Assembly: GCF_943736985.1 (NCBI RefSeq)
Contig: NZ_CALSFS010000001.1
Span: 620,001 to 684,000 of the forward strand
Reading direction: 5' to 3'
Source: Clostridium sp. Marseille-Q2269
Lineage (GTDB): Bacteria > Bacillota > Clostridia > Clostridiales > Clostridiaceae
DNA: 64,000 nt
A program made the translations under genes and the position numbers. Under the pieces are notes generated by a model that saw nothing but the letters and a program-made list of their open reading frames with translations, was not told where the DNA came from and did no database searches. Below are positions 1-64,000 of the stretch, one piece after another (the stretch's first letter is position 1; every line of letters begins with the position of its first letter).

Positions 1-280
1 CTACAAGACTTATATATCTGCCTTCCCTTAACACTTCTTTTCCATCTATATAAAATAAAGTAGTTGGAACAGTGAATACATTATATTCCCCAGATACATC
101 TTGAAGAGTATCTATATTTATATGAAAAGCTTTTATATTATATTTTTTTGCAATAGTGATTATCTTATCTTTAAGTATAGTACAAACACTACATTTATCA
201 TTTGATGAGAAATATATTAATACCATAGAGTTTTCTCTTATTATATTCTGTACATAACTCATATTATTTATATTTTCCAT
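1..280 (-). CDS. Thioredoxin-like protein, C-terminus cut by window edge
   Basis: Reading down from the ATG at 280 gives 93 codons with no stop before the window ends. The fold is thioredoxin-like: a CSVC (CxxC) redox pair at residues 31-34 after a strand ending YFSS, and a cis-proline motif FTVPTT near residue 75. It is probably a cytoplasmic thiol-disulfide reductase or thioredoxin paralogue. No signal peptide is visible. It lies 9 bp downstream of the acetyltransferase gene, so the two may be cotranscribed. The substrate is unknown, and the C-terminal helix lies outside the window. Confidence 0.8.
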   Translation of the reverse strand, partial: MENINNMSYVQNIIRENSMVLIYFSSNDKCSVCTILKDKIITIAKKYNIKAFHINIDTLQDVSGEYNVFTVPTTLFYIDGKEVLREGRYISLV

Positions 281-289
281 AGTAATATA

Positions 290-841
290 CTACCTCAAGC
301 TTTCCCATTCTCTTCTTAAAATTCCGTACATATAAAGATCATATCTTTTACCATCTCTATGGATAAATTCTCTATATACACCTTCTCTTTTAAAACCCAT
401 TTTTTCATAGAGCCTTATAGCTCTGTGATTATACTCCAAAACAGTTAAATGTATTCTATGAAGATTTAGCTCTTTAAAAGCAAAATCTAAAATTAATTCC
501 ATAACCTGACTTCCATATCCTTTACCTCTAGCTTCTTCTGCTCCAAATCCTATATAAAAAATAGCAGTTCCGTTATTCCACAATATGTCTTCAAGTCCTG
601 TTACACCTATTATTTTATCATCTTTTATATTTCTTATAGCAAATATATAACCGCACTGTGTTTTATAGGCATCTTTTATAATATTCTCTACTTGCTCTTT
701 ATTTTTAGGAAAAGCAGATACCATATCATAATATCTTAAAAAATTCACATCTCTATACCAAGAAGCTATGGTTTCTATATCTTCTTTTTCAATAGCTGTA
801 AGCTTTAGTTCCTTTCCATTTAAAAGAGGCTCTATAATCAT
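290..841 (-). CDS. GNAT family N-acetyltransferase (RimJ/RimL-like)
   Basis: A 183-residue acetyl-CoA-dependent N-acetyltransferase. The acetyl-CoA pyrophosphate loop (motif A) is RGKGYG at residues 105-110, followed by the motif B region NHRAIRLYEKMGF at 138-150, typical of RimJ/RimL-type GNATs that modify protein N-termini or small amines. An in-frame ATG also exists at 850. I chose 841 because the AGGAA ribosome site at 851-855 lies 9 nt from it but overlaps the start region of the upstream ATG. The DUF2156 gene is only 23 bp upstream, suggesting a short operon with the thioredoxin-like gene. The substrate cannot be deduced. Confidence 0.85.
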   Translation of the reverse strand: MIIEPLLNGKELKLTAIEKEDIETIASWYRDVNFLRYYDMVSAFPKNKEQVENIIKDAYKTQCGYIFAIRNIKDDKIIGVTGLEDILWNNGTAIFYIGFGAEEARGKGYGSQVMELILDFAFKELNLHRIHLTVLEYNHRAIRLYEKMGFKREGVYREFIHRDGKRYDLYMYGILRREWESLR

Positions 842-864
842 AAGCACCATTCCTTTTTGAATTT

Positions 865-1818
865 TTATATAATATTTCTTTGATCTTTTTGTCTCTCATT
901 ACATTTACAAGGTAAATTCATTGTATATTTTTTTTCAAAATCTAAAGGATAATAAGATAGTTTAGCTTTTCTTAAACCTTCCAATCCCAGATCTTGTTCT
1001 CTATTTATTATAGGCACATCACTAAAGTAGTTTTCTACAAATGCTTTATTTACAAAGGTATACGCTCCTCTAACATCCTTATTAGCCTTTTCTATGTGTA
1101 TAATAGCCATTTCATCACTAAATCTTTCTCCTATACTAAATCCTGCTATTTCTCCATCTATATATATGGCCATTCCCTTTAATCCTAAAGCATCCATGTT
1201 ATAACACATATCTCTTATACTTTGAAGTTCATACAATAAATGTTTATCTTTTGTATCATTCTTTTCATACCATAGCTCTGCAATTCTTAAACTATCTTCT
1301 ATAACTCCTTCTTCTTTAAAGTCCTTTATGCAATAATCATAATTCTTAATAAAATAGTTATAATGATTTTTTTTACCATGAAGCTTTTTCCCCGATAAGC
1401 TTATAAGTTTTTTACTTTCATATAAATAATCAAAATTATCTCGATCCTCTTCTATAACTATATTGCTATATATGGATTCATCTTTATATAATTTTTTCAA
1501 TTCTTCAACAAAATCCTGTCTTAAATCTTCAAATAAATTTTTCATACACTTTTCTTTTTTATAATCTAATAAAGTTTCTATTATATCTTTTAGATTTTCT
1601 TTATTATAACCTAAAGGCTGCATAAAATGATATTCATCTTTAAAATCCTTTTTTTTAATAATAAGAGCTCCTTTATATATGGTGTATTTTATATCCAAAG
1701 CTTTTCTCCAAATATATAAAGTTGTGAAAGAATACTCGCAGTTTAAAAAATTATATGGTTTTATATAACTCTCAAACAGTTCCTTATCCTTAATAGTCAA
1801 TCTCTTAAAATTTAACAC
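865..1818 (-). CDS. DUF2156 domain protein (phosphatidylglycerol lysyltransferase C-terminal-like)
   Basis: A 317-residue soluble protein matching the DUF2156 family, which has the double-GNAT fold also found at the C-terminus of MprF aminoacyl-phosphatidylglycerol synthases. The hallmark is the C-terminal block REQDLGLEGLRKAK followed by SYYP and KKY (about residues 272-297). MprF membrane segments are absent, so this is the stand-alone cytosolic form whose substrate is unknown. It ends in a Cys- and Lys-rich tail (CKC). It begins the minus-strand run DUF2156, GNAT, thioredoxin-like. Family assignment is firm; any aminoacyl-transfer role is inference. Confidence 0.8.
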   Translation of the reverse strand: MLNFKRLTIKDKELFESYIKPYNFLNCEYSFTTLYIWRKALDIKYTIYKGALIIKKKDFKDEYHFMQPLGYNKENLKDIIETLLDYKKEKCMKNLFEDLRQDFVEELKKLYKDESIYSNIVIEEDRDNFDYLYESKKLISLSGKKLHGKKNHYNYFIKNYDYCIKDFKEEGVIEDSLRIAELWYEKNDTKDKHLLYELQSIRDMCYNMDALGLKGMAIYIDGEIAGFSIGERFSDEMAIIHIEKANKDVRGAYTFVNKAFVENYFSDVPIINREQDLGLEGLRKAKLSYYPLDFEKKYTMNLPCKCNERQKDQRNII

Positions 1819-1875
1819 AATATCCCCTCTTTTAATAAAATATTTATTTCCTAGTAACTTACTCTACTTTAATAT

Positions 1876-1921
1876 TAAAAAATAACCCTTCCAATATTTA
1901 TTATTCAATAAGAAGAGTTAT
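1876..1921 (-). terminator. Intrinsic terminator of the ABC importer operon
   Basis: Inverted arms at 1882-1891 and 1912-1921 (9 of 10 pairs). On the minus strand the second arm runs directly into TTATTTTTTAA. It lies about 185 bp past the ATPase remnant and before the DUF2156 gene. Confidence 0.6.
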
Positions 1922-2045
1922 CTATATTATACTTTCATTACTATTTTTTTGCAACCTTATCTATAGTAATTTATACTCCATTATTTATTATATATAAAAA
2001 GTTAAAAGTTAGTTCAAAAAATCTTTTTGCTTTCCATAATATATA

Positions 2046-2074
2046 AATTAAAAAACAAGTGGTGTTTTTTAATT
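2046..2074. terminator. Perfect 12-bp AT-rich hairpin after the ABC ATPase
   Basis: Arms AATTAAAAAACA (2046-2057) and TGTTTTTTAATT (2063-2074) pair perfectly around a 5-nt loop, 33 bp past the ATPase stop codon. It could stop transcription or protect the 3' end. Its strand use is unclear because the A and T runs are inside the stem. Confidence 0.45.
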
Positions 2075-2106
2075 ATATTAAACCTTGTTCACTAAGTCAA
2101 ATCCTT

Positions 2107-3138
2107 TTAATTGGAATTATAAATTAAAATACTTTTAGAAAAATCCACTGTAAAATATATCTTTTGTCCTATACTTAATAAATTGTTATTATAATCTGTT
2201 ACTTTTACATTTTTATCTTTATATTTTATAGTATAATAGATTCTATCTCCAGCATATTGGGAAGATATTATTTCTCCCATATGACTTTTAGGTATTGAAT
2301 CTGCATGTATTTTTATATTTTCTGGATTTATCATTAATTCTAGGTCACCTTGTTTTTCAGTTTTCACTTCTATTTCTCCCAGATCACAATAAAATCTATT
2401 TTTAACAACTCTACCTTTAAAATAATTTCTTTCTCCAAAAAAATTAGCTGCTTTTTTACAATTAGGTCTTTCATATATTTCCTTTGGAGTGCCATACTGA
2501 ATTATTTTCCCATCTAGCATTAAAGCTATATTGTGAGCCATCATTAAAGCTTCTTCTTTATCATGAGTAACTAATATGGTGGTTATTTCTAATTGCTTTT
2601 GTATTTTTAATACCAAATCTCTTATGGAGTTTTTGATATTAATATCTAAACTGGTAAAAGGTTCATCTAAAAGTAAAACTTTAGGTTCTATTGCAAGTGC
2701 TCTTCCTATAGCTACTCTTTGTTTTTGTCCCCCTGATAGCTCTTTGGGATATTTATTTTCTAATCCCTCTAAACTTTACATTTTTAATATATTATTTACT
2801 TTTTCTTTTATTGTGTTCTTATTTTCTTTTCTCATATTAAGTCCAAAAGCTATATTTTTATATACATTTATATGAGGAAATAACATATATTCTTGAAATA
2901 ATATTACAATTTCTCTTTTTTCCACTGGTGTATTTTTTATATTTTTACCACTTATTAAAATTTCTCCACCATCTTCTTGTAATAATCCTGCTATTATATT
3001 TAATGTAGTACTTTTGCCACAACCTGATGGTCCTAAAAGACACATTAGTTCTCCCTTTTCTACAGAAAAATTTATATCATCCAATACGGTTTTGTTATTA
3101 AATATTTTCTTTATTCCTTTTACTTCTATTTCTTTCAT
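2107..3138 (-). pseudogene. ABC transporter ATPase interrupted by an in-frame stop
   Basis: A reading frame of 344 codons encodes a full nucleotide-binding subunit apart from one internal TAA at 2776-2778. Before the stop lie the Walker A motif GPSGCGKST and the Q-loop (FQEYMLFPH). After it, in the same frame, come the signature LSGGQ, Walker B LLLDEPFTSLD, the H-loop VTHD and a C-terminal TOBE-like regulatory domain. No frameshift is needed: a single base substitution explains the break. A downstream TTG at 2616 could start a 169-residue piece, but it would lack Walker A. It is the last gene of the importer cluster, 12 bp after the permease. It is either a pseudogene, a sequencing error or a recoded stop. 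Confidence 0.85.
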
Positions 3139-3150
3139 TTATATATACCT

Positions 3151-3957
3151 CTATACATTTAAGAAATTTTCCATTTTATAATAAGATTTAATGCATTTAT
3201 TTATAATTAATAAATATATTAATGATGAAATAATAAATATAATACTAAAACTAGAGGCTATAGTTCTATCTCCACTTTGTATAAAAGGGAACATAACTAT
3301 AGGATATGTAATTACCTGTCCTCCCCCTATGAGAAAAGTTAAAAAATATTGACTAAAAGATATTATAAATGTCATAAATATAGCTGATACTATACCTGAT
3401 GAAATCATAGGCAATGTTACATAAAAAAAACATTGATATTTATTGGCTCCTAAAACTTTTGCTTGATTTTCCATCTTATCTCCTATTATCTCAAATACAT
3501 CTGTAAGTATAAGCACTGCATAAGGAATACAAGGTATTAAGTGTATTATTACTACACCTAATATAGTATTAGCCAGTCCTAATTTTAAAAAAGATACATG
3601 TATTCCTAAGGCAACTGAAACACTTGGTACTATTAAAGGAGAAAATATTAATATCTTTATAAAGTTTTTTCCTCTAAATTTATATAATCCCAGAGCCTTA
3701 GCTGCGGGAATACTTATTACTATAGTTATAAAAGTTACTATTGTGCATATACCTATGCTTCTAAATAAAATATTCAAATTTTCTGATTTAGGATCTAAAG
3801 CATATTTTAATCCTCTTAATCCAAATTCATTTGGTATAACTAGTGGCCAGCTCCAACTCTTTGCTAAGCTCCATAGACATAATATTACTATGGGAAATAG
3901 AAAGAGAAATCCAAAGGTATACATTATAATATTATAGATTCTTTTTTTATTGTTCAT
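3151..3957 (-). CDS. ABC transporter permease, second subunit
   Basis: A 268-residue inner-membrane permease of the binding-protein-dependent type with about six hydrophobic helices. The cytoplasmic EAA-like loop reads AKVLGANKYQCFF...VTLP (around residues 165-185), the contact point for the ATPase. The gene follows the other permease by 18 bp and precedes the broken ATPase. Together with the YnjB-like binding protein it resembles a YnjBCD-type importer, except that E. coli YnjC is a single fused permease while here the two halves are separate. The substrate is unknown. Confidence 0.85.
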   Translation of the reverse strand: MNNKKRIYNIIMYTFGFLFLFPIVILCLWSLAKSWSWPLVIPNEFGLRGLKYALDPKSENLNILFRSIGICTIVTFITIVISIPAAKALGLYKFRGKNFIKILIFSPLIVPSVSVALGIHVSFLKLGLANTILGVVIIHLIPCIPYAVLILTDVFEIIGDKMENQAKVLGANKYQCFFYVTLPMISSGIVSAIFMTFIISFSQYFLTFLIGGGQVITYPIVMFPFIQSGDRTIASSFSIIFIISSLIYLLIINKCIKSYYKMENFLNV

Positions 3958-3975
3958 TTATAATATTTTCCTTTC

Positions 3976-4848
3976 CTATTTGTTATCTAAAGTTTTATTT
4001 TTGAAAATATGAAATGATTTTCTATATAATACTATTAAAAATGTAGATATAATTATAAGTATACTATTTATAACCATAGCATAAGGTCTATTGGTTAAAT
4101 CCGGATTAGAATATTCTATATAAGCCTTAACTGGAAGTGATTTTGGAGTAGTTGGACCTAATAAATAAGGCACTTCAAAGGCTCCAAAAGAGAATGCAAA
4201 AATTGTTATAAAGGATGATAAAACAGTTGGAATAATCATAGGAAATATAACATGAACAAAAGTTTGTCTCCTATTAGCTCCCAAAGTCCTTGAAAGTACC
4301 CATATTTTTTCATCTATATTAGTTAACACAGCGTAAATAACCAATATAACAAACGGTATTTCTTTCCATATATAAGTTATTATTATCCCTATTCCCCATT
4401 TATCCATTATAAGATTAGGAAAAATATTTCTAGAACTTATTAATCCAGCATTGTATAATATCCTAGCTAATATTCCATTTTGAGATAACATATTTATTAT
4501 AAGTAACACCGCCACAGTGTGAGGTATTATTATAGGTATCTTATATATAATATCTAAAATTTTATTTTTTCCTTTATGCATAAACATAATATATGCCAAA
4601 ATGACTCCTATAAATTCAGCTATTAAACAAGATATAGTACAAGTAGATAAACTAAATTTTAGAGATTCTATAAATTCTCTAGATAATAATACTTCTTTAT
4701 AATATTTAAGTGTAATTTCATTTAATCCTACTGTAGGAAAATAGCCTAAGCTTTGGCTTAGGCAACTTATTATCCCCACTCCTAATATAGAAACTATTAT
4801 TATGGTAACTGGCAACAATAATATATAAGGTTTTATTTTTTGTTTCAC
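3976..4848 (-). CDS. ABC transporter permease, first subunit
   Basis: A 290-residue membrane protein with about six transmembrane helices and an EAA-type loop (RTLGANRRQTF...VIFP, about residues 195-215). The start is GTG at 4846-4848, with GGAG about 9 nt upstream, practically touching the stop codon of the binding-protein gene, so translation is probably coupled. It partners with the adjacent 268-residue permease to form the channel. Confidence 0.85.
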   Translation of the reverse strand: MKQKIKPYILLLPVTIIIVSILGVGIISCLSQSLGYFPTVGLNEITLKYYKEVLLSREFIESLKFSLSTCTISCLIAEFIGVILAYIMFMHKGKNKILDIIYKIPIIIPHTVAVLLIINMLSQNGILARILYNAGLISSRNIFPNLIMDKWGIGIIITYIWKEIPFVILVIYAVLTNIDEKIWVLSRTLGANRRQTFVHVIFPMIIPTVLSSFITIFAFSFGAFEVPYLLGPTTPKSLPVKAYIEYSNPDLTNRPYAMVINSILIIISTFLIVLYRKSFHIFKNKTLDNK

Positions 4849-4849
4849 T

Positions 4850-6088
4850 TTATTTATCTCCTGGTATATTTTCTTGCCATATTTTTTCTATAATAGGTAC
4901 TAATTCAGCTGGTAATTCTGGCAATCTATGTGGCAATAACTGACTTTGTGGAAGTGATCCAGAACCAACTTTTATTTTTTCTATTTCTTTCTTTTCACCT
5001 TCACTTAATTTTTTATTATCAAATACAGGTAAATCTCCCCATACTTTAGGATCATACTTAGATTTTTGCATTTCGAAACTTAATATATCATTGATAGTAA
5101 CCATTGCCCCTTCTTTATTAGGAGCATTAAATGGTATTGCTACAAAATGTGTATTTCCTATAGTACCATTTTTAAATACTGAAACTTGTGTTTTTTTAGG
5201 GAAAGTTCCATTATCTATTTTCTCTGTTACTGAATTTGGATTATAGCTCATAGTATTTATAATCTGTTTATCTGCATACATATTATCTAGCATAGCTATG
5301 TTAGCTGGATAAGTTTTTCCTTTATTCCAAAGATAAGGCTTTATTTGTTTTAAGTAATCTATAGCTGGTTTTATTTCTTTTTCTACAAGAGCCTTTTCTG
5401 GTTTTATTTTCATAAGCTTTTCATAGCCCACTATATCATATATTATATTTCTAACAAATGCACTTCCTGTAAAATCCGGTGGTGCAGCATATGTGAATTT
5501 TCCTGGATTAGCCTTTACAAATTCTAAAAGTTCCTTATGATCTTTGGGAACTTTTGTTACTTTTTCTTCATCATATACCATAACAAATTGTGCTTTCCCA
5601 TAAGGAGCTTCAAATGCTTCTACTGGTTTTCCGAAATCATATTTTACATCATTTGAATCCTTATCTATGTATTTTTTATAATTAGGAATATTATCTACAA
5701 ATGGTCCATATAAAAGATTATTTTTCTTTGCTGTATAAAAGTTTTCACCATTTATCCAAACTACATCAATATTCCCTTTATCTTTTGCCGCTTGTTTTTC
5801 TCCAAGCATTTTATTCAATATGTCATCAATCTCCATAGGTACTCTTTTTAATGTTATATTATACTTTTGTTTTAAGTCTTTAGCTAAATAATTATCTATC
5901 CATTTGTTCGTAAGTTCACTACCACCCCATCCATAAAATGTTACAGTAGTTCCTTTACTTTTCTCTACTATAGAATTCCAATCTTTAGTATTGGATTCTG
6001 TACTATTTTCACTTTTTTGTTTATTACCACAACCTACTAAAGAGAAAACCATTGCAAAAGTAACTAAAAAACTCATAATTTTTTTCAT
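4850..6088 (-). CDS. YnjB-like ABC substrate-binding lipoprotein
   Basis: A 412-residue extracytoplasmic binding protein. The signal peptide ends in a lipobox LVGC, making Cys20 the probable lipid-modified N-terminus. The mature protein carries GWGGSELTNKWID, characteristic of the YnjB-type (COG4134) binding proteins, a family related to iron, thiamine and polyamine binders with unproven ligands. The start at 6088 was chosen for its strong AAGGAGG site at 6095-6101; a longer in-frame start at 6127 has no such signal. It is the first gene of the cluster and is preceded by an extended -10 promoter. Because the ATPase is broken, transport by this system may be lost unless another ATPase serves it. 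Confidence 0.85.
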   Translation of the reverse strand: MKKIMSFLVTFAMVFSLVGCGNKQKSENSTESNTKDWNSIVEKSKGTTVTFYGWGGSELTNKWIDNYLAKDLKQKYNITLKRVPMEIDDILNKMLGEKQAAKDKGNIDVVWINGENFYTAKKNNLLYGPFVDNIPNYKKYIDKDSNDVKYDFGKPVEAFEAPYGKAQFVMVYDEEKVTKVPKDHKELLEFVKANPGKFTYAAPPDFTGSAFVRNIIYDIVGYEKLMKIKPEKALVEKEIKPAIDYLKQIKPYLWNKGKTYPANIAMLDNMYADKQIINTMSYNPNSVTEKIDNGTFPKKTQVSVFKNGTIGNTHFVAIPFNAPNKEGAMVTINDILSFEMQKSKYDPKVWGDLPVFDNKKLSEGEKKEIEKIKVGSGSLPQSQLLPHRLPELPAELVPIIEKIWQENIPGDK

Positions 6089-6127
6089 TTTTATCCTCCT
6101 TAATACGAAAATTTTATACCAACACAC

Positions 6128-6136
6128 ATTATAGCA
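6128..6136 (-). promoter_or_regulatory. Extended -10 promoter of the YnjB-like operon
   Basis: On the minus strand TGCTATAAT is a perfect extended -10 box placed 40 bp before the binding-protein ATG. No good -35 hexamer is seen, as is usual for extended -10 promoters. Confidence 0.6.
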
Positions 6137-6443
6137 TATTTAACCCTATATTCCCATATTTTCGACTATTTAAATAAACTACCTAAAAATAAATTTAGTG
6201 AAATAAACCTTATAATTTTTTAAATAAAATATCTTTTAACTGTATTTTATATTTGTATTATTAAATTATTTTTAAGCATTTCCTTTTAAAAAATCTTTAT
6301 AATCTTTTATATAATAATTATCTACAAATTACTCTATATTTTATAAATATATATATTCTTTTATGATTAGGCTTTAAGATAACCTACGTATCACACTATG
6401 GTTAATTATTTTTTTACAATAAAGAACATGTAATAATTTACTT

Positions 6444-6472
6444 TTGACAAAATTGTCTGAATATTATATAAT
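6444..6472 (+). promoter_or_regulatory. Perfect consensus sigma-A promoter for an orphan RNA
   Basis: TTGACA at 6444-6449, a 17-bp spacer and TATAAT at 6467-6472 match the sigma-A consensus at all twelve positions. It points into the gene-free stretch that follows, predicting a start near 6479. Nothing on the plus strand downstream encodes a normal-size protein before the terminator at 6828-6862. Confidence 0.8.
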
Positions 6473-6478
6473 TTAATC

Positions 6479-6865
6479 ATAATAAATTATATAATACAAG
6501 GTGAGGTGATACCACCATATATTTAATTAACAGTTTCTTTATCACTAAAGTAGATTCTAAACTGGATATATAAATTAATGGTGAATCTTCTAACCCATAT
6601 ACAAGGTACCTTAATAACTAACTAGTTATTGGGACTTTAGTAAAATTTATTATATAAATTTTTTAGTAAGGATAGATTCTGAATCAAAATTATTTTAAAT
6701 TTGGTTACAGAATATTCTTTACTAAACATTCTCTCTAAATTTAATGATTAATTATAAAAGAAAGGCAGGTAGAAAAGTTCAAATAATGCAATTAGATGAA
6801 GATTTATTTGTTTTAGAATCTACTTAATAGCTGATTTAAATTAATATAATTTAAATCAGCTATTT
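6479..6865 (+). ncRNA. Candidate structured RNA of about 385 nt, family not recognised
   Basis: This gene-free stretch is bounded by a perfect promoter and a strong terminator. Its ends can pair: AAGTAGATTCTAAA (6548-6561) is the exact complement of 6812-6825. Inside are a 7-bp hairpin (6613-6630), an AT hairpin (6643-6661) and a stem of about 18 pairs with one bulge (6662-6681 with 6708-6726). I see no hallmark of tmRNA, RNase P, SRP RNA, T-box or common riboswitches. A 27-codon ORF (6744-6827) without a ribosome site overlaps the 3' part; its tail (KVQIMQLDEDLFVLEST) faintly recalls NUMOD motifs of homing endonucleases, so a decayed mobile intron is an alternative. From 6128 to 6440 I see only the promoter of the preceding operon. 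Confidence 0.55.
6828..6862 (+). terminator. Terminator of the orphan RNA
   Basis: TAGCTGATTTAAATT (6828-6842) pairs perfectly over 15 bp with 6848-6862 around a 5-nt loop, followed on the plus strand by TTTACTTTT. It may also stop transcripts of the convergent DUF2971 gene. Confidence 0.7.
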
Positions 6866-6879
6866 ACTTTTATGAATTC

Positions 6880-7857
6880 TTAGTATCTTAGAGGTATTTT
6901 AGATTTGTTTATAATTATTTTAAAATATCCTTCGCTTTCTAAAAAAGATCTTAATCCCATCTCTGCAATATCTAAATTATTTTTAGGACCTATAGTTACT
7001 TTTTCTATAGGTAAATTTCCTCCTTCAGCATTAGAGTTAAGCCTTAACTCTATATATGGAATAAAAACTCTATTTGAAATTCTATGCTTTACTATCTGTT
7101 TTTTTATATCTTTATTTATAATTCTAAATACTAATCTATGTTCCTTCTCTTCTTTAAAACTCTCATCTTTAAAGAAAGTAGCTATATAAGCTATATTGTT
7201 TATCATATATATTATTAATGATTTAAAGTCCTTATCTGCTTTATGATCATAAAAACTTTCATATAACTTATATAAGAATTCAACTCTTTCTTTTATTATG
7301 TTTTGCTGATGTTTCTTATTATATATAACTTCTCCAAAATACCATACAAAATCTTCTCCTTCATTTAAAAAAATAGATTTTTCGTTTTTATCTATAAATC
7401 TATATTTTTTTTCTTTAAATATATTTTGAAAATAATCATAATTGAATCCTAAATTATACCCGTCATAATTAGAATAATTAGACCAAAGAGCTAAAGAATC
7501 TGTATTTTCTGTAAGAGATAGTATATAGGTATCTCTCAATTCTATATCTATAGTATTTAATAAAATATCCATATTTTGTTTGAATAATTCATCAAATTCC
7601 TTTTCCCCATTTAAACATCCATTGCATATTTCATAAATTAAATTATTAGTATAATCTATTTCTGTACTGTCATTAAGATATTTACTGTTAGATAGCCAAA
7701 TATTTTCTTTGCTTATTATATTTTCTAAAGTACTTATGCTAGTATAATAATATAATTTATTTATATTTTTACATTGATATAAATCTAATTCATATCTAAA
7801 TATATTTTCTTTGTTTTTAAATTTATTTATATATGTATCTATAACAGGCTTATTCAT
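6880..7857 (-). CDS. DUF2971 family protein
   Basis: A 325-residue soluble protein of the DUF2971 family. Recognisable parts are the N-terminal YYYTSISTLENIISKENIWL with WLSNSKYLNDSTEID, the central block SLTENTDSLALWSNYS followed by GYNLGF, and a C-terminal EEKEHRLVFR with IEKVTIGPKNN. DUF2971 proteins are common near phage-defence and mobile genes, but their function is not established. Here the gene stands alone, preceded by its own short leader and convergent to the orphan RNA. No transmembrane segment is seen. Confidence 0.75.
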   Translation of the reverse strand: MNKPVIDTYINKFKNKENIFRYELDLYQCKNINKLYYYTSISTLENIISKENIWLSNSKYLNDSTEIDYTNNLIYEICNGCLNGEKEFDELFKQNMDILLNTIDIELRDTYILSLTENTDSLALWSNYSNYDGYNLGFNYDYFQNIFKEKKYRFIDKNEKSIFLNEGEDFVWYFGEVIYNKKHQQNIIKERVEFLYKLYESFYDHKADKDFKSLIIYMINNIAYIATFFKDESFKEEKEHRLVFRIINKDIKKQIVKHRISNRVFIPYIELRLNSNAEGGNLPIEKVTIGPKNNLDIAEMGLRSFLESEGYFKIIINKSKIPLRY

Positions 7858-7946
7858 AATATTAGTACCTCATTTAATGCAAATTTATAAAAATCATATC
7901 CTTTACTTATTATTCTTATCCTTTAGAAAATATTTTATTTATATTA

Positions 7947-8489
7947 TCAAAAATACTTTTTATTTAATATCTTCTCCAATCTTTTAGCATCTTTATTATT
8001 TTTATCTAAACTAAAAACTTTATCTAAATATTTATTGGCCTCATTATAATTTGAATTATGCATACATTGCTCTGCATTATTCAAATTGCTTTTTATATAT
8101 TTTTCTTTACATTGTTCAATTTTTTCTTGTGCTTTATTAAAAGTTTCATTGTCGCTTTCCATAACTCCTTCAAAGAGTTTTAATGCTTTTAAATATTCAC
8201 CCTTTTTGTAACATACCATACCATCGTGATAAAATTTCCAAGAATTATCTTTAGCTATAGCTAGATTAAGCATATTCTTATCATTAGAATCTTTATCATA
8301 TTTTACTACTTCCTCATATATTGCTATAGCTTTATCGTACTCTTTTTTATTTATATATACATGCCCTGATTTAATAAGATTCTGTATAATAACCTTTTTG
8401 CCATAACTATAACTAATAAAGGTTGCAACTGTGAACACTATAATGGAAATCCAAAATACTATACCTAGCTTTTTTTTGTCAAAGTTCAT
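7947..8489 (-). CDS. TPR-repeat protein with N-terminal membrane anchor
   Basis: A 180-residue protein with one hydrophobic segment (about residues 8-27, LGIVFWISIIVFTVATFIS) followed by helical tetratricopeptide-like repeats such as INKKEYDKAIAIYEEVVKYD and CYKKGEYLKALKLFEGVMES. Such proteins act as scaffolds on the outer face of the membrane. The start at 8489 follows GGAGG by 6 nt; an upstream in-frame ATG lacks a site. It lies upstream of, and in the same direction as, the DUF2971 gene, separated by 89 bp. No specific partner is evident. Confidence 0.7.
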   Translation of the reverse strand: MNFDKKKLGIVFWISIIVFTVATFISYSYGKKVIIQNLIKSGHVYINKKEYDKAIAIYEEVVKYDKDSNDKNMLNLAIAKDNSWKFYHDGMVCYKKGEYLKALKLFEGVMESDNETFNKAQEKIEQCKEKYIKSNLNNAEQCMHNSNYNEANKYLDKVFSLDKNNKDAKRLEKILNKKYF

Positions 8490-8700
8490 TGTTAACCTCC
8501 ATATCATAATTTATTTACAAAATATACACATTATGATTATACTACATTTTTAACTAAATTTGTTATAATTAGTTTTTATATACATAAATATATAAAATTA
8601 ACATATATCTTATAAAATTATTTCTATATTATTAATTATTACACATATTATTTAAAATTTTATTTTACAATTAATCATAGTTTTATTTTGTATATCATGT

Positions 8701-8760
8701 ATAATATAAAAAACCTTAGAAATACTTAATTAAAGTTATCCCTAAGGCTTTTTATATTAT
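8701..8760. terminator. Long bidirectional hairpin terminator
   Basis: Arms 8701-8719 and 8742-8760 are complementary except for one position (CCTTAG/CTAAGG core flanked by A and T runs). It ends the MATE transcript on the minus strand and can act in both directions. Confidence 0.7.
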
Positions 8761-8800
8761 AAAAATTTATTCTATTTTAAAATTAATAATAAAATTAACT

Positions 8801-10174
8801 TTATTTACAAGCTACTTTTGGTTCTTTAAGGTCTTCTCTACCCAACTTTTTCATTTCTCTCAAAATAAATATAGCTGTAACTATTGATGCAATTCCATCT
8901 GCTATAGGTGTACAAAGCCATACTCCTTTAAGTCCAAAATGCCTTGGTAATATTAAAAGTAGCGGGATTAAAATTATTACTTGTCTTAATAAACTTAATA
9001 CTACGGATATTTTAGCTTTACCTATAGCTTGGAAATAATTTGAACTAACAATTTGGAATCCAATTATAGGCATCATAAATAATACTACTCTTAATCCACT
9101 TATTCCTATTTCCATAAGTTTAGGATCGCTATTAAATATCTTTATAATATATTGTGGAAATACTTGTACAACTAAAGATCCTATTAAAACAATAATAGTT
9201 GCACATATTATTGCTATTTTTAAAGTTTCTTTAACTCTTTTATATTTTGAAGCACCATAATTGTATCCTATTATAGGTTGAGCTCCTTGATTTATACCAA
9301 ATATAGGCATTAAAAATATTAAGGATATACTATTTATAACTGTCATTGCTCCTATAGCTAGATCTCCACCTGTAGTTTTCAATGCATTGTTTGAAATAAT
9401 AGTTACCACACTAGCTGCAAGTTGCAGTGCAAAAGGTGCCATTCCTATAGATACTATTTCTAAGAATATCTTTTTTTCTACTTTAAAGTTTTCTTTTTTC
9501 AGTTTTAAAGTACTAGTTCTACCAGTAAAGTATCTAAGAACCCATAAAGTATTAGCTGTTTGTGATATAACTGTAGCTATAGCTGCTCCTTTTATTCCCA
9601 TATTAAAAACGAATATAAATATAGGGTCTAAAATTATATTTAATACAGCTCCTAAAAGCATAGTTACCATAGCCATTTTAGGATTTCCTTCAGCTCTAAT
9701 TGAATTATTTAAACCAAATCCTAAAGCATTAGTTATAGATCCTATTAAAATAATGACTATATATTCTTTAGCATAATAGAAAGTTTGTTTACTAGCACCA
9801 AAAATATTTAAAAGAGGACTTACAAATATTAATCCTATTATTGTTATAGTAATCATAATAATGCAAAGTAAAGTGAAAGCATTTCCTAGTATTTTTTCTG
9901 CGTCTTTTTTTCTTTGTTGTCCTAATCTTATAGATATAATAGAAGCTGACCCTATACCTATTAACATACTAAATGCCATTAATACAGTCATTATAGGTAA
10001 TGTTAATCCAACACCTGTTATAGCAAGAGAACCTACATTTTTTATGTGACCTATGTACATTCTATCTACAATATTGTATAAAGCATTAACTAACATCCCC
10101 ATAATAGCTGGCACAGAAAATTTTAATAATAATTTTTTTATATTTTCTTCCCCTAATTGTTTTTGTCTATCCAT
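8801..10174 (-). CDS. MATE family multidrug efflux transporter
   Basis: A 457-residue, twelve-helix antiporter of the MATE family (MepA/NorM type), using sodium or proton gradients to export cationic drugs or metabolites. Family features are the N-terminal FSVPAIMGMLVNALYNIVDR, the repeated inverted halves, and INQGAQPIIGYNYGA at the start of the second half. I place the start at 10174 (MDRQKQLGEEN), 7 nt after GGGAGG; an upstream ATG overlaps the marR stop codon. The gene directly follows a MarR repressor and shares its promoter, which strongly suggests repression relieved by a pump substrate. Confidence 0.9.
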   Translation of the reverse strand: MDRQKQLGEENIKKLLLKFSVPAIMGMLVNALYNIVDRMYIGHIKNVGSLAITGVGLTLPIMTVLMAFSMLIGIGSASIISIRLGQQRKKDAEKILGNAFTLLCIIMITITIIGLIFVSPLLNIFGASKQTFYYAKEYIVIILIGSITNALGFGLNNSIRAEGNPKMAMVTMLLGAVLNIILDPIFIFVFNMGIKGAAIATVISQTANTLWVLRYFTGRTSTLKLKKENFKVEKKIFLEIVSIGMAPFALQLAASVVTIISNNALKTTGGDLAIGAMTVINSISLIFLMPIFGINQGAQPIIGYNYGASKYKRVKETLKIAIICATIIVLIGSLVVQVFPQYIIKIFNSDPKLMEIGISGLRVVLFMMPIIGFQIVSSNYFQAIGKAKISVVLSLLRQVIILIPLLLILPRHFGLKGVWLCTPIADGIASIVTAIFILREMKKLGREDLKEPKVACK

Positions 10175-10191
10175 TATATTCCTCCCATTCA

Positions 10192-10629
10192 TTATTTAAT
10201 TTTATAATTATGGCAATTTAAAGAAGCTTTTTCTACTAACTTTAAAAGCTCATTTTTTTCTTCTTCTGTAAAATCAGCATACAACATGCTTTCCCATTTT
10301 CTTAAAACTTTCATTATATTACTCTTTATTTTTATTCCCTTCTCAGTAACTAATATATGATTAATTCTTCTATCATTCTTATCGATTTCCTTAATTACAT
10401 ATCCTTTACTCTCCAATTTCTGCAACGCTCTAGCTGTAGTCCCCTTGTCTATATTTAAAGCAGTGCTTATTTCCTCTTGATTACATCCGTTATTATTAAA
10501 TAAATACAATAAAAAAATGTATTGACCGCTACCTATATCATATTTACAAAGTTCCTTATTTATATAACAGTTACCTGCTCTATACAGCATAGATATATAT
10601 TTACCTACACATTGTGTGTTTTCCCTCAA
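10192..10629 (-). CDS. MarR family transcriptional regulator
   Basis: A 145-residue winged-helix repressor. The helix-turn-helix runs about residues 51-75 (NQEEISTALNIDKGTTARAL) and the wing contains DKNDRRINHILVTEKG. Translation starts at a TTG (10627-10629), 9 nt after GGAGG. It is the first gene of a two-gene operon with the MATE pump, the two open frames nearly touching. The promoter region contains a duplicated palindrome that is almost certainly its own operator, so autoregulation is likely. The ligand is unknown. Confidence 0.88.
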   Translation of the reverse strand: MRENTQCVGKYISMLYRAGNCYINKELCKYDIGSGQYIFLLYLFNNNGCNQEEISTALNIDKGTTARALQKLESKGYVIKEIDKNDRRINHILVTEKGIKIKSNIMKVLRKWESMLYADFTEEEKNELLKLVEKASLNCHNYKIK

Positions 10630-10657
10630 TTTTATATTCCTCCATGAAATTTATAAT

Positions 10658-10705
10658 AGTTGCAAATACAACTTAATATATCACAAAATAGTTGTATTTG
10701 CAACT
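10658..10705 (-). promoter_or_regulatory. Double MarR operator overlapping the marR-MATE promoter
   Basis: AGTTGCAAATACAACT (10658-10673) and its exact reverse complement (10690-10705) are centred 32 bp apart, about three helical turns. Each box is itself a palindrome AGTTG-N6-CAACT. On the minus strand TTGCAA inside the distal box forms a -35 with a 17-bp spacer to TATATT (10675-10680), so both boxes cover the promoter and start site. Confidence 0.75.
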
Positions 10706-10998
10706 ATCTTTCCAACCTATTTTTCATTATTTAAAATTATATTAAATATCTTTAAACTTATATTTTTATACTATAAATTACTATTAATTATATAATAAGA
10801 GATATTATTTATAACTTAAAATAGCTCATTTTGGCCTTTATTTTTATATTCTATTATTATTTACACAATAGGGATGATAAAATACGCCTATATTTTATTC
10901 ATTACGCCTTAAACAAAAACTTTAGTATTTAAATTTCACATTATATATTTATTGTCATTTAAATAAAATGCTGCATTATTTTTTAGATATTGAAAGCT

Positions 10999-11026
10999 TT
11001 GACAATAAATGATACAATTTTAACAT
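10999..11026 (+). promoter_or_regulatory. Sigma-A promoter of the alanine/sodium symporter gene
   Basis: TTGACA (10999-11004), a 16-bp spacer and TAACAT (11021-11026), about 35 bp before the start codon. The rest of the 10706-10998 spacer shows only AT-rich sequence with a weak inverted repeat near 10876-10897 and no small gene. Confidence 0.55.
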
Positions 11027-11062
11027 AAATTCTATTTTTATTAATATCTTAGGAGGGATATA

Positions 11063-12481
11063 ATGGAAGCATTTATGAATCTTATTAATTCAATTTCCAA
11101 CTGGATATGGGGACCACCTATGCTAATATTATTAGTAGGTGGAGGAATTATTTTAACCTTTAAATTAAATTTTTTTCAAATAATATATTTTCCTTATATA
11201 ATGAAAGAAACTTTTGGTAAAATGTTCAGTAAACCTGCTGAAGGTGAAGGTACTATTACTCCCTTTCAAGCTGCCTGCTCAGCATTAGCATCCACTGTAG
11301 GGGCTGCTAATATTATAGGAGTTCCTGTTGCTATAGCCTTTGGAGGCCCTGGTGCTGTTTTCTGGATGTGGATAGTTGCAATTTTAGGACAGGCAACTAA
11401 ATTTTCTGAAATAATTCTTGGTATAAAATATAGAGAGAAAAATGAAGAAGGAAACTATGTAGGAGGACCTGTATACTACTTAAAAAAAGGATTGAAATCA
11501 CCTACTATTGCTAAAGTACTTGCTACAATGTGTTCTTTCTGCTTTATGCTGGAAATAATACCATCTATCTCTACACAATCACTATCAGTTTGTCAAACTG
11601 CTGAAACTATAGGATTACCTAAAATAGTTACTGCTATAATTGTAACCGTTTTAGTAGCCCTAGTTGTTTACGGTGGTATTCAAAGAATAGGCCAAGTAAC
11701 TGAAAAAATGGTTCCTATAATGGCTTTAATATTTATTATTTGTTCAATAATAATATTATTATTTAATATTACAAAATTACCACATGCTTTTTTATTAATA
11801 TTTAAAGGTGCCTTTACACCTCAAGCTGCTGTAGGTGGTTTTGGTGGTGCTACACTTGCTCAAGCTCTAAGATGGGGTACTGCTAGAGGTACTTATTCAA
11901 ATGAAGCTGGTATGGGAAGTGCTCCTATAGCCCATTCTGCTGCAGTTACAGATCATCCCGTTCGTCAAGCATTCTGGGGTATATTTGAGATAATGGTAGA
12001 TACAATAATAATTTGTACTTTGACAGCTCTTGTAGTTATAACTACAGGAATGTGGAATACTGTTCCAGGCTCTGAAGCTGCTTCTATGCCTTCAATGGCC
12101 TTTCAATATGTATTTGGGAAAGTTTTTGGTGGTGCCATAGTTTCAATAAGCTTATTGCTATTTGTTTTATCTACTATTATAGTTATAGTTTACTATTGTG
12201 AAAAACAAGCTGAAGCTTTATTTGGACTTACATTTTCAAAGATAATAAGAGTAGTTTGTCTAGCAGCCATAATATACGGAGCTGTTGGTCAATTAGAATT
12301 TTTGTTCTCATTACTTGATTTTCTGCTAGCTCTAGTTGTTATACCAAATATGATTGGTATAATAGCCATGAGAAATGAAGTAAAAGAATTAAAAGAAAAG
12401 TTTTTCTCAAATCCAAAATATTACCCACCAGCAGGTAAGAAAATAAATAACAAAAGTATTGAAAACTCTGCTGATCTATAA
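11063..12481 (+). CDS. Alanine or glycine:cation symporter (AGCS family)
   Basis: A 472-residue polytopic membrane protein importing alanine or glycine with sodium. The family block around residues 79-103 contains VGAANIIGVPVAIAFGGPGA then FWMW, and a second block contains WGTARGTYSNEAGMGSAPIAH, both typical of AGCS. About eleven helices. The site AGGAGG lies 6 nt before the ATG. It is monocistronic, with its own promoter and a very strong terminator. In clostridia such carriers feed amino-acid fermentation. Confidence 0.92.
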   Translation: MEAFMNLINSISNWIWGPPMLILLVGGGIILTFKLNFFQIIYFPYIMKETFGKMFSKPAEGEGTITPFQAACSALASTVGAANIIGVPVAIAFGGPGAVFWMWIVAILGQATKFSEIILGIKYREKNEEGNYVGGPVYYLKKGLKSPTIAKVLATMCSFCFMLEIIPSISTQSLSVCQTAETIGLPKIVTAIIVTVLVALVVYGGIQRIGQVTEKMVPIMALIFIICSIIILLFNITKLPHAFLLIFKGAFTPQAAVGGFGGATLAQALRWGTARGTYSNEAGMGSAPIAHSAAVTDHPVRQAFWGIFEIMVDTIIICTLTALVVITTGMWNTVPGSEAASMPSMAFQYVFGKVFGGAIVSISLLLFVLSTIIVIVYYCEKQAEALFGLTFSKIIRVVCLAAIIYGAVGQLEFLFSLLDFLLALVVIPNMIGIIAMRNEVKELKEKFFSNPKYYPPAGKKINNKSIENSADL

Positions 12482-12484
12482 TAT

Positions 12485-12537
12485 ATGGTAAAGTAAAAAG
12501 TCAGGATCTTCCTGACTTTTTACTTTACCATTTTTTA
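12485..12537. terminator. 22-bp perfect hairpin terminator after the symporter gene
   Basis: Arms 12485-12506 and 12510-12531 pair perfectly around a 3-nt loop TCT and are followed by TTTTTT on the plus strand. It also lies just past the end of the convergent aldehyde dehydrogenase gene. Confidence 0.9.
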
Positions 12538-12562
12538 TGTTTAAATTCTTAATACAATAAAA

Positions 12563-13933
12563 TTATTTAAATAATTTCTTTGCTAAATTTAGTTTTCCTT
12601 TGAAAGGAGCATATCTTACTTTTATATCTATTAAATTACTCTTTTTAAGTATACTTTTTTTATGAGAAAAAGTTTCAAAACTAGCTCTACCATGATAGCT
12701 TCCCATTCCACTACTTCCTACCCCGCCAAATGGTAATGTAGAAGTAGATATATGCATTATAGTATCATTTATACATCCTCCACCAAAAGATATATTTTTA
12801 ATAACAAATTCCTGTTTATTTTTATCTTCAGAAAAATAGTATAGAGCTAATGGCTTGGGATTATTTTTTACTATGTGTACCACTTCATGTATATGTTCAA
12901 ACTCTATAATGGGTAAAATAGGACCAAATATTTCTTCTTGCATTATTTTATTTTTTAAATCTACTTCATCTATAATGGTTGGTTCTACATACAAATTATC
13001 TGTGTCCGTCTTTCCTCCTAATACTATTTTCCCTTCATTTAAATAACCTTGCAGCCTTTTAAAATGATTATCATTTATTATTCTAGGATAATCTTCACTT
13101 TCCATTGGATTATTTCCAAAATAATCTTTTATATATTTTTTTATTGAATTTATCAATTTATTCTTTATTTCTTTATGCACAACTAAATAGTCCGGCGCTA
13201 CACACGTTTGTCCAGCGTTTAAAAATTTCCCCCAAGCTATTCTTCTAGCTGCTAATTCTATATTAGCATCTCTATCTACTATGCAGGGGCTCTTGCCTCC
13301 TAACTCCAAAGTTATAGGAGTTATGTGCTCTGCCGCAGCTTTCATAACTATTTTACCTACACTTATTCCACCAGTATAAAATATATAATCAAATTTTTCT
13401 TTAAGTATAGCTTTGCTTTCCTCTACTCCACCAGTAGTCACTCCTATATATTCAGAATCAAATGTATCTTTTATTATTTTTACAATTATTTTTTCTGTTT
13501 CTACTGCTAATTCAGAAGGTTTTAATAAAACACAATTGCCAGCACTTATAGCTCCTACTAAAGGAGCCATAATAAGCTGAAATGGATAGTTCCATGGTGA
13601 CATTATTAAGACTACTCCATAAGGTTCACTATAAATATAACTGCTGGCTAAAAAATTAGTAATTGGTGTCTTTACCCTCTTAGTCCTTGACCATTTTTTT
13701 ATATTTTTAATTGCCACATTTATCTCATCATATACAATTCCTATTTCTGTTATAAATGCTTCAAATTTTGATTTGTTTAAATCTTTCTTTAAAGCTTTAC
13801 AAATATTCTCTTCATTAATCTTTATACTATTTTTTAATTTTCTTAAAGCATCTATTCTAAGATTTATATTTTTTGTATAACCTTTTTCAAAAAAACTATT
13901 CTGTTTTTGTAAAATATCTCTTATACTTTCCAT
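12563..13933 (-). CDS. Aldehyde dehydrogenase, class-3 type
   Basis: A 456-residue NAD(P)-dependent aldehyde dehydrogenase oxidising aldehydes to acids. The catalytic cysteine is Cys244 in NAGQTCVAPDY and the general base Glu210 in LELGGKSP; SPWNYPFQL (112-120) contributes to the nucleotide pocket. The length and the hydrophobic C-terminus fit the ALDH3 group (bacterial YwdH-like), which act on medium- or long-chain aldehydes. The ribosome site AAAGGA precedes the ATG. It is apparently monocistronic. Confidence 0.9.
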   Translation of the reverse strand: MESIRDILQKQNSFFEKGYTKNINLRIDALRKLKNSIKINEENICKALKKDLNKSKFEAFITEIGIVYDEINVAIKNIKKWSRTKRVKTPITNFLASSYIYSEPYGVVLIMSPWNYPFQLIMAPLVGAISAGNCVLLKPSELAVETEKIIVKIIKDTFDSEYIGVTTGGVEESKAILKEKFDYIFYTGGISVGKIVMKAAAEHITPITLELGGKSPCIVDRDANIELAARRIAWGKFLNAGQTCVAPDYLVVHKEIKNKLINSIKKYIKDYFGNNPMESEDYPRIINDNHFKRLQGYLNEGKIVLGGKTDTDNLYVEPTIIDEVDLKNKIMQEEIFGPILPIIEFEHIHEVVHIVKNNPKPLALYYFSEDKNKQEFVIKNISFGGGCINDTIMHISTSTLPFGGVGSSGMGSYHGRASFETFSHKKSILKKSNLIDIKVRYAPFKGKLNLAKKLFK

Positions 13934-13986
13934 ATCTATTTCCTTTCTTTACATTATATACTATTATAATGCAAATAGAAATATTA

Positions 13987-14631
13987 TCACATATATTGGG
14001 AGCATTTTCTCTTAAATAACTCTATAGACTTAATCTCTTCCTTTTTCTTATCTTCTGATAATCCTCCTCTTCCTAGTCTGTCACATAAAGAAAGTAAAGC
14101 TACTTCTTTAAAAGAAACTTCTTTAATCATATTTTCTATATCACTAAAGGGTAGGTTCTTATTTACAAAAAGAGGCTGCATATGCCATCTTACTAATTTA
14201 GAAACATCATTTATAAATTCCTTATCCTGTGTAAAATATTTTAAAAACTCTATGCTTAACTTTTCTCCTTCTTTATCATGATCATAGGAAGTTATTCTAT
14301 CCCTTCTTATTTTTGTGGTAGTTTTCTTACCCATGTCATGCAAAAGACACGCCCACATAAATACTCTTTTATTTTCACTGTTATCTCTTTCTTTTGCCCC
14401 ATTATCCAAAACCATCATTATATGATTCCAAACGCTTCCCTCTGGATGATATTTAGGTGATTGATCTATTTTATTTAAATCTCCAAGCATATTGAATGGA
14501 TATTGTCCTAAAATTCCTTCTTCATACAAATTATTTATATAACATGAAGGTTTATTATCCTTTAAAATATGCTCATCTATATCTTTAAATATTCTTTCCA
14601 TATCTTTATTAAATTCATCTCTAGTATCCAT
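13987..14631 (-). CDS. HD-domain hydrolase
   Basis: A 214-residue protein with the metal-binding HD phosphohydrolase signature: His70, the His98-Asp99 pair in LLHDMGK, His118, His150 and Asp184. The segment HPEGSVWNHIMMVLD resembles the HD domain attached to some tRNA nucleotidyltransferases, but the nucleotidyltransferase half is absent. It may hydrolyse nucleotides or cyclic phosphates. It lies 53 bp upstream of the aldehyde dehydrogenase gene on the same strand. The substrate is unknown. Confidence 0.82.
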   Translation of the reverse strand: MDTRDEFNKDMERIFKDIDEHILKDNKPSCYINNLYEEGILGQYPFNMLGDLNKIDQSPKYHPEGSVWNHIMMVLDNGAKERDNSENKRVFMWACLLHDMGKKTTTKIRRDRITSYDHDKEGEKLSIEFLKYFTQDKEFINDVSKLVRWHMQPLFVNKNLPFSDIENMIKEVSFKEVALLSLCDRLGRGGLSEDKKKEEIKSIELFKRKCSQYM

Positions 14632-14751
14632 AATTTCCTCCTATATATTTTTTCTTTAGATTTTTTTATAAATTTTCACCTTATATCATATTAATTAAAC
14701 TATATAAAATATTTTGCCCAATATATTTTATATTACATATATTGATGTCGT

Positions 14752-14901
14752 TTACAGTATCATTATAAGCGCTCCTATTTTTTTCCCCAAATTATAAACT
14801 AAACTAACTATAAATAGAAACACTATAGTTAATGCATATGCGCTTAAAACAAATCTTTCATCTAAAGCTTTTCGTAATTTACATTTTATAAATTGAAACA
14901 A
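14752..14901 (-). CDS. Small single-pass membrane protein, 49 aa
   Basis: A short ORF starting with TTG at 14901, 7 nt after GGGAG. It encodes a basic N-terminus (MFQFIKCKLRK), an acidic patch, one hydrophobic helix (AYALTIVFLFIVSLVYNL, about residues 21-38), two lysines and a second short hydrophobic tail. No family is recognised. The good ribosome site, the positive-inside topology and the isolation from other genes argue that it is real. A possible promoter (TTGACA-18-TATTGT) lies far upstream at 15222-15251. Confidence 0.5.
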   Translation of the reverse strand: MFQFIKCKLRKALDERFVLSAYALTIVFLFIVSLVYNLGKKIGALIMIL

Positions 14902-15354
14902 ATTAATCACTCCCTTAAAATCTATATATCTTACTGTCTGTAAAAATATATTTTATCCTACTAATACCATTATCAATACTTCCACAATAGTTAAAAAATA
15001 AATTAGAGAGATAAATTAATCATAAACAAAGTATTAATTGCTTAATTTTATATATGGGTTTTAATGTTTTTACAACTGTATAAAGATAAATATTTAACAA
15101 TTTTTTCAACCGAATATATATATGCTATAAAGTGAACTAATATGAATAATTATTTATATTAGTTTTAAATTATTGTTAGATATTATAAATATTTTTAAAT
15201 ACATATATATTTTTGCATAAAACAATATTAAAATATTCTTACAATTGTCAAACTATATATTAATAATTATCATAGAGAAAATTCTATATGGAAATAAAAA
15301 CCATGATAACACAAATTTTCAATTTAATCAATTAATTAATATTGTAAAAAAATA
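14902..15354. other. Gene-free AT-rich spacer
   Basis: I see no ORF with a ribosome site on either strand. On the minus strand TTGACA (15246-15251) and TATTGT (15222-15227) with an 18-bp spacer could be a promoter for the 49-aa gene, which would then have a leader of about 310 nt. Confidence 0.35.
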
Positions 15355-15376
15355 AAGAATGGAATTTTCCATTCTT
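15355..15376 (-). terminator. Terminator of the GAPDH gene
   Basis: AAGAATGGAA (15355-15364) pairs with TTCCATTCTT (15367-15376), followed on the minus strand by TATTTTTTT. It lies 120 bp past the gap stop codon. A 20-bp perfect palindrome at 15461-15480 lies between. Confidence 0.75.
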
Positions 15377-15496
15377 AAAATATAATAATAAAAAGTTAAA
15401 TAACATACTGTTATCATAAATATAAATAATTACGTTTATAAAAGAGGTATTTAGATAATATATATGAATTAATTCATATAACCTAATTAATTATTT

Positions 15497-16534
<1,038 letters not shown>

Positions 16535-16837
16535 TTATTCAAATGTTTTATTTGCAATTTATTAATTAAATATATATGTTGTATAATTTCATGTTTATAT
16601 ATTATTTATATGTATTATTTAGTCATATGTGCTATATTATTTATAACAATTTTAAATATATATGTCAATATATCAAAATGAAAACATATACAATATATCC
16701 TTAATGTTTTTATAATATCTCTTTTTTTCTTTATTTTCCTTTATTTTTTATAAATATATATTTTCAAGAATTTTCGTAAATACTATAGTTATATGATTTT
16801 GCTATCATATATCAGGTGTATATAATGTACATAATTC

Positions 16838-16866
16838 TTGACATTAAATAGGCCTTGTTATAAAAT
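16838..16866 (+). promoter_or_regulatory. Sigma-A promoter of gltX
   Basis: TTGACA (16838-16843), 17-bp spacer, TAAAAT (16861-16866), predicting a start near 16873 and a leader of about 77 nt. Upstream, 16517-16837 is AT-rich spacer with no gene. Confidence 0.75.
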
Positions 16867-16887
16867 TTACTTATAAAATGAGTTTTT

Positions 16888-16919
16888 ACCTTTCGTCCTA
16901 GTGATGAAAGGTTTTATTT
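16888..16919 (+). promoter_or_regulatory. Terminator-like hairpin in the gltX leader
   Basis: ACCTTTCGTC (16888-16897) pairs with GATGAAAGGT (16903-16912), including one G-U, around a 5-nt loop and is followed by TTTTATTTAT. It lies between the gltX promoter and start codon, so it is placed to attenuate transcription. No T-box is present. Confidence 0.5.
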
Positions 16920-16949
16920 ATAAATATTTTTTAAATGGGAGTGAAAGAA

Positions 16950-18407
16950 ATGACAAACAAAGTCAGAACAAGATTCGCACCAAGTCCAACAGGCTATATG
17001 CACGTTGGTAACTTAAGAACTGCTTTATATGCTTATTTAATAGCAAAGCATGATGATGGTGATTTTATATTAAGAATTGAGGATACAGATCAAGGGAGAT
17101 TAGTAGAAGGCGCCTTAGACGTTATATATAATACTCTAAAAATTACTGGTCTTAAACATAATGAAGGTCCAGATATTGGCGGTCCTGTTGGTCCATATAT
17201 TCAAAGTGAAAGAAGAGATATATACATAAAATATGCTAAAGAATTAATAGAAAAAAGCGAAGCATATTACTGTTTTTGCTCAAAAGAAAGATTAGATATG
17301 TTAAGAGCTAACTCAGACGCCTTAAAAAGACCTTTTAGATATGATAAACACTGTATAAATCTATCTAAAGAAGAAATTGGCAAAAAAATAACTGAAGGTG
17401 TTCCTTATGTTATAAGGCAAAAAAATCCAACTGCTGGTTCAACTTCTTTCCATGATGAAATATATGGAGATATTTCTGTGGATAATTCAGAATTAGATGA
17501 TATGATTTTAATAAAATCTGATGGACTTCCAACATATAATTTTGCCAATGTAGTAGATGATCATCTTATGGGAATAACTCATGTAGTACGTGGAAGTGAA
17601 TACTTATCATCATCTCCTAAATATAACAGATTATATGAAGCCTTTGGTTGGGATGTTCCAATATATGTTCACTGTCCACCAATAATGAAAGATGAACATC
17701 ATAAATTAAGTAAAAGAAATGGTGATGCTTCCTTCGAAGACTTAATGGAAAAAGGATATTTAAAAGAAGCTATAATAAACTATATAGCTTTACTTGGTTG
17801 GAATCCAGGTGGAGAACAAGAAATATTCTCTATGGAAGAATTAATTAAAGCATTTAATTACAAAAATATTAATAAAGCTCCTGCCGTTTTTGATACAAAA
17901 AAATTAAAATGGATGAATGGAGAATATATAAGAAATCTATCTTTAGACAGATTCCATGAAATGGCTGTTCCTTATTATAAAGAAGCCTTAACTAGAGATC
18001 TAGATACTAAAAAGATAAGTGAGCTTTTACATACTAGAGTAGAAGTTTTAGATGAAATTCCAGATCAATTAGATTTTTTTAATAATCTTCTTGAATATTC
18101 AGAAGAAATGTATATTCATAAAAAAATGAAAACAACTTATGAAAATTCATTAAATAGCCTAGAAAAAGTCCTTCCTAAATTAGAAGCTCTAGAATCTTGG
18201 ACTTTTGAAAATATTAAAGAAGCTTGTATGAATTTAGTTAAAGAACTTGGAGTTAAAAATGGTGTAGTGTTGTGGCCTATAAGAACAGCAGTTTCAGGAA
18301 AACAATTCACACCTGGTGGAGCTTTCGAAATAGCTGACATATTAGGTAAAGAAGAAACTATCAAAAGAATTAAAATAGGAATAGATAAACTTAAATTCGT
18401 ACAATAA
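16950..18407 (+). CDS. gltX: Glutamyl-tRNA synthetase
   Basis: A 485-residue class I synthetase charging tRNA-Glu, and probably tRNA-Gln as well in organisms using GatCAB. The HIGH motif is HVGN at residues 18-21 after FAPSPTG, and the KMSKS motif is [15 protein letters not shown] motif with a later cysteine resembles the zinc-binding insert of bacterial GluRS. The start at 16950 lies 8 nt after GGGAG; an upstream ATG overlaps that site. It is monocistronic with its own promoter, leader hairpin and terminator. Confidence 0.95.
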
Positions 18408-18442
18408 CTTAATCTTTGTATTCAATAAATTTTTATTTTATA

Positions 18443-18476
18443 AAAATCTCAGCTATTTATAGCTGAGATTTTATTA
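18443..18476 (+). terminator. gltX terminator
   Basis: AAAATCTCAGCTA (18443-18455) pairs perfectly with 18460-18472 around TTTA, 35 bp after the stop codon, with further T residues downstream. Confidence 0.85.
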
Positions 18477-18571
18477 TTTAAAATATTTTTCATTTTTTAT
18501 AAATATTTAAATTTAAATTTGATATACTATATAGTATCAAAGATGTTATTTTTTATATTTATTAAAAGTTT

Positions 18572-18811
18572 TTAAATATTTATTTTATATATATTTGTAA
18601 CTTCTTTTTCAGGTCTTAATTTAACTCGTTTTTTAGGTTTGTCTAGATTATTTTGTTTTTCTTCTATATTTTTTTCTTTATTTTCTTCTGCTATAGTTAA
18701 GTTAACACTGTGATTTTTAATTATTTTATTCTGATTTAAACAATTGCTTGTAAATGGCATTAATAACATAATAGTTAGCATTAATGAATTTATATATTTT
18801 ATGGAGCTCAT
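18572..18811 (-). CDS. Small secreted hypothetical protein, 79 aa
   Basis: The product has a signal-peptide-like N-terminus (hydrophobic about residues 7-22, INSLMLTIMLLMPFTSN) followed by a short, charged, low-complexity tail rich in Glu, Lys and Asn (EENKEKNIEEKQNNLDKPKK). A cysteine follows the hydrophobic stretch, but SNC is a poor lipobox. The ribosome site AGAGGTG is well spaced from the ATG. No family is recognised and neighbours give no functional clue. Confidence 0.55.
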   Translation of the reverse strand: MSSIKYINSLMLTIMLLMPFTSNCLNQNKIIKNHSVNLTIAEENKEKNIEEKQNNLDKPKKRVKLRPEKEVTNIYKINI

Positions 18812-18984
18812 AATATCACCTCTTAATGTTATTATGGCTCTTTTAAAGCATATTATATTATGTAACTAGGTGAAAGCCAGTTAAAAATTGTACTATCCAT
18901 TAACTATTAACTTTTAATCAATATATGTGTATTAATAATGGATATAATTATACTTACTAATAAATTTATTAGTAAAATAATGAA

Positions 18985-19016
18985 AACAGAAAATTATTTA
19001 TTATTAATTTTCTGTT
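18985..19016 (-). terminator. Terminator of the GntR regulator gene
   Basis: AACAGAAAATTA (18985-18996) pairs perfectly with TAATTTTCTGTT (19005-19016), followed by TTCATTATTTT on the minus strand. Confidence 0.6.
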
Positions 19017-19076
19017 ACTATAAATCATAATTTATTTTTTATAATTTTAACTAATATACTAATTATAAAATTATTT

Positions 19077-19769
19077 TTATATATTTAAAAATCTACAACT
19101 GAATTCTAAATGCTCTTTCATTAAATTAGCAGCTAATTCAGGATTTTTTTCTTTTAAAGCTAAAAATATTTTTTCATGTTGATATACTAATTCTTCTTTA
19201 TCTTTAAGATTCTTTACAATTCTATATCTAGCATCATTCATCAAAGAATCTATAAGACTAGAACAGGAATTAATTATATTTAAGAGTATAAAATTATTAG
19301 ATGCCTGTGCTATTTCATAGTGAAACTTTTTATCTAAATTTACAATAAGTTTTTCATCTTTACTATTTTTTATTTCATCTATTATTTTTTCTAACTTTTT
19401 TAACTGTTCTATAGTAATTCTATTAGCTGCCAAAGCAGTAGCTTCAACTTCTATTATTCTTCTTACTTCAGTTATATTATTTTTATTGCTTTTTTCTAGC
19501 ATAACTACTAAAGATAACGGCTCAAATAAACTATTATCAAAATTATCTCTAATAAAGTTTCCTTCTCCTTGTTTGCATTTTATTAGTCCAACTATTTCTA
19601 AAGCTCTTAATGCTTCTCTTATAGATGTTCTGCTAACTTTTAACTGATCTACAAGCTCTCTTTCAGAAGGTAACTTGTCTCCTTTTTTTAAGTTACCAGA
19701 TATAATCATACTTTTTATTTGTTCTATTACTTGCTCATATACCTTAGCATTTTTTATTGGAATAAACAT
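19077..19769 (-). CDS. GntR/FadR-type transcriptional regulator
   Basis: A 230-residue regulator: N-terminal winged helix with PSERELVDQLKVSRTSIREA (about residues 37-57) and a C-terminal helical FCD ligand domain containing conserved Asp, Arg and His residues (LDKKFHYEIAQASNN). FCD-type GntR proteins sense lactate, pyruvate, sugar acids or fatty acids. No target gene is adjacent. The lactate genes near 59-64 kb, which have repeated TGGTAT half-sites, are a possible but unproven distant target. Confidence 0.88.
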   Translation of the reverse strand: MFIPIKNAKVYEQVIEQIKSMIISGNLKKGDKLPSERELVDQLKVSRTSIREALRALEIVGLIKCKQGEGNFIRDNFDNSLFEPLSLVVMLEKSNKNNITEVRRIIEVEATALAANRITIEQLKKLEKIIDEIKNSKDEKLIVNLDKKFHYEIAQASNNFILLNIINSCSSLIDSLMNDARYRIVKNLKDKEELVYQHEKIFLALKEKNPELAANLMKEHLEFSCRFLNI

Positions 19770-19935
19770 TATATAATCCCTTTCTTTATATAAATTATAT
19801 AGTTAAATATTATAATTTTAGTATACCATATTATTTACTACATATGAAAAATGAAATTAAAAATATAATAAAAATTATAGTATTTAATTTCATAAGTGTC
19901 TATATTTTCTTTTTAAATCTATATTATATTACAAA

Positions 19936-19980
19936 TTTATAGACTAAAGAAAGTGCTTAGTACTTTCTTTAGTCTATAAA
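19936..19980 (-). terminator. 19-bp hairpin overlapping the stop codon of the RNase H-like gene
   Basis: Arms 19936-19954 and 19962-19980 pair perfectly around a 7-nt loop. The TAG stop of the upstream gene lies within the first minus-strand arm, so termination would occur immediately after translation ends. Confidence 0.7.
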
Positions 19981-20663
19981 TTCCCTTGGGATTCTATATA
20001 TTTATTCCATGTTGTGTATATGTGAAATAAACTTACAACATCTTGTTCATTATATAATAATATTTTTTTCTTTTTGTATTCTGGCATTCTATTTATATAA
20101 TCATCATCTTTTATTATTTTACTAAAAGTTTTAGCTAAATTTTGGCCACTTATTAATTCTCTATCTTCTCTTACTATATTAAATTCTTTTTCTAAATTTT
20201 TCAGTCCTATTGAGGATTTCTTTTCTTTTTCATATTCTCTTTGTAAATCTATAGATTGAAATTTATCTTTTATATCAAAATCTATATTATACTTTTCAAA
20301 AAGATAATTTATAACTGTAAAATCATTATTTCCAGAAAAAGTTATTATATATTTTTTATCTTTAATTTTAGATGCCCTTTCAAAATATTCTTTTGCCAAT
20401 TCTAATATTTTTTTCACATCTTTTTTTCCTTCTATCATATATTGAGTAACCTCTATGGTATTTTTTTCACTATCATAATAGCAACATCCAAAAACCCCCA
20501 CACATACAGGTTTTCTATATACATAATGCTCTAAATCAAAGAATATAGCTTTTTTGTACACTTTCTTACTGTGATCAAACATTAATTCATGTTCATCCGA
20601 AAGATTTTTTAAATCTACTTCATTTTGTCTTACTATCACCTTATCACTCTTTCTGTTAAGCAT
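19974..20663 (-). CDS. YprB-like RNase H-fold exonuclease domain protein
   Basis: A 229-residue protein of the YprB / RNase_H_2 type, a DEDD-like 3'-5' exonuclease fold. Probable metal-binding acids are in FFDLEHY (Asp-x-Glu), FSGNNDFTVINYL and, near the C-terminus, NEQDVVSLFHIY. It probably degrades RNA or DNA, but no helicase domain is attached as in some relatives. It is monocistronic. Catalytic assignment is inferred from motif spacing. Confidence 0.7.
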   Translation of the reverse strand: MLNRKSDKVIVRQNEVDLKNLSDEHELMFDHSKKVYKKAIFFDLEHYVYRKPVCVGVFGCCYYDSEKNTIEVTQYMIEGKKDVKKILELAKEYFERASKIKDKKYIITFSGNNDFTVINYLFEKYNIDFDIKDKFQSIDLQREYEKEKKSSIGLKNLEKEFNIVREDRELISGQNLAKTFSKIIKDDDYINRMPEYKKKKILLYNEQDVVSLFHIYTTWNKYIESQGNL

Positions 20664-20918
20664 AAATTAGTATATATTATTTACATAAACTCTATTTGTT
20701 ATTTATAAAGTATTGATAATTTATACACTTGCTTTAAGATAAATATATTAATCATAAAATTTTACTTAATATATTATTCTTGTTTAATTATATCATTTTC
20801 TCATTAATTTATCTTATATTTTATCATATTTTTAAAGTGTATTTTTTATCTTAAAATTTTTTAGTTCTAATATATTTAAATTTTTATAAGATATAAATCA
20901 TGCATACTTTAAAATAAG

Positions 20919-20961
20919 AAAGTTCTACTTTTCTATATATTATAGAGAAAAGTAGAACTTT
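20919..20961 (-). terminator. Terminator of the metNIQ operon
   Basis: Arms 20919-20934 and 20946-20961 (16 bp, perfect), followed on the minus strand by TTATTTT. From 20664 to 20918 there is only AT-rich spacer with no gene. Confidence 0.85.
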
Positions 20962-21034
20962 TAACTTAAAAATTCAGATTATATATTCTATAATTATATT
21001 CAAATATATTTATGATTACTATCAATAAAACTCA

Positions 21035-21847
21035 TTAAAATGTTGGTATTACAACCCCTTTATATTTTTTATTTATAAAATCTTTTATTTCTTTAGATGT
21101 TAGAACCTCTGAAAGTGCTTTTATATAAGCTTTATCTGTATCTTCTTTTTTAACAGCCACTACATTTACATAAGGAGAATTTTTATCTTCAATTAATATA
21201 GAATCTTTTATAGGGTTTAATTTTGCTTCTATAGCATAGTTTGTATTTATTACTGCTGCATCCACATCATTTAATACTCTTGGTATCTGTGGTGCATCTA
21301 TCTCTTCTATTTTTATATTTTTCTTATTTTCAGTTATATCCCCTTTAGTTAATGAATCTCCTTTTTTAAGTTTTATAATTCCTGACTTTTCTAATAATCT
21401 TAATGCTCTTGTTTCATTAGTGGGATCATTTGGCAGCGCAATAGTAGCTCCATTTTTTAGTTCATTTATATTTTTAACTTTTTTAGAATATGCTGCTATA
21501 GGTGTTATAAAAATCTTTGCCACTGGCTTTAAATCGGTTTTCTTTTCTTCATTAAACTTCTGTAAGTAAGGTATGTGTTGAAAAAGATTTGCATCTAAAT
21601 CGCCATCATTTAAAGCAGTATTTGGAGTAACATAATCTGTGAATTCTTTTATTTCTAGTTTATAACCTTTTTTTTCTAGCAAAGGTTTTGCTGCTTTTAA
21701 AACTTCACCTGCTGGTACAGGCGTTACACCAACTACTATAATCTTTTTATCATTACTTGTTTCTTTCTTATCTTTTGAAGAACATCCTACTACACCTAAT
21801 GTTAATAACCCTGCTAATACTAATCCTAATACTCTTTTTTTATTCAT
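21035..21847 (-). CDS. metQ: Methionine ABC transporter binding lipoprotein MetQ
   Basis: A 270-residue lipoprotein of the NlpA/MetQ family, signal peptide ending in GVVGC with Cys22 as lipid anchor. The mature part starts VVGVTPVPAGEVL and contains DLDANLFQH, YLQKF, and INTNYA motifs of methionine binders. It captures methionine outside the membrane and passes it to MetI. It is the last gene of metN-metI-metQ, 45 bp after metI. The S-box upstream of metN supports methionine as substrate. Confidence 0.93.
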   Translation of the reverse strand: MNKKRVLGLVLAGLLTLGVVGCSSKDKKETSNDKKIIVVGVTPVPAGEVLKAAKPLLEKKGYKLEIKEFTDYVTPNTALNDGDLDANLFQHIPYLQKFNEEKKTDLKPVAKIFITPIAAYSKKVKNINELKNGATIALPNDPTNETRALRLLEKSGIIKLKKGDSLTKGDITENKKNIKIEEIDAPQIPRVLNDVDAAVINTNYAIEAKLNPIKDSILIEDKNSPYVNVVAVKKEDTDKAYIKALSEVLTSKEIKDFINKKYKGVVIPTF

Positions 21848-21892
21848 AATTAATTCCTCCCATAAGTTAAATAATATTTATACTACAAATTT

Positions 21893-22540
21893 TCATGATT
21901 GCTTATTTAATTTCTTATATAATATATTTCCTAAGCTTTGTATTACCTGAACTAAAATTATTAATATGATTACTGTATATATCATAATATCTGTCTGAAA
22001 TCTATAATATCCATACTTAATAGCTACATCTCCTAGGCCACCGCCACCTACAGCTCCTGCCATGGCTGAACATCCTACCACTGAAATTACAGTTAATGTT
22101 ATAGCCATAATCATAGATGGCATAGATTCTTTTATTATTACTTTAAATATTATTTGAATATCACTAGCTCCTAATGATTTAGCTGCTTCTATTACACCTT
22201 CATCTACTTCTTTCATAGCAGATTCTAATACCCTAGTTGCGAAAGGTATGGCAGCTATGGTTAGGGGTACTATAGCAGCTGTAGTTCCAATAGTTTTTCC
22301 TATTATAGATTTTGTAAATGGTAGTATAGCTACCATAAGAATTATAAATGGAAAAGACCTTAATAAATTAACAACAAAATCTAGAGATTTATATACTATT
22401 TTATTTGGCTTAAGCCCTCTATCATCTGTAACTATAAGAATTATAGCTGGTATAAATGCTAATAATATTGATAAAATAGTAGATATAGAAACCATATATA
22501 TAGTTTCCTTTAAAGCCTTAAAAAGCATTTCTTGTAACAT
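21893..22540 (-). CDS. metI: Methionine ABC transporter permease MetI
   Basis: A 215-residue membrane protein with about five helices; the EAA-type coupling loop is AAKSLGASDIQIIFKV (about residues 135-150). It forms the homodimeric channel of the MetNIQ importer. Its start codon follows the metN stop by one nucleotide, suggesting translational coupling. Confidence 0.93.
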   Translation of the reverse strand: MLQEMLFKALKETIYMVSISTILSILLAFIPAIILIVTDDRGLKPNKIVYKSLDFVVNLLRSFPFIILMVAILPFTKSIIGKTIGTTAAIVPLTIAAIPFATRVLESAMKEVDEGVIEAAKSLGASDIQIIFKVIIKESMPSMIMAITLTVISVVGCSAMAGAVGGGGLGDVAIKYGYYRFQTDIMIYTVIILIILVQVIQSLGNILYKKLNKQS

Positions 22541-22541
22541 C

Positions 22542-23498
22542 CTATTGCACCTCCCAAACTATTGACTTCGAAGATAGATACTCACAAATTTTTTCTTTAT
22601 TTTCCTTTGATACATTAATAACTAAGTTTCCAAGAACATTTTCTTTAAACTTTTCTAATCTACCCCAAACTATAGATATATCTATATCTAACTCCCTTGC
22701 CATAGTGGTAATAACACTATTATTACTTATTTCTTTTGTGAAAAATATTTTTATATTTATACCTTCTTTAGGTAAAACTTGATTTTCTCCTAATAATTTT
22801 TTAAGATGTTTATCTGGACTTAAAAACAATTTTTCTGAAAATCCTAAACTTTTTATTTGTCCTTTATCCATAATTGCTACTCTTTCACATATTTCTTTTA
22901 TAACTTCCATCTGGTGAGTTACTATAACTATTGTTATTCCTAGTTTTTCATTTATATCTTTTAATAATTTAAGAATATCTTTAGTGGTTTTAGGATCTAA
23001 TGCAGAAGTAGCTTCATCACATAAAAGTATCCTAGGTTCCAGAGCCAATGCTCTAGCTATAGCTACCCTTTGCTTTTGTCCTCCACTTAAATTATCAGGC
23101 TTTACATAGGCCTTGTCCTCAAGATCTATCAGTTTTAAAAGGTTTGTAACTCTATTATTTATTTCACTCTTATCTAATCCCCATATTTCCAATGGTAATG
23201 CTATATTTTGAAAAACGTTTTTTCTTTTCAATAAATTAAAGCTTTGAAATATCATTCCTAAATCTTTTCTAAAGATTCTCAATTCTTTTTTGCTTAATTT
23301 ATCTATTTCTTTATTATCTATTTTTACACTTCCATCTTCATAGGATTCTAATCCATTTAGACATCTTAACAATGTGGATTTTCCAGCACCACTATGTCCT
23401 ACTATTCCAAAAACTTCCCCTTCTTTTATGAATAAATTTATATTTTCTAATATTACTTTATCTCTTATTATTTTCTTTAAATTAGAAATCTCTATCAA
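22542..23498 (-). CDS. metN: Methionine ABC transporter ATPase MetN
   Basis: A 318-residue ATPase with Walker A GHSGAGKST, Q-loop FQSFNLL, signature LSGGQ, Walker B ILLCDEATSALD and H-loop VTHQ, followed by a C-terminal NIL domain (about residues 240-318) that binds methionine and inhibits transport when the cell is replete. It is the first gene of the operon and lies about 210 bp downstream of a SAM-I riboswitch. Confidence 0.94.
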   Translation of the reverse strand: MIEISNLKKIIRDKVILENINLFIKEGEVFGIVGHSGAGKSTLLRCLNGLESYEDGSVKIDNKEIDKLSKKELRIFRKDLGMIFQSFNLLKRKNVFQNIALPLEIWGLDKSEINNRVTNLLKLIDLEDKAYVKPDNLSGGQKQRVAIARALALEPRILLCDEATSALDPKTTKDILKLLKDINEKLGITIVIVTHQMEVIKEICERVAIMDKGQIKSLGFSEKLFLSPDKHLKKLLGENQVLPKEGINIKIFFTKEISNNSVITTMARELDIDISIVWGRLEKFKENVLGNLVINVSKENKEKICEYLSSKSIVWEVQ

Positions 23499-23705
23499 TT
23501 CTCATACCTCCACTAAAATTGCATACTACTTCTGAATCCATTTGGCCAAACAGAATAAAGTAATTATCATAATCAGATATGGTTTTACTTACAAATAGTA
23601 TATAATCCCTATATCTCAATATTAAAATAAATTATCTAGATCAATATTTCATGTTATCTTATATACAATAAACTTATTATTCATATTAACTACTAGATAA
23701 AAAAT

Positions 23706-23845
23706 AAGCTAGAGAAAAATCTCTAGCTTTAATAAGCGAAATTCTCTCATCTTCCAGTTAAATCTGCAGGATTTAGCACCATGTATAAAAATATACTGGT
23801 TGCCGGGTTTCATAGGGCCAGTCCCTCCACCGCTCTTGATAAGAA
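23706..23845 (-). promoter_or_regulatory. SAM-I (S-box) riboswitch with terminator, controlling metNIQ
   Basis: On the minus strand the aptamer (23845 to 23744) shows the S-box landmarks: CTTATCAAGAG, GGTGGAGGGACTGGCCC, TGAAACCCGGCAACC, GGTGCTAAATCC and the closing GATGAGAG. It is followed by a perfect 10-bp terminator hairpin (23706-23715 with 23720-23729) and a T run. High S-adenosylmethionine should end transcription before metN. The remaining leader to metN (23499-23705) contains no gene, and 23846-23998 holds only spacer and promoter sequence. Confidence 0.96.
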
Positions 23846-23998
23846 CGTATATTTAATTTTATTAGCTTGTTTAGTATATTAAACCAAATTTACTAACTTG
23901 TCAATAGAAACTTAAAAACATTATATTTTATTCTATAAATTCCCAAGGTGTATTCCATGAATTTTTTAATGATTTATTCTTCTACTATGTTTCTTTTA

Positions 23999-24724
23999 TT
24001 ACCACAATTCAATTGAATCAGGTGTTAATCTATATATCATATCTTTTCTTTCTACTATTATTCTTGTCTTTTCTTTTACTTTTTCATCCTCTATTACCTT
24101 CCCTATTAATTCCTTTGTAGGGTTTACACAAACTGGATTTTCCACTATCTTAAACATAGAAAAATCTCCTGAAGTATCACCATAAGCATAACTTTTATTT
24201 AAGTCTATATGGTATTTTTCTACCAGTTCATTTATAGCATTTTGCTTACTTTCACTATCCCACATAGGAATAACATCCCCTGTATAAATATTCTCTTTAT
24301 TAAGTAAATATTCAGCTCCTCTAAAATCATCAAATCCATACTTAGATGCCATTTCTTTTACTAGTTCATAGGGGCTTCCAGATATAGTTATTATTTTGTG
24401 CCCCTGTTCTTTATGCCATTTAATACTATCTCTAGTAAACGTATATACCCTATCACCTTTTTGTTCTACTACCTTCTTAGCAATAAATTCCACTTGGGAT
24501 TTATGCAATCCTCTAATAGCTTCTATATATATTTCTGCCATTTTTAAAAGATAATTATCATAATTACCTTGTCTTTTATCCCATTTAACATATTCTGGTC
24601 TTACTTCGTTATACCATCTTTCCGGGTCAATCACTTCATGCTTAACTAACTTTTTAAAAACCTCTGTTATAAGCCCTTCTCTATACAAAGTTCCATCAAT
24701 ATCAAAAAATGCTGCAATATTCAT
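23999..24724 (-). CDS. HAD-IB family phosphatase
   Basis: A 241-residue HAD hydrolase. Motif I is FFDIDGTLY (nucleophile Asp in DxDGT), motif II the serine of TISGSP, and motif III/IV YAYGDTSGDFSM. The helical cap and overall length fit subfamily IB, which includes phosphoserine phosphatase-like enzymes. The start at 24724 follows AAGGAGG by 6 nt; an upstream in-frame ATG at 24745 has no such site. It is monocistronic. The substrate is unknown. Confidence 0.85.
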   Translation of the reverse strand: MNIAAFFDIDGTLYREGLITEVFKKLVKHEVIDPERWYNEVRPEYVKWDKRQGNYDNYLLKMAEIYIEAIRGLHKSQVEFIAKKVVEQKGDRVYTFTRDSIKWHKEQGHKIITISGSPYELVKEMASKYGFDDFRGAEYLLNKENIYTGDVIPMWDSESKQNAINELVEKYHIDLNKSYAYGDTSGDFSMFKIVENPVCVNPTKELIGKVIEDEKVKEKTRIIVERKDMIYRLTPDSIELW

Positions 24725-25082
24725 AATAAACCTCCTTAAATCCATAATATTAAATAAAAGTTTAGTTTAAATACTTTTAAATAAATTTTGGTTTTTATCT
24801 ATTATATACTTTATATACTAAAAGGAAAAGCAATTAATAATATATATTTTTGTTTTTTCCAACTTATACACCTCATATTATTTAGCCCCTTAACTTTTAA
24901 TATATGCATTATAAAATTAAAATTTCATCAAATATATTGTATAATTTTAAAAATTCAATGATATCATTCTAATTTTCAGTTTTTTTAAATGAACTATTAA
25001 TTTGTTTTTTCACTTAAATTATAAACTTACTTATGTACATATAGTATTTATTTTTCATGTATTATTATTGATATAAATCAAA

Positions 25083-25111
25083 TTGACTTTCATTATTATT
25101 GATGCTAAAAT
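25083..25111 (+). promoter_or_regulatory. Sigma-A promoter of the first feo operon
   Basis: TTGACT (25083-25088), 17-bp spacer, TAAAAT (25106-25111), 46 bp before the feoA start. The rest of 24725-25082 is AT-rich with no gene; a TTGAT-N4-ATCAA dyad lies at 25067-25080. Confidence 0.7.
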
Positions 25112-25125
25112 ATTATTATAAATAT

Positions 25126-25140
25126 TGATAACTATTTTCA
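25126..25140 (+). promoter_or_regulatory. Candidate Fur box before feoA
   Basis: TGATAACTATTTTCA fits the 7-1-7 Fur pattern TGATAAT-N-ATTATCA at 12 of 14 defined positions and lies between the promoter and the ribosome site, where a bound repressor would block transcription. Confidence 0.55.
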
Positions 25141-25156
25141 ACAGGGAGTGAATATT

Positions 25157-25378
25157 ATGAGTATCTGTGAATTATTACCAGGTCAAACAGCTAAAATCTC
25201 TAGTATTTCTGGCAATGAGAAACTAGTAAAAAGATTACTGGCATTAGGCTGTATAGAAGGTACGGAAATATCCGTAAAAAATAAGGCTCCTTTAGGAGAC
25301 CCCATACTAATAAATTTAAGAGGATTTGATTTGGCTATAAGAAAAAAAGATGCTAAATCTATATCTGTAGCTAAATAG
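25157..25378 (+). CDS. feoA: FeoA ferrous iron transport accessory protein
   Basis: A 73-residue SH3-fold cytosolic protein that assists FeoB. Typical features are GQTAKISSI, the middle RLLALGCIEGTEI and the C-terminal GDPILINLRGFDLAIRK. I start at the ATG at 25157, 8 nt after GGGAG; a GTG at 25148 overlaps that site. It precedes feoB by 14 bp. Confidence 0.9.
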   Translation: MSICELLPGQTAKISSISGNEKLVKRLLALGCIEGTEISVKNKAPLGDPILINLRGFDLAIRKKDAKSISVAK

Positions 25379-25392
25379 ACTGGAGGACAAAT

Positions 25393-27156
25393 ATGATAAC
25401 AACTGCATTACTTGGTAATCCTAATGTAGGTAAAACCTCTCTTTTTAATAAACTAACTGGCTCCAATCAGTATGTTGGAAATTGGGCTGGTGTAACAGTA
25501 GAAAAAAAGGAAGGTTTTATTAATAATTCTATTAAAATAGTGGATTTACCTGGAATATACGCTATGGATACTTTCTCTAACGAAGAAAAAGTATCTAAGA
25601 ACTTTCTAACAAATGGAAATGTAGACGTAATAATTGATATTGTAGATGCTTCTAATTTGGATAGAAATTTATACTTAACTACACAATTAAAACAATTTAA
25701 CAAACCTATTATTTTAATACTTAACATGATTGATGTGGCTGAAAATAAAGGTATGAAAATAAATTGTGACATTTTATCCAAAGAGCTTAATGTTAAAGTT
25801 ATTCCAATGGTTGCCTCAAAAGGTACTGGAATGGATAAACTTATAGAAACTTTACAAAACAAAACTTTTTTAAATTATGTAGACAATAATGATTACAATT
25901 TTTTACATGAAAAAGATGCATATGAATTTATTAGTAACGTTATTTCAAAATCAGTTAAATTTCAAAAAAAGAAATCCATTTCTAATACTGATAAAATTGA
26001 TAAAATAATACTTAATCCAATACTTGCCTATCCTTTATTTTTAGGAATATTATATATTATATTTAAATTTACATTTAACTGGGTAGGTACACCTTTAGCG
26101 GATTATATAGACGGACTATTAAATGATAGTTTTATACCTTATCTAGGTAATTTATTAAGTGGAACTGCTCCTTGGTTTAAATCTTTACTATTAGATGGTA
26201 TAGTAGCCGGTGTTGGAGCTGTAATAGTATTCTTACCTGTAATACTAACTTTATTTTTAGGTATATCCTTTTTAGAAGATAGCGGATATATGGCAAGAGC
26301 TGCATTTATAATGGACAAACTTATGAGAAAAATGGGACTTTCCGGTAAAGCCTTTATACCTATGGTAGTTGGTTTTGGATGTTCTGTTCCAGGAATAATG
26401 TCCGCTAGGACTTTAGAAAGCGAAAGAGATAGAAAACTCACAGCATTATTAGTACCTTTAATGTCCTGTAATGCTAGGTTACCTGTTTATGCTTTATTTG
26501 CTTCTGTATTTTTCCCTGGACGTGAAACTTCTATAGTTTTTTCTTTATATATTTTGGGTATACTATTAGCATTCATAATAGGACTTTTGTTTAAAAATAC
26601 TTTATTTAAAAAAGATGAAGAACCTTTTATAATAGAACTACCCCAATATAAAATGCCCGAATTGAAAAATTTAATGTTACATACTTGGGATAAAGGTAAA
26701 GGATTCTTAAAAAAGGCTGGTACTATAATATTCTCAATTTCAGTTATTGTTTGGTTACTATCCAATTTCAATTTTTCTGGAATGGTAGATATAAACGAAA
26801 GCTTTTTAGCTTCACTTGGTAAAGTGTTATCTCCTATTTTTAAACCATTAGGCTTTACTGGATGGCAAACTTCTGTATCATTGCTAACAGGTCTTATGGC
26901 TAAAGAAGTTATTGTTGGAACTATGGGAGTAATATATGGTGGAGATTTAAAAGTTACCCTTTTAAATCATTTTACTTCACTATCTGCTTATTCTTTCTTA
27001 GTATTTGTTTTATTATATACTCCTTGTGTATCTGTAGTAGCTACTATGAAAAAAGAATATGGCTCTAAAATGGCTTTATTCTCAATAACATATCAAATCA
27101 TATTAGCATGGATTGTATCTTTTTTAGTATATAATATAGGTGCTTTAATCATATAA
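25393..27156 (+). CDS. feoB: FeoB ferrous iron transporter, short form
   Basis: A 587-residue ferrous iron permease with an N-terminal G domain: G1 GNPNVGKTS (residues 8-16), G3 DLPGIY, G4 LNMIDVA. This is followed by the helical membrane domain with two Gate-type repeats (VVGFGCSVPGIMS and a later symmetric repeat). It lacks the long cytoplasmic insert seen in the second FeoB of this window (718 residues). Operon order feoA, feoB, Cys-rich small protein. Confidence 0.94.
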   Translation: MITTALLGNPNVGKTSLFNKLTGSNQYVGNWAGVTVEKKEGFINNSIKIVDLPGIYAMDTFSNEEKVSKNFLTNGNVDVIIDIVDASNLDRNLYLTTQLKQFNKPIILILNMIDVAENKGMKINCDILSKELNVKVIPMVASKGTGMDKLIETLQNKTFLNYVDNNDYNFLHEKDAYEFISNVISKSVKFQKKKSISNTDKIDKIILNPILAYPLFLGILYIIFKFTFNWVGTPLADYIDGLLNDSFIPYLGNLLSGTAPWFKSLLLDGIVAGVGAVIVFLPVILTLFLGISFLEDSGYMARAAFIMDKLMRKMGLSGKAFIPMVVGFGCSVPGIMSARTLESERDRKLTALLVPLMSCNARLPVYALFASVFFPGRETSIVFSLYILGILLAFIIGLLFKNTLFKKDEEPFIIELPQYKMPELKNLMLHTWDKGKGFLKKAGTIIFSISVIVWLLSNFNFSGMVDINESFLASLGKVLSPIFKPLGFTGWQTSVSLLTGLMAKEVIVGTMGVIYGGDLKVTLLNHFTSLSAYSFLVFVLLYTPCVSVVATMKKEYGSKMALFSITYQIILAWIVSFLVYNIGALII

Positions 27157-27179
27157 TAAAAAAGAGGTGATTAAATACT

Positions 27180-27335
27180 ATGGAAATAATTATAGCTATA
27201 GTTATAATATGCTTGGCTGTTTATATACTAGCTAAAAGCTTAAAGAAAAAGACCTCTGGTCAATGTGATTGTTCTTCATGTCCAACAGGTTGTTCCTGTT
27301 GCAATAAAGAGGGAGAAAATAAAGATAAAGTTTAA
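27180..27335 (+). CDS. FeoB-associated Cys-rich membrane protein, 51 aa
   Basis: A small protein starting at an ATG preceded by AGAGGTG and 23 bp after feoB. One hydrophobic helix (residues 2-19, EIIIAIVIICLAVYILA) is followed by a cytosolic tail with CDCSSCPTGCSCC, six cysteines in 13 residues. This layout is the FeoB-associated Cys-rich family, sometimes called FeoC-like or P12-type, thought to bind iron near the FeoB pore. It completes the operon. Confidence 0.85.
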   Translation: MEIIIAIVIICLAVYILAKSLKKKTSGQCDCSSCPTGCSCCNKEGENKDKV

Positions 27336-27388
27336 AATATATTAAATAACAACAAAATCCCCATGTATTAAATTTATAAAATACAGAT

Positions 27389-27431
27389 AAAAGCTATAAG
27401 TTTAGATATTATATCCAAACTTATAGCTTTT
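27389..27431. terminator. Bidirectional terminator between feo operon and CBS gene
   Basis: Arms 27389-27403 and 27417-27431 (AAAGCTATAAGTTT core) are complementary, with a smaller GATAT/ATATC pairing in the loop. T runs follow on both strands, serving the convergent feo and CBS genes. Confidence 0.8.
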
Positions 27432-27475
27432 TAATTAAGCAAAAATATCTATTTAATTGAAAATAGTTCACTCTT

Positions 27476-27871
27476 TTATAGTAGCTCTTGCTTTTCTAAT
27501 TTATTTATTAAAGCTCTTAATATATCATCAATGGACACTATTCCTATAAGCTTCATAGAAGAGTCTACTATAGGCATGGCTACTATATCTTTATCTAATA
27601 TTTTTTTTGCTATAGACATAACATCTTCATTCTCTAAAGCAGTAAAAACTTCTTTAGTCATAACCCACTCAACAGGACAGGTATCATAATGCCCTTCTTC
27701 CATTAGAAATCTATAAATATCTGCCTTTACTATTACCCCTATAAGATTGCCCTCCTCATTAGTTACAGGCGCTCCATTTATATTATTTTCATTCATAAGA
27801 TCTAACGCTTTTTTTATACTATCCTTAGGATTAAGAATAATAACATGTGTATTCACAATGTCAGAAACCAT
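27476..27871 (-). CDS. CBS-pair domain protein
   Basis: A 131-residue protein made only of two CBS repeats (about 1-60 and 75-130): VIILNPKDSIKKALDLMNEN with NGAPVTNEEGNLIGVIV, then KEVFTALENEDVMSIAKKI with VAMPIVDSSMKLIGIVSIDD. CBS pairs bind adenine nucleotides and act as sensors. Stand-alone forms of this type regulate partner proteins in trans; the partner is unknown here. Confidence 0.88.
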   Translation of the reverse strand: MVSDIVNTHVIILNPKDSIKKALDLMNENNINGAPVTNEEGNLIGVIVKADIYRFLMEEGHYDTCPVEWVMTKEVFTALENEDVMSIAKKILDKDIVAMPIVDSSMKLIGIVSIDDILRALINKLEKQELL

Positions 27872-28060
27872 ATTAATCCCCCTCCATAAATCATATATTT
27901 ATATATGAAAATAGTTTTATAAGCATTTTACTATTATATTATAATCATAACATATATTTACCATATTATATATATTCAATATTATATTGTAAAAACTAAA
28001 GGAATTGCTTATATCCAAATTTTATAGTGCCACTAAAATTATCTTAATATTAACACAAAA

Positions 28061-28101
28061 ATACACCTAATGAACTAAAGTTATATGTTCACTAGGGGTA
28101 T
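28061..28101 (-). terminator. Terminator of argS
   Basis: Arms 28061-28075 and 28087-28101 pair at 13 of 15 positions, and the minus strand continues with TATTTTTGTG. It lies 140 bp past the argS stop. The remainder of 27872-28241 is spacer without a gene. Confidence 0.6.
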
Positions 28102-28241
28102 ATGTGAAAATACATTATATATTTATAAATATGATTATACCTTTATATGCATCTCTTTACATAAATATTGTGTTATTTTAAATTATTATATAACCATTTT
28201 GTTTTTGAAAATAATATAAATTAAGTTATTTACTTTGTTTC

Positions 28242-29933
28242 TTACATTTCTTCAACTACATCTATACCTAATAAGTTAAGACCATTTTTTATTACTTGAC
28301 AAGAAGCCTCTACAAGCTTCACTCTTGCTAATTTTACATCATTATCTTCTGCATTTAATATACCATGAGCATTGTAGAATTTATTAAAGTGTTTTGCAAC
28401 TTCAATTATATATCTAGTTAAAATAGATGGTTCTAATTTTTCTATAGCATTCATTATAGCTTCATTAAATCCTCCAAGAAGTTTTGCTAATTCAAACTCT
28501 TCTTTAGAACTTAATTTACAATAATCTGCCTCTCCAGCTAAATCCCCTGCTTTTCTTAATATACTCTTTCCTCTTGCATAACTATATTCAACATAAGGTC
28601 CTGTCTCTCCATCAAATGATAAAATTTCTTTCCAATCAAATACAATATCTTTTTCTCTATTATTTTTTAAATATGCAAATACAACTGCCCCTATTCCAAG
28701 TTTTTTAGCTGTATTTTCCTTATCTTTTAAATTAGGATTCTTTTCATTTATTATTTTTAATGTTTCTTCTACAGATTGGTTTAATAAATCTTCTAAGAAT
28801 ACTACATCCCCATTTCTTGTAGAAAGCTTTTTGTTAGCTAATTTAACAAGTCCAAAACCTACATGTTTACAATCATCTGCCCATTTATGACCCATAAGCT
28901 TTAAAGTAGTAAATATTTGTTTAAAGTGCAATGCTTGTGGAGTTCCAACTACATATATAGATTTATGAAAATCATATGTTTTCTTTCTGTATATAGCTGC
29001 TGCTAAATCACGAGTAGCATAAATAGTTGCCCCATCAGATTTTTTAATCATACAAGGTGGCATATTATAATCATCAAGCATAACTACCTTTGCACCATTA
29101 CTATCTACTAATAAACCTTTATGATCTATCTCTTGAATCACTGCATCCATTTTATCACTATAGAAACTTTCACCTGCAAGAGAATCAAATTTTATTCCTA
29201 GCATATCATAAACCTTGTTAAATTCTTTTAAGCTTAGGTCTTTAAATCTGTTCCATAACTCAGTTTCTTCCTCAGAACCTTCTTCTAATCTTTTGAAGTT
29301 TAATCTAGCTTCTTTTTCAAGTTCAGGATCATTTTGTGCTTCTTCATGAAACTTAACATATATTCTTAAAAGTTCTCCTATAGCATCTTTTTCTAGCGCT
29401 TCTTCATCTACCCATCTTCTGTATGCAGAGATAAGCTTACCAAATTGTGTTCCCCAATCTCCTAAATGGTTAATTCCTATAGAATTATAACCTTCAAATT
29501 TTAATATATTATATAATGCATGCCCTATAGCTGTAGTAAATAAATGTCCTATGTGGAATGGCTTTGCAATATTAGGTGATGAATACTCAACTATTACATT
29601 CTTTCCCTCTCCTACTTTAGAAGAACCATATTGATCTTTTTGTTGTAAAACTTTTTCTAATACATCCTTTATTAATAAACCTTTATCTACAAAGAAATTT
29701 AAGTAAGGTCCTATATTTATTACTTTTTCAAAATCTTCTTTATTTATTTTTTGTTTTAGTTCCTCTGCAATTAGATTTGGAGCTTTTCTAAAAGTTTTAG
29801 CCAATTGGAAGCATGGAAAAGCATAATCTCCCATTTCTGATTTTGGTGGAATCTCTATAAGTTTTTCTATTAAATCAAGTTCTAATTCTGTATTTTCTTT
29901 TATTCTTTCAGCTACTATACTTTTGTAATCCAT
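28242..29933 (-). CDS. argS: Arginyl-tRNA synthetase
   Basis: A 563-residue class I synthetase charging tRNA-Arg. The HIGH motif is HIGH at residues 127-130 in [10 protein letters not shown]. An N-terminal Add-1 domain (1-100) precedes it and a DALR-type anticodon-binding helical domain ends the protein (about 440-563). There is no canonical KMSKS, which is common in Arg[10 protein letters not shown] takes its place. A T-box leader lies upstream, so expression should respond to uncharged tRNA-Arg. Confidence 0.96.
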
Positions 29934-30053
29934 TATTTAATCTACCTCCGAAATTTCATAATTAAATTTTATTATAATATTTTTATATTTAATACTTATT
30001 TATACTTTTAACATATATAATTGTTTAATTTATAATTACTGATAATAAAATAA

Positions 30054-30395
30054 AAAAATCCCTCTCTGACAAAACAGAGACGGATTATCCGCGGTACCAC
30101 TCTAGTTGACTCAATAGATACTCAATCATATCTAATATTTAATATAAAGTAAAATTTACTTTATATTAAATATGGTATATTAACACCATTAAGTCCTCTT
30201 AAAACTTTAACGCAGTTAACGACTTACTTTTGGAATATAGTATCTATTATATGTGTATATTCCTTTCTTGGTAAGCTTCTCTGAGACTCTCTTCCTCTTT
30301 AATTAAGTTACAGGCTTACAACTACCCTGCTCGCTTTAAACCTCATAAAAAGTACTCTTCTCTTCACTGAATATAAATATTCTACTTTCAAAATT
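30054..30395 (-). promoter_or_regulatory. T-box leader of argS
   Basis: On the minus strand the antiterminator bulge sequence AGAGTGGTACCGCGG (T-box core TGGTACCGCG, 30087-30103) is followed by a terminator stem (AATCCGTCTCTG with CAGAGAGGGATT) and a run of seven T residues. Upstream lies a long structured region that would contain Stem I. An AGA triplet in the segment GTCTCAGAGAAGC is a possible arginine specifier codon, but I could not place the specifier loop with certainty. Confidence 0.92.
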
Positions 30396-30402
30396 ATAAT
30401 CT

Positions 30403-30432
30403 ATTATATGCATTATTTATTATTTTTGTCAA
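30403..30432 (-). promoter_or_regulatory. Promoter of the argS T-box leader
   Basis: On the minus strand TTGACA (30427-30432), an 18-bp spacer and TATAAT (30403-30408), predicting a start near 30396. From 30433 to 30662 there is no gene; a small GGTT/AACC-type hairpin lies near 30625-30640. Confidence 0.75.
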
Positions 30433-30662
30433 GTTTTAAAAATATATTCTATATATAAAACTATATTTACATTATATTTCACCACTTTAATGATTATTTT
30501 ATTAAATAAAATGGTGTTTTTGATACAAGATAAAAATTTTATGTATTATTTTTTAATTTTGAAACAACTTTTTTACAACTTTTAATTAACTTTGAAATAT
30601 AGCTATGCAATAATAAGTATATAAGGTTACCAAACCTGATACATTATTAAGGAGTTTTTATT

Positions 30663-31004
30663 ATGAAAAAAAGTTTAATTATATTATTAATTATGTTAAT
30701 TTGTCTAGCTTACCCACTTACAAGTTACAGCAATACTTCTAAGTATTCCAGTTCAAGTACTGTTTCTGCTGCTAATAACAATTTTTATAGTATTCCAACT
30801 AATACTTCCTTTCAACCCAAAAGTAAATGTAGCCATGATATTTTATCATTTATCACTAAAATAAACATGAGAATTTATAATATACTACATAGTGGAGTAG
30901 ATAATACAAAATTGAAAGTGAATGTTTCTAAAAACAGAACCCAGTTAAATAAGGAACGGAGTGCTTTATTTCAGGTTAGGGAATTCTTCTTTTTAGAAAA
31001 ATAA
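30663..31004 (+). CDS. Small secreted hypothetical protein, 113 aa
   Basis: A classical signal peptide (MKKS then a hydrophobic stretch to about residue 22, ending LTSYS) is followed by a Ser/Thr/Asn-rich segment and a basic C-terminal half. AAGGAG lies about 8 nt before the ATG. A single cysteine (KCSHD) occurs in the mature part. No domain family is recognised. It is alone between divergent and convergent neighbours. Confidence 0.6.
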   Translation: MKKSLIILLIMLICLAYPLTSYSNTSKYSSSSTVSAANNNFYSIPTNTSFQPKSKCSHDILSFITKINMRIYNILHSGVDNTKLKVNVSKNRTQLNKERSALFQVREFFFLEK

Positions 31005-31158
31005 TAACCTTATGCTATTTTTATTACTATATGCTTATCTAAAAAAACACTTTTAGATATAAATTCAAAACTCCGTATACTATTAAAATATTTTAATCAA
31101 CATAAAAATACATGCTAAAATTTAGCATTTTAAATAAATAAATATATATATATATTTA

Positions 31159-31191
31159 AAAATGGTAGTTACTGATCATAACTACCATTTT
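31159..31191. terminator. Terminator between the secreted protein gene and the DUF1667 gene
   Basis: AAAATGGTAGTTA (31159-31171) pairs perfectly with 31179-31191 around a 7-nt loop; T-rich sequence follows on either strand. Confidence 0.7.
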
Positions 31192-31206
31192 GTTTCATTT
31201 CAAAGA

Positions 31207-31572
31207 TTATTTAGCACTTAAGCATTTTGTAGCTATTACATCTACCCCTGTATCTGCTATGTTTTTTACTATTATATCACCTATTTTTACAGGTGCTTGT
31301 ACGGTTATACCTTTTAATATTTTTACACACTCCATTATCTTTCCTTTAGGTATATCCTTTTCTGTTTTAACACAAACCACATCTTCTTCTCCATTTTCTA
31401 CATGAACAGATATAGTTAATATTCTTGTAGGGTTTGTACATTCTTTTTCTGCATATATTTTACCTCTAGGACAGGTATTTCCTTTAACTGATTTTACTTC
31501 TTTATCTTCAAGTTCTACTTCTAAATTACATCCTAATGGACATCCTATGCATATTAATTCTCTTATAGCCAT
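31207..31572 (-). CDS. DUF1667 protein, Cys-rich partner of the oxidoreductases
   Basis: A 121-residue DUF1667 protein. Four cysteines, C8-x2-C11-x3-C15 (CIGCPLGC) and Cys34 in NTCPRG, probably bind a metal or iron-sulfur centre. The C-terminus contains APVKIGDIIVKNIADTGVDVIATK. In clostridia it is regularly encoded after a GlpA-like dehydrogenase and a pyridine-nucleotide FAD oxidoreductase, exactly the order seen here (2 bp after the second gene). It is presumed to be a redox subunit of the complex. Confidence 0.88.
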   Translation of the reverse strand: MAIRELICIGCPLGCNLEVELEDKEVKSVKGNTCPRGKIYAEKECTNPTRILTISVHVENGEEDVVCVKTEKDIPKGKIMECVKILKGITVQAPVKIGDIIVKNIADTGVDVIATKCLSAK

Positions 31573-31574
31573 AA

Positions 31575-32837
31575 TTACTCACCTTCCACTTTAACAGTAA
31601 TTTTTTTGCAATCTAAGTGATTTTCAAATATATCTTTAGTTAATTTTACTGTTTCCATCTCCCCTGGAGCTATAACTTTTTTCTTTCTGTGTAACACTCT
31701 TTCATTATCAAAATATACAGATATAAAACTATTTTTAAATACATTTCTTACTCTAAATCTAACATCTACAGTATTTCCCACATTATCTTTGTGTATTGAT
31801 TTTGGCACAGTATATCCAACACCATTTTCTGCTACTAATTCTATCTTTTCACCTTGTACTTTTTTCCCTTTTACATAATCTGCAGCATTTTTACCTGCAT
31901 TATAACTTTCTTCTGTAACAAAATCCACTAAATCATGTACATGAAGCACATTTCCACAAGCAAATACACCCTCTATATTAGTTTGCATTGTCTCATCTAC
32001 CTCTGGACCACCAGTTACACCTAACTTAACATCCGCTTTCCTTGATAGGTCATTTTCTGGCAGTAATCCTACAGATAAAAGTAATGTATCACATTTTATA
32101 TATTCTTCTGTTCCTTTTATAGGTTTTAATTTTTCATCTACCTTTGCTATAGCAACAGCTTCCAATCTTTCTTTTCCTTCAATTTTAGTTATAGTATGAG
32201 CTAATTTTAAAGGAATACCATAATCATCTAAACATTGTACTATATTTCTTTTTAATCCTCCTGAATAAGGCATAAGTTCCACTACAGCCTTTACTTTAGC
32301 TCCTTCCAAAGTCATTCTTCTAGCCATTATAAGTCCTATATCCCCTGATCCTAAAATAACTACTTCCCTGCCTGGCATTTCTCCTTCTATATTTACAAAT
32401 TTTTGTGCTGTTCCTGCTGAATATATACCAGAACATCTTGTTCCTGGAATATTTATAGCACCTCTTGATCTTTCTCTACATCCCATAGATAATACTATAG
32501 ATTTTGCTTTTATTTCTATTAATCCGTCTATTTCATTAACAGCTGTTATTATCTTATCTTTATTCATATCAATTACCATAGTATCTAATTTATATGGTAT
32601 TTTCATATCCTCTACTTTATCTACAAACCTTTGTGCATATTCCGGTCCTGTAAGCTCTTCCTTAAAAGTATGAAGTCCAAATCCATTATGAATACATTGA
32701 TTTAATATTCCACCTAATCTTTTGTCTCTTTCTAATATCAATATATTTTCACTTTTTATTCCTTCTTCTTTAGCTTTTATAGCAGCGGCAAGGCCTGCTG
32801 GCCCTCCACCAATTATAACTACATCATATTGTTGCAT
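31575..32837 (-). CDS. NAD(P)/FAD-dependent oxidoreductase, GlpA-partner type
   Basis: A 420-residue flavoprotein with an FAD motif VVIIGGGPAGLAAA at residues 6-19 and a second nucleotide-binding motif VVILGSGDIGL near residue 150 for NAD(P)H. FACGN and related C-terminal motifs complete the fold. It probably passes electrons between the GlpA-like subunit and a nicotinamide acceptor. The start at 32837 follows GGAGG by 7 nt; a longer in-frame start at 32936 would overlap the upstream gene. It sits between the GlpA-like and DUF1667 genes. Confidence 0.88.
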   Translation of the reverse strand: MQQYDVVIIGGGPAGLAAAIKAKEEGIKSENILILERDKRLGGILNQCIHNGFGLHTFKEELTGPEYAQRFVDKVEDMKIPYKLDTMVIDMNKDKIITAVNEIDGLIEIKAKSIVLSMGCRERSRGAINIPGTRCSGIYSAGTAQKFVNIEGEMPGREVVILGSGDIGLIMARRMTLEGAKVKAVVELMPYSGGLKRNIVQCLDDYGIPLKLAHTITKIEGKERLEAVAIAKVDEKLKPIKGTEEYIKCDTLLLSVGLLPENDLSRKADVKLGVTGGPEVDETMQTNIEGVFACGNVLHVHDLVDFVTEESYNAGKNAADYVKGKKVQGEKIELVAENGVGYTVPKSIHKDNVGNTVDVRFRVRNVFKNSFISVYFDNERVLHRKKKVIAPGEMETVKLTKDIFENHLDCKKITVKVEGE

Positions 32838-32892
32838 ACTACGCCCTCCAATGCATTTACTTAAGATTACTTCATTAATTTCAGTTAACTTT

Positions 32893-34311
32893 TTAGTATA
32901 ATATTTTTGAATTACCACCAAATTTGGTAACTTCATTTCTCTTTATATTTAACTCTTCTGCTAATATTTCAACTATTTTATTTGAACAAAAACCTGATTG
33001 ACATCTTCCCATTCCCGCTCTTGTTCTTCTCTTTATTCCATCCAAAGTTCTAGCTCCTAAAGGTCTTCTTATGGCATCTCTTATCTCACCTTCAGTTACT
33101 ACTTCACATCTACAAACTATTTTTCCATAATGAGGATTTTTCTTTATTATTTCTCTTCTTTCCTCATTTGTCATTTCTCTGAATTTAGGTATGTCCTTTC
33201 TAATTGGATCAAAATCTTTATTTTCTTCTGGATTGAATTTTTCTACTATTATTTCTCTTATATATTCTCCTATAGCTGGTGCACTAGTTAATCCAGGTGA
33301 TTCTATTCCTATAGCATTTATAAAGTTTTTAGCATCTTTTGGTTCTCCTATTATAAAATCACTATTTTCTTCATGGGCTCTAAGTCCTGCAAATGATGTT
33401 ATAACTTGTCTCATTGGTATCTCTTTTATACTAAATTTAGCTTTTTCTACTACAGTATCCAATCCTTCTCTTGTAGTTTCAAAATTATCTTTTTCTTCTA
33501 CATCTACAGAAGTTGGTCCTAAAAGTAGATTCCCATCTGCTGTTGGAGTAACCAACACTCCTTTTCCCATTTTGGTTGGTAGTTGAAATATTGTTCTTTT
33601 AACCATATCTCCTACAACCTTATCAAATAATAAATATTCACCTTTTCTTGCAGTTATATGATATTTGTTATCACTTACCATATTGTTTATTTTATCTCCA
33701 AAAACTCCAGCTGCATTTACTACAACTTTAGTTTCTATATTACCTTTACTTGTTTTTAATATATATTTTCCTTCTGTTTTCTCTATATCAATTATTTGTG
33801 TTTCAAATTTAAATTCTACACCATTCATAGCTGCTGACTCTGCAAGAGCTATGTTAAATTCGTAAGGAGATACTATTCCTCCAGTTGGAAGTCTAAGTGC
33901 AGCCGCCACATATTCTGACAAATTAGGCTCTAACTTTAAGGCTTCTTCTCTGTTTAGTATTTCCATTGTATCTGGCAATCCATTTTTTAATCCTCTTTGT
34001 CTTAACTGTTCTAACTGAGGTATATCCTTTTGGTCAAAACATAAAACTAAAGACTCATTTCTTTTAAATGGAAAATCTATTTCTTCTTGTAATTTATCAA
34101 ACATTTCATTTCCTCTAACATTCATCCTAGCCTTAAAAGTTCCTGGAATTGGATCTTCTCCTGCATGGACAATACCACTATTAGCCTTACTTGTCCCACT
34201 AGCTACATCTACTTCTTTTTCTACTACACAAGTTTTTAAATTATATTTAGATAATTCTCTAGCCACAGCTGCTCCTGTAACCCCTGAACCTATAATGGTA
34301 ACATCAAACAT
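32893..34311 (-). CDS. GlpA-like FAD-dependent dehydrogenase with BFD [2Fe-2S] domain
   Basis: A 472-residue flavoprotein of the anaerobic glycerol-3-phosphate dehydrogenase type. FAD motif TIIGSGVTGAAVA (residues 5-17), DAO fold to about 370, then a BFD-like [2Fe-2S] domain with CRCE and CQSGFC (about residues 398-442). It probably oxidises glycerol 3-phosphate to dihydroxyacetone phosphate, but no glpK or glpF is adjacent, so another 2-hydroxyacid substrate is possible. It is the first gene of a three-gene operon and is preceded by a leader terminator. Confidence 0.88.
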   Translation of the reverse strand: MFDVTIIGSGVTGAAVARELSKYNLKTCVVEKEVDVASGTSKANSGIVHAGEDPIPGTFKARMNVRGNEMFDKLQEEIDFPFKRNESLVLCFDQKDIPQLEQLRQRGLKNGLPDTMEILNREEALKLEPNLSEYVAAALRLPTGGIVSPYEFNIALAESAAMNGVEFKFETQIIDIEKTEGKYILKTSKGNIETKVVVNAAGVFGDKINNMVSDNKYHITARKGEYLLFDKVVGDMVKRTIFQLPTKMGKGVLVTPTADGNLLLGPTSVDVEEKDNFETTREGLDTVVEKAKFSIKEIPMRQVITSFAGLRAHEENSDFIIGEPKDAKNFINAIGIESPGLTSAPAIGEYIREIIVEKFNPEENKDFDPIRKDIPKFREMTNEERREIIKKNPHYGKIVCRCEVVTEGEIRDAIRRPLGARTLDGIKRRTRAGMGRCQSGFCSNKIVEILAEELNIKRNEVTKFGGNSKILY

Positions 34312-34330
34312 ATTAATTACTCCTCCTTAT

Positions 34331-34420
34331 AAATAAAAAGAGCCTTAATTTAAAGTGGGTACAATAACTCACTTTAAATTAAGGCTCTCAACATCTCTGC
34401 CTCAAATAATTAAATTTTAT
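34331..34420 (-). promoter_or_regulatory. Leader attenuator of the GlpA-like operon
   Basis: A perfect 19-bp hairpin (34339-34357 with 34370-34388, extendable to 22 pairs) is followed on the minus strand by TTTTTATTT and then directly by the ribosome site AAGGAGGAG. Just before it, TTGAGGC can pair with GCCTTAA of the hairpin's first arm, giving a competing antiterminator. This is the layout of GlpP-type antitermination, though the trans factor is not seen here. Confidence 0.65.
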
Positions 34421-34437
34421 AATTAAATTACGATTAC

Positions 34438-34466
34438 ATAATACCATATTATTAAAAATTTTTCAA
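34438..34466 (-). promoter_or_regulatory. Promoter of the GlpA-like operon
   Basis: On the minus strand TTGAAA (34461-34466), 17-bp spacer, TATTAT (34438-34443) with an upstream TG, predicting a start near 34431 and a 120-nt leader. The stretch 34467-34675 is otherwise featureless spacer. Confidence 0.65.
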
Positions 34467-34675
34467 GTTATTAATTAAATTAATTTTAATCCACCATGAA
34501 GACTTATTAATGTAATATATTGTATTCAAAATTTTATCCTTATGTTACTAAATATATATGTAAAAACTTACTACTTATTCATAAACCTTTTTATTTTAAA
34601 ATTAAATATATTGGAAGTAAGAAAATATATAAATACACTTATTTTTACTTTTAATATTTATAATATTTACAATAT

Positions 34676-35671
34676 TTAAATGCTAAATTTTTTTCTATAT
34701 CCACATTTTCTACATAACTCTTCCACAGCTTCTCTTCTGGAAAATCCATCCAAAATATTATTTGCTCTTTTACTATCTATTATTTTAGAAAAATCAGTTT
34801 CATTTATATTTCCAAGATTTATTACACCCTCCCCGTCTAAACAGCAAGGTACTACTGTTCCATCTACCAATATTGCTATCTGATTTCTAAGACCGTAACA
34901 AAAACCTTTTCCATCATCTTCGTTTGCTTTTAGATCTGGCCATTGGAATTCACAATCTTGATTTAGATATATTTTGTTACAAACTTTAATTCCCCTACCT
35001 GGAGTAAATTTCTCTTGAATTTTATAAGGTAATTGAAATTCCTTTTCAATTATTTGTAATAATTCAGCATTTCTTTTCTTTTTAAGATTAGTTGCATTAT
35101 CTTCATCTAAATTCCATAATCTCAAAGATATAAAAATATCATTATTTTCAAGTGTATCTTTTACAAATGAAATAATATTATTTATATATCCATCCTTATT
35201 TTTAGAATCCTCATTGCCATCGAAACTATGCAAAGAGAAATTAACCTGTCTTAAAGCTGGCTTTTTAATAATTTTATCTTTAACTTCATTTATTAAAGTT
35301 CCATTTGTAGTTATATTAACATTAAAACCCTTTTTATAACTTATATCCAAAAATTTATCTATTTTAGGGTGAAGCAAAGGTTCTCCCTTCACATGAAAAT
35401 ATATATAATCTGTATAAGGCTTTATTTGATCTAATATTTTAGTAAAGGTCTCTATGTCCATAAATTGTGGTTTTCTATTTGTTTGAGGACAAAACTCACA
35501 AGCAAGATTACATACATTTGTAATCTCAATATAAAATTTTTTAAATCTTTTCACTAACTCATGCTCCAATCCTATGTACTTTATCATGTTACTATAATTT
35601 GTACCATTTCTATTTTCTATAAAAACTAAGACTAATTTATTGTACTTATAAATTAAATATTTTAATACCAT
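34676..35671 (-). CDS. Radical SAM/SPASM domain protein
   Basis: A 331-residue radical S-adenosylmethionine enzyme. The [4Fe-4S] cluster cysteines are C54, C58 and C61 in CNLACEFC; HVKGEPLLHP and NITTNGTL are later barrel motifs. The C-terminal SPASM-like region carries CxxxxxxC-type cysteines (VVPCCLDGEG and LCRKCGY) for extra clusters. Such enzymes modify peptides or mature other enzymes. No obvious peptide substrate is encoded next to it. The true start is uncertain: the first ATG has no clear ribosome site, and an internal ATG at 35584 (MIKYIGLEHELV) may be used. Confidence 0.85.
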   Translation of the reverse strand: MVLKYLIYKYNKLVLVFIENRNGTNYSNMIKYIGLEHELVKRFKKFYIEITNVCNLACEFCPQTNRKPQFMDIETFTKILDQIKPYTDYIYFHVKGEPLLHPKIDKFLDISYKKGFNVNITTNGTLINEVKDKIIKKPALRQVNFSLHSFDGNEDSKNKDGYINNIISFVKDTLENNDIFISLRLWNLDEDNATNLKKKRNAELLQIIEKEFQLPYKIQEKFTPGRGIKVCNKIYLNQDCEFQWPDLKANEDDGKGFCYGLRNQIAILVDGTVVPCCLDGEGVINLGNINETDFSKIIDSKRANNILDGFSRREAVEELCRKCGYRKKFSI

Positions 35672-35763
35672 TTATACTTTATAAAAATATTTATTATAAA
35701 AACTTAGTCATAGGTTTCAATTTTCCATAGCCACTTATAATTGATGTTATAAAATATTAAAAA

Positions 35764-36102
35764 CTATTCCCACTGTTTCCATATTTCCGGTTGGTATCCT
35801 ACAGTTGCTTTTTTCCCATTACGTACAATAGGTGTATTATATAACTTAGGATTATTTAAAAGTAAATCTTCTTTTACGCTATCAGTTCTAATATTACCTA
35901 TATTACTTTTCTTATATTCCTTACTATCTTTATTTATTAGATTATTAAGCCCTACAGAATACTTAACACTTTCCAGTTCTCCCTTACTCAATCCCTTTAT
36001 ATTTATATCTATAAGCTGATATTTTATTTTTCTTTCCTTAAAATATCTTTCCGCTTTCTTTGTATCAAAACACTTTTTTGTTCCAAATATCTGAATATTC
36101 AT
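35764..36102 (-). CDS. ArsC/Spx-family thiol protein
   Basis: A 112-residue member of the ArsC/Spx/YffB thioredoxin-like superfamily: IFGTKKCFDTKKAERYF with a single N-terminal Cys11, and a C-terminal TPIVRNGKKATVGYQPEIW. The CxxC of Spx is absent (CFDT), so it is closer to ArsC/YffB-like reductases than to the Spx transcription factor. It possibly forms a mixed disulfide with glutathione-like thiols or arsenate. It is monocistronic. Confidence 0.82.
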   Translation of the reverse strand: MNIQIFGTKKCFDTKKAERYFKERKIKYQLIDINIKGLSKGELESVKYSVGLNNLINKDSKEYKKSNIGNIRTDSVKEDLLLNNPKLYNTPIVRNGKKATVGYQPEIWKQWE

Positions 36103-36349
36103 TTTAAAATTCTCTCCTTAAAATATTTCCCAGGCATAAATATAAATTTTTTATTTTTATATATATAAATCTTTCACATTAATTAAATACGTTGTTCTAA
36201 TATAAAATCTTTTTTATTCTTATGTATTAATAAACCCTATTAAAATTATCAAATACTATTTTAACCGTAAAAGCTTTATTTTTCAAATCTGTAAAAAGAA
36301 AAACTAGTATAAATTCTACCCTTATAGTACTATAAGTAGCATATGAAAA
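36103..36349. other. Gene-free spacer
   Basis: AT-rich spacer upstream of the ArsC-like gene with no ORF that has a ribosome site; only weak promoter-like sequences are seen. Confidence 0.4.
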
Positions 36350-36387
36350 TAGGATGTTTCAAAACATCTATATTTTGAAACATCCTA
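36350..36387 (-). terminator. Terminator of the nucleoside-recognition membrane protein gene
   Basis: TAGGATGTTTCAAAA (36350-36364) pairs perfectly with 36373-36387, 17 bp past the stop codon, with TTTTC following on the minus strand. Confidence 0.75.
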
Positions 36388-36403
36388 CATTTACAGTATA
36401 TTG

Positions 36404-37618
36404 TTAAAACAGATTTACTAATGTATAAATCAGATGAGCCGATATACCTGCTACCAACCCTCCAAAAGTATGACTTATTATAGCTTTGCCTGTTAATTTT
36501 CTGCAGTTCAAACTGTCCATCATAGCTATATGAGTGCTTAAGTATCCACTCCAACACATACCCATAGCAGTAAATACAGCTATTTCGTTGCCACCAATTA
36601 AATTTTTTGATAAGAATCCAGGTACCAAACTCATTGCTGCACCAACAGCTCCTAAAGAAGTTATTGGGAACGCTATAGCTTCTGGATGCTTAAATCCAAA
36701 TAACGGATTTAAAATAAAGCTTAATTTTTCTCCTACCCAAGGGAAAAATGCTATTCCTTCACCTGCAGCACCTGTATATCCCTTTGGTGATGGTCCATTA
36801 GTTAACATTAATACTAAAGTACAAATTATAATTACACCTGGAATTATAGCTAATCCAAGTTCTACACCTGATTTACCACCTTCTAATAAAGATTCAAGTA
36901 ATCTTCCACCTATACTTCCTTCTCTAACTTGTCTATATTTTAAGGAATCATAATCTTCATTTTCACTTTGATATACCATATCATTTGCATGTTCTCCATA
37001 CTCTTTTTTAGTATGTCTAATCATTAATCTAACACTTACAATACTACCAATAACAGCTCCTATATCTCCTATTATAGCGGCTGTCATAAAATTTTCCCCT
37101 ACAGGAGATTTTTGTCCAATCATAAATGTAGTTAAAATTAATCCCATTCCAAATGAAGTTCCTAAATTAGTTAATGCTGGTACTTGAAACTTTTTAAAAT
37201 ATTTTAAAAATCCTTTATCCTTAGCCAAGCTTATTATTGCAGGGTTGTCTGATAAATAAGTTGTAACAACACCTAAGGCAGCAGCTCCTGGTAAATTATA
37301 TAAAGGTTTCATTAATGGAGATAAAGCCTTGTTTATTAATGAAATAACTCCAAATTCAGATAATAATCCTGATATTGCCCCTGCTATAACAGCGATGGCC
37401 ATAATATAGAAAACTGTTTTTATAAGAAGATCATATCCTGTCTCCATTAAAGTCTTAAACATATTAGCTGTTCCCATTTTGGTACCTAGTATAATGAAGA
37501 ATCCTAAAAACAAAACTAAACATATAATTCCTTCTTTTCCTATTACGGGTCTAAGATTTTTTCTTTCTACCTCCTTCACTTGAACTTGTTGTTCTGTTAT
37601 CGTGTTTAAATCTGACAT
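36404..37618 (-). CDS. Nucleoside-recognition (Gate) domain membrane protein, CD0519/CD1768-like
   Basis: A 404-residue polytopic protein of the Gate-domain superfamily (the fold of nucleoside transporters and FeoB). Helices start about residue 30; conserved segments include TTYLSDNPAIISLAKDKG and FPITSLGAVGAAMSL. It matches the clostridial CD0519/CD1768 membrane family, whose transported substrate is not known. It is monocistronic with a candidate operator 140 bp upstream. Confidence 0.8.
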   Translation of the reverse strand: MSDLNTITEQQVQVKEVERKNLRPVIGKEGIICLVLFLGFFIILGTKMGTANMFKTLMETGYDLLIKTVFYIMAIAVIAGAISGLLSEFGVISLINKALSPLMKPLYNLPGAAALGVVTTYLSDNPAIISLAKDKGFLKYFKKFQVPALTNLGTSFGMGLILTTFMIGQKSPVGENFMTAAIIGDIGAVIGSIVSVRLMIRHTKKEYGEHANDMVYQSENEDYDSLKYRQVREGSIGGRLLESLLEGGKSGVELGLAIIPGVIIICTLVLMLTNGPSPKGYTGAAGEGIAFFPWVGEKLSFILNPLFGFKHPEAIAFPITSLGAVGAAMSLVPGFLSKNLIGGNEIAVFTAMGMCWSGYLSTHIAMMDSLNCRKLTGKAIISHTFGGLVAGISAHLIYTLVNLF

Positions 37619-37760
37619 AAAATCGTCCCTCCTAGATTTTATACAAAGTCTAAATTTTTACTACCTTATTTATTTTTTAGATAAAATAGTTTAACATAAT
37701 TTCTAGTTAATCTTATGTTTGTTAGAACAATTGCATTTTTCAGAAAATTTAGAACATACA

Positions 37761-37801
37761 TACCTTACTAATTATGTATTAATTAGTAAGGTAAACGTCA
37801 A
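37761..37801 (-). promoter_or_regulatory. Candidate operator in the promoter of the Gate-domain gene
   Basis: A perfect 13-bp inverted repeat, TACCTTACTAATT (37761-37773) with AATTAGTAAGGTA (37781-37793), lies directly downstream of a minus-strand TTGACG -35-like hexamer (37796-37801). No T run follows, so it looks like a protein-binding dyad, not a terminator. The rest of 37619-38216 is AT-rich spacer without genes. Confidence 0.45.
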
Positions 37802-38216
37802 AAATTTAACCTATTATGTATTTTTTACATTTATATTCTAGCATAGAATTCATAATTTTACAAATTGTTTGTATAAATAATTATTTTTACTTTTGTTGAA
37901 AAATAGCCCTTTTACTCTTGATTTATACATTTTTCAATCTGATTTTTACATTTAAAAATATATATTTATGTATCTATGTTATTATTATATTGTTATTTGT
38001 TATACAATTACATTTACACCTTAACATAGTTTATTAAATTACTTAAATAAAAAATGAATTAAGCTTAAATAATTTTGCAAGTTAAAATTCTTAAACTAAT
38101 CTAACTTTATAATTATTCACATTTTATTTTTAATACTTATATTTTACTATATACACTTTTTATAATAAAATATACATCATGGAGTATTAAATTAAATTAG
38201 CAAAAGGATGATTTTA

Positions 38217-40130
38217 ATGATTATAGTAACTATTGAAAATATATGTAAAGGCTATGGTGAAAAAATTTTATTTAAAGATGTTTCTTTTACCATAAGCCAT
38301 GAAGATAAAATAGGATTAATAGGAGTTAATGGTACAGGTAAATCTTCACTTTTAAAAATTGTGGTAGGTGAAGATAGCCCTGATAATGGAAATATTACTA
38401 TTCCAAAGGGAGCTACTATTGAATATCTAGATCAAAATCCTGATTTAGATAATAACGCTACCATAATGGAACAAGTATTTAAAGGTAACTCTAATATAAT
38501 GACTGTAATAGGTGAATATGAAAAAACTTTAGATTTAATTTCTAAGGATCCAGATGATAAAATTCTCCAAAATCACTTATTAACATTAACTAGTGAAATG
38601 GATTCTTTAGATGCTTGGGATCTTGAAAGCAAAATTAAAACCGTTCTTACTAAACTTCACATAAAAGACTTTGATAAAAAAATAAACGAACTTTCTGGTG
38701 GCCAAAAAAAACGAGTTGCTTTATGCACTGCGTTAATATCTCCTTGCGATCTACTTGTATTAGACGAACCAACAAACCATATGGATAATGAAACCATAGA
38801 TTGGCTGGAAAATTATCTGCAAACTAGAAAAGGTGCTCTTTTAATGGTAACTCATGATAGATATTTTCTAGATAGAGTTGTAAATAAAACTTTAGAACTT
38901 GATTACGGAACTATGTATACTTACAATTGTAATTATTCAGAATTTGTGGAGAAAAAAACTGAAAGAATAGCATTAGAAAATTCTTTAGAGGAAAAAAGAC
39001 AAAGCCTTTATAAAAAAGAATTGGAATGGATTAGAGCTGGAGTCCAAGCAAGAAGTACAAAACAAAAAGCAAGAATAAAAAGATTTGAGGAACTTAGTGA
39101 AACTAGCTATAACCATAATAGTGATGATATAGATATATCTGTAGCTCATTCAAGATTAGGGAAAAAAATAATTAATATAGAAAATCTAAGTAAGAAATTT
39201 GAAAATAAAGTTTTAATAAAAGATTTTAGTTATATTCTACTTAGAAATGATCGTATTGGTATAGTAGGTGATAATGGTATTGGCAAATCCACCCTTTTGA
39301 ATATTATCACAAATAAGATAAACCAAGATGTGGGCTCCATTGATATAGGATCTACAGTAAATATTGCATATTTCTCACAACATTCAGAAGATATGAACCC
39401 AAATTTAAGAGCTATAGAATATATAAGAGAAACAGCAGAGTTTATAACCACAGCAGATGGTAGTAAAATAAGTGCCTCTCAAATGATGGAAAGATTCCTT
39501 TTTACAGATGATATGCAATGGTGCTATATTTCAAAATTATCTGGTGGTGAGAAAAGAAGACTTTACCTTTTAAAGATTTTAATGACAGCACCAAATGTAC
39601 TTATACTAGATGAACCAACTAATGATTTAGATATAGACACATTAAAAGTTCTAGAAAACTATATCGATGAATTCAATGGTCCTGTAATATCAGTATCTCA
39701 CGATAGATATTTTTTAGATAGAACTTGTAATAAAATATTTCACTTTCAAGGCAATGGACAAATTTCTAAATATATTGGAAACTACTCTGATTTTATAGAT
39801 AATAAAAAAGAAATGGAAAATATATGTTTAAAAGAAGCAAAATCAAACAGAATTTCAAAGGAAAATAACAACCAAAAGGAAAAATCCCCAAAATTAAAGT
39901 TCTCTTATAAAGAAAAATTGGAATATGAAAATATAGACAAAGATATAGGAAAACTAGAAGAAAAATTATCTAAATTGGAAGAAGAAGTGGAAGCAAATGC
40001 CTCTGACTTCATGAAACTTGAAGATCTATTAAAAGCGAAAGATAAAGTTGAGGAAGACCTATTATTTAAAATGGAAAGACAAGAATACCTAGAAAATCTA
40101 GCACAGGAAATAGAGAAAAATAAAAAATAA
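38217..40130 (+). CDS. ABC-F family ATPase
   Basis: A 637-residue soluble protein with two ABC domains and no membrane helices, the ABC-F type that acts on the ribosome. Domain 1: Walker A GVNGTGKSS, signature LSGGQKKR, Walker B VLDEPTNHMD. Domain 2: GDNGIGKST, LSGGEKRR, ILDEPTNDLD. The interdomain linker (about 245-300) and a C-terminal coiled coil (about 560-637, KEKLEYENIDKDIGKLEEKL) resemble Uup. It probably rescues or tunes translating ribosomes, or confers antibiotic tolerance. I start at 38217, 8 nt after AAAGGA; an upstream ATG overlaps that site. Confidence 0.92.
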   Translation: MIIVTIENICKGYGEKILFKDVSFTISHEDKIGLIGVNGTGKSSLLKIVVGEDSPDNGNITIPKGATIEYLDQNPDLDNNATIMEQVFKGNSNIMTVIGEYEKTLDLISKDPDDKILQNHLLTLTSEMDSLDAWDLESKIKTVLTKLHIKDFDKKINELSGGQKKRVALCTALISPCDLLVLDEPTNHMDNETIDWLENYLQTRKGALLMVTHDRYFLDRVVNKTLELDYGTMYTYNCNYSEFVEKKTERIALENSLEEKRQSLYKKELEWIRAGVQARSTKQKARIKRFEELSETSYNHNSDDIDISVAHSRLGKKIINIENLSKKFENKVLIKDFSYILLRNDRIGIVGDNGIGKSTLLNIITNKINQDVGSIDIGSTVNIAYFSQHSEDMNPNLRAIEYIRETAEFITTADGSKISASQMMERFLFTDDMQWCYISKLSGGEKRRLYLLKILMTAPNVLILDEPTNDLDIDTLKVLENYIDEFNGPVISVSHDRYFLDRTCNKIFHFQGNGQISKYIGNYSDFIDNKKEMENICLKEAKSNRISKENNNQKEKSPKLKFSYKEKLEYENIDKDIGKLEEKLSKLEEEVEANASDFMKLEDLLKAKDKVEEDLLFKMERQEYLENLAQEIEKNKK

Positions 40131-40144
40131 TATAAGAAAATTAC

Positions 40145-40227
40145 GTACTTTACAATATGAATTTCAATATAGTACATTTGCTTCAATAATTGCACCTATT
40201 TTATTAAAATTCATATTTATAATGTAC
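40145..40227. repeat. Imperfect 83-bp palindromic element
   Basis: Arms 40145-40164 and 40207-40227 are near-complementary (AATATGAATTT with AAATTCATATTT at the inner end, GTAC at the outer ends) around about 42 nt. There is no T run, so it may be a small palindromic repeat and not a terminator. It lies between the ABC-F and MBL genes. Confidence 0.4.
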
Positions 40228-40291
40228 ACACTAGAACCTTAATGTCATATTATCTATAATTATATATTTATTATGAAAAGAGGGAAAGAAT

Positions 40292-41098
40292 ATGAAACTA
40301 AAAGTTTTAGTAGATAACAATACTTATATTGACCAATACTACTTAGGCGAACCAGCTGTTTCATACTATATAGAAGATGGTGATACTAAATTATTATTTG
40401 ATGTAGGATATTCTGATCTATTTATTAAGAATTCTGCTGCACTGGGTATTGATATAGAAACTATAGGTACCATTGTTATTTCTCACGGACATGATGATCA
40501 TACAAGAGGATTAAAATATTATTTTGAAAAGAATTGGGGAAATGATATTTATATTATTGCTCATCCAGATGCATTTAATGAAAAGATCATCGGAAATTTA
40601 AAAATTTGCTCTCCTATTTTAAAACATGAGTTAAAAGAAAAAAGCAACCTAATTCTTTCTAAAGATCCAATAAAAGTTAGTGAAAATATAACTTTTTTAG
40701 GAGAAATACCAACATCAAATAATTTTGAAGACATAAAACCTATGGGAAAGCAGATAATTGATGAAATTCTGGTAGATGATCATATAAAAGATGATACAGC
40801 ACTTGCATATAAAAATGATAATGGTATTTATGTTATTACTGGATGTTCTCATAGAGGAATATGCAATATAATAGAATATTCCAAAAAAGTATGCAATGAC
40901 AATAGAGTATTAGGAGTTATAGGAGGATTTCATTTGTTTAATGTAAACAACCAAGTTATTAAAACTATAGATTATTTTAATAAAAATAGCATAAAAGAAC
41001 TATATCCTTGTCATTGCACTTCATTCTCCGTCAGAGCAGAAATGCACAAAACTTTACCTGTAAAGGAAGTTGGAGTAGGCTTAGAACTAAATTGGTAA
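40292..41098 (+). CDS. MBL-fold metallohydrolase, dihydropterin-phosphate synthase-like
   Basis: A 268-residue metallo-beta-lactamase-fold protein. The metal site shows SHGHDDH (His65, His67, Asp69, His70), GCSHRG near residue 188 and GGFHLF near 220, with PCHCT towards the end. This pattern fits the group annotated as 7,8-dihydropterin-6-methyl-4-(beta-D-ribofuranosyl)-aminobenzene-5'-phosphate synthase-like. No pterin genes are nearby, so the substrate is unknown. The ribosome site GAGGG precedes the ATG. Confidence 0.85.
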   Translation: MKLKVLVDNNTYIDQYYLGEPAVSYYIEDGDTKLLFDVGYSDLFIKNSAALGIDIETIGTIVISHGHDDHTRGLKYYFEKNWGNDIYIIAHPDAFNEKIIGNLKICSPILKHELKEKSNLILSKDPIKVSENITFLGEIPTSNNFEDIKPMGKQIIDEILVDDHIKDDTALAYKNDNGIYVITGCSHRGICNIIEYSKKVCNDNRVLGVIGGFHLFNVNNQVIKTIDYFNKNSIKELYPCHCTSFSVRAEMHKTLPVKEVGVGLELNW

Positions 41099-41195
41099 TG
41101 TATGTTTATTAAAACTATTAAGTAGTTAATTTACTTTAAATATTTTGATAAAAACTATAAGGAAATTACGACTTAACACCTTTTAAAGCATAAAA

Positions 41196-41417
41196 ATTAA
41201 AACAGGGAATACTTTTAGTCAATAGATGGCTATAAAAATAAAGAATACTAATATTTGTATCTTAAGATTTAAGCTAACGGCCTAATGCCACGTCCTGTGG
41301 CAACTAGTCCTAAGTAAACGTCCTGTTTACTTTACTCTTAAATCTTAGTTTACAAATAAAGTATTATAATTATTTTTCTAGATATCTATTTTTCCTAAAA
41401 GTATTCCTTGTTTTAAT
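41196..41417. repeat. 222-bp nested palindromic element with ACAGGACGT hairpin loops
   Basis: Terminal inverted repeats of 23 bp (41196-41218 and 41395-41417) agree at 22 positions. Inside, a second pairing (41263-41273 with 41337-41347, 11 bp) encloses two small hairpins, 41286-41302 and 41312-41332, each with the loop GTCCT on the plus strand, that is AGGAC on the minus strand. The whole could fold into one branched cruciform or RNA. No ORF is present. It resembles a MITE-like element; as a minus-strand RNA it would display five GGA motifs. The rest of 41099-41954 also holds no gene. Confidence 0.65.
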
Positions 41418-41729
41418 CCATTTAAAGACTGTTATATAAATATTTTAAATTTAAATATAAAACAATTGGCGTAGTCAGGAAATTGATCATACGAATTTTT
41501 ATTGCTAACGCATAAATATTTAGTATAGAAATTAACATATGTAAATTTTATGAATGATATACTTACTCCCCATGCTACGCATGAATTTTCTAACTAAAAT
41601 TTTTTTAAAGCCCTTTCTTTTAATGAAAAAATGATTACAGATTTTACGTAAAAATCATCTTTTAGTACTTCCTCTTACATAGAAAATTACGTTTAAATAG
41701 TTTAATATCTTCCTTTAGGTTAAAAAATT

Positions 41730-41909
41730 GGGATATGTGGTGCAAAAGGCATTGGAAAAAGCTTTAGAATTTCTTATTTATTTTTTTAAAGGATATGTGT
41801 CCAAAATATATGTTTGAGCCTTAGCGAGTTTGTATTTTGTAGCATATATCTTAAAAATTTAAATTAGAACTTCTTAGTGAATTGACCTGCCTTTTAAGCC
41901 ACATATCCC
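41730..41909. repeat. 180-bp palindromic element with 22-bp terminal inverted repeats
   Basis: GGGATATGTGG-N3-AAAAGGCA (41730-41751) is complementary to 41888-41909 apart from three central positions, and the ends are flanked by A and T runs. An inner hairpin around 41801-41839 (CAAAATA with TATTTTG) encloses GAGCCTTAGCGAG. Non-coding. It is unrelated in sequence to the element at 41196-41417 but built the same way, suggesting MITE-type or structured RNA elements side by side. Confidence 0.6.
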
Positions 41910-41954
41910 TTTTTTAATATAATGGTTGTAATCTTAGTTTATGTCGCAATTTTC

Positions 41955-42539
41955 TTATTTTATGCCTTCTTCTAAATATGTTCTCATTCTAGTAATCCAT
42001 AAATTATAATATTTAGAATCTTCTTTTTTAACCTGATGTAAAAACTCATCTAATACTTTTATCTTATTTAAACCTTTCATCAGATGTCTTGGGTATACAA
42101 CGGTTTTAGAATAATTATTCTTAGGATCTATTATTCTTAACTTACATTTTTTATCCACATATATATCTTTACACCTTATATCCAATTTCTTAAACTTTAA
42201 TCTTTCAAATTCTTTTATAAGTTTAACTATATTATGAGTTAATTTTTTATTAAGACCATTACGTTTTATATAGTGATCCAATCTTTCTCCCCTTATGTAC
42301 TCCCTTAATATGAAGTAATCCCCGTAATCATATATTCTTGGAAAATACTTGCTACTATTAGTTTTTTCTAATATTTCTCTTTCTTTTTTACATACCTTTT
42401 TTTCTTTAAAGATTTTTATTGCTTTTTTATCTGGCAATAAATATACTATGCCATTATGCCCCCGTCCTAGAAATTGACCTTTCCTAATCAATTTCTCTGC
42501 TTTATCACTCAGATCTATATAATACTCTTGTTTATCCAT
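41955..42539 (-). CDS. Small protein kinase-like protein
   Basis: A 194-residue protein with the N-lobe of a protein kinase: glycine-rich loop GRGHNG (25-30), then AIKIFK with Lys42. The C-lobe is short: LDIRCKDIYV (about 119-128) in place of the HRD loop and IIDPKN (137-141) in place of DFG. Related short kinases are annotated serine/threonine kinases in Bacillus and Clostridium. With the altered catalytic loop it may be a weak kinase or a pseudokinase. It is monocistronic, 3' end close to the palindromic elements. Confidence 0.7.
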   Translation of the reverse strand: MDKQEYYIDLSDKAEKLIRKGQFLGRGHNGIVYLLPDKKAIKIFKEKKVCKKEREILEKTNSSKYFPRIYDYGDYFILREYIRGERLDHYIKRNGLNKKLTHNIVKLIKEFERLKFKKLDIRCKDIYVDKKCKLRIIDPKNNYSKTVVYPRHLMKGLNKIKVLDEFLHQVKKEDSKYYNLWITRMRTYLEEGIK

Positions 42540-42618
42540 AGCTCCCTCTTATATATTAATCTCTTTATAGCTATTATATGAGTAGAAAGTAAAATAGTGA
42601 TAAAACACTATTAAGGTT

Positions 42619-43578
42619 CTATTTATCTAGTTCCCTTTTAAAATCATTTTTAATAGTTATAAATTGTTCTATATCATTTAGGAATTGAAAGAGTAATGCT
42701 CTATTTTCAAACTCTTCTCTTGTTCGTGGTAAATCCATCTTTCTAAAGTTTTCTTTTAGAACCTCTAAATCTAAAAGTAACTCGTATCCAGTATTTTTTT
42801 CATGTAATGATTCTCCTACTTTTCTTGTGAAGTCAGATATCATTTCTGTCTGTTCATAAGTCATAAAAAATTTATTAAAGTGTTCCCTCATTCTTTTTAA
42901 AGTTTCAAACTGTTGTATTCTCATTTCCATATAAGCTACATAATAGCTTACATCTAAAAGAAAATAGTTATTCAAATTAATATATGCTCTCTTTTTTGCC
43001 TTTAAAAGCCTATCTCCTAAACTATTAAATAATTTGTCTTCTTTAAGTGAAACAGACAGTTCCCTTAATGCTATTGACATATGGATAAGTATTTCTTTCA
43101 TTTTTTCTTCTATATAAATTTGATCTTCTCCTATTTCTCTTTCTATGCTTGGCATATATAAATTAAATAACAATGCCACTCCTGCTCCTACAACTATTAA
43201 TGAAATCTCATTTAAAATTAAATCTACACCTACATATTTTTCTACCAATATATGTGTTACCAATACAGAATTTACCACAATTCCTTCTTGCAAATTAAAT
43301 TTAACTGCTAATGGTATAAATATTAGTAAAAATACTCCAAAAACTACTGCATTATGTCCCAGTATAGCAAATAAAATAGAAGATATAACTAAGGCCAATA
43401 AACAAGCTATAACTCTTTGAACAGCTATCTGAAATGATTTCCTTTTGGTATTTTGAATACTTAAAATAGTTATTATTCCTGCAGCTACTGAATACTTTAG
43501 TCCCAAAACGTCTGCAATGATCATAGCAAATGTAGCACCAACTGCTGTTTTTAATGTTCTATACCCTATAAATTTCAT
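42619..43578 (-). CDS. Aromatic acid exporter family protein (ArAE_1)
   Basis: A 319-residue membrane protein: six hydrophobic helices in the first 150 residues (starting KTAVGATFAMIIADVLG) and a cytosolic helical C-terminal half of the ArAE_1_C type. The family is related to FusC/AaeB-like exporters of aromatic carboxylates; direct function in Firmicutes is unproven. It lies 79 bp upstream of the kinase-like gene on the same strand, possibly cotranscribed. Confidence 0.85.
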   Translation of the reverse strand: MKFIGYRTLKTAVGATFAMIIADVLGLKYSVAAGIITILSIQNTKRKSFQIAVQRVIACLLALVISSILFAILGHNAVVFGVFLLIFIPLAVKFNLQEGIVVNSVLVTHILVEKYVGVDLILNEISLIVVGAGVALLFNLYMPSIEREIGEDQIYIEEKMKEILIHMSIALRELSVSLKEDKLFNSLGDRLLKAKKRAYINLNNYFLLDVSYYVAYMEMRIQQFETLKRMREHFNKFFMTYEQTEMISDFTRKVGESLHEKNTGYELLLDLEVLKENFRKMDLPRTREEFENRALLFQFLNDIEQFITIKNDFKRELDK

Positions 43579-43694
43579 ATTTTCTCCTTTTGTTTAATTG
43601 CTTATTATTCGTTTGATAACAAATATCATTTATCCTATTATATTACAAATATATAGATTTAAAAACAAAAATTTTAATACTATACAATAAAAAT

Positions 43695-43733
43695 TTCTAA
43701 GCCCTCACTCTTAAATATAGTGAAGGCTTAGAA
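43695..43733 (-). terminator. Terminator of the YyaL-like gene
   Basis: TTCTAAGCCCTCACT (43695-43709) pairs with 43719-43733 apart from two central positions; AATTTTTATT follows on the minus strand. Confidence 0.65.
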
Positions 43734-43747
43734 TAATCATTTAATAT

Positions 43748-45787
43748 TTAATCAGATAATATTGATTTAAATTTTTCTAAATCTGTTATGGGCTCTATAC
43801 ATGCATAATTTTCACATACATATGCTGTTATTTTATCTTCTATAGGAGTTTTTTCCTTAATGTTTTTATTTATCTTTTCTATTTTATCACTTTTACCATT
43901 TAAAGTTAATGTTGAAAAAGGCATATATTTATTCTTTATTTCATCTACAAATTTATAAAACTCTTCATCCTTCTCTTTATATGCTATTGTTATTTCTTTT
44001 ACAGGGATAATGTTATACATATAAGCCATTACAGAAAACAAATGATACATTGGCTCATTTTTTATATTCGCTCCAAAAACCTTAAATTGCTTATCTACTA
44101 AATCTTTATATTTATAATTTCCTGTAATATAATAAAGTAAACTTAAAGCTAATGAGGCAACAGCATTCCCTGATGGCATAGCTCCATCATAAATTTCCTT
44201 TGGTCTTACTATAAGTTCCTCACTATTTTTACTATATAAATAGAATCCTCCATTTTCTTTATCCCAAAATAGATTTATCATCTTGTCAGCAACTTCTATA
44301 GATTTTTCTAAATAATATACATCAAAACTTGTCTCATACAACTCTATAAGTGCCCATAAGAAGAAAGCGTAATCATCTATGAAACCCTCATTACCTCTTT
44401 CTCCTTCTCTTATTCTAGCATATATTGTACCATTTCTATCCATTAAATTATCAATTATATATTTTGCTGATTTCTTTGCAATATTAATATAATTGTTATT
44501 TCTAAAACTTCTACCTGCCTTAGCAAAGGCTATTATCATCAACGCATTCCATGAAGTTAGTATCTTATCATCTTTATAAGGATGTATTCTTTTTTCTCTA
44601 TATTCAAATAATTTTTCTCTCATTTTTTCTAATATATCTTTGTTACTATGAACACATTTTAAATTTGTTTCTATAAGATTAGCTATATTTTTATTTTCAA
44701 AATTTCCTTTAGAAGTTATACCATATGTGCTACAATACATTTCTCCATCTTCTTTTCCTAGGATATCTATTATCTCTTTTTTATCCCACAAATAAAACTT
44801 ACCTTCTACTCCCTCAGAATCCGCATCCTCTGCAGAATAAAAGCCACCTTCTTTAGAAGTCATAACTGTTTCTATATATGTTAATATGTTTTCTGTAATA
44901 TTCTTATATAATGTATTTTTTGTAAGTTCATAAGCTTCTGTATAAGCCATAGCTAAGATAGCATTATCATACAGCATCTTTTCAAAATGAGGCACAAGCC
45001 ATTTAATATCTGTAGAATACCTTGAAAATCCAAAACCTACATGATCAAAAATCCCACCCTTATACATACTTATCAAAGTTTTATTTATAACATCTAGTAC
45101 CTTTTCATCCTTTTTTATATGATAATATCTTAATAAGAACAGTATGTAGTGGGCTGTTGGGAATTTAGGACTATTGCCAAACCCACCATATTCATATTCA
45201 AAATTATCTAAAAGCCTATCTTTGGCCTTGTCAATAACATGTTCTTCAAGATCATCTTCTCTATAATTATTTTTAAATCCCTCCATTTGTTCTAAGATCA
45301 TATTGCTAGATTCTAATATCTTATTTTTATCTTTCTTCCAAAGATTACTTATAGATTTTAAAACATCTATAATACCAGGCATATTATATTTTGACCATTT
45401 AGGGAAGTATGTTCCTGCAAAAAAAGGATTTTTATCTGGAGTCATAATTATAGTTAAAGGCCATCCACCACTACCTGTATATGCCTGACAAAAACTCATA
45501 TATATATTATCTATATCTGGTCTTTCTTCTCTATCTACCTTTATAGAAATAAAATTATCATTTAATATTTCTGCTACCTCTTTATCCTCAAAAGATTCTC
45601 TCTCCATAACGTGGCACCAATGACAGGTAGAATATCCTATACTTAAAAATACAGGTTTATCTTCTCTCTTAGCCTTTTTAAATGCTTCTTCTCCCCAAGG
45701 GTACCAATCCACTGGATTATGTGCATGCTGTAATAGATATGGAGATTTTTCATTTATTAATTTATTGGTTGTACTTGTTATGTTCAT
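43748..45787 (-). CDS. YyaL/DUF255 thioredoxin-domain protein
   Basis: A 679-residue protein of the YyaL/SPATA20 family. An N-terminal DUF255 thioredoxin-like domain carries CHWC (Cys55, Cys58) in [16 protein letters not shown], followed by [10 protein letters not shown] and SGGWPL. The remainder (about 180-679) is an alpha/alpha six-hairpin barrel like N-acylglucosamine 2-epimerases ([24 protein letters not shown]). The role is unknown; redox or sugar-modifying activity is suggested by the fold. Full length and intact. It is monocistronic. Confidence 0.9.
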
Positions 45788-46042
45788 AAAAACACCTCCT
45801 TAAAATCTGTTATTAAATTTATTATACCCAGTAAAATTACTTTAAATTCCTTAAAAACAAAAGAACAATAATGATAGATTCAGATAAAAACAGTTAGTAC
45901 AGTATTTCCAATAAATCGTCATTATAATCATGTATAAAACTGTTATATAACTCCGGAAAATCTGTTTATTAAAAGTTACTTTCGTTATTTAAAGTATGAA
46001 GAAATTGTAGTAGTGATTGTATTGACTTTACTATTAAACATG
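45788..46042. other. Gene-free spacer
   Basis: No ORF with a ribosome site is seen. AT-rich sequence with scattered promoter-like hexamers upstream of the YyaL-like gene. Confidence 0.4.
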
Positions 46043-46081
46043 AAAAAGATGACTTCTACTTAATATAGAAATCATCTTTTT
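46043..46081. terminator. Hairpin terminator upstream of the gene graveyard
   Basis: AAAAAGATGACTTCTA (46043-46058) pairs with 46066-46081 with one mismatch; A and T runs at the ends make it usable in both directions. The flavocytochrome remnant ends just beyond it. Confidence 0.6.
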
Positions 46082-46111
46082 AATATTTAATACTACTTTA
46101 AAATTAATTTA

Positions 46112-46169
46112 TAGAAAGTATACTCATATATTAGCTATAATAGAAAGTATACTCATATATTAGCTATAA
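46112..46169. repeat. Perfect tandem duplication of 29 bp
   Basis: Two identical head-to-tail copies of a 29-bp unit (TAGAAAGTATACTC...GCTATAA) at 46112-46140 and 46141-46169. A shorter related sequence, AAAGAAAGTATACTATATTA, recurs near 46740. Non-coding. Confidence 0.9.
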
Positions 46170-46205
46170 ATGTACTCTACTATATAATTAATAGATATCT
46201 TATAT

Positions 46206-46400
46206 TTATTTTTGTAATGTTCTTGTTGCATTTTCGCCAGCGATTCTACCAAATGTTGTAATATCAGCTACAGCATTTCCACCAAGTCTATTTGCTCCGT
46301 GAACTCCCCCTATAACTTCTCCAGCAGCATATAATCCATCTATTACTTTTTCAGATTCATTTATTACTTGAGCATTTGTGTTAATTTTTACTCCACCCAT
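46206..46400 (-). pseudogene. C-terminal remnant of a flavocytochrome c / fumarate reductase flavoprotein
   Basis: About 64 codons match the end of the FAD-binding domain: [32 protein letters not shown], then [17 protein letters not shown] and a proper stop. The preceding codons do not resemble the family and read instead into an unrelated gene on the other strand, so roughly the first 85-90 percent of the gene is missing. The break near 46400 looks like a deletion or rearrangement junction. It is not expected to be functional. Confidence 0.8.
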
Positions 46401-46769
46401 TAGAAATAATAGATTAATGTCCTTAATTAAAGACTGCATTAAAAATAATAATATACTAAAAGTCAATGGATCCAATAATTATTTAAATCTATTATCTGCT
46501 GAATTTATATCTAAAGTCATGTTAAAATCAGCTGAAAATATTCATATCTTTCCTAAAAAAGAAGTTATTAATTTAACATCCTTAAAAAAGATTAAATTAA
46601 TAGATTTACTATATACTATTAATTCTAAATATAATTTCAAATATAAATTGATAAAAAAAACACTATTGTTAAATATTTCCCTTCTAATTATAAACTTAAA
46701 TACTATTTGAAAAAGTTAAAATTACCTGAACAAAATCCTAAAGAAAGTATACTATATTATTTTTCTTAG
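46401..46769 (+). pseudogene. Remnant of an SDR/epimerase-like gene with a frameshift
   Basis: From the junction the plus strand reads [20 protein letters not shown] then [20 protein letters not shown], resembling the C-terminal part of an NAD-dependent epimerase/dehydratase. At the A8 tract 46653-46660 the frame ends soon after, while the neighbouring frame continues sensibly (YFPSNYKLKYYLKKLKLPEQ then NPKESILYYFS and a TAG at 46767-46769). So the piece lacks its N-terminus and carries one frameshift. Family assignment is tentative. Confidence 0.5.
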
Positions 46770-46774
46770 TTATA

Positions 46775-46830
46775 AAAATAGAACTTAAACTTTAAATCTT
46801 CATTTAATAGTTTAAGTTCTATTTTTTATT
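46775..46830 (+). terminator. Terminator after the SDR-like remnant
   Basis: AAAATAGAACTTAAACT (46775-46791) pairs perfectly with 46809-46825, and TT plus ATT follow. Its survival right behind the remnant's stop suggests it was that gene's own terminator. Confidence 0.75.
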
Positions 46831-46864
46831 GTAGCATTTGCTATAAAAAGTGCATATTATGTAT

Positions 46865-46890
46865 TGAAGCTGTTAAAAGCTTCATTTTTT
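46865..46890 (+). terminator. Short terminator hairpin
   Basis: TGAAGCT-N6-AGCTTCA followed by six T residues. A 26-codon plus-strand ORF (46910-46990, MANSIGLMSIYSVV...) with AGAGGAAG before it begins just downstream and may be the surviving start of another lost gene. Confidence 0.5.
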
Positions 46891-46928
46891 ATAGAGGAAG
46901 TGATTTTATATGGCTAATAGTATTGGTC

Positions 46929-47066
46929 TTATGTCAATATATTCTGTTGTGTATAGTATCTACCGCACCTTAGTAAAGATCCACCGTTAAAATTAATATT
47001 AGGATAAAGCTTTGAAATATACACGTCAGCTTGAGGAATTTTTCTTAATTCTAATGGAAATGCCAT
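46929..47066 (-). pseudogene. N-terminal remnant of a DNRLRE-type domain protein
   Basis: An ATG at 47066 with AAAGGAG 8 nt upstream opens a 45-codon frame: MAFPLELRKIPQADVYISKL then YPNINFNGGSLLRCG. The pattern ADxYIS...PNxNF...LRxG is the start of the DNRLRE domain found in secreted or spore-surface proteins of clostridia. The match ends after GRYYTQQ, and a stop follows six codons later, so most of the gene has been deleted. The 5' ends of this remnant and of a plus-strand mini-ORF face each other across the deletion. Confidence 0.6.
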
Positions 47067-47214
47067 AAAATACACTCCTTTATTGTAATTAACACCTTGT
47101 AAATTTCATGTAAAATTATCCGCTATAAACTATAATACGTTTATAATTTATAATTTGTGATTACAATGGAAATGTATTAAAATATAAAAAATGTTGTTTA
47201 GCTCCTAACTTTAT

Positions 47215-47258
47215 TATACTTAAATAGCTAGAGATTACTCCCTAGCTATTTAAGTATA
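47215..47258. terminator. 17-bp hairpin after the SHOCT gene
   Basis: Arms 47215-47231 and 47242-47258 pair perfectly. The clearer T run (CTTTTTATTT) is on the plus strand, so orientation is uncertain. The stretch 47067-47214 holds no gene. Confidence 0.55.
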
Positions 47259-47264
47259 TGCTTT

Positions 47265-47507
47265 TTATTTACCCATTGTACTTTTTCTTTTTAAATACTC
47301 TTCTTCACTAATTTCTCCCATAGCATACTTTTCATTTAATATTTTAAAAGCATTATTACTACTTAACATATTTCCTCTAACTAGTTTCCAAGCCACATAT
47401 ATTATACCTGAAATTACTGCTAATCTAAATATCATAGGTATAATCATCCAAGCTGACCATCCTCCTGTAAATGCGGCTCCTGATCCGCCAAATCCACATC
47501 CAAACAT
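47265..47507 (-). CDS. SHOCT domain membrane protein
   Basis: An 80-residue protein: a Gly-rich N-terminus with one cysteine (MFGCGFGGSG), one or two hydrophobic segments (about residues 18-44) and a C-terminal SHOCT motif (ILNEKYAMGEISEEEYLKRK). SHOCT modules mediate oligomerisation. Such short SHOCT proteins are frequently encoded beside copper or other metal transport genes, as here (Cys/His-rich protein upstream, HMA fusion divergent). Confidence 0.8.
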   Translation of the reverse strand: MFGCGFGGSGAAFTGGWSAWMIIPMIFRLAVISGIIYVAWKLVRGNMLSSNNAFKILNEKYAMGEISEEEYLKRKSTMGK

Positions 47508-47588
47508 TTTATATCATCCTCCTATAATTATAGATGTAATATTTTATATAATTTTACTTTATCCATTGAATATATTAAACTGATTTTA

Positions 47589-47897
47589 TTATTCTACAGG
47601 TTTATTTAGTTTAGGCACATCTTTCCCATTAGTTTCATTATGCTTACTATCACAACAACTTGATTTCTCATTTTTCCTAAACATCATAGGTAACATTCCA
47701 ATCATCATTATTAGACATAGAAATGGTACTATTTTGCCAATCCAAATCCCTGCACTAGGATTAAGTCTTGATATAAGTGGCAAAAAAGCCACAATAACTA
47801 TGGGTAATCCACAACAAATAATCATGTGAAGCATATGCTTTAATGAACTATGATTATGAGATCCCTGTTTTCCTTTATTATCTCCATGACAATTCAT
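47589..47897 (-). CDS. Cys/His-rich small membrane protein
   Basis: A 102-residue protein starting MNCHGDNKGKQGSHNHS, with CxxH-type and HxH residues, followed by two hydrophobic helices (about 23-42 and 55-75, with an ICCGLP motif) and a tail containing SSCCDSKHNE. The Cys and His clusters on both ends suggest metal binding, probably copper or mercury-type soft metals. The start at 47897 follows GGGAGG by 7 nt. It forms an operon with the SHOCT gene and is divergent from the HMA fusion gene. Confidence 0.75.
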   Translation of the reverse strand: MNCHGDNKGKQGSHNHSSLKHMLHMIICCGLPIVIVAFLPLISRLNPSAGIWIGKIVPFLCLIMMIGMLPMMFRKNEKSSCCDSKHNETNGKDVPKLNKPVE

Positions 47898-48145
47898 ACA
47901 TTTTCCTCCCATATATTTTAAAATATTTATAACATAGTGTAATTATATCTGATTTATATGAAGAACATATGTAGAAGAATAAATCTTTAGTTTTATTATG
48001 TATTAACAACTTGTTTACTTTTTTTAGCGATTTCTTCATATGATCAACACATCTTTTTTATATACTTTTCCATGATAAAAGTTTCACTGTTAGAAATTAA
48101 AATTTATTAAGATAATTTTTAAAATTAAAAGCACCTAAATTATTA

Positions 48146-48173
48146 TAGATAAAGTGTAGTTTAACTTTATCTA
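48146..48173 (+). promoter_or_regulatory. Inverted repeat before the HMA fusion gene
   Basis: TAGATAAAGT (48146-48155) and ACTTTATCTA (48164-48173) form a perfect 10-bp dyad 23 bp before the start codon. No T run follows, so it could be an operator for a metal-responsive regulator. It lies in the 298-bp divergent intergenic region with the Cys/His-rich gene. Confidence 0.45.
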
Positions 48174-48195
48174 ATTAGATATTGGGAGGAATTTT

Positions 48196-50001
48196 ATGAG
48201 TATTAAAACAGAAAAAATTAAAGTTTATGAGATGACCTGTGCTTCTTGTGAAAATCGAGTTGAAAAGGCTATAAAAAAATTGGATGGAATATTAGAAGTC
48301 AAGGCTGATTATAGTCACCAGTTAGTTAAAGTTACATATGATAATACCTTGTGCCATAACAGCAAAATTAAAACTGCAATAAAAAATGCTGGATATAGCA
48401 CTGAACCTTCTAATGACTATAAATTTATGGGTATTCTTATAATTGTTATAGCTATTCTATTCTTAGGCTTAAAAACTAGTGGTTTTGATATGGAACAAAA
48501 ACTTACTAATGCTTCCTATGCAGTTCTCTTTGTAGTAGGTATACTAACATCAATTCACTGTGTTGGTATGTGCGGTGGAATTATGCTTTCACAAAGTTTA
48601 TCTAAAGAAAGTAAAAATAAATTTGAAGCAATGAAACCAGCAATTTTGTACAATATGGGTAGAGTTGTATCTTATACCCTACTTGGTGGAATAATTGGTG
48701 CACTTGGGTCAGTATTTTCACTTTCTATTACTACTAAAGCAGGATTACAAATATTTGCTGGATTATTTATGATTATAATGGGTCTTAATATGGCTGGCTT
48801 TAGTATATTTAGAAAATTCAATCTAAAATTGCCTCACTTTGCCTGCAAAGCAAAAAATAAATCTGGCTCACCATTTATAATTGGACTTTTAAACGGCTTT
48901 ATGCCCTGTGGGCCTCTCCAGACTATGCAGCTTTTTGCTCTAGGTACAGGAAGTGCTGTAAAAGGCGCATTATCTATGTTTATATTTTCTTTAGGAACAG
49001 TACCACTTATGCTGACTTTTGGTGTTCTGTCAGGCCTTTTGAGTAAAGGCTATACTAAAAGATTGCTTAAATTTAGCGGTATTCTTATTGTAGTTCTTGG
49101 ACTCATAATGGGAAATAGAGGGTTGGCAATTGTTGGTATAAACCTTAACCCTATGACTGCTTTCGCTAAAGATTCTAAAAATACAGATAATCCTTCTAAT
49201 GCCAATGTGGCCAAGGCAACTATAAAGAATGGTGTGCAAATAATAAAAATGACTGTTAATAATAATGGTTATACCCCTAATTCCTTTTATGTACAAAAAG
49301 GAATTCCTGTTAAATGGATAATTAATGGTGAAGAACTTAATTCATGTAATAATTCTCTTATAGCACAATCTATAATGGAAAAAGAATTTAAAATAAAAAA
49401 AGGGGAGAATGTAATAGAGTTTACCCCAGGAGATAAAGATATTAATTTCAGCTGCTGGATGGGTATGATAAGAGGTGTAATTAAGGTGGTAGATAAACTT
49501 GATACTGTAGATACATCTAAAGCTGATTCCTCACTACCTCCTGCAAGTACAGGCCCTAGTTGTTGTGCTACCCCAGTAGATGAATCTAGTGATTCTAAAA
49601 AACCTAGCATTTATGGCAACAATCTAAATGCAGTACCAACACAAAAAATAATTAATAAAGCCACTCCATCTGGTGAATATAACAGTGTGAAATTTAAAGG
49701 TATTGGCTATGAATTACAACCTCTAATAGTTGTTACAGGAAATAGCTCAAAAACCAAGTTAACCTTTGACTTAAAAGATTTTGATAATGCTGAAGGAAAA
49801 TATTTAATAATAGATTCAGAAACTCGTAATGTAGTCTATTCTTTTACTGGGAAAAAAGGTATAAATGAAGTAGAATTTAACCCTAAAAAACTTGGTAGTT
49901 ATGAAATATTAAAAGATAATATCATTCTAGGCGGTATTGAAGTTGTTGATAATTTAAATTCTGCTGATTTGAAGAAAATACGTCAAAAATTTATTCAATA
50001 A
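48196..50001 (+). CDS. HMA - TauE/SafE-like - cupredoxin fusion protein, probable metal export or delivery
   Basis: A 601-residue fusion. Residues 1-75 are a heavy-metal-associated domain with CASC (Cys15, Cys18). About 78-330 is a membrane unit of the sulfite exporter TauE/SafE, DsbD-like type with SIHCVGMCGG and GFMPCGPLQTMQLFALGTG. About 350-440 is a cupredoxin-like domain whose expected ligands appear as NSCNNS and NFSCWMGM, with cysteine and methionine in place of histidine. A Cys-Cys linker (SCCATP) leads to a final domain (about 480-600). Strong GGGAGG site. Soft-metal (copper) transfer across the membrane is inferred from the domains. Confidence 0.82.
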   Translation: MSIKTEKIKVYEMTCASCENRVEKAIKKLDGILEVKADYSHQLVKVTYDNTLCHNSKIKTAIKNAGYSTEPSNDYKFMGILIIVIAILFLGLKTSGFDMEQKLTNASYAVLFVVGILTSIHCVGMCGGIMLSQSLSKESKNKFEAMKPAILYNMGRVVSYTLLGGIIGALGSVFSLSITTKAGLQIFAGLFMIIMGLNMAGFSIFRKFNLKLPHFACKAKNKSGSPFIIGLLNGFMPCGPLQTMQLFALGTGSAVKGALSMFIFSLGTVPLMLTFGVLSGLLSKGYTKRLLKFSGILIVVLGLIMGNRGLAIVGINLNPMTAFAKDSKNTDNPSNANVAKATIKNGVQIIKMTVNNNGYTPNSFYVQKGIPVKWIINGEELNSCNNSLIAQSIMEKEFKIKKGENVIEFTPGDKDINFSCWMGMIRGVIKVVDKLDTVDTSKADSSLPPASTGPSCCATPVDESSDSKKPSIYGNNLNAVPTQKIINKATPSGEYNSVKFKGIGYELQPLIVVTGNSSKTKLTFDLKDFDNAEGKYLIIDSETRNVVYSFTGKKGINEVEFNPKKLGSYEILKDNIILGGIEVVDNLNSADLKKIRQKFIQ

Positions 50002-50081
50002 ATAAAGATACTCTGAGAATATAGACAAACTTGTTTTTGCACAGATATATCTGCTTATGTCATAGTTTTGTTAAAATTATA

Positions 50082-50122
50082 AAAGAGGAGTTTATGATAA
50101 AATTAATATCAATCTCCTCTTT
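50082..50122 (-). terminator. Terminator of the 44-aa Cys-Cys protein gene
   Basis: AAAGAGGAG (50082-50090) pairs with CTCCTCTTT (50114-50122), with an inner TGATA/TATCA pairing; the minus strand continues TATAATTTT. The left arm mimics a ribosome site on the plus strand. Confidence 0.6.
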
Positions 50123-50248
50123 CTTACTATCTATTTATATTTATATAAATAAATCACATATTATCTATATATTTTTATACTATATATTATTCATAAAAAT
50201 AATTTATTATTTAAGTTTATATACAATCTTTTTATACACATATATAAT

Positions 50249-50383
50249 TCACTTATTCTTATTAACATTTTTAGTATTATTATTTGATTTGTTTAGATCA
50301 CAACAGTCCAGTTTACCACTTCCTAAAGATTTGCTATTTTCCTGCTCTAATTTTTTTAAAAAGTTTTTTAATAATTTAATCAT
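50249..50383 (-). CDS. Small LDCC-motif protein, 44 aa
   Basis: A short ORF with GAAGGA before its ATG: an amphipathic Lys-rich helix (MIKLLKNFLKKLEQE), then SLGSGKLDCCDLNKS and an Asn/Lys tail. I recall similar short peptides with an LDCCD motif from clostridia near metal genes, but no named family is known to me. The adjacent cysteines and acids could bind a soft metal. It lies between the HMA fusion and the two-component system, on the minus strand. The plus-strand frame here codes for nothing recognisable. Confidence 0.55.
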   Translation of the reverse strand: MIKLLKNFLKKLEQENSKSLGSGKLDCCDLNKSNNNTKNVNKNK

Positions 50384-50518
50384 ACACTATTCCTTCCTTC
50401 TAACAAAATTTTAGGTGCCTGCTATATAAAATAATCTTTATAAATTCTAAGTATTATGAAAGTTAACTTAAGAACAAATAATTTGGATTTATTATTTATA
50501 TAATTACAAATGTATTTT

Positions 50519-51880
50519 TCAACTATTATTTTTATTAAAATAAACTTTACATATAGTTCCTTTACCTTCTTTACTTTCTATATCTATACTTGCATAGTGA
50601 AGGTTCAATATATTTTTTACAATAGTTAATCCTATACCATTACCTTTAAATTGATTCCTACTTTTATCTCCTCTATAAAATCTTTCAAAAATAAAAGGAA
50701 GATCTTCTCTATTTATTCCTATACCATTATCATAAACTTCTACAACTATATTTTTATCCTTTGTATACAGTTTAATTAGTATTTTTCCACCATCTTTAGT
50801 AAATTTAATAGAATTAGAAAGTAAGTTTATAAACACTTGCTTTAATTTATCCCTATCTCCAGTTATTCCATAATTATCATTTTTATCTATATTATATTTA
50901 AAATTAATATTTTTATTTTCTGTTGCCACATAAAAGTCATTATATATATCTTTAATTAACTCATCTAAAAATACTGTTTGAAAATTAATCTTAATACTTT
51001 CAGATTCAAACTCTTTTAATATATTTAAGTTATTTAACAATTTACCAAATCTAATTACTTCTTCATTTAAATAATTTAATCTTTCTTTGGTAACAGGAAA
51101 AACCCCATCTATCATAGCCTCTAAATTATTTTGTAGTACATTCAATGGCGCTCTAATCTCATGAGATATATCTGAAACTAATCTTTTTCTTAGAGAATCT
51201 TGATGCTTTAATTTTTCAGCCAATATATTAACACTTTCTCTTAAATTTTCTAGCTCTTCAATATGGCTTTTACAACTTGATTTTGCATCAAAATTTCCTT
51301 TAGATAAATCTACAGACAAATTGGCTACCTCCTTAATTGGAATGGAAAATTGTCTGGAAAAGTAAAGACTTATTATAACTATAATTATAAGAGTTAAAAT
51401 TCCACTTATCATAATACTCTTATTTATAGATGTTTTAAAATTCATATCTTCTTCAGATAATAATACAGATGAATATTGGCCAATTTCCACATATCCAACT
51501 ACTTTATTTTCTGATTTTATTTGAAAAGTCTTAGTATTATAAACTCCTCTATCTTTTACAGGCATTGTTTTTAATCTTATATCATTGGGATTCATTCCCC
51601 ATATATGCTTTTTATTAGAGTCTAATAGTGTAATACAATAATTACCCATATAAGCTTCATGCATTAAATCAACACCAGAATTTGCGGTCCATTTTCCCTG
51701 TTTATTATATATATCTTCAAAATAAGATACTATATTTTCATGTCTTTTGTCTTGTATATGTGATATATATTCATCAAATTTTTTATTTATAGTTACATTT
51801 ACAAGCATTGTAACTAGTAATATTCCTGTAATGGAACAAATAAAAAATAAAATACTTAATCTTCTTTTAATTGTATGCAC
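50519..51880 (-). CDS. Sensor histidine kinase
   Basis: A 453-residue membrane kinase: transmembrane helix 1 (about 10-28), extracytoplasmic sensor (about 30-155), helix 2 (about 156-174), HAMP linker, then HisKA with the phospho-accepting His in DISHEIRAPLNVLQ, and the ATP-binding N box NLLSNSIKF, G1 VYDNGIGI and G2 GNGIGLTIV. The GTG start directly follows the response regulator's TAA, so the pair is cotranscribed. The stimulus is unknown; proximity to metal genes hints at envelope or metal stress. Confidence 0.92.
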   Translation of the reverse strand: MHTIKRRLSILFFICSITGILLVTMLVNVTINKKFDEYISHIQDKRHENIVSYFEDIYNKQGKWTANSGVDLMHEAYMGNYCITLLDSNKKHIWGMNPNDIRLKTMPVKDRGVYNTKTFQIKSENKVVGYVEIGQYSSVLLSEEDMNFKTSINKSIMISGILTLIIIVIISLYFSRQFSIPIKEVANLSVDLSKGNFDAKSSCKSHIEELENLRESVNILAEKLKHQDSLRKRLVSDISHEIRAPLNVLQNNLEAMIDGVFPVTKERLNYLNEEVIRFGKLLNNLNILKEFESESIKINFQTVFLDELIKDIYNDFYVATENKNINFKYNIDKNDNYGITGDRDKLKQVFINLLSNSIKFTKDGGKILIKLYTKDKNIVVEVYDNGIGINREDLPFIFERFYRGDKSRNQFKGNGIGLTIVKNILNLHYASIDIESKEGKGTICKVYFNKNNS

Positions 51881-52567
51881 TTAACTCTCACCACCAAATT
51901 TATAACCTGCTTTCATAACTGTAACAATATATTTAGGATTTTTAGTATCTTCTTCTATCTTCTTACGAATATTCTTTATATGAACATCAATAGTTCTATC
52001 ATATCCCTGAAAATCCATTCCAAATATTTTATCTATGAGTTGTTCTCTTGACAAAACTTTACCCTTATTTAAAGCAAGCATGTATAATATATCAAATTCA
52101 TTTGGGGTAATTGAAACTTCCTTTTCATTAACTTTTACAACCCTTTTATCATAATTAATGCTCAATATTCCATCATCAAAAATTAACCCTGAACCATTAT
52201 TATTGGTACTTAATCTTCTAAAAAGAGCATTCACTCTTGCTGTAAGCTCTCTAGGACTAAATGGCTTAATCAAATATTCATCTGCACCAATATTTAAACC
52301 CTCTATTCTATCATCTAAAGCTCCTTTTGCTGTTAACATAAAAATATGCACATCTGAAATTTGTCGTATTATTTTACATACTTCTTCTCCACTGATATCT
52401 GGAAGCATTAAATCTAATATTATTAATTGTATATCTTCCGATTTGAATTTCTCTATACCTTTTAATCCTTCTGTAGTACAATATACCTTATACCCTTCTC
52501 TCTCCAAATAGGCCTTTATAACTTCTGAAACTCTCTTTTCATCTTCAATTATTAAAATTTTGTTCAT
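51881..52567 (-). CDS. OmpR/PhoB-type response regulator
   Basis: A 228-residue regulator: receiver domain with acidic pocket (Glu8-Asp9), phosphorylation site Asp52 in IILDLMLPD and Lys in LIKPFSPRE, followed by an OmpR-type winged helix (FDILYMLALNKGKVLSREQL, then RTIDVHIKNIRKKI). The start at 52567 follows AGAGGTGGG; a longer frame from 52609 has no site. It is first in the operon with the kinase. Confidence 0.93.
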   Translation of the reverse strand: MNKILIIEDEKRVSEVIKAYLEREGYKVYCTTEGLKGIEKFKSEDIQLIILDLMLPDISGEEVCKIIRQISDVHIFMLTAKGALDDRIEGLNIGADEYLIKPFSPRELTARVNALFRRLSTNNNGSGLIFDDGILSINYDKRVVKVNEKEVSITPNEFDILYMLALNKGKVLSREQLIDKIFGMDFQGYDRTIDVHIKNIRKKIEEDTKNPKYIVTVMKAGYKFGGES

Positions 52568-53193
52568 ATATCCCACCTCTATTAAAAGATTATTATATAA
52601 CAATTTCATATAATTTATTAATACAATTATTTCAAATTAAATTATATCAATTTAATTTGAAGATAGTATGAAGATTTATTATAAAAAAATAAAAGTCTAT
52701 AAATATACTTATTGCTTAATTATACTTTCATTTTATAAATAATTTTTTTAAATACATGCAATTTATAATTAAGTATTAATCTAAACTTAGCTATAAATTA
52801 CTAAACATCTATAAATAACTAGGTAATAATTTAATCTATAATTCTAGTTGAAATACCGCTAAGAATAATATTTTTCCAATTTAAACTTTGAGCCAAATTT
52901 ATTTAAGGTTACATTAATGTTTTAAAATTTGAATAAGTTTAATAGAATGTTCAGCTAGTACCCACTGGGGAAAGTCAAATTAGGCCTGCCAGAAATTCTT
53001 AAAGAAGCTAACATTATTAAATAAGAACCTTATAGTTCAATAAAAAATATATCATTTACAAATTACTAAGTTTGTTTAACTTACAAAAGTGTTATAATAT
53101 ATAATTCAGTTAATAATCTGCATTTCAGTTTATATAAGTGATAATATCAAAACAATAAAAAAGGCAAATTGAAATGTAAAAAGGAGCAAAATT
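52568..53193. other. Gene-poor spacer with a possible coding scrap
   Basis: Mostly AT-rich non-coding sequence. At 52959-53024 the plus strand reads YPLGKVKLGLPEILKEANII then K and a stop, a protein-like string with no start or ribosome site, which may be the tail of a lost gene. Short promoter-like hexamers precede the AlkD gene. Confidence 0.3.
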
Positions 53194-53880
53194 TTGAATA
53201 AAACAATTAGAGAACAGCTTTTTCAATTATCAGATAAAAAATATCAAAAATTTTCATCATCACTTCTACCTAATACAGATAATATTTTAGGTGTTAGATT
53301 ACCAGATCTTCGTAAAATAGCAAAATCAATTGCAAAAGAAGATTGGCGTAATTTTATATGTAATGCTGATAATGAATACTTTGAGGAAGTTATGCTCCAA
53401 GGAATGGTACTAGGTTATGTTAAAACAAATATTGAAGAACTCCTTAAATATATTAATGACTTTATACCTAAAATTGATAATTGGTCCTTGTGTGACAGCT
53501 TTTGTAACGGTTTAAAATTTACCAAAAAGAATATGAAAACTGTGTGGGCTTTTATACAACCTTTTTTATCATCTAATAAAGAATTTGAAGTTCGCTTTGG
53601 GGTAGTAATGCTATTAAATTTTTATATTACAGAGGAATATATAGATAAGATGCTGAAATTACTAGACAATATAAATCAATCTGGATATTATGCAAAAATG
53701 GCAGTTGCCTGGGCTATTTCTATATGTTATGTTAAATTTCCATCGAAAACTATGAATTATTTAAAAAATAATAATTTAGACCATTTCACCTATAATAAAT
53801 CACTACAAAAAATAACTGAATCTTTAAAAATAGATAAACAAACAAAGACTATTATTAAAAATATGAAACGTAAATCATAG
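53194..53880 (+). CDS. AlkD-like DNA alkylation repair protein
   Basis: A 228-residue all-helical HEAT-like repeat protein of the AlkD family, DNA glycosylases that remove bulky or charged alkylated bases without flipping them. Family features include GVRLPDLRKIAKSIAKEDW, DNWSLCDSFC and AKMAVAWAISIC followed by TYNKSLQKITES. The start is TTG at 53194, 8 nt after AAAGGAG. It is monocistronic. Confidence 0.88.
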   Translation: MNKTIREQLFQLSDKKYQKFSSSLLPNTDNILGVRLPDLRKIAKSIAKEDWRNFICNADNEYFEEVMLQGMVLGYVKTNIEELLKYINDFIPKIDNWSLCDSFCNGLKFTKKNMKTVWAFIQPFLSSNKEFEVRFGVVMLLNFYITEEYIDKMLKLLDNINQSGYYAKMAVAWAISICYVKFPSKTMNYLKNNNLDHFTYNKSLQKITESLKIDKQTKTIIKNMKRKS

Positions 53881-54052
53881 TTAAATTTATCTTATAGAAT
53901 CCTATTGTGCACATTAGATCAACCTACAGTAATCTTGAATCAAAGTTTAACTTGGCAAAATATGATTTCTACAACTACTTTAACTAGTACAAAAGATTAA
54001 TTTAAATATTTACATATAACAATTTGAAAAAACTAAAAGTAAATATAAAATA

Positions 54053-54102
54053 AGAGTCTGTCTTAAAATACTTTTTTAAATTATTTTGAGACAGACTCTC
54101 TT
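54053..54102. terminator. Bidirectional terminator between AlkD and Tlp genes
   Basis: AGAGTCTGTCTTAAAATA (54053-54070) pairs with 54082-54099 with nearly full complementarity, flanked by A/T-rich tails. The rest of 53881-54180 is spacer. Confidence 0.75.
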
Positions 54103-54180
54103 AAATAAATTCCATTTGAAATTGTAATATTTTAAGAGTTAAAAGTTATAAAATATTAAATTTATATAATCTTTTATAAA

Positions 54181-54408
54181 TTACATATATCCATTTTTCT
54201 TATCTATAGCTTCATCTTTAATTTCTTCCCTCATGCCATGAAGTGCTTCTTCTCTTCTTTTATTTTTTTCTATTAAAGTCTTTTTCATTTTTTTATCATC
54301 TGTTTCTGCTATCATTTCATCTGCAAGCTCACAATTTTGAATAGTTTTATCAATATTATATTGAATTCTATCTACATTATCTCTTCTATCATCTGGTTTA
54401 TTTTTCAT
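54181..54408 (-). CDS. tlp: Small acid-soluble spore protein Tlp
   Basis: A 75-residue hydrophilic helical protein, MKNKPDDRRDNVDRIQYNID followed by KTIQNCELADEMIAETDD and a Lys/Glu-rich C-terminus, which is the Tlp (thioredoxin-like) spore protein pattern. It is made in the forespore under sigma-G in Bacillus. Its presence is direct evidence that the organism forms spores. It is monocistronic. Confidence 0.92.
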   Translation of the reverse strand: MKNKPDDRRDNVDRIQYNIDKTIQNCELADEMIAETDDKKMKKTLIEKNKRREEALHGMREEIKDEAIDKKNGYM

Positions 54409-54738
54409 AATATCTATCTCCTTTGCTATACCTATTTTTAAACTTTATAAAACTATTATTTTTATATTATAGTGAACCAATAGATTTTACACTTTATTCC
54501 TATACAAATACCTATGCCTTTTCAAAATAATTTATAGAAATATAGCTAAAAACATGATCACCTTCTTTTTTATTATGGTTAAAAATATATTGTGATATAC
54601 TATGATATTAATGTATTTTAAACTGCAATAACATAAATGAATTGCCTATTAAATGTTCTTGAAATTGTTCTTTAAATTTATCTTTCATAAGCAAAAAAAC
54701 TATAAAGGCCAAATTAACTTTTATAGTTTTATGTTATA
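54409..54738. other. Gene-free spacer
   Basis: I see nothing recognisable beyond AT-rich sequence and a weak AAAAACTATAAA/TTTATAGTTTT pairing near 54695-54732 that may end the DUF4180 transcript. Confidence 0.35.
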
Positions 54739-55098
54739 TTATAAGCTTAAAATCCATTTTTCTCCGTCCTTAATATTATTGAATGTTCTAAAACTATTTC
54801 CTTTATTGGATTCCATAATCATTTCTTTGAATCTCTCATTTAAAATTATTTCATCATTTAAAATGAGCGCAACTTTTATATGATAGTTTATAAATTTCTG
54901 CAACATTATACCTGCTAGTCCTGTTTTAAGATTAAAAAATCTTCAGACAAGATTTTAGAATGAAGTATTAATTTATTTATATCATGTTGGAAGCAAATAG
55001 AAATCATATCTGATATGTTTTGTTCTGAACAAAGTTCTTTATTATTAGAAATACATTGTATTTTTTTTGTTATTGTTTTTAACTACTTTATAATCCAT
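54739..55098 (-). pseudogene. DUF4180 family gene with two frameshifts
   Basis: An ATG at 55098 with GGGAG opens MDYKVVKNNNKKN, then stops. A shifted frame continues QCISNNKELCSEQNISDMIS with ICFQHDINKLILHSK and LSEDFLIL, and a third frame completes KTGLAGIMLQKFINYHIKVA and SNKGNSFRTFNNIKDGEKW to a stop at 54739. The joined product of about 120 residues is a complete DUF4180 protein, so the gene has two single-base frame changes, one at an A8 run near 55056 and one at an A4 run near 54931. It is a recent pseudogene or sequence error. Confidence 0.75.
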
Positions 55099-55111
55099 TT
55101 TATTCAGCTCC

Positions 55112-55437
55112 CTATAAATCATTTTGTTTCACAATGATTTCAATTGAATCTACCATATCTTTAATAAAATTTATACTTCCCCACAATATTACTCTCAACC
55201 TTTCTTCTTTGTCATTATATTTCATATTCATTGTTGATTTTTCTAACTCGGAATCTTTACAATTCATAATAGCTATTAGAGTATTAGATATTCTACTATA
55301 ATCATCCATATCCACATCACTAATATCTACCACAGTAGATACATTTATCTTATTATTTATTGGATTCAGATTTTCTCCATCTCTAGTAAAATCAACATTT
55401 AATTCTTCATTATTTATTTGTAAGATTATGTACAGTT
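55112..55437 (-). pseudogene. Unrecognised gene remnant, copy 1 flanking the feo operon
   Basis: An open frame on the minus strand ends VILWGSINFIKDMVDSIEII at 55112. A 73-residue start exists at 55333 (MVDISDVDMDDYSRIS), but coding-like sequence extends upstream (ELNVDFTRDGENLNP) without a start codon. The region NTLIAIMNCKDSELEKSTM is clearly related to a second remnant at 58620-58809, and both begin with the same 17 bp (TAAGATTATGTACAGTT on the plus strand). No family is recognised. A functional 73-aa protein cannot be excluded. Confidence 0.5.
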
Positions 55438-55480
55438 AAATATGATATAATCACCATTAGTTAAATTAACAGAATGAGAA

Positions 55481-55548
55481 AATAAAAAAGAATCTATTTT
55501 TCAAGTGTTTATCAAAGGAGACTACTTGAAAATAAATTCTTTTTTATT
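55481..55548 (-). terminator. Terminator of the second feo operon
   Basis: A long imperfect hairpin (55481-55506 with 55524-55548, AAAAAAGAAT...ATTCTTTTTT ends, CAAGT/ACTTG core) immediately follows the stop of the Cys-rich gene on the minus strand. Confidence 0.75.
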
Positions 55549-55550
55549 TT

Positions 55551-55697
55551 TTATTTTGATTTAGTAGGTTTACATGAACTGTGACAATTACAACAATTTC
55601 CGCTACAACAATTTCCATTTTTCTTGTCTTTATAAACTTTGTGTCCAACAAAGGCAAATGCTCCTATTACTAATGTACCAATTATAAATGTAGCCAT
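55551..55697 (-). CDS. FeoB-associated Cys-rich protein, 48 aa
   Basis: A small protein beginning MATFIIGTLVIGAFAFVGHK (one helix) and ending in a tail with NCCSGNCCNCHSSC, seven cysteines. AAGGAG lies 8 nt upstream of the ATG, 20 bp after feoB. It is the counterpart of the 51-aa protein of the first feo operon, but with a different cysteine pattern, so each FeoB seems to have its own partner. The role is probably iron capture at the cytosolic exit or redox sensing. Confidence 0.85.
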   Translation of the reverse strand: MATFIIGTLVIGAFAFVGHKVYKDKKNGNCCSGNCCNCHSSCKPTKSK

Positions 55698-55717
55698 AAT
55701 TATTATCTCCTTACGCG

Positions 55718-57874
55718 CTATGCGCTAATATTTTCTGTCCTATCACTTTTTATATTAGTTGAATTAGAGAAATCTTTTTGTGGTCTAAATAACATATATA
55801 AGAACCATGCTAATAATACTAAAGCAATTAATGTTCCAATTCCAAATCCTTTTCCTGTGAAAAGTAATCCTAATTGGTAAAATGTAAGTGCTACTCCATA
55901 GGCTAATGCAGTTTGATATCCAACAGCTATCCAAGTCCATTTAGCATTACCCATTTCACGCTTAATTGCACCAATAGCAGCAAAACATGGAGCACACAAT
56001 AAGTTAAATATTAAGAATGAATATGCGGATAGTTGTGTAAATGATGCATGTAGAGTTTTCCAAATTTCTACACCATCTTCAGCTACTTCTCCAGCTCCAT
56101 ATAAAATACCAAATGTACCAACTACATTTTCTTTTGCAATTAATCCTGAAATAGTTGCCACTGCAGCTTTCCAATCTCCCCATCCTAATGGGTTAAATAT
56201 AGGAGCTATTACTTTACCAATTGATGCTAACATTGAATCTGGAGTTTCTACCATTGCTAATGACCAGTTAAACGTACTTAAGAACCATATTAATCCACAA
56301 GCAAGGAATATTACAGTACCTGCTTTTTTAACAAAAGATTTTGCTCTATCCCACATATGAATAAGTACACCTTTTAAACCAGGTACATGATATTTTGGCA
56401 ATTCCATAACAAAGGGAGCAGGTTCACCTGAAAAAGCTTTTGTTTTCTTTAATATTATTCCAGAACATATAATAGCTGCAATTCCAATAAAATATGCTGA
56501 AGGTGCTACCCAAACTGACCCTGGGAATAATGCTCCTGCAATTAAAGCTATTATTGGCAATTTAGCAGAACAAGGCATAAATGTAGTAGTAATAATAGTC
56601 ATTTTTCTATCTGATTCATTTTCAATAGTTCTTGATGCCATGATTCCTGGGACTCCACAACCTGTTCCTATAAGCATAGGAATAAATGACTTACCTGAAA
56701 GGCCAAATTTACGGAATATTCTATCCATTATAAAAGCTATACGAGACATATAACCACAATCTTCTAAAATTGCAAGACATAAAAATAATACCATCATTTG
56801 AGGTAAGAATCCAAGTACAGCTCCTACACCAGCAATAATACCATCATTTATTAAAGAAACTAACCAATGAGCAGTTCCTATAGATGTAAGGAATCCTTCT
56901 ACTGCTGGAGGTATAACATCACCAAATAAAACATCATTTACCCAATCTGTAGCTCCTGTACCTATTGTTGAAATAGATAAATAATAAACAAGGAACATAA
57001 CAGCTGCAAATATAGGTAGTCCTAAAATTCTATTAGTAACTATTTTATCTATTTTATCAGAAGTGGTTAACTTAGATTTATTTTTCTTAACTACACATTT
57101 AGTAATTATTTTACTTATGTAATTATAACGTTCATTAGTTATAATACTTTCGCCATCATCGTCTAATTTATCTTCAAAACTAGTTACAATTGCTCCAATT
57201 TTATCTTTTGAAGATTTTGAAATATTTCCTTGTTCAATTGCTTTTTCATCATTTTCAAATAATTTTATAGCAAACCATCGTAAATGTTCTTTTGAAACCT
57301 GATTATAAATTTCATTCTCAATATCAGATAATACTTTTTCCACATCATTTGAAAAAGTATGTTCAATTACATTTTCTTTATTTGATTTAGCTAATTCTAT
57401 TGCTTTATTAATTAATTCTTTACATCCATCACCTTTTAAAGCAGATGTTTCAACTACAGTACACCCCATAGATTTACCTAACTTGTCCTTATCTATGATA
57501 TCTCCATTTTTTCTAACAATGTCCATCATATTTAGAGCTATTATAACAGGAATTCCAAGCTCCATTACTTGAGTTGATAAATATAGATTTCTTTCAATGT
57601 TTGTACCATCTACTATATTTATAATAACCTCTGGTTTTTCTGTAATAAGATAATTTCTTGTTATAACTTCTTCTAAAGTATATGGTGAAAGTGAATATAT
57701 TCCTGGCAAATCTATTACTCTCACATCTTTGTGCTGTTTTAGTTTTCCTTCTTTTTTTTCTACAGTTACTCCAGGCCAGTTACCTACATACTGTGAACTA
57801 CCTGTTAAATAGTTAAACATTGTAGTTTTACCACAATTGGGGTTTCCTACAAGAGCAATTCTTATATTTTCCAT
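55718..57874 (-). CDS. feoB: FeoB ferrous iron transporter, long form
   Basis: A 718-residue ferrous iron permease. G domain: G1 GNPNCGKTT (10-18), G3 DLPGIYS, G4 LNMMDIV. It has a longer cytoplasmic segment (about 170-280) than the 587-residue FeoB at 25.4 kb, then the membrane domain with IGTGCGVPGIMASR and a matching later repeat, and a Lys/Arg-poor C-terminal extension. It lies 27 bp after a feoA gene. Two FeoB types in one window is notable. Confidence 0.95.
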   Translation of the reverse strand: MENIRIALVGNPNCGKTTMFNYLTGSSQYVGNWPGVTVEKKEGKLKQHKDVRVIDLPGIYSLSPYTLEEVITRNYLITEKPEVIINIVDGTNIERNLYLSTQVMELGIPVIIALNMMDIVRKNGDIIDKDKLGKSMGCTVVETSALKGDGCKELINKAIELAKSNKENVIEHTFSNDVEKVLSDIENEIYNQVSKEHLRWFAIKLFENDEKAIEQGNISKSSKDKIGAIVTSFEDKLDDDGESIITNERYNYISKIITKCVVKKNKSKLTTSDKIDKIVTNRILGLPIFAAVMFLVYYLSISTIGTGATDWVNDVLFGDVIPPAVEGFLTSIGTAHWLVSLINDGIIAGVGAVLGFLPQMMVLFLCLAILEDCGYMSRIAFIMDRIFRKFGLSGKSFIPMLIGTGCGVPGIMASRTIENESDRKMTIITTTFMPCSAKLPIIALIAGALFPGSVWVAPSAYFIGIAAIICSGIILKKTKAFSGEPAPFVMELPKYHVPGLKGVLIHMWDRAKSFVKKAGTVIFLACGLIWFLSTFNWSLAMVETPDSMLASIGKVIAPIFNPLGWGDWKAAVATISGLIAKENVVGTFGILYGAGEVAEDGVEIWKTLHASFTQLSAYSFLIFNLLCAPCFAAIGAIKREMGNAKWTWIAVGYQTALAYGVALTFYQLGLLFTGKGFGIGTLIALVLLAWFLYMLFRPQKDFSNSTNIKSDRTENISA

Positions 57875-57901
57875 TTAATCCCTCCTGAAATGTATATATT
57901 T

Positions 57902-58123
57902 TTATTTTACTTCTATCATTTCCGCATCCGCTTTACGAAGTGTTAATTCGTAATCCCTAATATTTACTTCTATTGGATCTCCTAAGGGTGCTAATTTACG
58001 AACAAAAATTTCAACCCCTTTAGTTATTCCCATGTCCATCATTCTTCTTTTTACAACTCCTTTTCCATGGAGCTTTACTACAGTTGCTTTTTTACCACAC
58101 TCAACGTCTTTTAATGTCATCAT
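57902..58123 (-). CDS. feoA: FeoA protein, second of two in the operon
   Basis: A 73-residue SH3-like FeoA: MMTLKDVECGKKATVVKL, RRMMDMGITKGVEIFVRK, GDPIEVNIRDYELTLRK. The start at 58123 follows GGGAG by 9 nt; a longer frame to 58174 overlaps the upstream gene and lacks a site. It is closer to classical FeoA than the upstream copy and is adjacent to feoB. Confidence 0.9.
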   Translation of the reverse strand: MMTLKDVECGKKATVVKLHGKGVVKRRMMDMGITKGVEIFVRKLAPLGDPIEVNIRDYELTLRKADAEMIEVK

Positions 58124-58139
58124 AAATAATTTCTCCCTT

Positions 58140-58349
58140 CTAAACAATAATCCTATTAGCCATACTTTTACCAATAGCTATTCTTGAATCTTTTACATTT
58201 ATTATCATATTTCCTGACATTTCTGATACTACAATAACCCTTTCTCCTTCTACAAAACCCAGCTTTGCAAGAAACTGCCGAACGTTATCTCGACCCGTTA
58301 TTTTCTTTATTTTATTTACTTCACCTTCTCTTGCCATAGCTAATGTCAT
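58140..58349 (-). CDS. FeoA-domain protein, first of two in the operon
   Basis: A 69-residue FeoA-domain protein: MTLAMAREGEVNKIKKITG, FLAKLGFVEGERVIVV, then NMIINVKDSRIAIGKSMANR. Divergent from the other FeoA in the operon, so the two could form a heteromer with FeoB. AGGAGGTG lies 6 nt before the ATG. It heads the operon feoA-feoA-feoB-Cys-rich, separated from the next gene by 16 bp. Confidence 0.88.
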   Translation of the reverse strand: MTLAMAREGEVNKIKKITGRDNVRQFLAKLGFVEGERVIVVSEMSGNMIINVKDSRIAIGKSMANRIIV

Positions 58350-58547
58350 AACAATCACCTCCTATTAAGATAGTTACTCATGACTAATCTTTTTGGTATG
58401 TATATTTTATAAAACATCATCTCTTTAAAAGTTAATGTATTAAATTATCATCTAAAGTGTTATAATTTCAAGTTTTCTTCTATGTTAACTTAAGCTAATG
58501 CCAGTACAAAATAAATAAGTTAGCAATATTAACTTTGATGCAATGCT

Positions 58548-58576
58548 ATTATATCATCATTGACGAATGATTTCAA
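58548..58576 (-). promoter_or_regulatory. Promoter of the second feo operon
   Basis: On the minus strand TTGAAA (58571-58576), 17-bp spacer, TATAAT (58548-58553). The start near 58541 would give a leader of about 190 nt, unusually long for this operon; I see no riboswitch in it. Confidence 0.7.
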
Positions 58577-58583
58577 TAGGTAT

Positions 58584-58598
58584 TGAAAATCTTTATCA
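58584..58598 (-). promoter_or_regulatory. Candidate Fur box of the second feo operon
   Basis: TGAAAATCTTTATCA (plus strand) fits the 7-1-7 Fur pattern with one mismatch per half and lies just upstream of the -35 hexamer on the minus strand. Confidence 0.4.
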
Positions 58599-58619
58599 AT
58601 ATAATCCTAATCCATTCAT

Positions 58620-58809
58620 TTCTTTAAATGAAATTCTTCATAGTTGATTTTTCCATCTCAGAATCTTTACAATCTATCATATCTATTAGAGTATTATATA
58701 CTTCATATGATTAATATCTACAAAGGTAAATACATCTATCTTAATTGCTTCAATCTTGTCTTCTGTTATAAATTTTCTTATAGTTTTATTTATAAGATTA
58801 TGTACAGTT
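58620..58809 (-). pseudogene. Unrecognised gene remnant, copy 2 flanking the feo operon
   Basis: Minus-strand codons VHNLINKTIRKFITEDKIEA then IKIDVFTFVDIN lead into a frame break, after which NTLIDMIDCKDSEMEKSTM continues in another frame. This matches copy 1 at 55112-55437 in protein and DNA, including the shared 17-bp edge (58793-58809). It has no start codon and at least one frameshift, so it is non-functional. Both copies have the same orientation. Confidence 0.6.
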
Positions 58810-58820
58810 TCATAATGCAA

Positions 58821-58864
58821 AAATAGAAATAGAATGTATATTTTTTAAGATTCTATTTCTATTT
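58821..58864 (-). terminator. Terminator of the lactate permease gene
   Basis: AAATAGAAATAGAAT (58821-58835) pairs perfectly with 58850-58864, and TTTTT follows on the minus strand. The 58865-58955 spacer holds nothing else. Confidence 0.75.
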
Positions 58865-58955
58865 AAAATTAATTATTCACTATTAGGCATAATCAAGAAA
58901 TTTATCTATTTCTAGTATTATAATTTAAAGTTAATTCCTTTTATAAATTAACTAA

Positions 58956-60479
58956 TTAAAATCCAAATATGGGGGCCATAAAATAAGCCATTGCACCTAA
59001 AACAATCACAAATACTATGCAAAACTTTAAAGTTGCATTTAATATTTTCCCCTCTGCACCAGCAAGTCCAGTAGCTGCTGTAGCCACCGCTATACTTTGT
59101 GGTGATATCATTTTACCTGCAGTAGCACCTCCTGTATTGGCCGCTGCAAGCCAATATGGATTTAACCCTAGAGTATTAGCCACTTCGACCTGAAGTCCTC
59201 CAAACAATACGTTTGCAGAGGTATCACTACCTGTTACAAATGTGCCTAACGCTCCTATTATTGGGGATATTAGAGGATAATATGAACCTGTAACTGCTAC
59301 TAATACAGTAGCTATAGATTTTATCATTCCACTGTATCCCATAATTTTTGCCATGGCTACTATTGCTACTATTGTTATTGCAGATTTACTCATTTGTTTT
59401 ATAGTTTTAACTAATACAGAAACTAAATCAGAAAACTTAGCTCCTTGTATTAATCCACCTATAAAAGTAGCTATTATAATTAATGTTCCTGGGGTTGCAA
59501 TCCAGAAAAATGTGAATGGATCAGCATTCTTACCTGTATAAATATAAAATGTAGATTTTATATTAGATAATGCTGTATTTATTGTTGGAAATAATGAACT
59601 AGTTAAAATTATAAAAATGAAAACTAATATGAAAGGTAACCATGCTAAAGCTCCATTTTTAAAAGAAATTTTTTCTACATCTTTAGAGGCAGTGTCCTTA
59701 TAAAATATTTTTGCCATAGTTATAGTAACTATCATGCATGTTATTGATCCTATTATAGCTGGTAATTCTGGTCCCATATACTTAGTTACCAATACTTGAG
59801 GTATGGCAAAGGAAAGCCCTGAAGCCAAAGCTATTATAAAAACTCCTTTAATAGATTTTATGCTTTTTCCTGTTAACATTACTAAAACTATTGGAATTAC
59901 TGCTATTAGAATTAATAACTGCAAACCTACTGCATAACTAAGTTGCATTACATCTATATTAGTTATTTCAGCTAGAGTAGTTACTGGAATTCCTATAGCT
60001 CCAAATGCTGTAGGTGTAGTATTGGCTATAAGACATATTATAGCTGCAAAAATAGGATCAAATCCAAGTGCAGCCATTATACCTGCAGGAATAGCTACTG
60101 CAGTGCCAAAACCTGCTATAGCCTCTAAAAATCCACCAAATCCCCAAGCAAGTATTAAAACCAATATTCTCTTATCTGTAGTTATAGAAGTCATCATCTT
60201 TTTTATAGTATCCATACTTTTAGTATGAAGAGATACATTATAAGTAAATACTGCTGCAACAATTACAAGTATTATGGGCCAAATAGCTAAGGCTACTCCT
60301 TCTATGGCAGCCGAAGCCACATCTAAGACTGGCATCTTCCAAACTATCACTGCTAAAATTGCAGTTAACAACAATGTTGCAGGACAAGTCTTATGTCCTG
60401 GCATTTTAAAAACTCCCAATGAAACCATTAACCATATTATAGGTATCAACGCAATGAAACAAATTGTGTAGATATTCAC
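58956..60479 (-). CDS. lctP: L-lactate permease
   Basis: A 507-residue LctP/GlcA family permease taking up lactate (or glycolate) with protons or sodium. About 12-13 helices; family blocks are AWGFGGFLEAIAGFGTAVAI, FGAIGIPVTTLAE and NTGGATAGKMISPQSIA. It starts MNIYTICFIALIPIIW after a GGGGGG-type site. It has its own promoter region with repeated TGGTAT half-sites. It lies near, but separately transcribed from, the lactate dehydrogenase/Etf genes. Confidence 0.93.
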   Translation of the reverse strand: MNIYTICFIALIPIIWLMVSLGVFKMPGHKTCPATLLLTAILAVIVWKMPVLDVASAAIEGVALAIWPIILVIVAAVFTYNVSLHTKSMDTIKKMMTSITTDKRILVLILAWGFGGFLEAIAGFGTAVAIPAGIMAALGFDPIFAAIICLIANTTPTAFGAIGIPVTTLAEITNIDVMQLSYAVGLQLLILIAVIPIVLVMLTGKSIKSIKGVFIIALASGLSFAIPQVLVTKYMGPELPAIIGSITCMIVTITMAKIFYKDTASKDVEKISFKNGALAWLPFILVFIFIILTSSLFPTINTALSNIKSTFYIYTGKNADPFTFFWIATPGTLIIIATFIGGLIQGAKFSDLVSVLVKTIKQMSKSAITIVAIVAMAKIMGYSGMIKSIATVLVAVTGSYYPLISPIIGALGTFVTGSDTSANVLFGGLQVEVANTLGLNPYWLAAANTGGATAGKMISPQSIAVATAATGLAGAEGKILNATLKFCIVFVIVLGAMAYFMAPIFGF

Positions 60480-60495
60480 ATAATCCCCCCTGTTT

Positions 60496-60537
60496 TGGTA
60501 TTTTCATATATTGGTATTTTGGTATTGTGGTATGACC
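60496..60537 (-). promoter_or_regulatory. Repeated TGGTAT half-sites upstream of lctP
   Basis: Four copies of TGGTAT at 60496, 60512, 60520 and 60528 (spacings 16, 8 and 8), the last extended to TGGTATGACC. This resembles half-sites bound by FCD-type GntR regulators such as LldR/PdhR (TGGT...ACCA). They sit 17-58 bp before the lctP start. From 60538 to 60730 there is only AT-rich promoter-type sequence. Confidence 0.45.
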
Positions 60538-60731
60538 TTTATATTGCTATAGTTTTTATTCTACTTTATCTTTTCCAAGATTTCCACAATATACAATTTA
60601 TTAATTTCAATAATAATTCCATTATTATTCTATTTATGTTAATAAAATTAATTAATATTTTATTTTTATATAAATGATCAATCTATTACTTAACAGTTTA
60701 ATAATTTATTAATAATAAATTATATATATAA

Positions 60732-60761
60732 AGTAGCTCCTAAACATAATTAGGAGCTACT
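60732..60761 (-). terminator. Terminator of the nucleoside hydrolase gene
   Basis: AGTAGCTCCTA (60732-60742) pairs perfectly with 60751-60761. It lies 63 bp past the stop codon; the minus strand continues with TTATATATA, a weak tail. Confidence 0.6.
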
Positions 60762-60823
60762 CTAATATTTCACGTATATTTTATCTATGATAGCATGATT
60801 AATACCATAAACCATTTCCATTA

Positions 60824-61777
60824 TTATTTTATCAATAACTCAAGCATTCTTCTTTTAAATATATTTTTATTTAGACTTTTACACACAACCGCATTTGGTT
60901 CATTATGTATAAATATGTTGGTTGCATCATCAAAACTTCCATCATCTATAATTACTTGTCCATATGTAGCTGGTTCTTTGGTACACACATAACAATAACA
61001 CTTAGGACCTTCTAAAACAATATCTTTCCAAAGTGCCACTGCCATAGCAGCAGCATCGGGTAATTCAACACTATGCTCATTATATTTATTTAAATTGTAA
61101 TTAAGATATAATCTTGTACATTTACTAATAAACTCAGCTTCTTTTTTTCCACTAGATGTTAACAATTCTATGTCTTTTTTATTTAAAGCTGCTTCACCAA
61201 GACACACATCAAATCCAATTATTGTTGTAGGAATATTAGAATTTAGCATAACACTATAAGCTTCTGCATCAACATATACATTAAATTCTGCCACCGGTGT
61301 TACATTGCCACGTCTAAATCCAGCTGTCCCCATGGAATAAATGTGTTTAACTTTCTTCATGGTGGTAGGATCTTTCATAATGGCCAAAGCAATATTTGTA
61401 GTAGGCCCAATAGTTACAATTTCAATTTCATATGGGTACATATCTACAATCCTTAATATTGCATCAACAGCATGTTCTTTTTCTGGCTGTAATGAAGGAT
61501 GAATAAGATCACAGTCTCCCATTCCATCTTTTCCATGTACACTTTCTGCTGTAACTAGATCACGCATTAATGGTTTGCTTGCACCCACATATAATGGTGG
61601 CTTCTGTGCATTAGCCACTTCTATTGTCATTAATGCATTTAATGTAGCAAGATGAACTGGAACATTTCCTGCCACTGTTGTTATTGCTTCCACATTAATG
61701 TCACTAGATTTTAAGGCCATAATAATTGCAACTGCATCATCACTGCCACAGTCAGTATCAATAATAATTCTTCTCAT
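60824..61777 (-). CDS. Inosine-uridine nucleoside hydrolase family protein
   Basis: A 317-residue nucleoside N-ribohydrolase releasing a base from a ribonucleoside. The calcium-binding DxDxxxDD motif is DTDCGSDDAVA (Asp7, Asp9, Asp13, Asp14), with cysteine where proline is usual. Further motifs are VHGKDGMGD, TIGPTTNIALA and AEFNVYVDAEA. It sits between lctP and glcD with its own terminator, so it is not obviously part of lactate metabolism. The nucleoside preferred is unknown. Confidence 0.9.
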   Translation of the reverse strand: MRRIIIDTDCGSDDAVAIIMALKSSDINVEAITTVAGNVPVHLATLNALMTIEVANAQKPPLYVGASKPLMRDLVTAESVHGKDGMGDCDLIHPSLQPEKEHAVDAILRIVDMYPYEIEIVTIGPTTNIALAIMKDPTTMKKVKHIYSMGTAGFRRGNVTPVAEFNVYVDAEAYSVMLNSNIPTTIIGFDVCLGEAALNKKDIELLTSSGKKEAEFISKCTRLYLNYNLNKYNEHSVELPDAAAMAVALWKDIVLEGPKCYCYVCTKEPATYGQVIIDDGSFDDATNIFIHNEPNAVVCKSLNKNIFKRRMLELLIK

Positions 61778-61903
61778 GTTAATACCCCCAAGTAAATATA
61801 CTATTTGGCTATATTATATTCTTAAATATATAAATGCACAAATATAAAATAAATAAAAACAACTTATATATTCTCTTAACCACCATTGGTTATAATGTAA
61901 AAA

Positions 61904-61934
61904 AGACTTATAGATTTGTTTTATCTATAAGTCT
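61904..61934 (-). terminator. Terminator of the etf-glcD operon
   Basis: AGACTTATAGAT (61904-61915) pairs perfectly with 61923-61934 and is followed by TTTTTT on the minus strand, 20 bp after the glcD stop. Confidence 0.88.
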
Positions 61935-61955
61935 AAATTATATTTAATATTATTT

Positions 61956-63353
61956 TTATTGACAAACCTTACCTGGGTTCAATATATTTTTAGGATCGAA
62001 TGCTAATTTAATATTCTTCATAAGTTCCATATATTCTTCACCATATTGATCAAATAAATATGGTTTTTTAGCAAATCCTATACCATGTTCCCCAGAAACC
62101 AATCCATTTAGTTCTATAGACTTTTTATACATGCATTCAAATACATCTTTTAATTTTTTATCCCATTGTTCTTGAGTTAAATCATCTCTTAATACATATA
62201 CATGTAAATTTCCATCTCCTGCATGCCCAAAACTTCTTATTCTTATATCGAATTGCTTTTCAAGCTCATGTGTATATTTAACAAATGTTGCTACATTATT
62301 TCTTGGCACTACAACATCACATTCGTCCATTTCTGTAGTAGATGCCTTAACAGCTTCAAGGAAAGCACCTCTTGCTGACCAAACAGCTTCCTTTCTTTCA
62401 TCTGTATCTGATATATATACGTCTAGAGCTCCCTCTTCTAAACAAATTGCTGCTACCTTTTCATAATCTTTTTCTATATCTTCCTTAGAATTTCCGTCAA
62501 ATGTTAATACTAAATATGCATCTGAAGAATTGTCCGGGAATTTTTTTCCTAAGAATTCTTCTGCAGCTAGTATAACTTCTCTTTGCATAAATTCTATAGC
62601 AGTTGGTATAGATTTTGATTTTATTATTTTAGGAACTGTATTTATTGCCATTTCTAAGTTTGGAAATGGTATAAGTAAACTTACAGCTTTTTTTGGTAGT
62701 GGTAATAACTTTAATATAGCTTTTGTAACTATAGCTAAAGTTCCTTCTGCACCACAAACTAAATCTTTTATACTATATCCTGAACTGTTTTTAACTACTT
62801 TACCACCAACTTCAAGTACTTTACCATTTGGAAGCACTACTTCAAGTCCTCTTATATAATCTCTTGTAACTCCATATTTTACCGCTCTCATTCCACCGGC
62901 ATTTGTACTTATATTTCCACCTATAGTTGCTGATTTTTCACCTGGATCTGGTGGGTAAAAAAGATCATGCTCCTCTACAAATTTTCCAATCTCCATAAGA
63001 AGAACTCCTGGTTCTACAGTAAGAGTTAAGTTTTCTTCATCTATTTCTAATATTCTATTCATCTTTGTCATGTTTATCATTATTCCACCATGAATTGGTA
63101 CACCTGCCCCAACAAGACCAGTTCCTGATCCTCTAGCAACTACTGGAATATTATTTTCATAAGCATAGGCCATTATTTGTGATACTTCTTCTGTGCTTAA
63201 AACTTCTACCATAACATCAGGCATTCTACTTATTCCACCAAGTTCATCATGGCTATAGTCTTCATTTATATCTTCATCAGTATATACTCTATCTTCATCT
63301 ACAACACTTTTTAAAAATTCTATATCTTTACTATCTAACTTTTTATATTCCAT
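61956..63353 (-). CDS. FAD-linked lactate/glycolate dehydrogenase subunit (GlcD/LctD type)
   Basis: A 465-residue flavoprotein of the VAO/FAD-binding-4 family: [20 protein letters not shown] binds FAD, with [19 protein letters not shown], and a C-terminal [11 protein letters not shown] and SGEHGIG block. Being encoded 66 bp after etfA, it is probably the lactate dehydrogenase of an electron-confurcating LDH-Etf complex as known from Acetobacterium woodii. The start at 63353 follows GGAGG by 8 nt; a TTG at 63368 overlaps that site. D- versus L-lactate specificity cannot be told. Confidence 0.9.
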
Positions 63354-63419
63354 AGCAATTACCTCCAAAAATTAATTATCAGTTAGTTAATTAGTTGTTA
63401 AATACACTAGTTTTATATG

Positions 63420-64000
63420 TTATGCACTTAAAGCTCCACTTTCTTTTATATTATCTATAAGTGTTGGTATTACATCATATATATCCCCTACTATTCCATA
63501 ATGAGCTACATTGAATATAGGTGCCTTAGGATCTTTATTTATAGATATAATACATTCTGCATTGTTCATTCCTGCTGAAAATTGTACAGCTCCTGATATA
63601 CCACAAGTTATTATAAGCTTAGGTTTTACTGTTCTTCCGCTTAAGCCTATTTGACGTTTTGCATCTGCCCAGCCTGCTTCTATTAATGGTCTCGTTACCG
63701 CTACTTGAGCACCCATTAACTCTGCTAATTCATTTATCATTTCTAAATCTTGTTCTTTTTTAATTCCTCTTCCCACCGCTATTATTACGTCTGCATCTGA
63801 TATACTTTTTTCTACTTTCTTTTTTGTTACTTTTAAAACTTCTATTTGTGAATTTAGCTGACTTTTATCTATATTACAAATAGTTATCTTTCCACTTTTT
63901 TCTTTACTTCTTTGTGGTGCATCCATAACTTTATATCTTACTGTTGCAAGTTGAGGTCTATTATTAGGATTTATTATTTGTGCCATTATGTTTCCACCAA
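63420..64000 (-). CDS. etfA: Electron transfer flavoprotein alpha subunit, N-terminus outside window
   Basis: The frame stays open to the window edge: the last codons read GGNIMAQIINPNNRPQLATV, the segment that in EtfA precedes the FAD domain, so the real start lies beyond 64000 and the internal ATG at 63986 is not the start. The FAD-binding core follows (VGRGIKKEQD, RPLIEAGWADAKRQIGLSG, CGISGAVQFSAGM, NVAHYGIVGD). It passes electrons between the adjacent lactate dehydrogenase and ferredoxin or NAD. EtfB is expected beyond the edge. Confidence 0.92.
   Translation of the reverse strand, partial: GGNIMAQIINPNNRPQLATVRYKVMDAPQRSKEKSGKITICNIDKSQLNSQIEVLKVTKKKVEKSISDADVIIAVGRGIKKEQDLEMINELAELMGAQVAVTRPLIEAGWADAKRQIGLSGRTVKPKLIITCGISGAVQFSAGMNNAECIISINKDPKAPIFNVAHYGIVGDIYDVIPTLIDNIKESGALSA

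What the first reader, a model, noticed from the sequence alone, without database searches (positions are those of the whole stretch)
6444..6865. Orphan transcription unit with a perfect promoter, long-range pairing and a terminator but no gene
Seen directly: TTGACA-17-TATAAT at 6444-6472, a perfect 15-bp terminator at 6828-6862, and between them a 14-bp exact pairing that joins the two ends (6548-6561 with 6812-6825), an internal stem of about 18 pairs (6662-6681 with 6708-6726) and two smaller hairpins. There is no downstream gene on that strand, so it is not a leader. I recognise no known RNA family. TAGATTCT occurs twice and could allow alternative folds. The 27-codon ORF at the 3' end may be a small peptide or a scrap of a homing endonuclease; in that case the RNA could be a decayed self-splicing intron.
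Basis: partly seen in the sequence, partly recalled or inferred. Interest (0 to 1): 0.72.

Follow-up and report, generated by a model that had tools for sequence, protein, structure and literature searches.

The report
Orphan small RNA gene, no relatives
A stretch between two bacterial genes has its own start and stop signals and can fold on itself end to end, so it is probably the gene of a small regulatory RNA; such RNAs are common, and no relative was found that could prove it or tell its job.

Summary
The anatomy is real. A perfect TTGACA-17-TATAAT promoter (6444-6472), a perfect 18-bp hairpin with a T-rich tail (6826-6864), a 14-bp exact pairing of the two ends (6548-6561/6812-6825; reached in 1 of 600 shuffles) and two well-supported internal hairpins lie on the plus strand, and no convincing plus-strand gene follows before 11063. 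The most likely reading is an intergenic small RNA of about 385 nt, restricted to its lineage. It can take two folds of nearly equal energy that exclude each other, open or closed by the 14-bp stem. Action in trans is inferred, not shown. In anatomy it resembles VR-RNA of C. perfringens (386 nt, ends predicted to pair, a small ORF that was not the active part). The VirR half-box is absent and sequence relation was not tested, so it is not filed as a member. No homologue was found by DNA or by a single-sequence covariance model in 206 related genomes, nor by DNA in plasmids or phages, so covariation could not be tested. Rfam gives nothing credible, no intron included. Results that weaken it: 13 of 106 other intergenic windows fold as well or better, and the 27-codon ORF has gene-like codon use, so a decayed gene stays open. 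A Crp/Fnr pseudogene was tested and rejected.

The parts
6444..6472 (+). Perfect sigma-A/sigma-70 type promoter TTGACA-17-TATAAT; predicted start near 6480
   Evidence: 12 of 12 matches; two perfect ones in the window against about 0.3 expected
6480..6866 (+). Predicted transcript of about 385 nt
   Evidence: promoter and terminator; fold z -6.96, -3.79 for 6480-6825. Transcription itself not shown
6503..6510 (+). GAGGTGAT, Shine-Dalgarno-like, overlapping a small hairpin (GGTG-ATAC-CACC, 6505-6516), with no ATG, GTG or TTG start at the usual distance behind it
   Evidence: 4 copies of GAGGTGAT in the window on both strands
6548..6561 (+). 5' arm of the 14-bp end-to-end pairing
   Evidence: 1 of 600 shuffles
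6600..6642 (+). Hairpin 1
   Evidence: mean pair probabilities 0.73-0.97 over its four helices
6662..6726 (+). Hairpin 2, 24 pairs in three helices, holds the second TAGATTCT
   Evidence: mean pair probabilities 0.92-0.97; 6595-6730 z -5.32
6744..6827 (+). 27-codon ORF with gene-like codon use but no ribosome-binding site
   Evidence: no Pfam or NCBIfam match
6812..6825 (+). 3' arm of the 14-bp pairing; can also pair partly with 6673-6688
   Evidence: I6, I7
6826..6864 (+). Intrinsic-terminator-like hairpin, 18 perfect pairs, 3-nt loop, T-rich tail

Best explanation
The unit is the gene of an intergenic small RNA of about 385 nt, restricted to its lineage as far as could be searched. Shown in the sequence: a perfect promoter, a hairpin terminator, no following gene on the strand, and a better fold on this strand than on the other. 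Inferred: the RNA is made, folds its 5' domain first, and once the 3' arm is transcribed can switch to a closed form in which the 14-bp stem joins the ends and rearranges that 5' domain. It would act in trans on mRNAs or proteins unknown here, as VR-RNA acts on many genes by an unknown mechanism. Whether the 27-codon ORF is translated is unknown; it lacks a ribosome-binding site.
For: Perfect promoter and terminator-like hairpin about 355 nt apart. The only other perfect promoter in the window lies just before a real structured RNA, the argS T-box leader. The 14-bp pairing is rare by chance, 1 of 600 shuffles. Five of the seven helices of the two hairpins have mean pair probability above 0.9. 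The plus strand of 6480-6825 folds better than the minus strand: z -3.79, 0 of 200 shuffles, against -2.11, 8 of 200. No credible Rfam match. Absence of relatives is not unusual: passages of PMC3649979 say that only few C. difficile sRNA genes were found in another clostridial species, and its Table 2 lists putative coding sequences in 48 of 94 intergenic sRNAs.
Against: No expression data and no homologue, so no covariation. 13 of 106 other intergenic windows fold as well or better against their shuffles; some hold known RNAs. The 14-bp stem is not in the minimum-energy fold. The last 27 codons score like real coding sequence (8.8 against a coding median of 9.1; intergenic 99th percentile 8.6), which fits a gene remnant as well. 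No convincing target: the best of 41 translation starts of the window reached -6.9 kcal/mol, a value reached by 2% of the pairs with shuffled RNA, not corrected for 41 trials. The same passages of PMC3649979 note an earlier in silico study that called about half of predicted clostridial intergenic sRNAs conserved among most species, which would make a lack of relatives less normal.
Confidence: 0.5

Rival explanations
1. Remnant of a decayed protein gene: promoter, Shine-Dalgarno sequence (6503-6510) and terminator of a former gene remain, most of the frame has been lost, and the 27 codons at 6744-6827 are its last piece; the folds are then partly incidental.
For: Gene-like codon use in the last 27 codons; a Shine-Dalgarno-like octamer near the predicted start without a start codon behind it; stop of the ORF directly before the terminator.
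Against: Elsewhere in the unit no frame comes near the coding median: the best are 3.1-3.7 on the minus strand at 6521-6655, above the coding 5th percentile (2.7) but below the intergenic 95th (6.0). No Pfam or NCBIfam match for the ORF. A Crp/Fnr origin, suggested by a weak match, was rejected. A remnant does not predict the rare 14-bp pairing.
Confidence: 0.2
2. Messenger for a small peptide: the 27 codons, or another short frame, are the product and the RNA is its regulated mRNA.
For: Codon use of the 27 codons; putative coding sequences are frequent in clostridial sRNAs (passages of PMC3649979).
Against: No ribosome-binding site before 6744, about 264 nt of leader, and no match of the peptide at E<=0.001: 5 of 200 genomes match at E<=1, best 0.22, to a protein that looks like a GGDEF protein by eye; nothing in phages or plasmids.
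Confidence: 0.1
3. No dedicated RNA: promoter-like and hairpin sequences arose or persist by chance in AT-rich DNA, and the hairpin serves the convergent DUF2971 gene.
For: About 0.3 perfect promoters expected per window; looser promoter-like sites at the expected number; fold energy within the range of other intergenic windows; DUF2971 ends at 6880 on the other strand.
Against: Perfect promoter, terminator and a rare pairing coincide on one strand; the T-rich tail of the hairpin is on the plus side, not on the DUF2971 side.
Confidence: 0.12
4. Small non-autonomous mobile element of 278 bp with 14-bp terminal inverted repeats and a scrap of transposase at its right end.
For: Perfect 14-bp inverted repeat at 6548/6825 with an ORF ending by the right arm; a possible 3-bp direct repeat TAA outside 13-bp arms. 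Among 325 held records 4 others, all viral pieces fetched because they hold one arm, have a partner arm with at most 1 mismatch within 2.5 kb, one of them (L152) 272 bp away against 262 here.
Against: No second copy in the window; no match in 206 genomes, and only short chance matches in plasmids and phages; a 3-bp duplication is weak; the viral pairs are about what chance gives in pieces picked for one arm (judgement, not computed); the ORF matches no Pfam transposase.
Confidence: 0.06
5. Decayed self-splicing intron with a scrap of homing endonuclease.
For: Only an eye-level likeness of the ORF to endonuclease modules (recalled).
Against: No intron family at E up to 5; no endonuclease domain.
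Confidence: 0.02

Closest known systems
VR-RNA of Clostridium perfringens (gene vrr, formerly hyp7)
   Same: 386 nt from start to probable terminator, 5' and 3' ends predicted to pair, holds an ORF (hyp7) that is not the active part (passages of PMC4963840); here about 385 nt, ends can pair, small ORF.
   Different: VR-RNA is controlled by VirR through a two-part motif; in 6201-6480 the best match to one half-box, typed from recall, had 5 mismatches of 11. Sequence relation not tested: VR-RNA was not fetched.
Intergenic sRNAs of clostridia (C. difficile, C. acetobutylicum sets)
   Same: Between genes, sigma-A promoters for part of them, Rho-independent terminators, few with homologues found in other clostridia in the C. 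difficile set (passages of PMC3649979 and PMC3879012).
   Different: This one has an unusual end-to-end pairing; its expression is not shown.
RNAIII of Staphylococcus aureus
   Same: Recalled only: long structured regulatory RNA with a small ORF of similar length.
   Different: Recalled: 514 nt, agr-controlled, ORF translated. No such family appears in the Rfam scan here.

Membership tests
Intergenic (trans-acting) small RNA | Own promoter and terminator, no gene behind it on the strand | tested here: met
   sequence signals only
Intergenic (trans-acting) small RNA | Transcript exists | not testable with these tools
   no RNA-seq available
Intergenic (trans-acting) small RNA | Conserved structure with compensatory changes | tested here: inconclusive
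   no homologue to compare: 0 of 206 genomes; no genome of the host held, closest of 206 at 77% in ArgS
Intergenic (trans-acting) small RNA | Base-pairs with target mRNAs | tested here: inconclusive
   41 translation starts of the window only; best -6.9 kcal/mol, reached by 2% of pairs with shuffled RNA, uncorrected
VR-RNA | VirR binding motif in the promoter | tested here: not met
   one half-box, pattern typed from recall; best site has 5 mismatches of 11 in 6201-6480
VR-RNA | Length about 386 nt and ends able to pair | tested here: met
   predicted ends and pairing only; description of VR-RNA
VR-RNA | Sequence homology | not tested
   VR-RNA sequence not fetched
Group I/II intron or HNH-associated RNA | Match to the Rfam covariance models | tested here: not met
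   none at E up to 5 in 6400-6900
Retron ncRNA | Reverse transcriptase gene adjacent | tested here: not met
   neighbouring proteins scanned: SBP_bac_8, DUF2971, TPR
Riboswitch/T-box or other leader | Gene downstream on the same strand; Rfam match | tested here: not met
Crp/Fnr regulator pseudogene | Pieces match a Crp/Fnr profile | tested here: not met
   profile of 106 proteins; best piece 2.8 bits, on the minus strand; best plus-strand piece 0.7 bits at the wrong end of the profile; the 27-codon piece not listed at E up to 1000
Miniature transposable element | Further copies; target duplication | tested here: not met
   no further copy in the window or match in 206 genomes; 3-bp repeat at best

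The most novel reading that the evidence does not exclude
A dual-function RNA of a hitherto undescribed family: a two-state switch in which a 14-bp end-to-end stem, with two competing TAGATTCT partners, opens or closes the 5' domain that hides a Shine-Dalgarno-like site, with a 27-residue peptide read from the same RNA; a counterpart of VR-RNA/RNAIII in another lineage.
Probability: 0.1. Interest if true: 0.55.

Novelty: new member of a known kind. Interest (0 to 1): 0.27.

Why it matters
If real it adds a large, possibly two-state regulatory RNA to the clostridia, and the structure is specific enough to be tested by transcript mapping and by comparison once close relatives are at hand. If it is a gene remnant it matters little.

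Tried and rejected
Crp/Fnr pseudogene: a weak match of the 27-codon ORF to a Crp/Fnr C-terminus (L210, E 0.41; named by eye) suggested it. A profile of 106 Crp/Fnr proteins taken from 108 loci (L210, L214-L320) gave no support for any piece. Homing endonuclease scrap or intron: no model. Retron: no reverse transcriptase among the neighbouring proteins scanned. Mobile element: see rivals. VirR control: no half-box. A system made of DUF2971 plus this RNA: the arrangement of ORFs around 17 DUF2971 loci of relatives differs from locus to locus (coordinates only were compared), and the covariance model finds nothing beyond chance in 32 loci, these 17 among them (best E 0.77). DNA matches at E down to 1.9e-6 (41 of 58 genomes at E<=0.1) and at E<=0.01 in 12 of 14 genomes are all short (at most about 70 nt) and scattered over the query; I treat them as chance. 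Plasmid and phage matches (12 records each, best E 0.1 and 0.04) are likewise short. The pattern AAGGTGAGGTGATACCACC has no match in viral contigs. Tandem repeats: none in the unit.

Limits: only 3 candidates per genome were scored in the 20 rows shown, and 16 in those; no genome is known to match, so these blanks are weak. The covariance model rests on one sequence. The intergenic windows had 40 shuffles each, overlap, and in short gaps run into flanking sequence.

Full report
What is there. The plus strand of 6444-6866 carries a perfect TTGACA-17-TATAAT promoter, an 18-bp perfect hairpin with a T-rich tail at 6826-6864, a 14-bp exact pairing 6548-6561/6812-6825 and two well-supported hairpins, 6600-6642 and 6662-6726. 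The flanking genes are an ABC transporter binding protein (4850-6127, minus, SBP_bac_8) and a DUF2971 protein (6880-7857, minus). The next convincing plus-strand gene starts at 11063, so nothing is led by this RNA.

Is it more than chance? Perfect promoters: 2 in the window on both strands, about 0.3 expected from composition; looser promoter-like sites near the unit are at the chance number, 18 against 19.5. The other perfect one stands before the argS T-box leader, a real structured RNA (30073-30376 minus, 88.4 bits, E 6e-20, just under the gathering score of 93). The 14-bp pairing was reached in 1 of 600 shuffles with a gap of at least 100 nt and in 0 of 600 with a gap of at least 200 nt. 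Fold z-scores are -6.96 with the terminator and, without it, -3.79 (6480-6825), -4.57 (6548-6825) and -5.32 (6595-6730); the opposite strand of 6480-6825 gives -2.11. Against this, 13 of 106 other intergenic windows of the same size (53 overlapping places, two strands, some holding known RNAs) score -3.79 or lower. The fold alone is therefore no proof.

Two folds. The free minimum is -90.4 kcal/mol and does not contain the 14-bp stem; with the stem enforced the energy is -89.2. The stem has mean pair probability 0.39. In the open fold its 5' arm lies in a 5' domain that also involves the Shine-Dalgarno-like GAGGTGAT (6503-6510); in the closed fold this domain is rearranged. The 3' arm can also pair partly with the second TAGATTCT copy (6673-6688, 88%). 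That this is a working switch is inference.

Relatives. No whole genome is held for the window. The closest of 206 genomes of one family is 77% identical in ArgS, so the host is unidentified and no near relative is available; that it is a clostridium is inferred from the title of L001 (a Clostridiaceae bacterium MAG) and from gene content. DNA searches: 0 of 206 genomes at E<=1e-5; 12 of 14 of the closest or binding-protein-bearing genomes at E<=0.01, but only with pieces of 20-70 nt scattered over the query; 41 of 58 genomes of the order of another genome at E<=0.1, again short pieces. A covariance model of 6595-6730 built from this one sequence: 0 of 206 genomes at E<=0.1, although it finds its own source at 154.9 bits. 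Plasmids and phages: 12 records each, only short matches, best E 0.1 and 0.04. Rfam: nothing in the unit at gathering and only animal or plant RNA names with scores far under their gathering scores at permissive thresholds. The gathering scan of the whole window missed a TwoAYGGAY RNA that a local scan finds above its gathering score, so the permissive local scans are the ones to trust. Covariation therefore could not be tested at all.

The ORF. Codons 6744-6827 score 8.8 on a window-trained codon model, near the coding median (9.1) and above the 99th percentile of intergenic windows (8.6, best of three frames); 17 overlapping windows in six frames were tested here, so this is mild evidence. 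Elsewhere in the unit the best scores are 3.1-3.7 on the minus strand, within the low tail of coding and inside the intergenic range. The ORF has no ribosome-binding site. It matches no Pfam or NCBIfam family, one PHROG of unknown function at E 0.15, no PDB chain, and nothing in phages or plasmids by tblastn. In 200 genomes 5 match at E<=1, best 0.22. One weak match to a Crp/Fnr C-terminus led me to test that family with 106 proteins; no piece matched.

Interpretation. The simplest account is an intergenic regulatory RNA restricted to its lineage. Passages of PMC3649979 state that only few C. difficile sRNA genes were found in another clostridial species and list putative coding sequences in 48 of 94 intergenic sRNAs, so orphan status and a small ORF are not odd; the same passages cite an earlier in silico study that found about half of predicted clostridial intergenic sRNAs conserved. 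Passages of PMC3879012 speak of 159 sRNAs in C. acetobutylicum. The closest in anatomy is VR-RNA of C. perfringens: 386 nt, ends predicted to pair, an ORF that is not the active part (passages of PMC4963840). One half of the VirR motif was looked for and is absent here and sequence homology was not tested, so this is likeness, not membership. A decayed gene is the main rival; a small-peptide mRNA, chance, and a small mobile element are less likely; a decayed intron is disfavoured. I rate the sRNA reading at 0.5 and the find as an ordinary though well-formed candidate. No search for this sequence in print was possible; the paper searches were for context only.

Noticed in passing
window 30073-30376 (-): T-box leader before argS, 88.4 bits, just under Rfam's gathering score of 93 and so not listed by the whole-window scan; the second perfect promoter of the window (30432, minus) lies before it.
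   Followed up: yes
window 41195-41420: Very strong long hairpin (fold z -10.2 for 41100-41460) behind a gene that looks like an MBL-fold protein (named by eye); TwoAYGGAY RNA on the minus strand at 41227-41381 (50.5 bits, gathering 43) and a sub-threshold Bacillaceae-1 match on the plus strand at 41269-41329 (26.9 bits, gathering 35).
   Followed up: partly
window 2107-3138 (-): The ABC ATPase gene of the binding-protein operon appears as two ORFs (2776-3138 and 2107-2616): broken, or a sequencing error; described only.
   Followed up: no
window 6880-7857 (-): DUF2971 protein with relatives in 15 of 206 related genomes at E<=1e-10 and a match to PHROG 1762 (E 2.9e-20); the arrangement of neighbouring ORFs differs between 17 loci.
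   Followed up: partly
window 23744-23845 (-): SAM riboswitch (87.9 bits) upstream of what looks by eye like a metNIQ methionine transporter operon.
   Followed up: no
window 6462-6496: A perfect 14-bp inverted repeat (6462-6475/6483-6496) spans the -10 box and the predicted start: possible operator.
   Followed up: no
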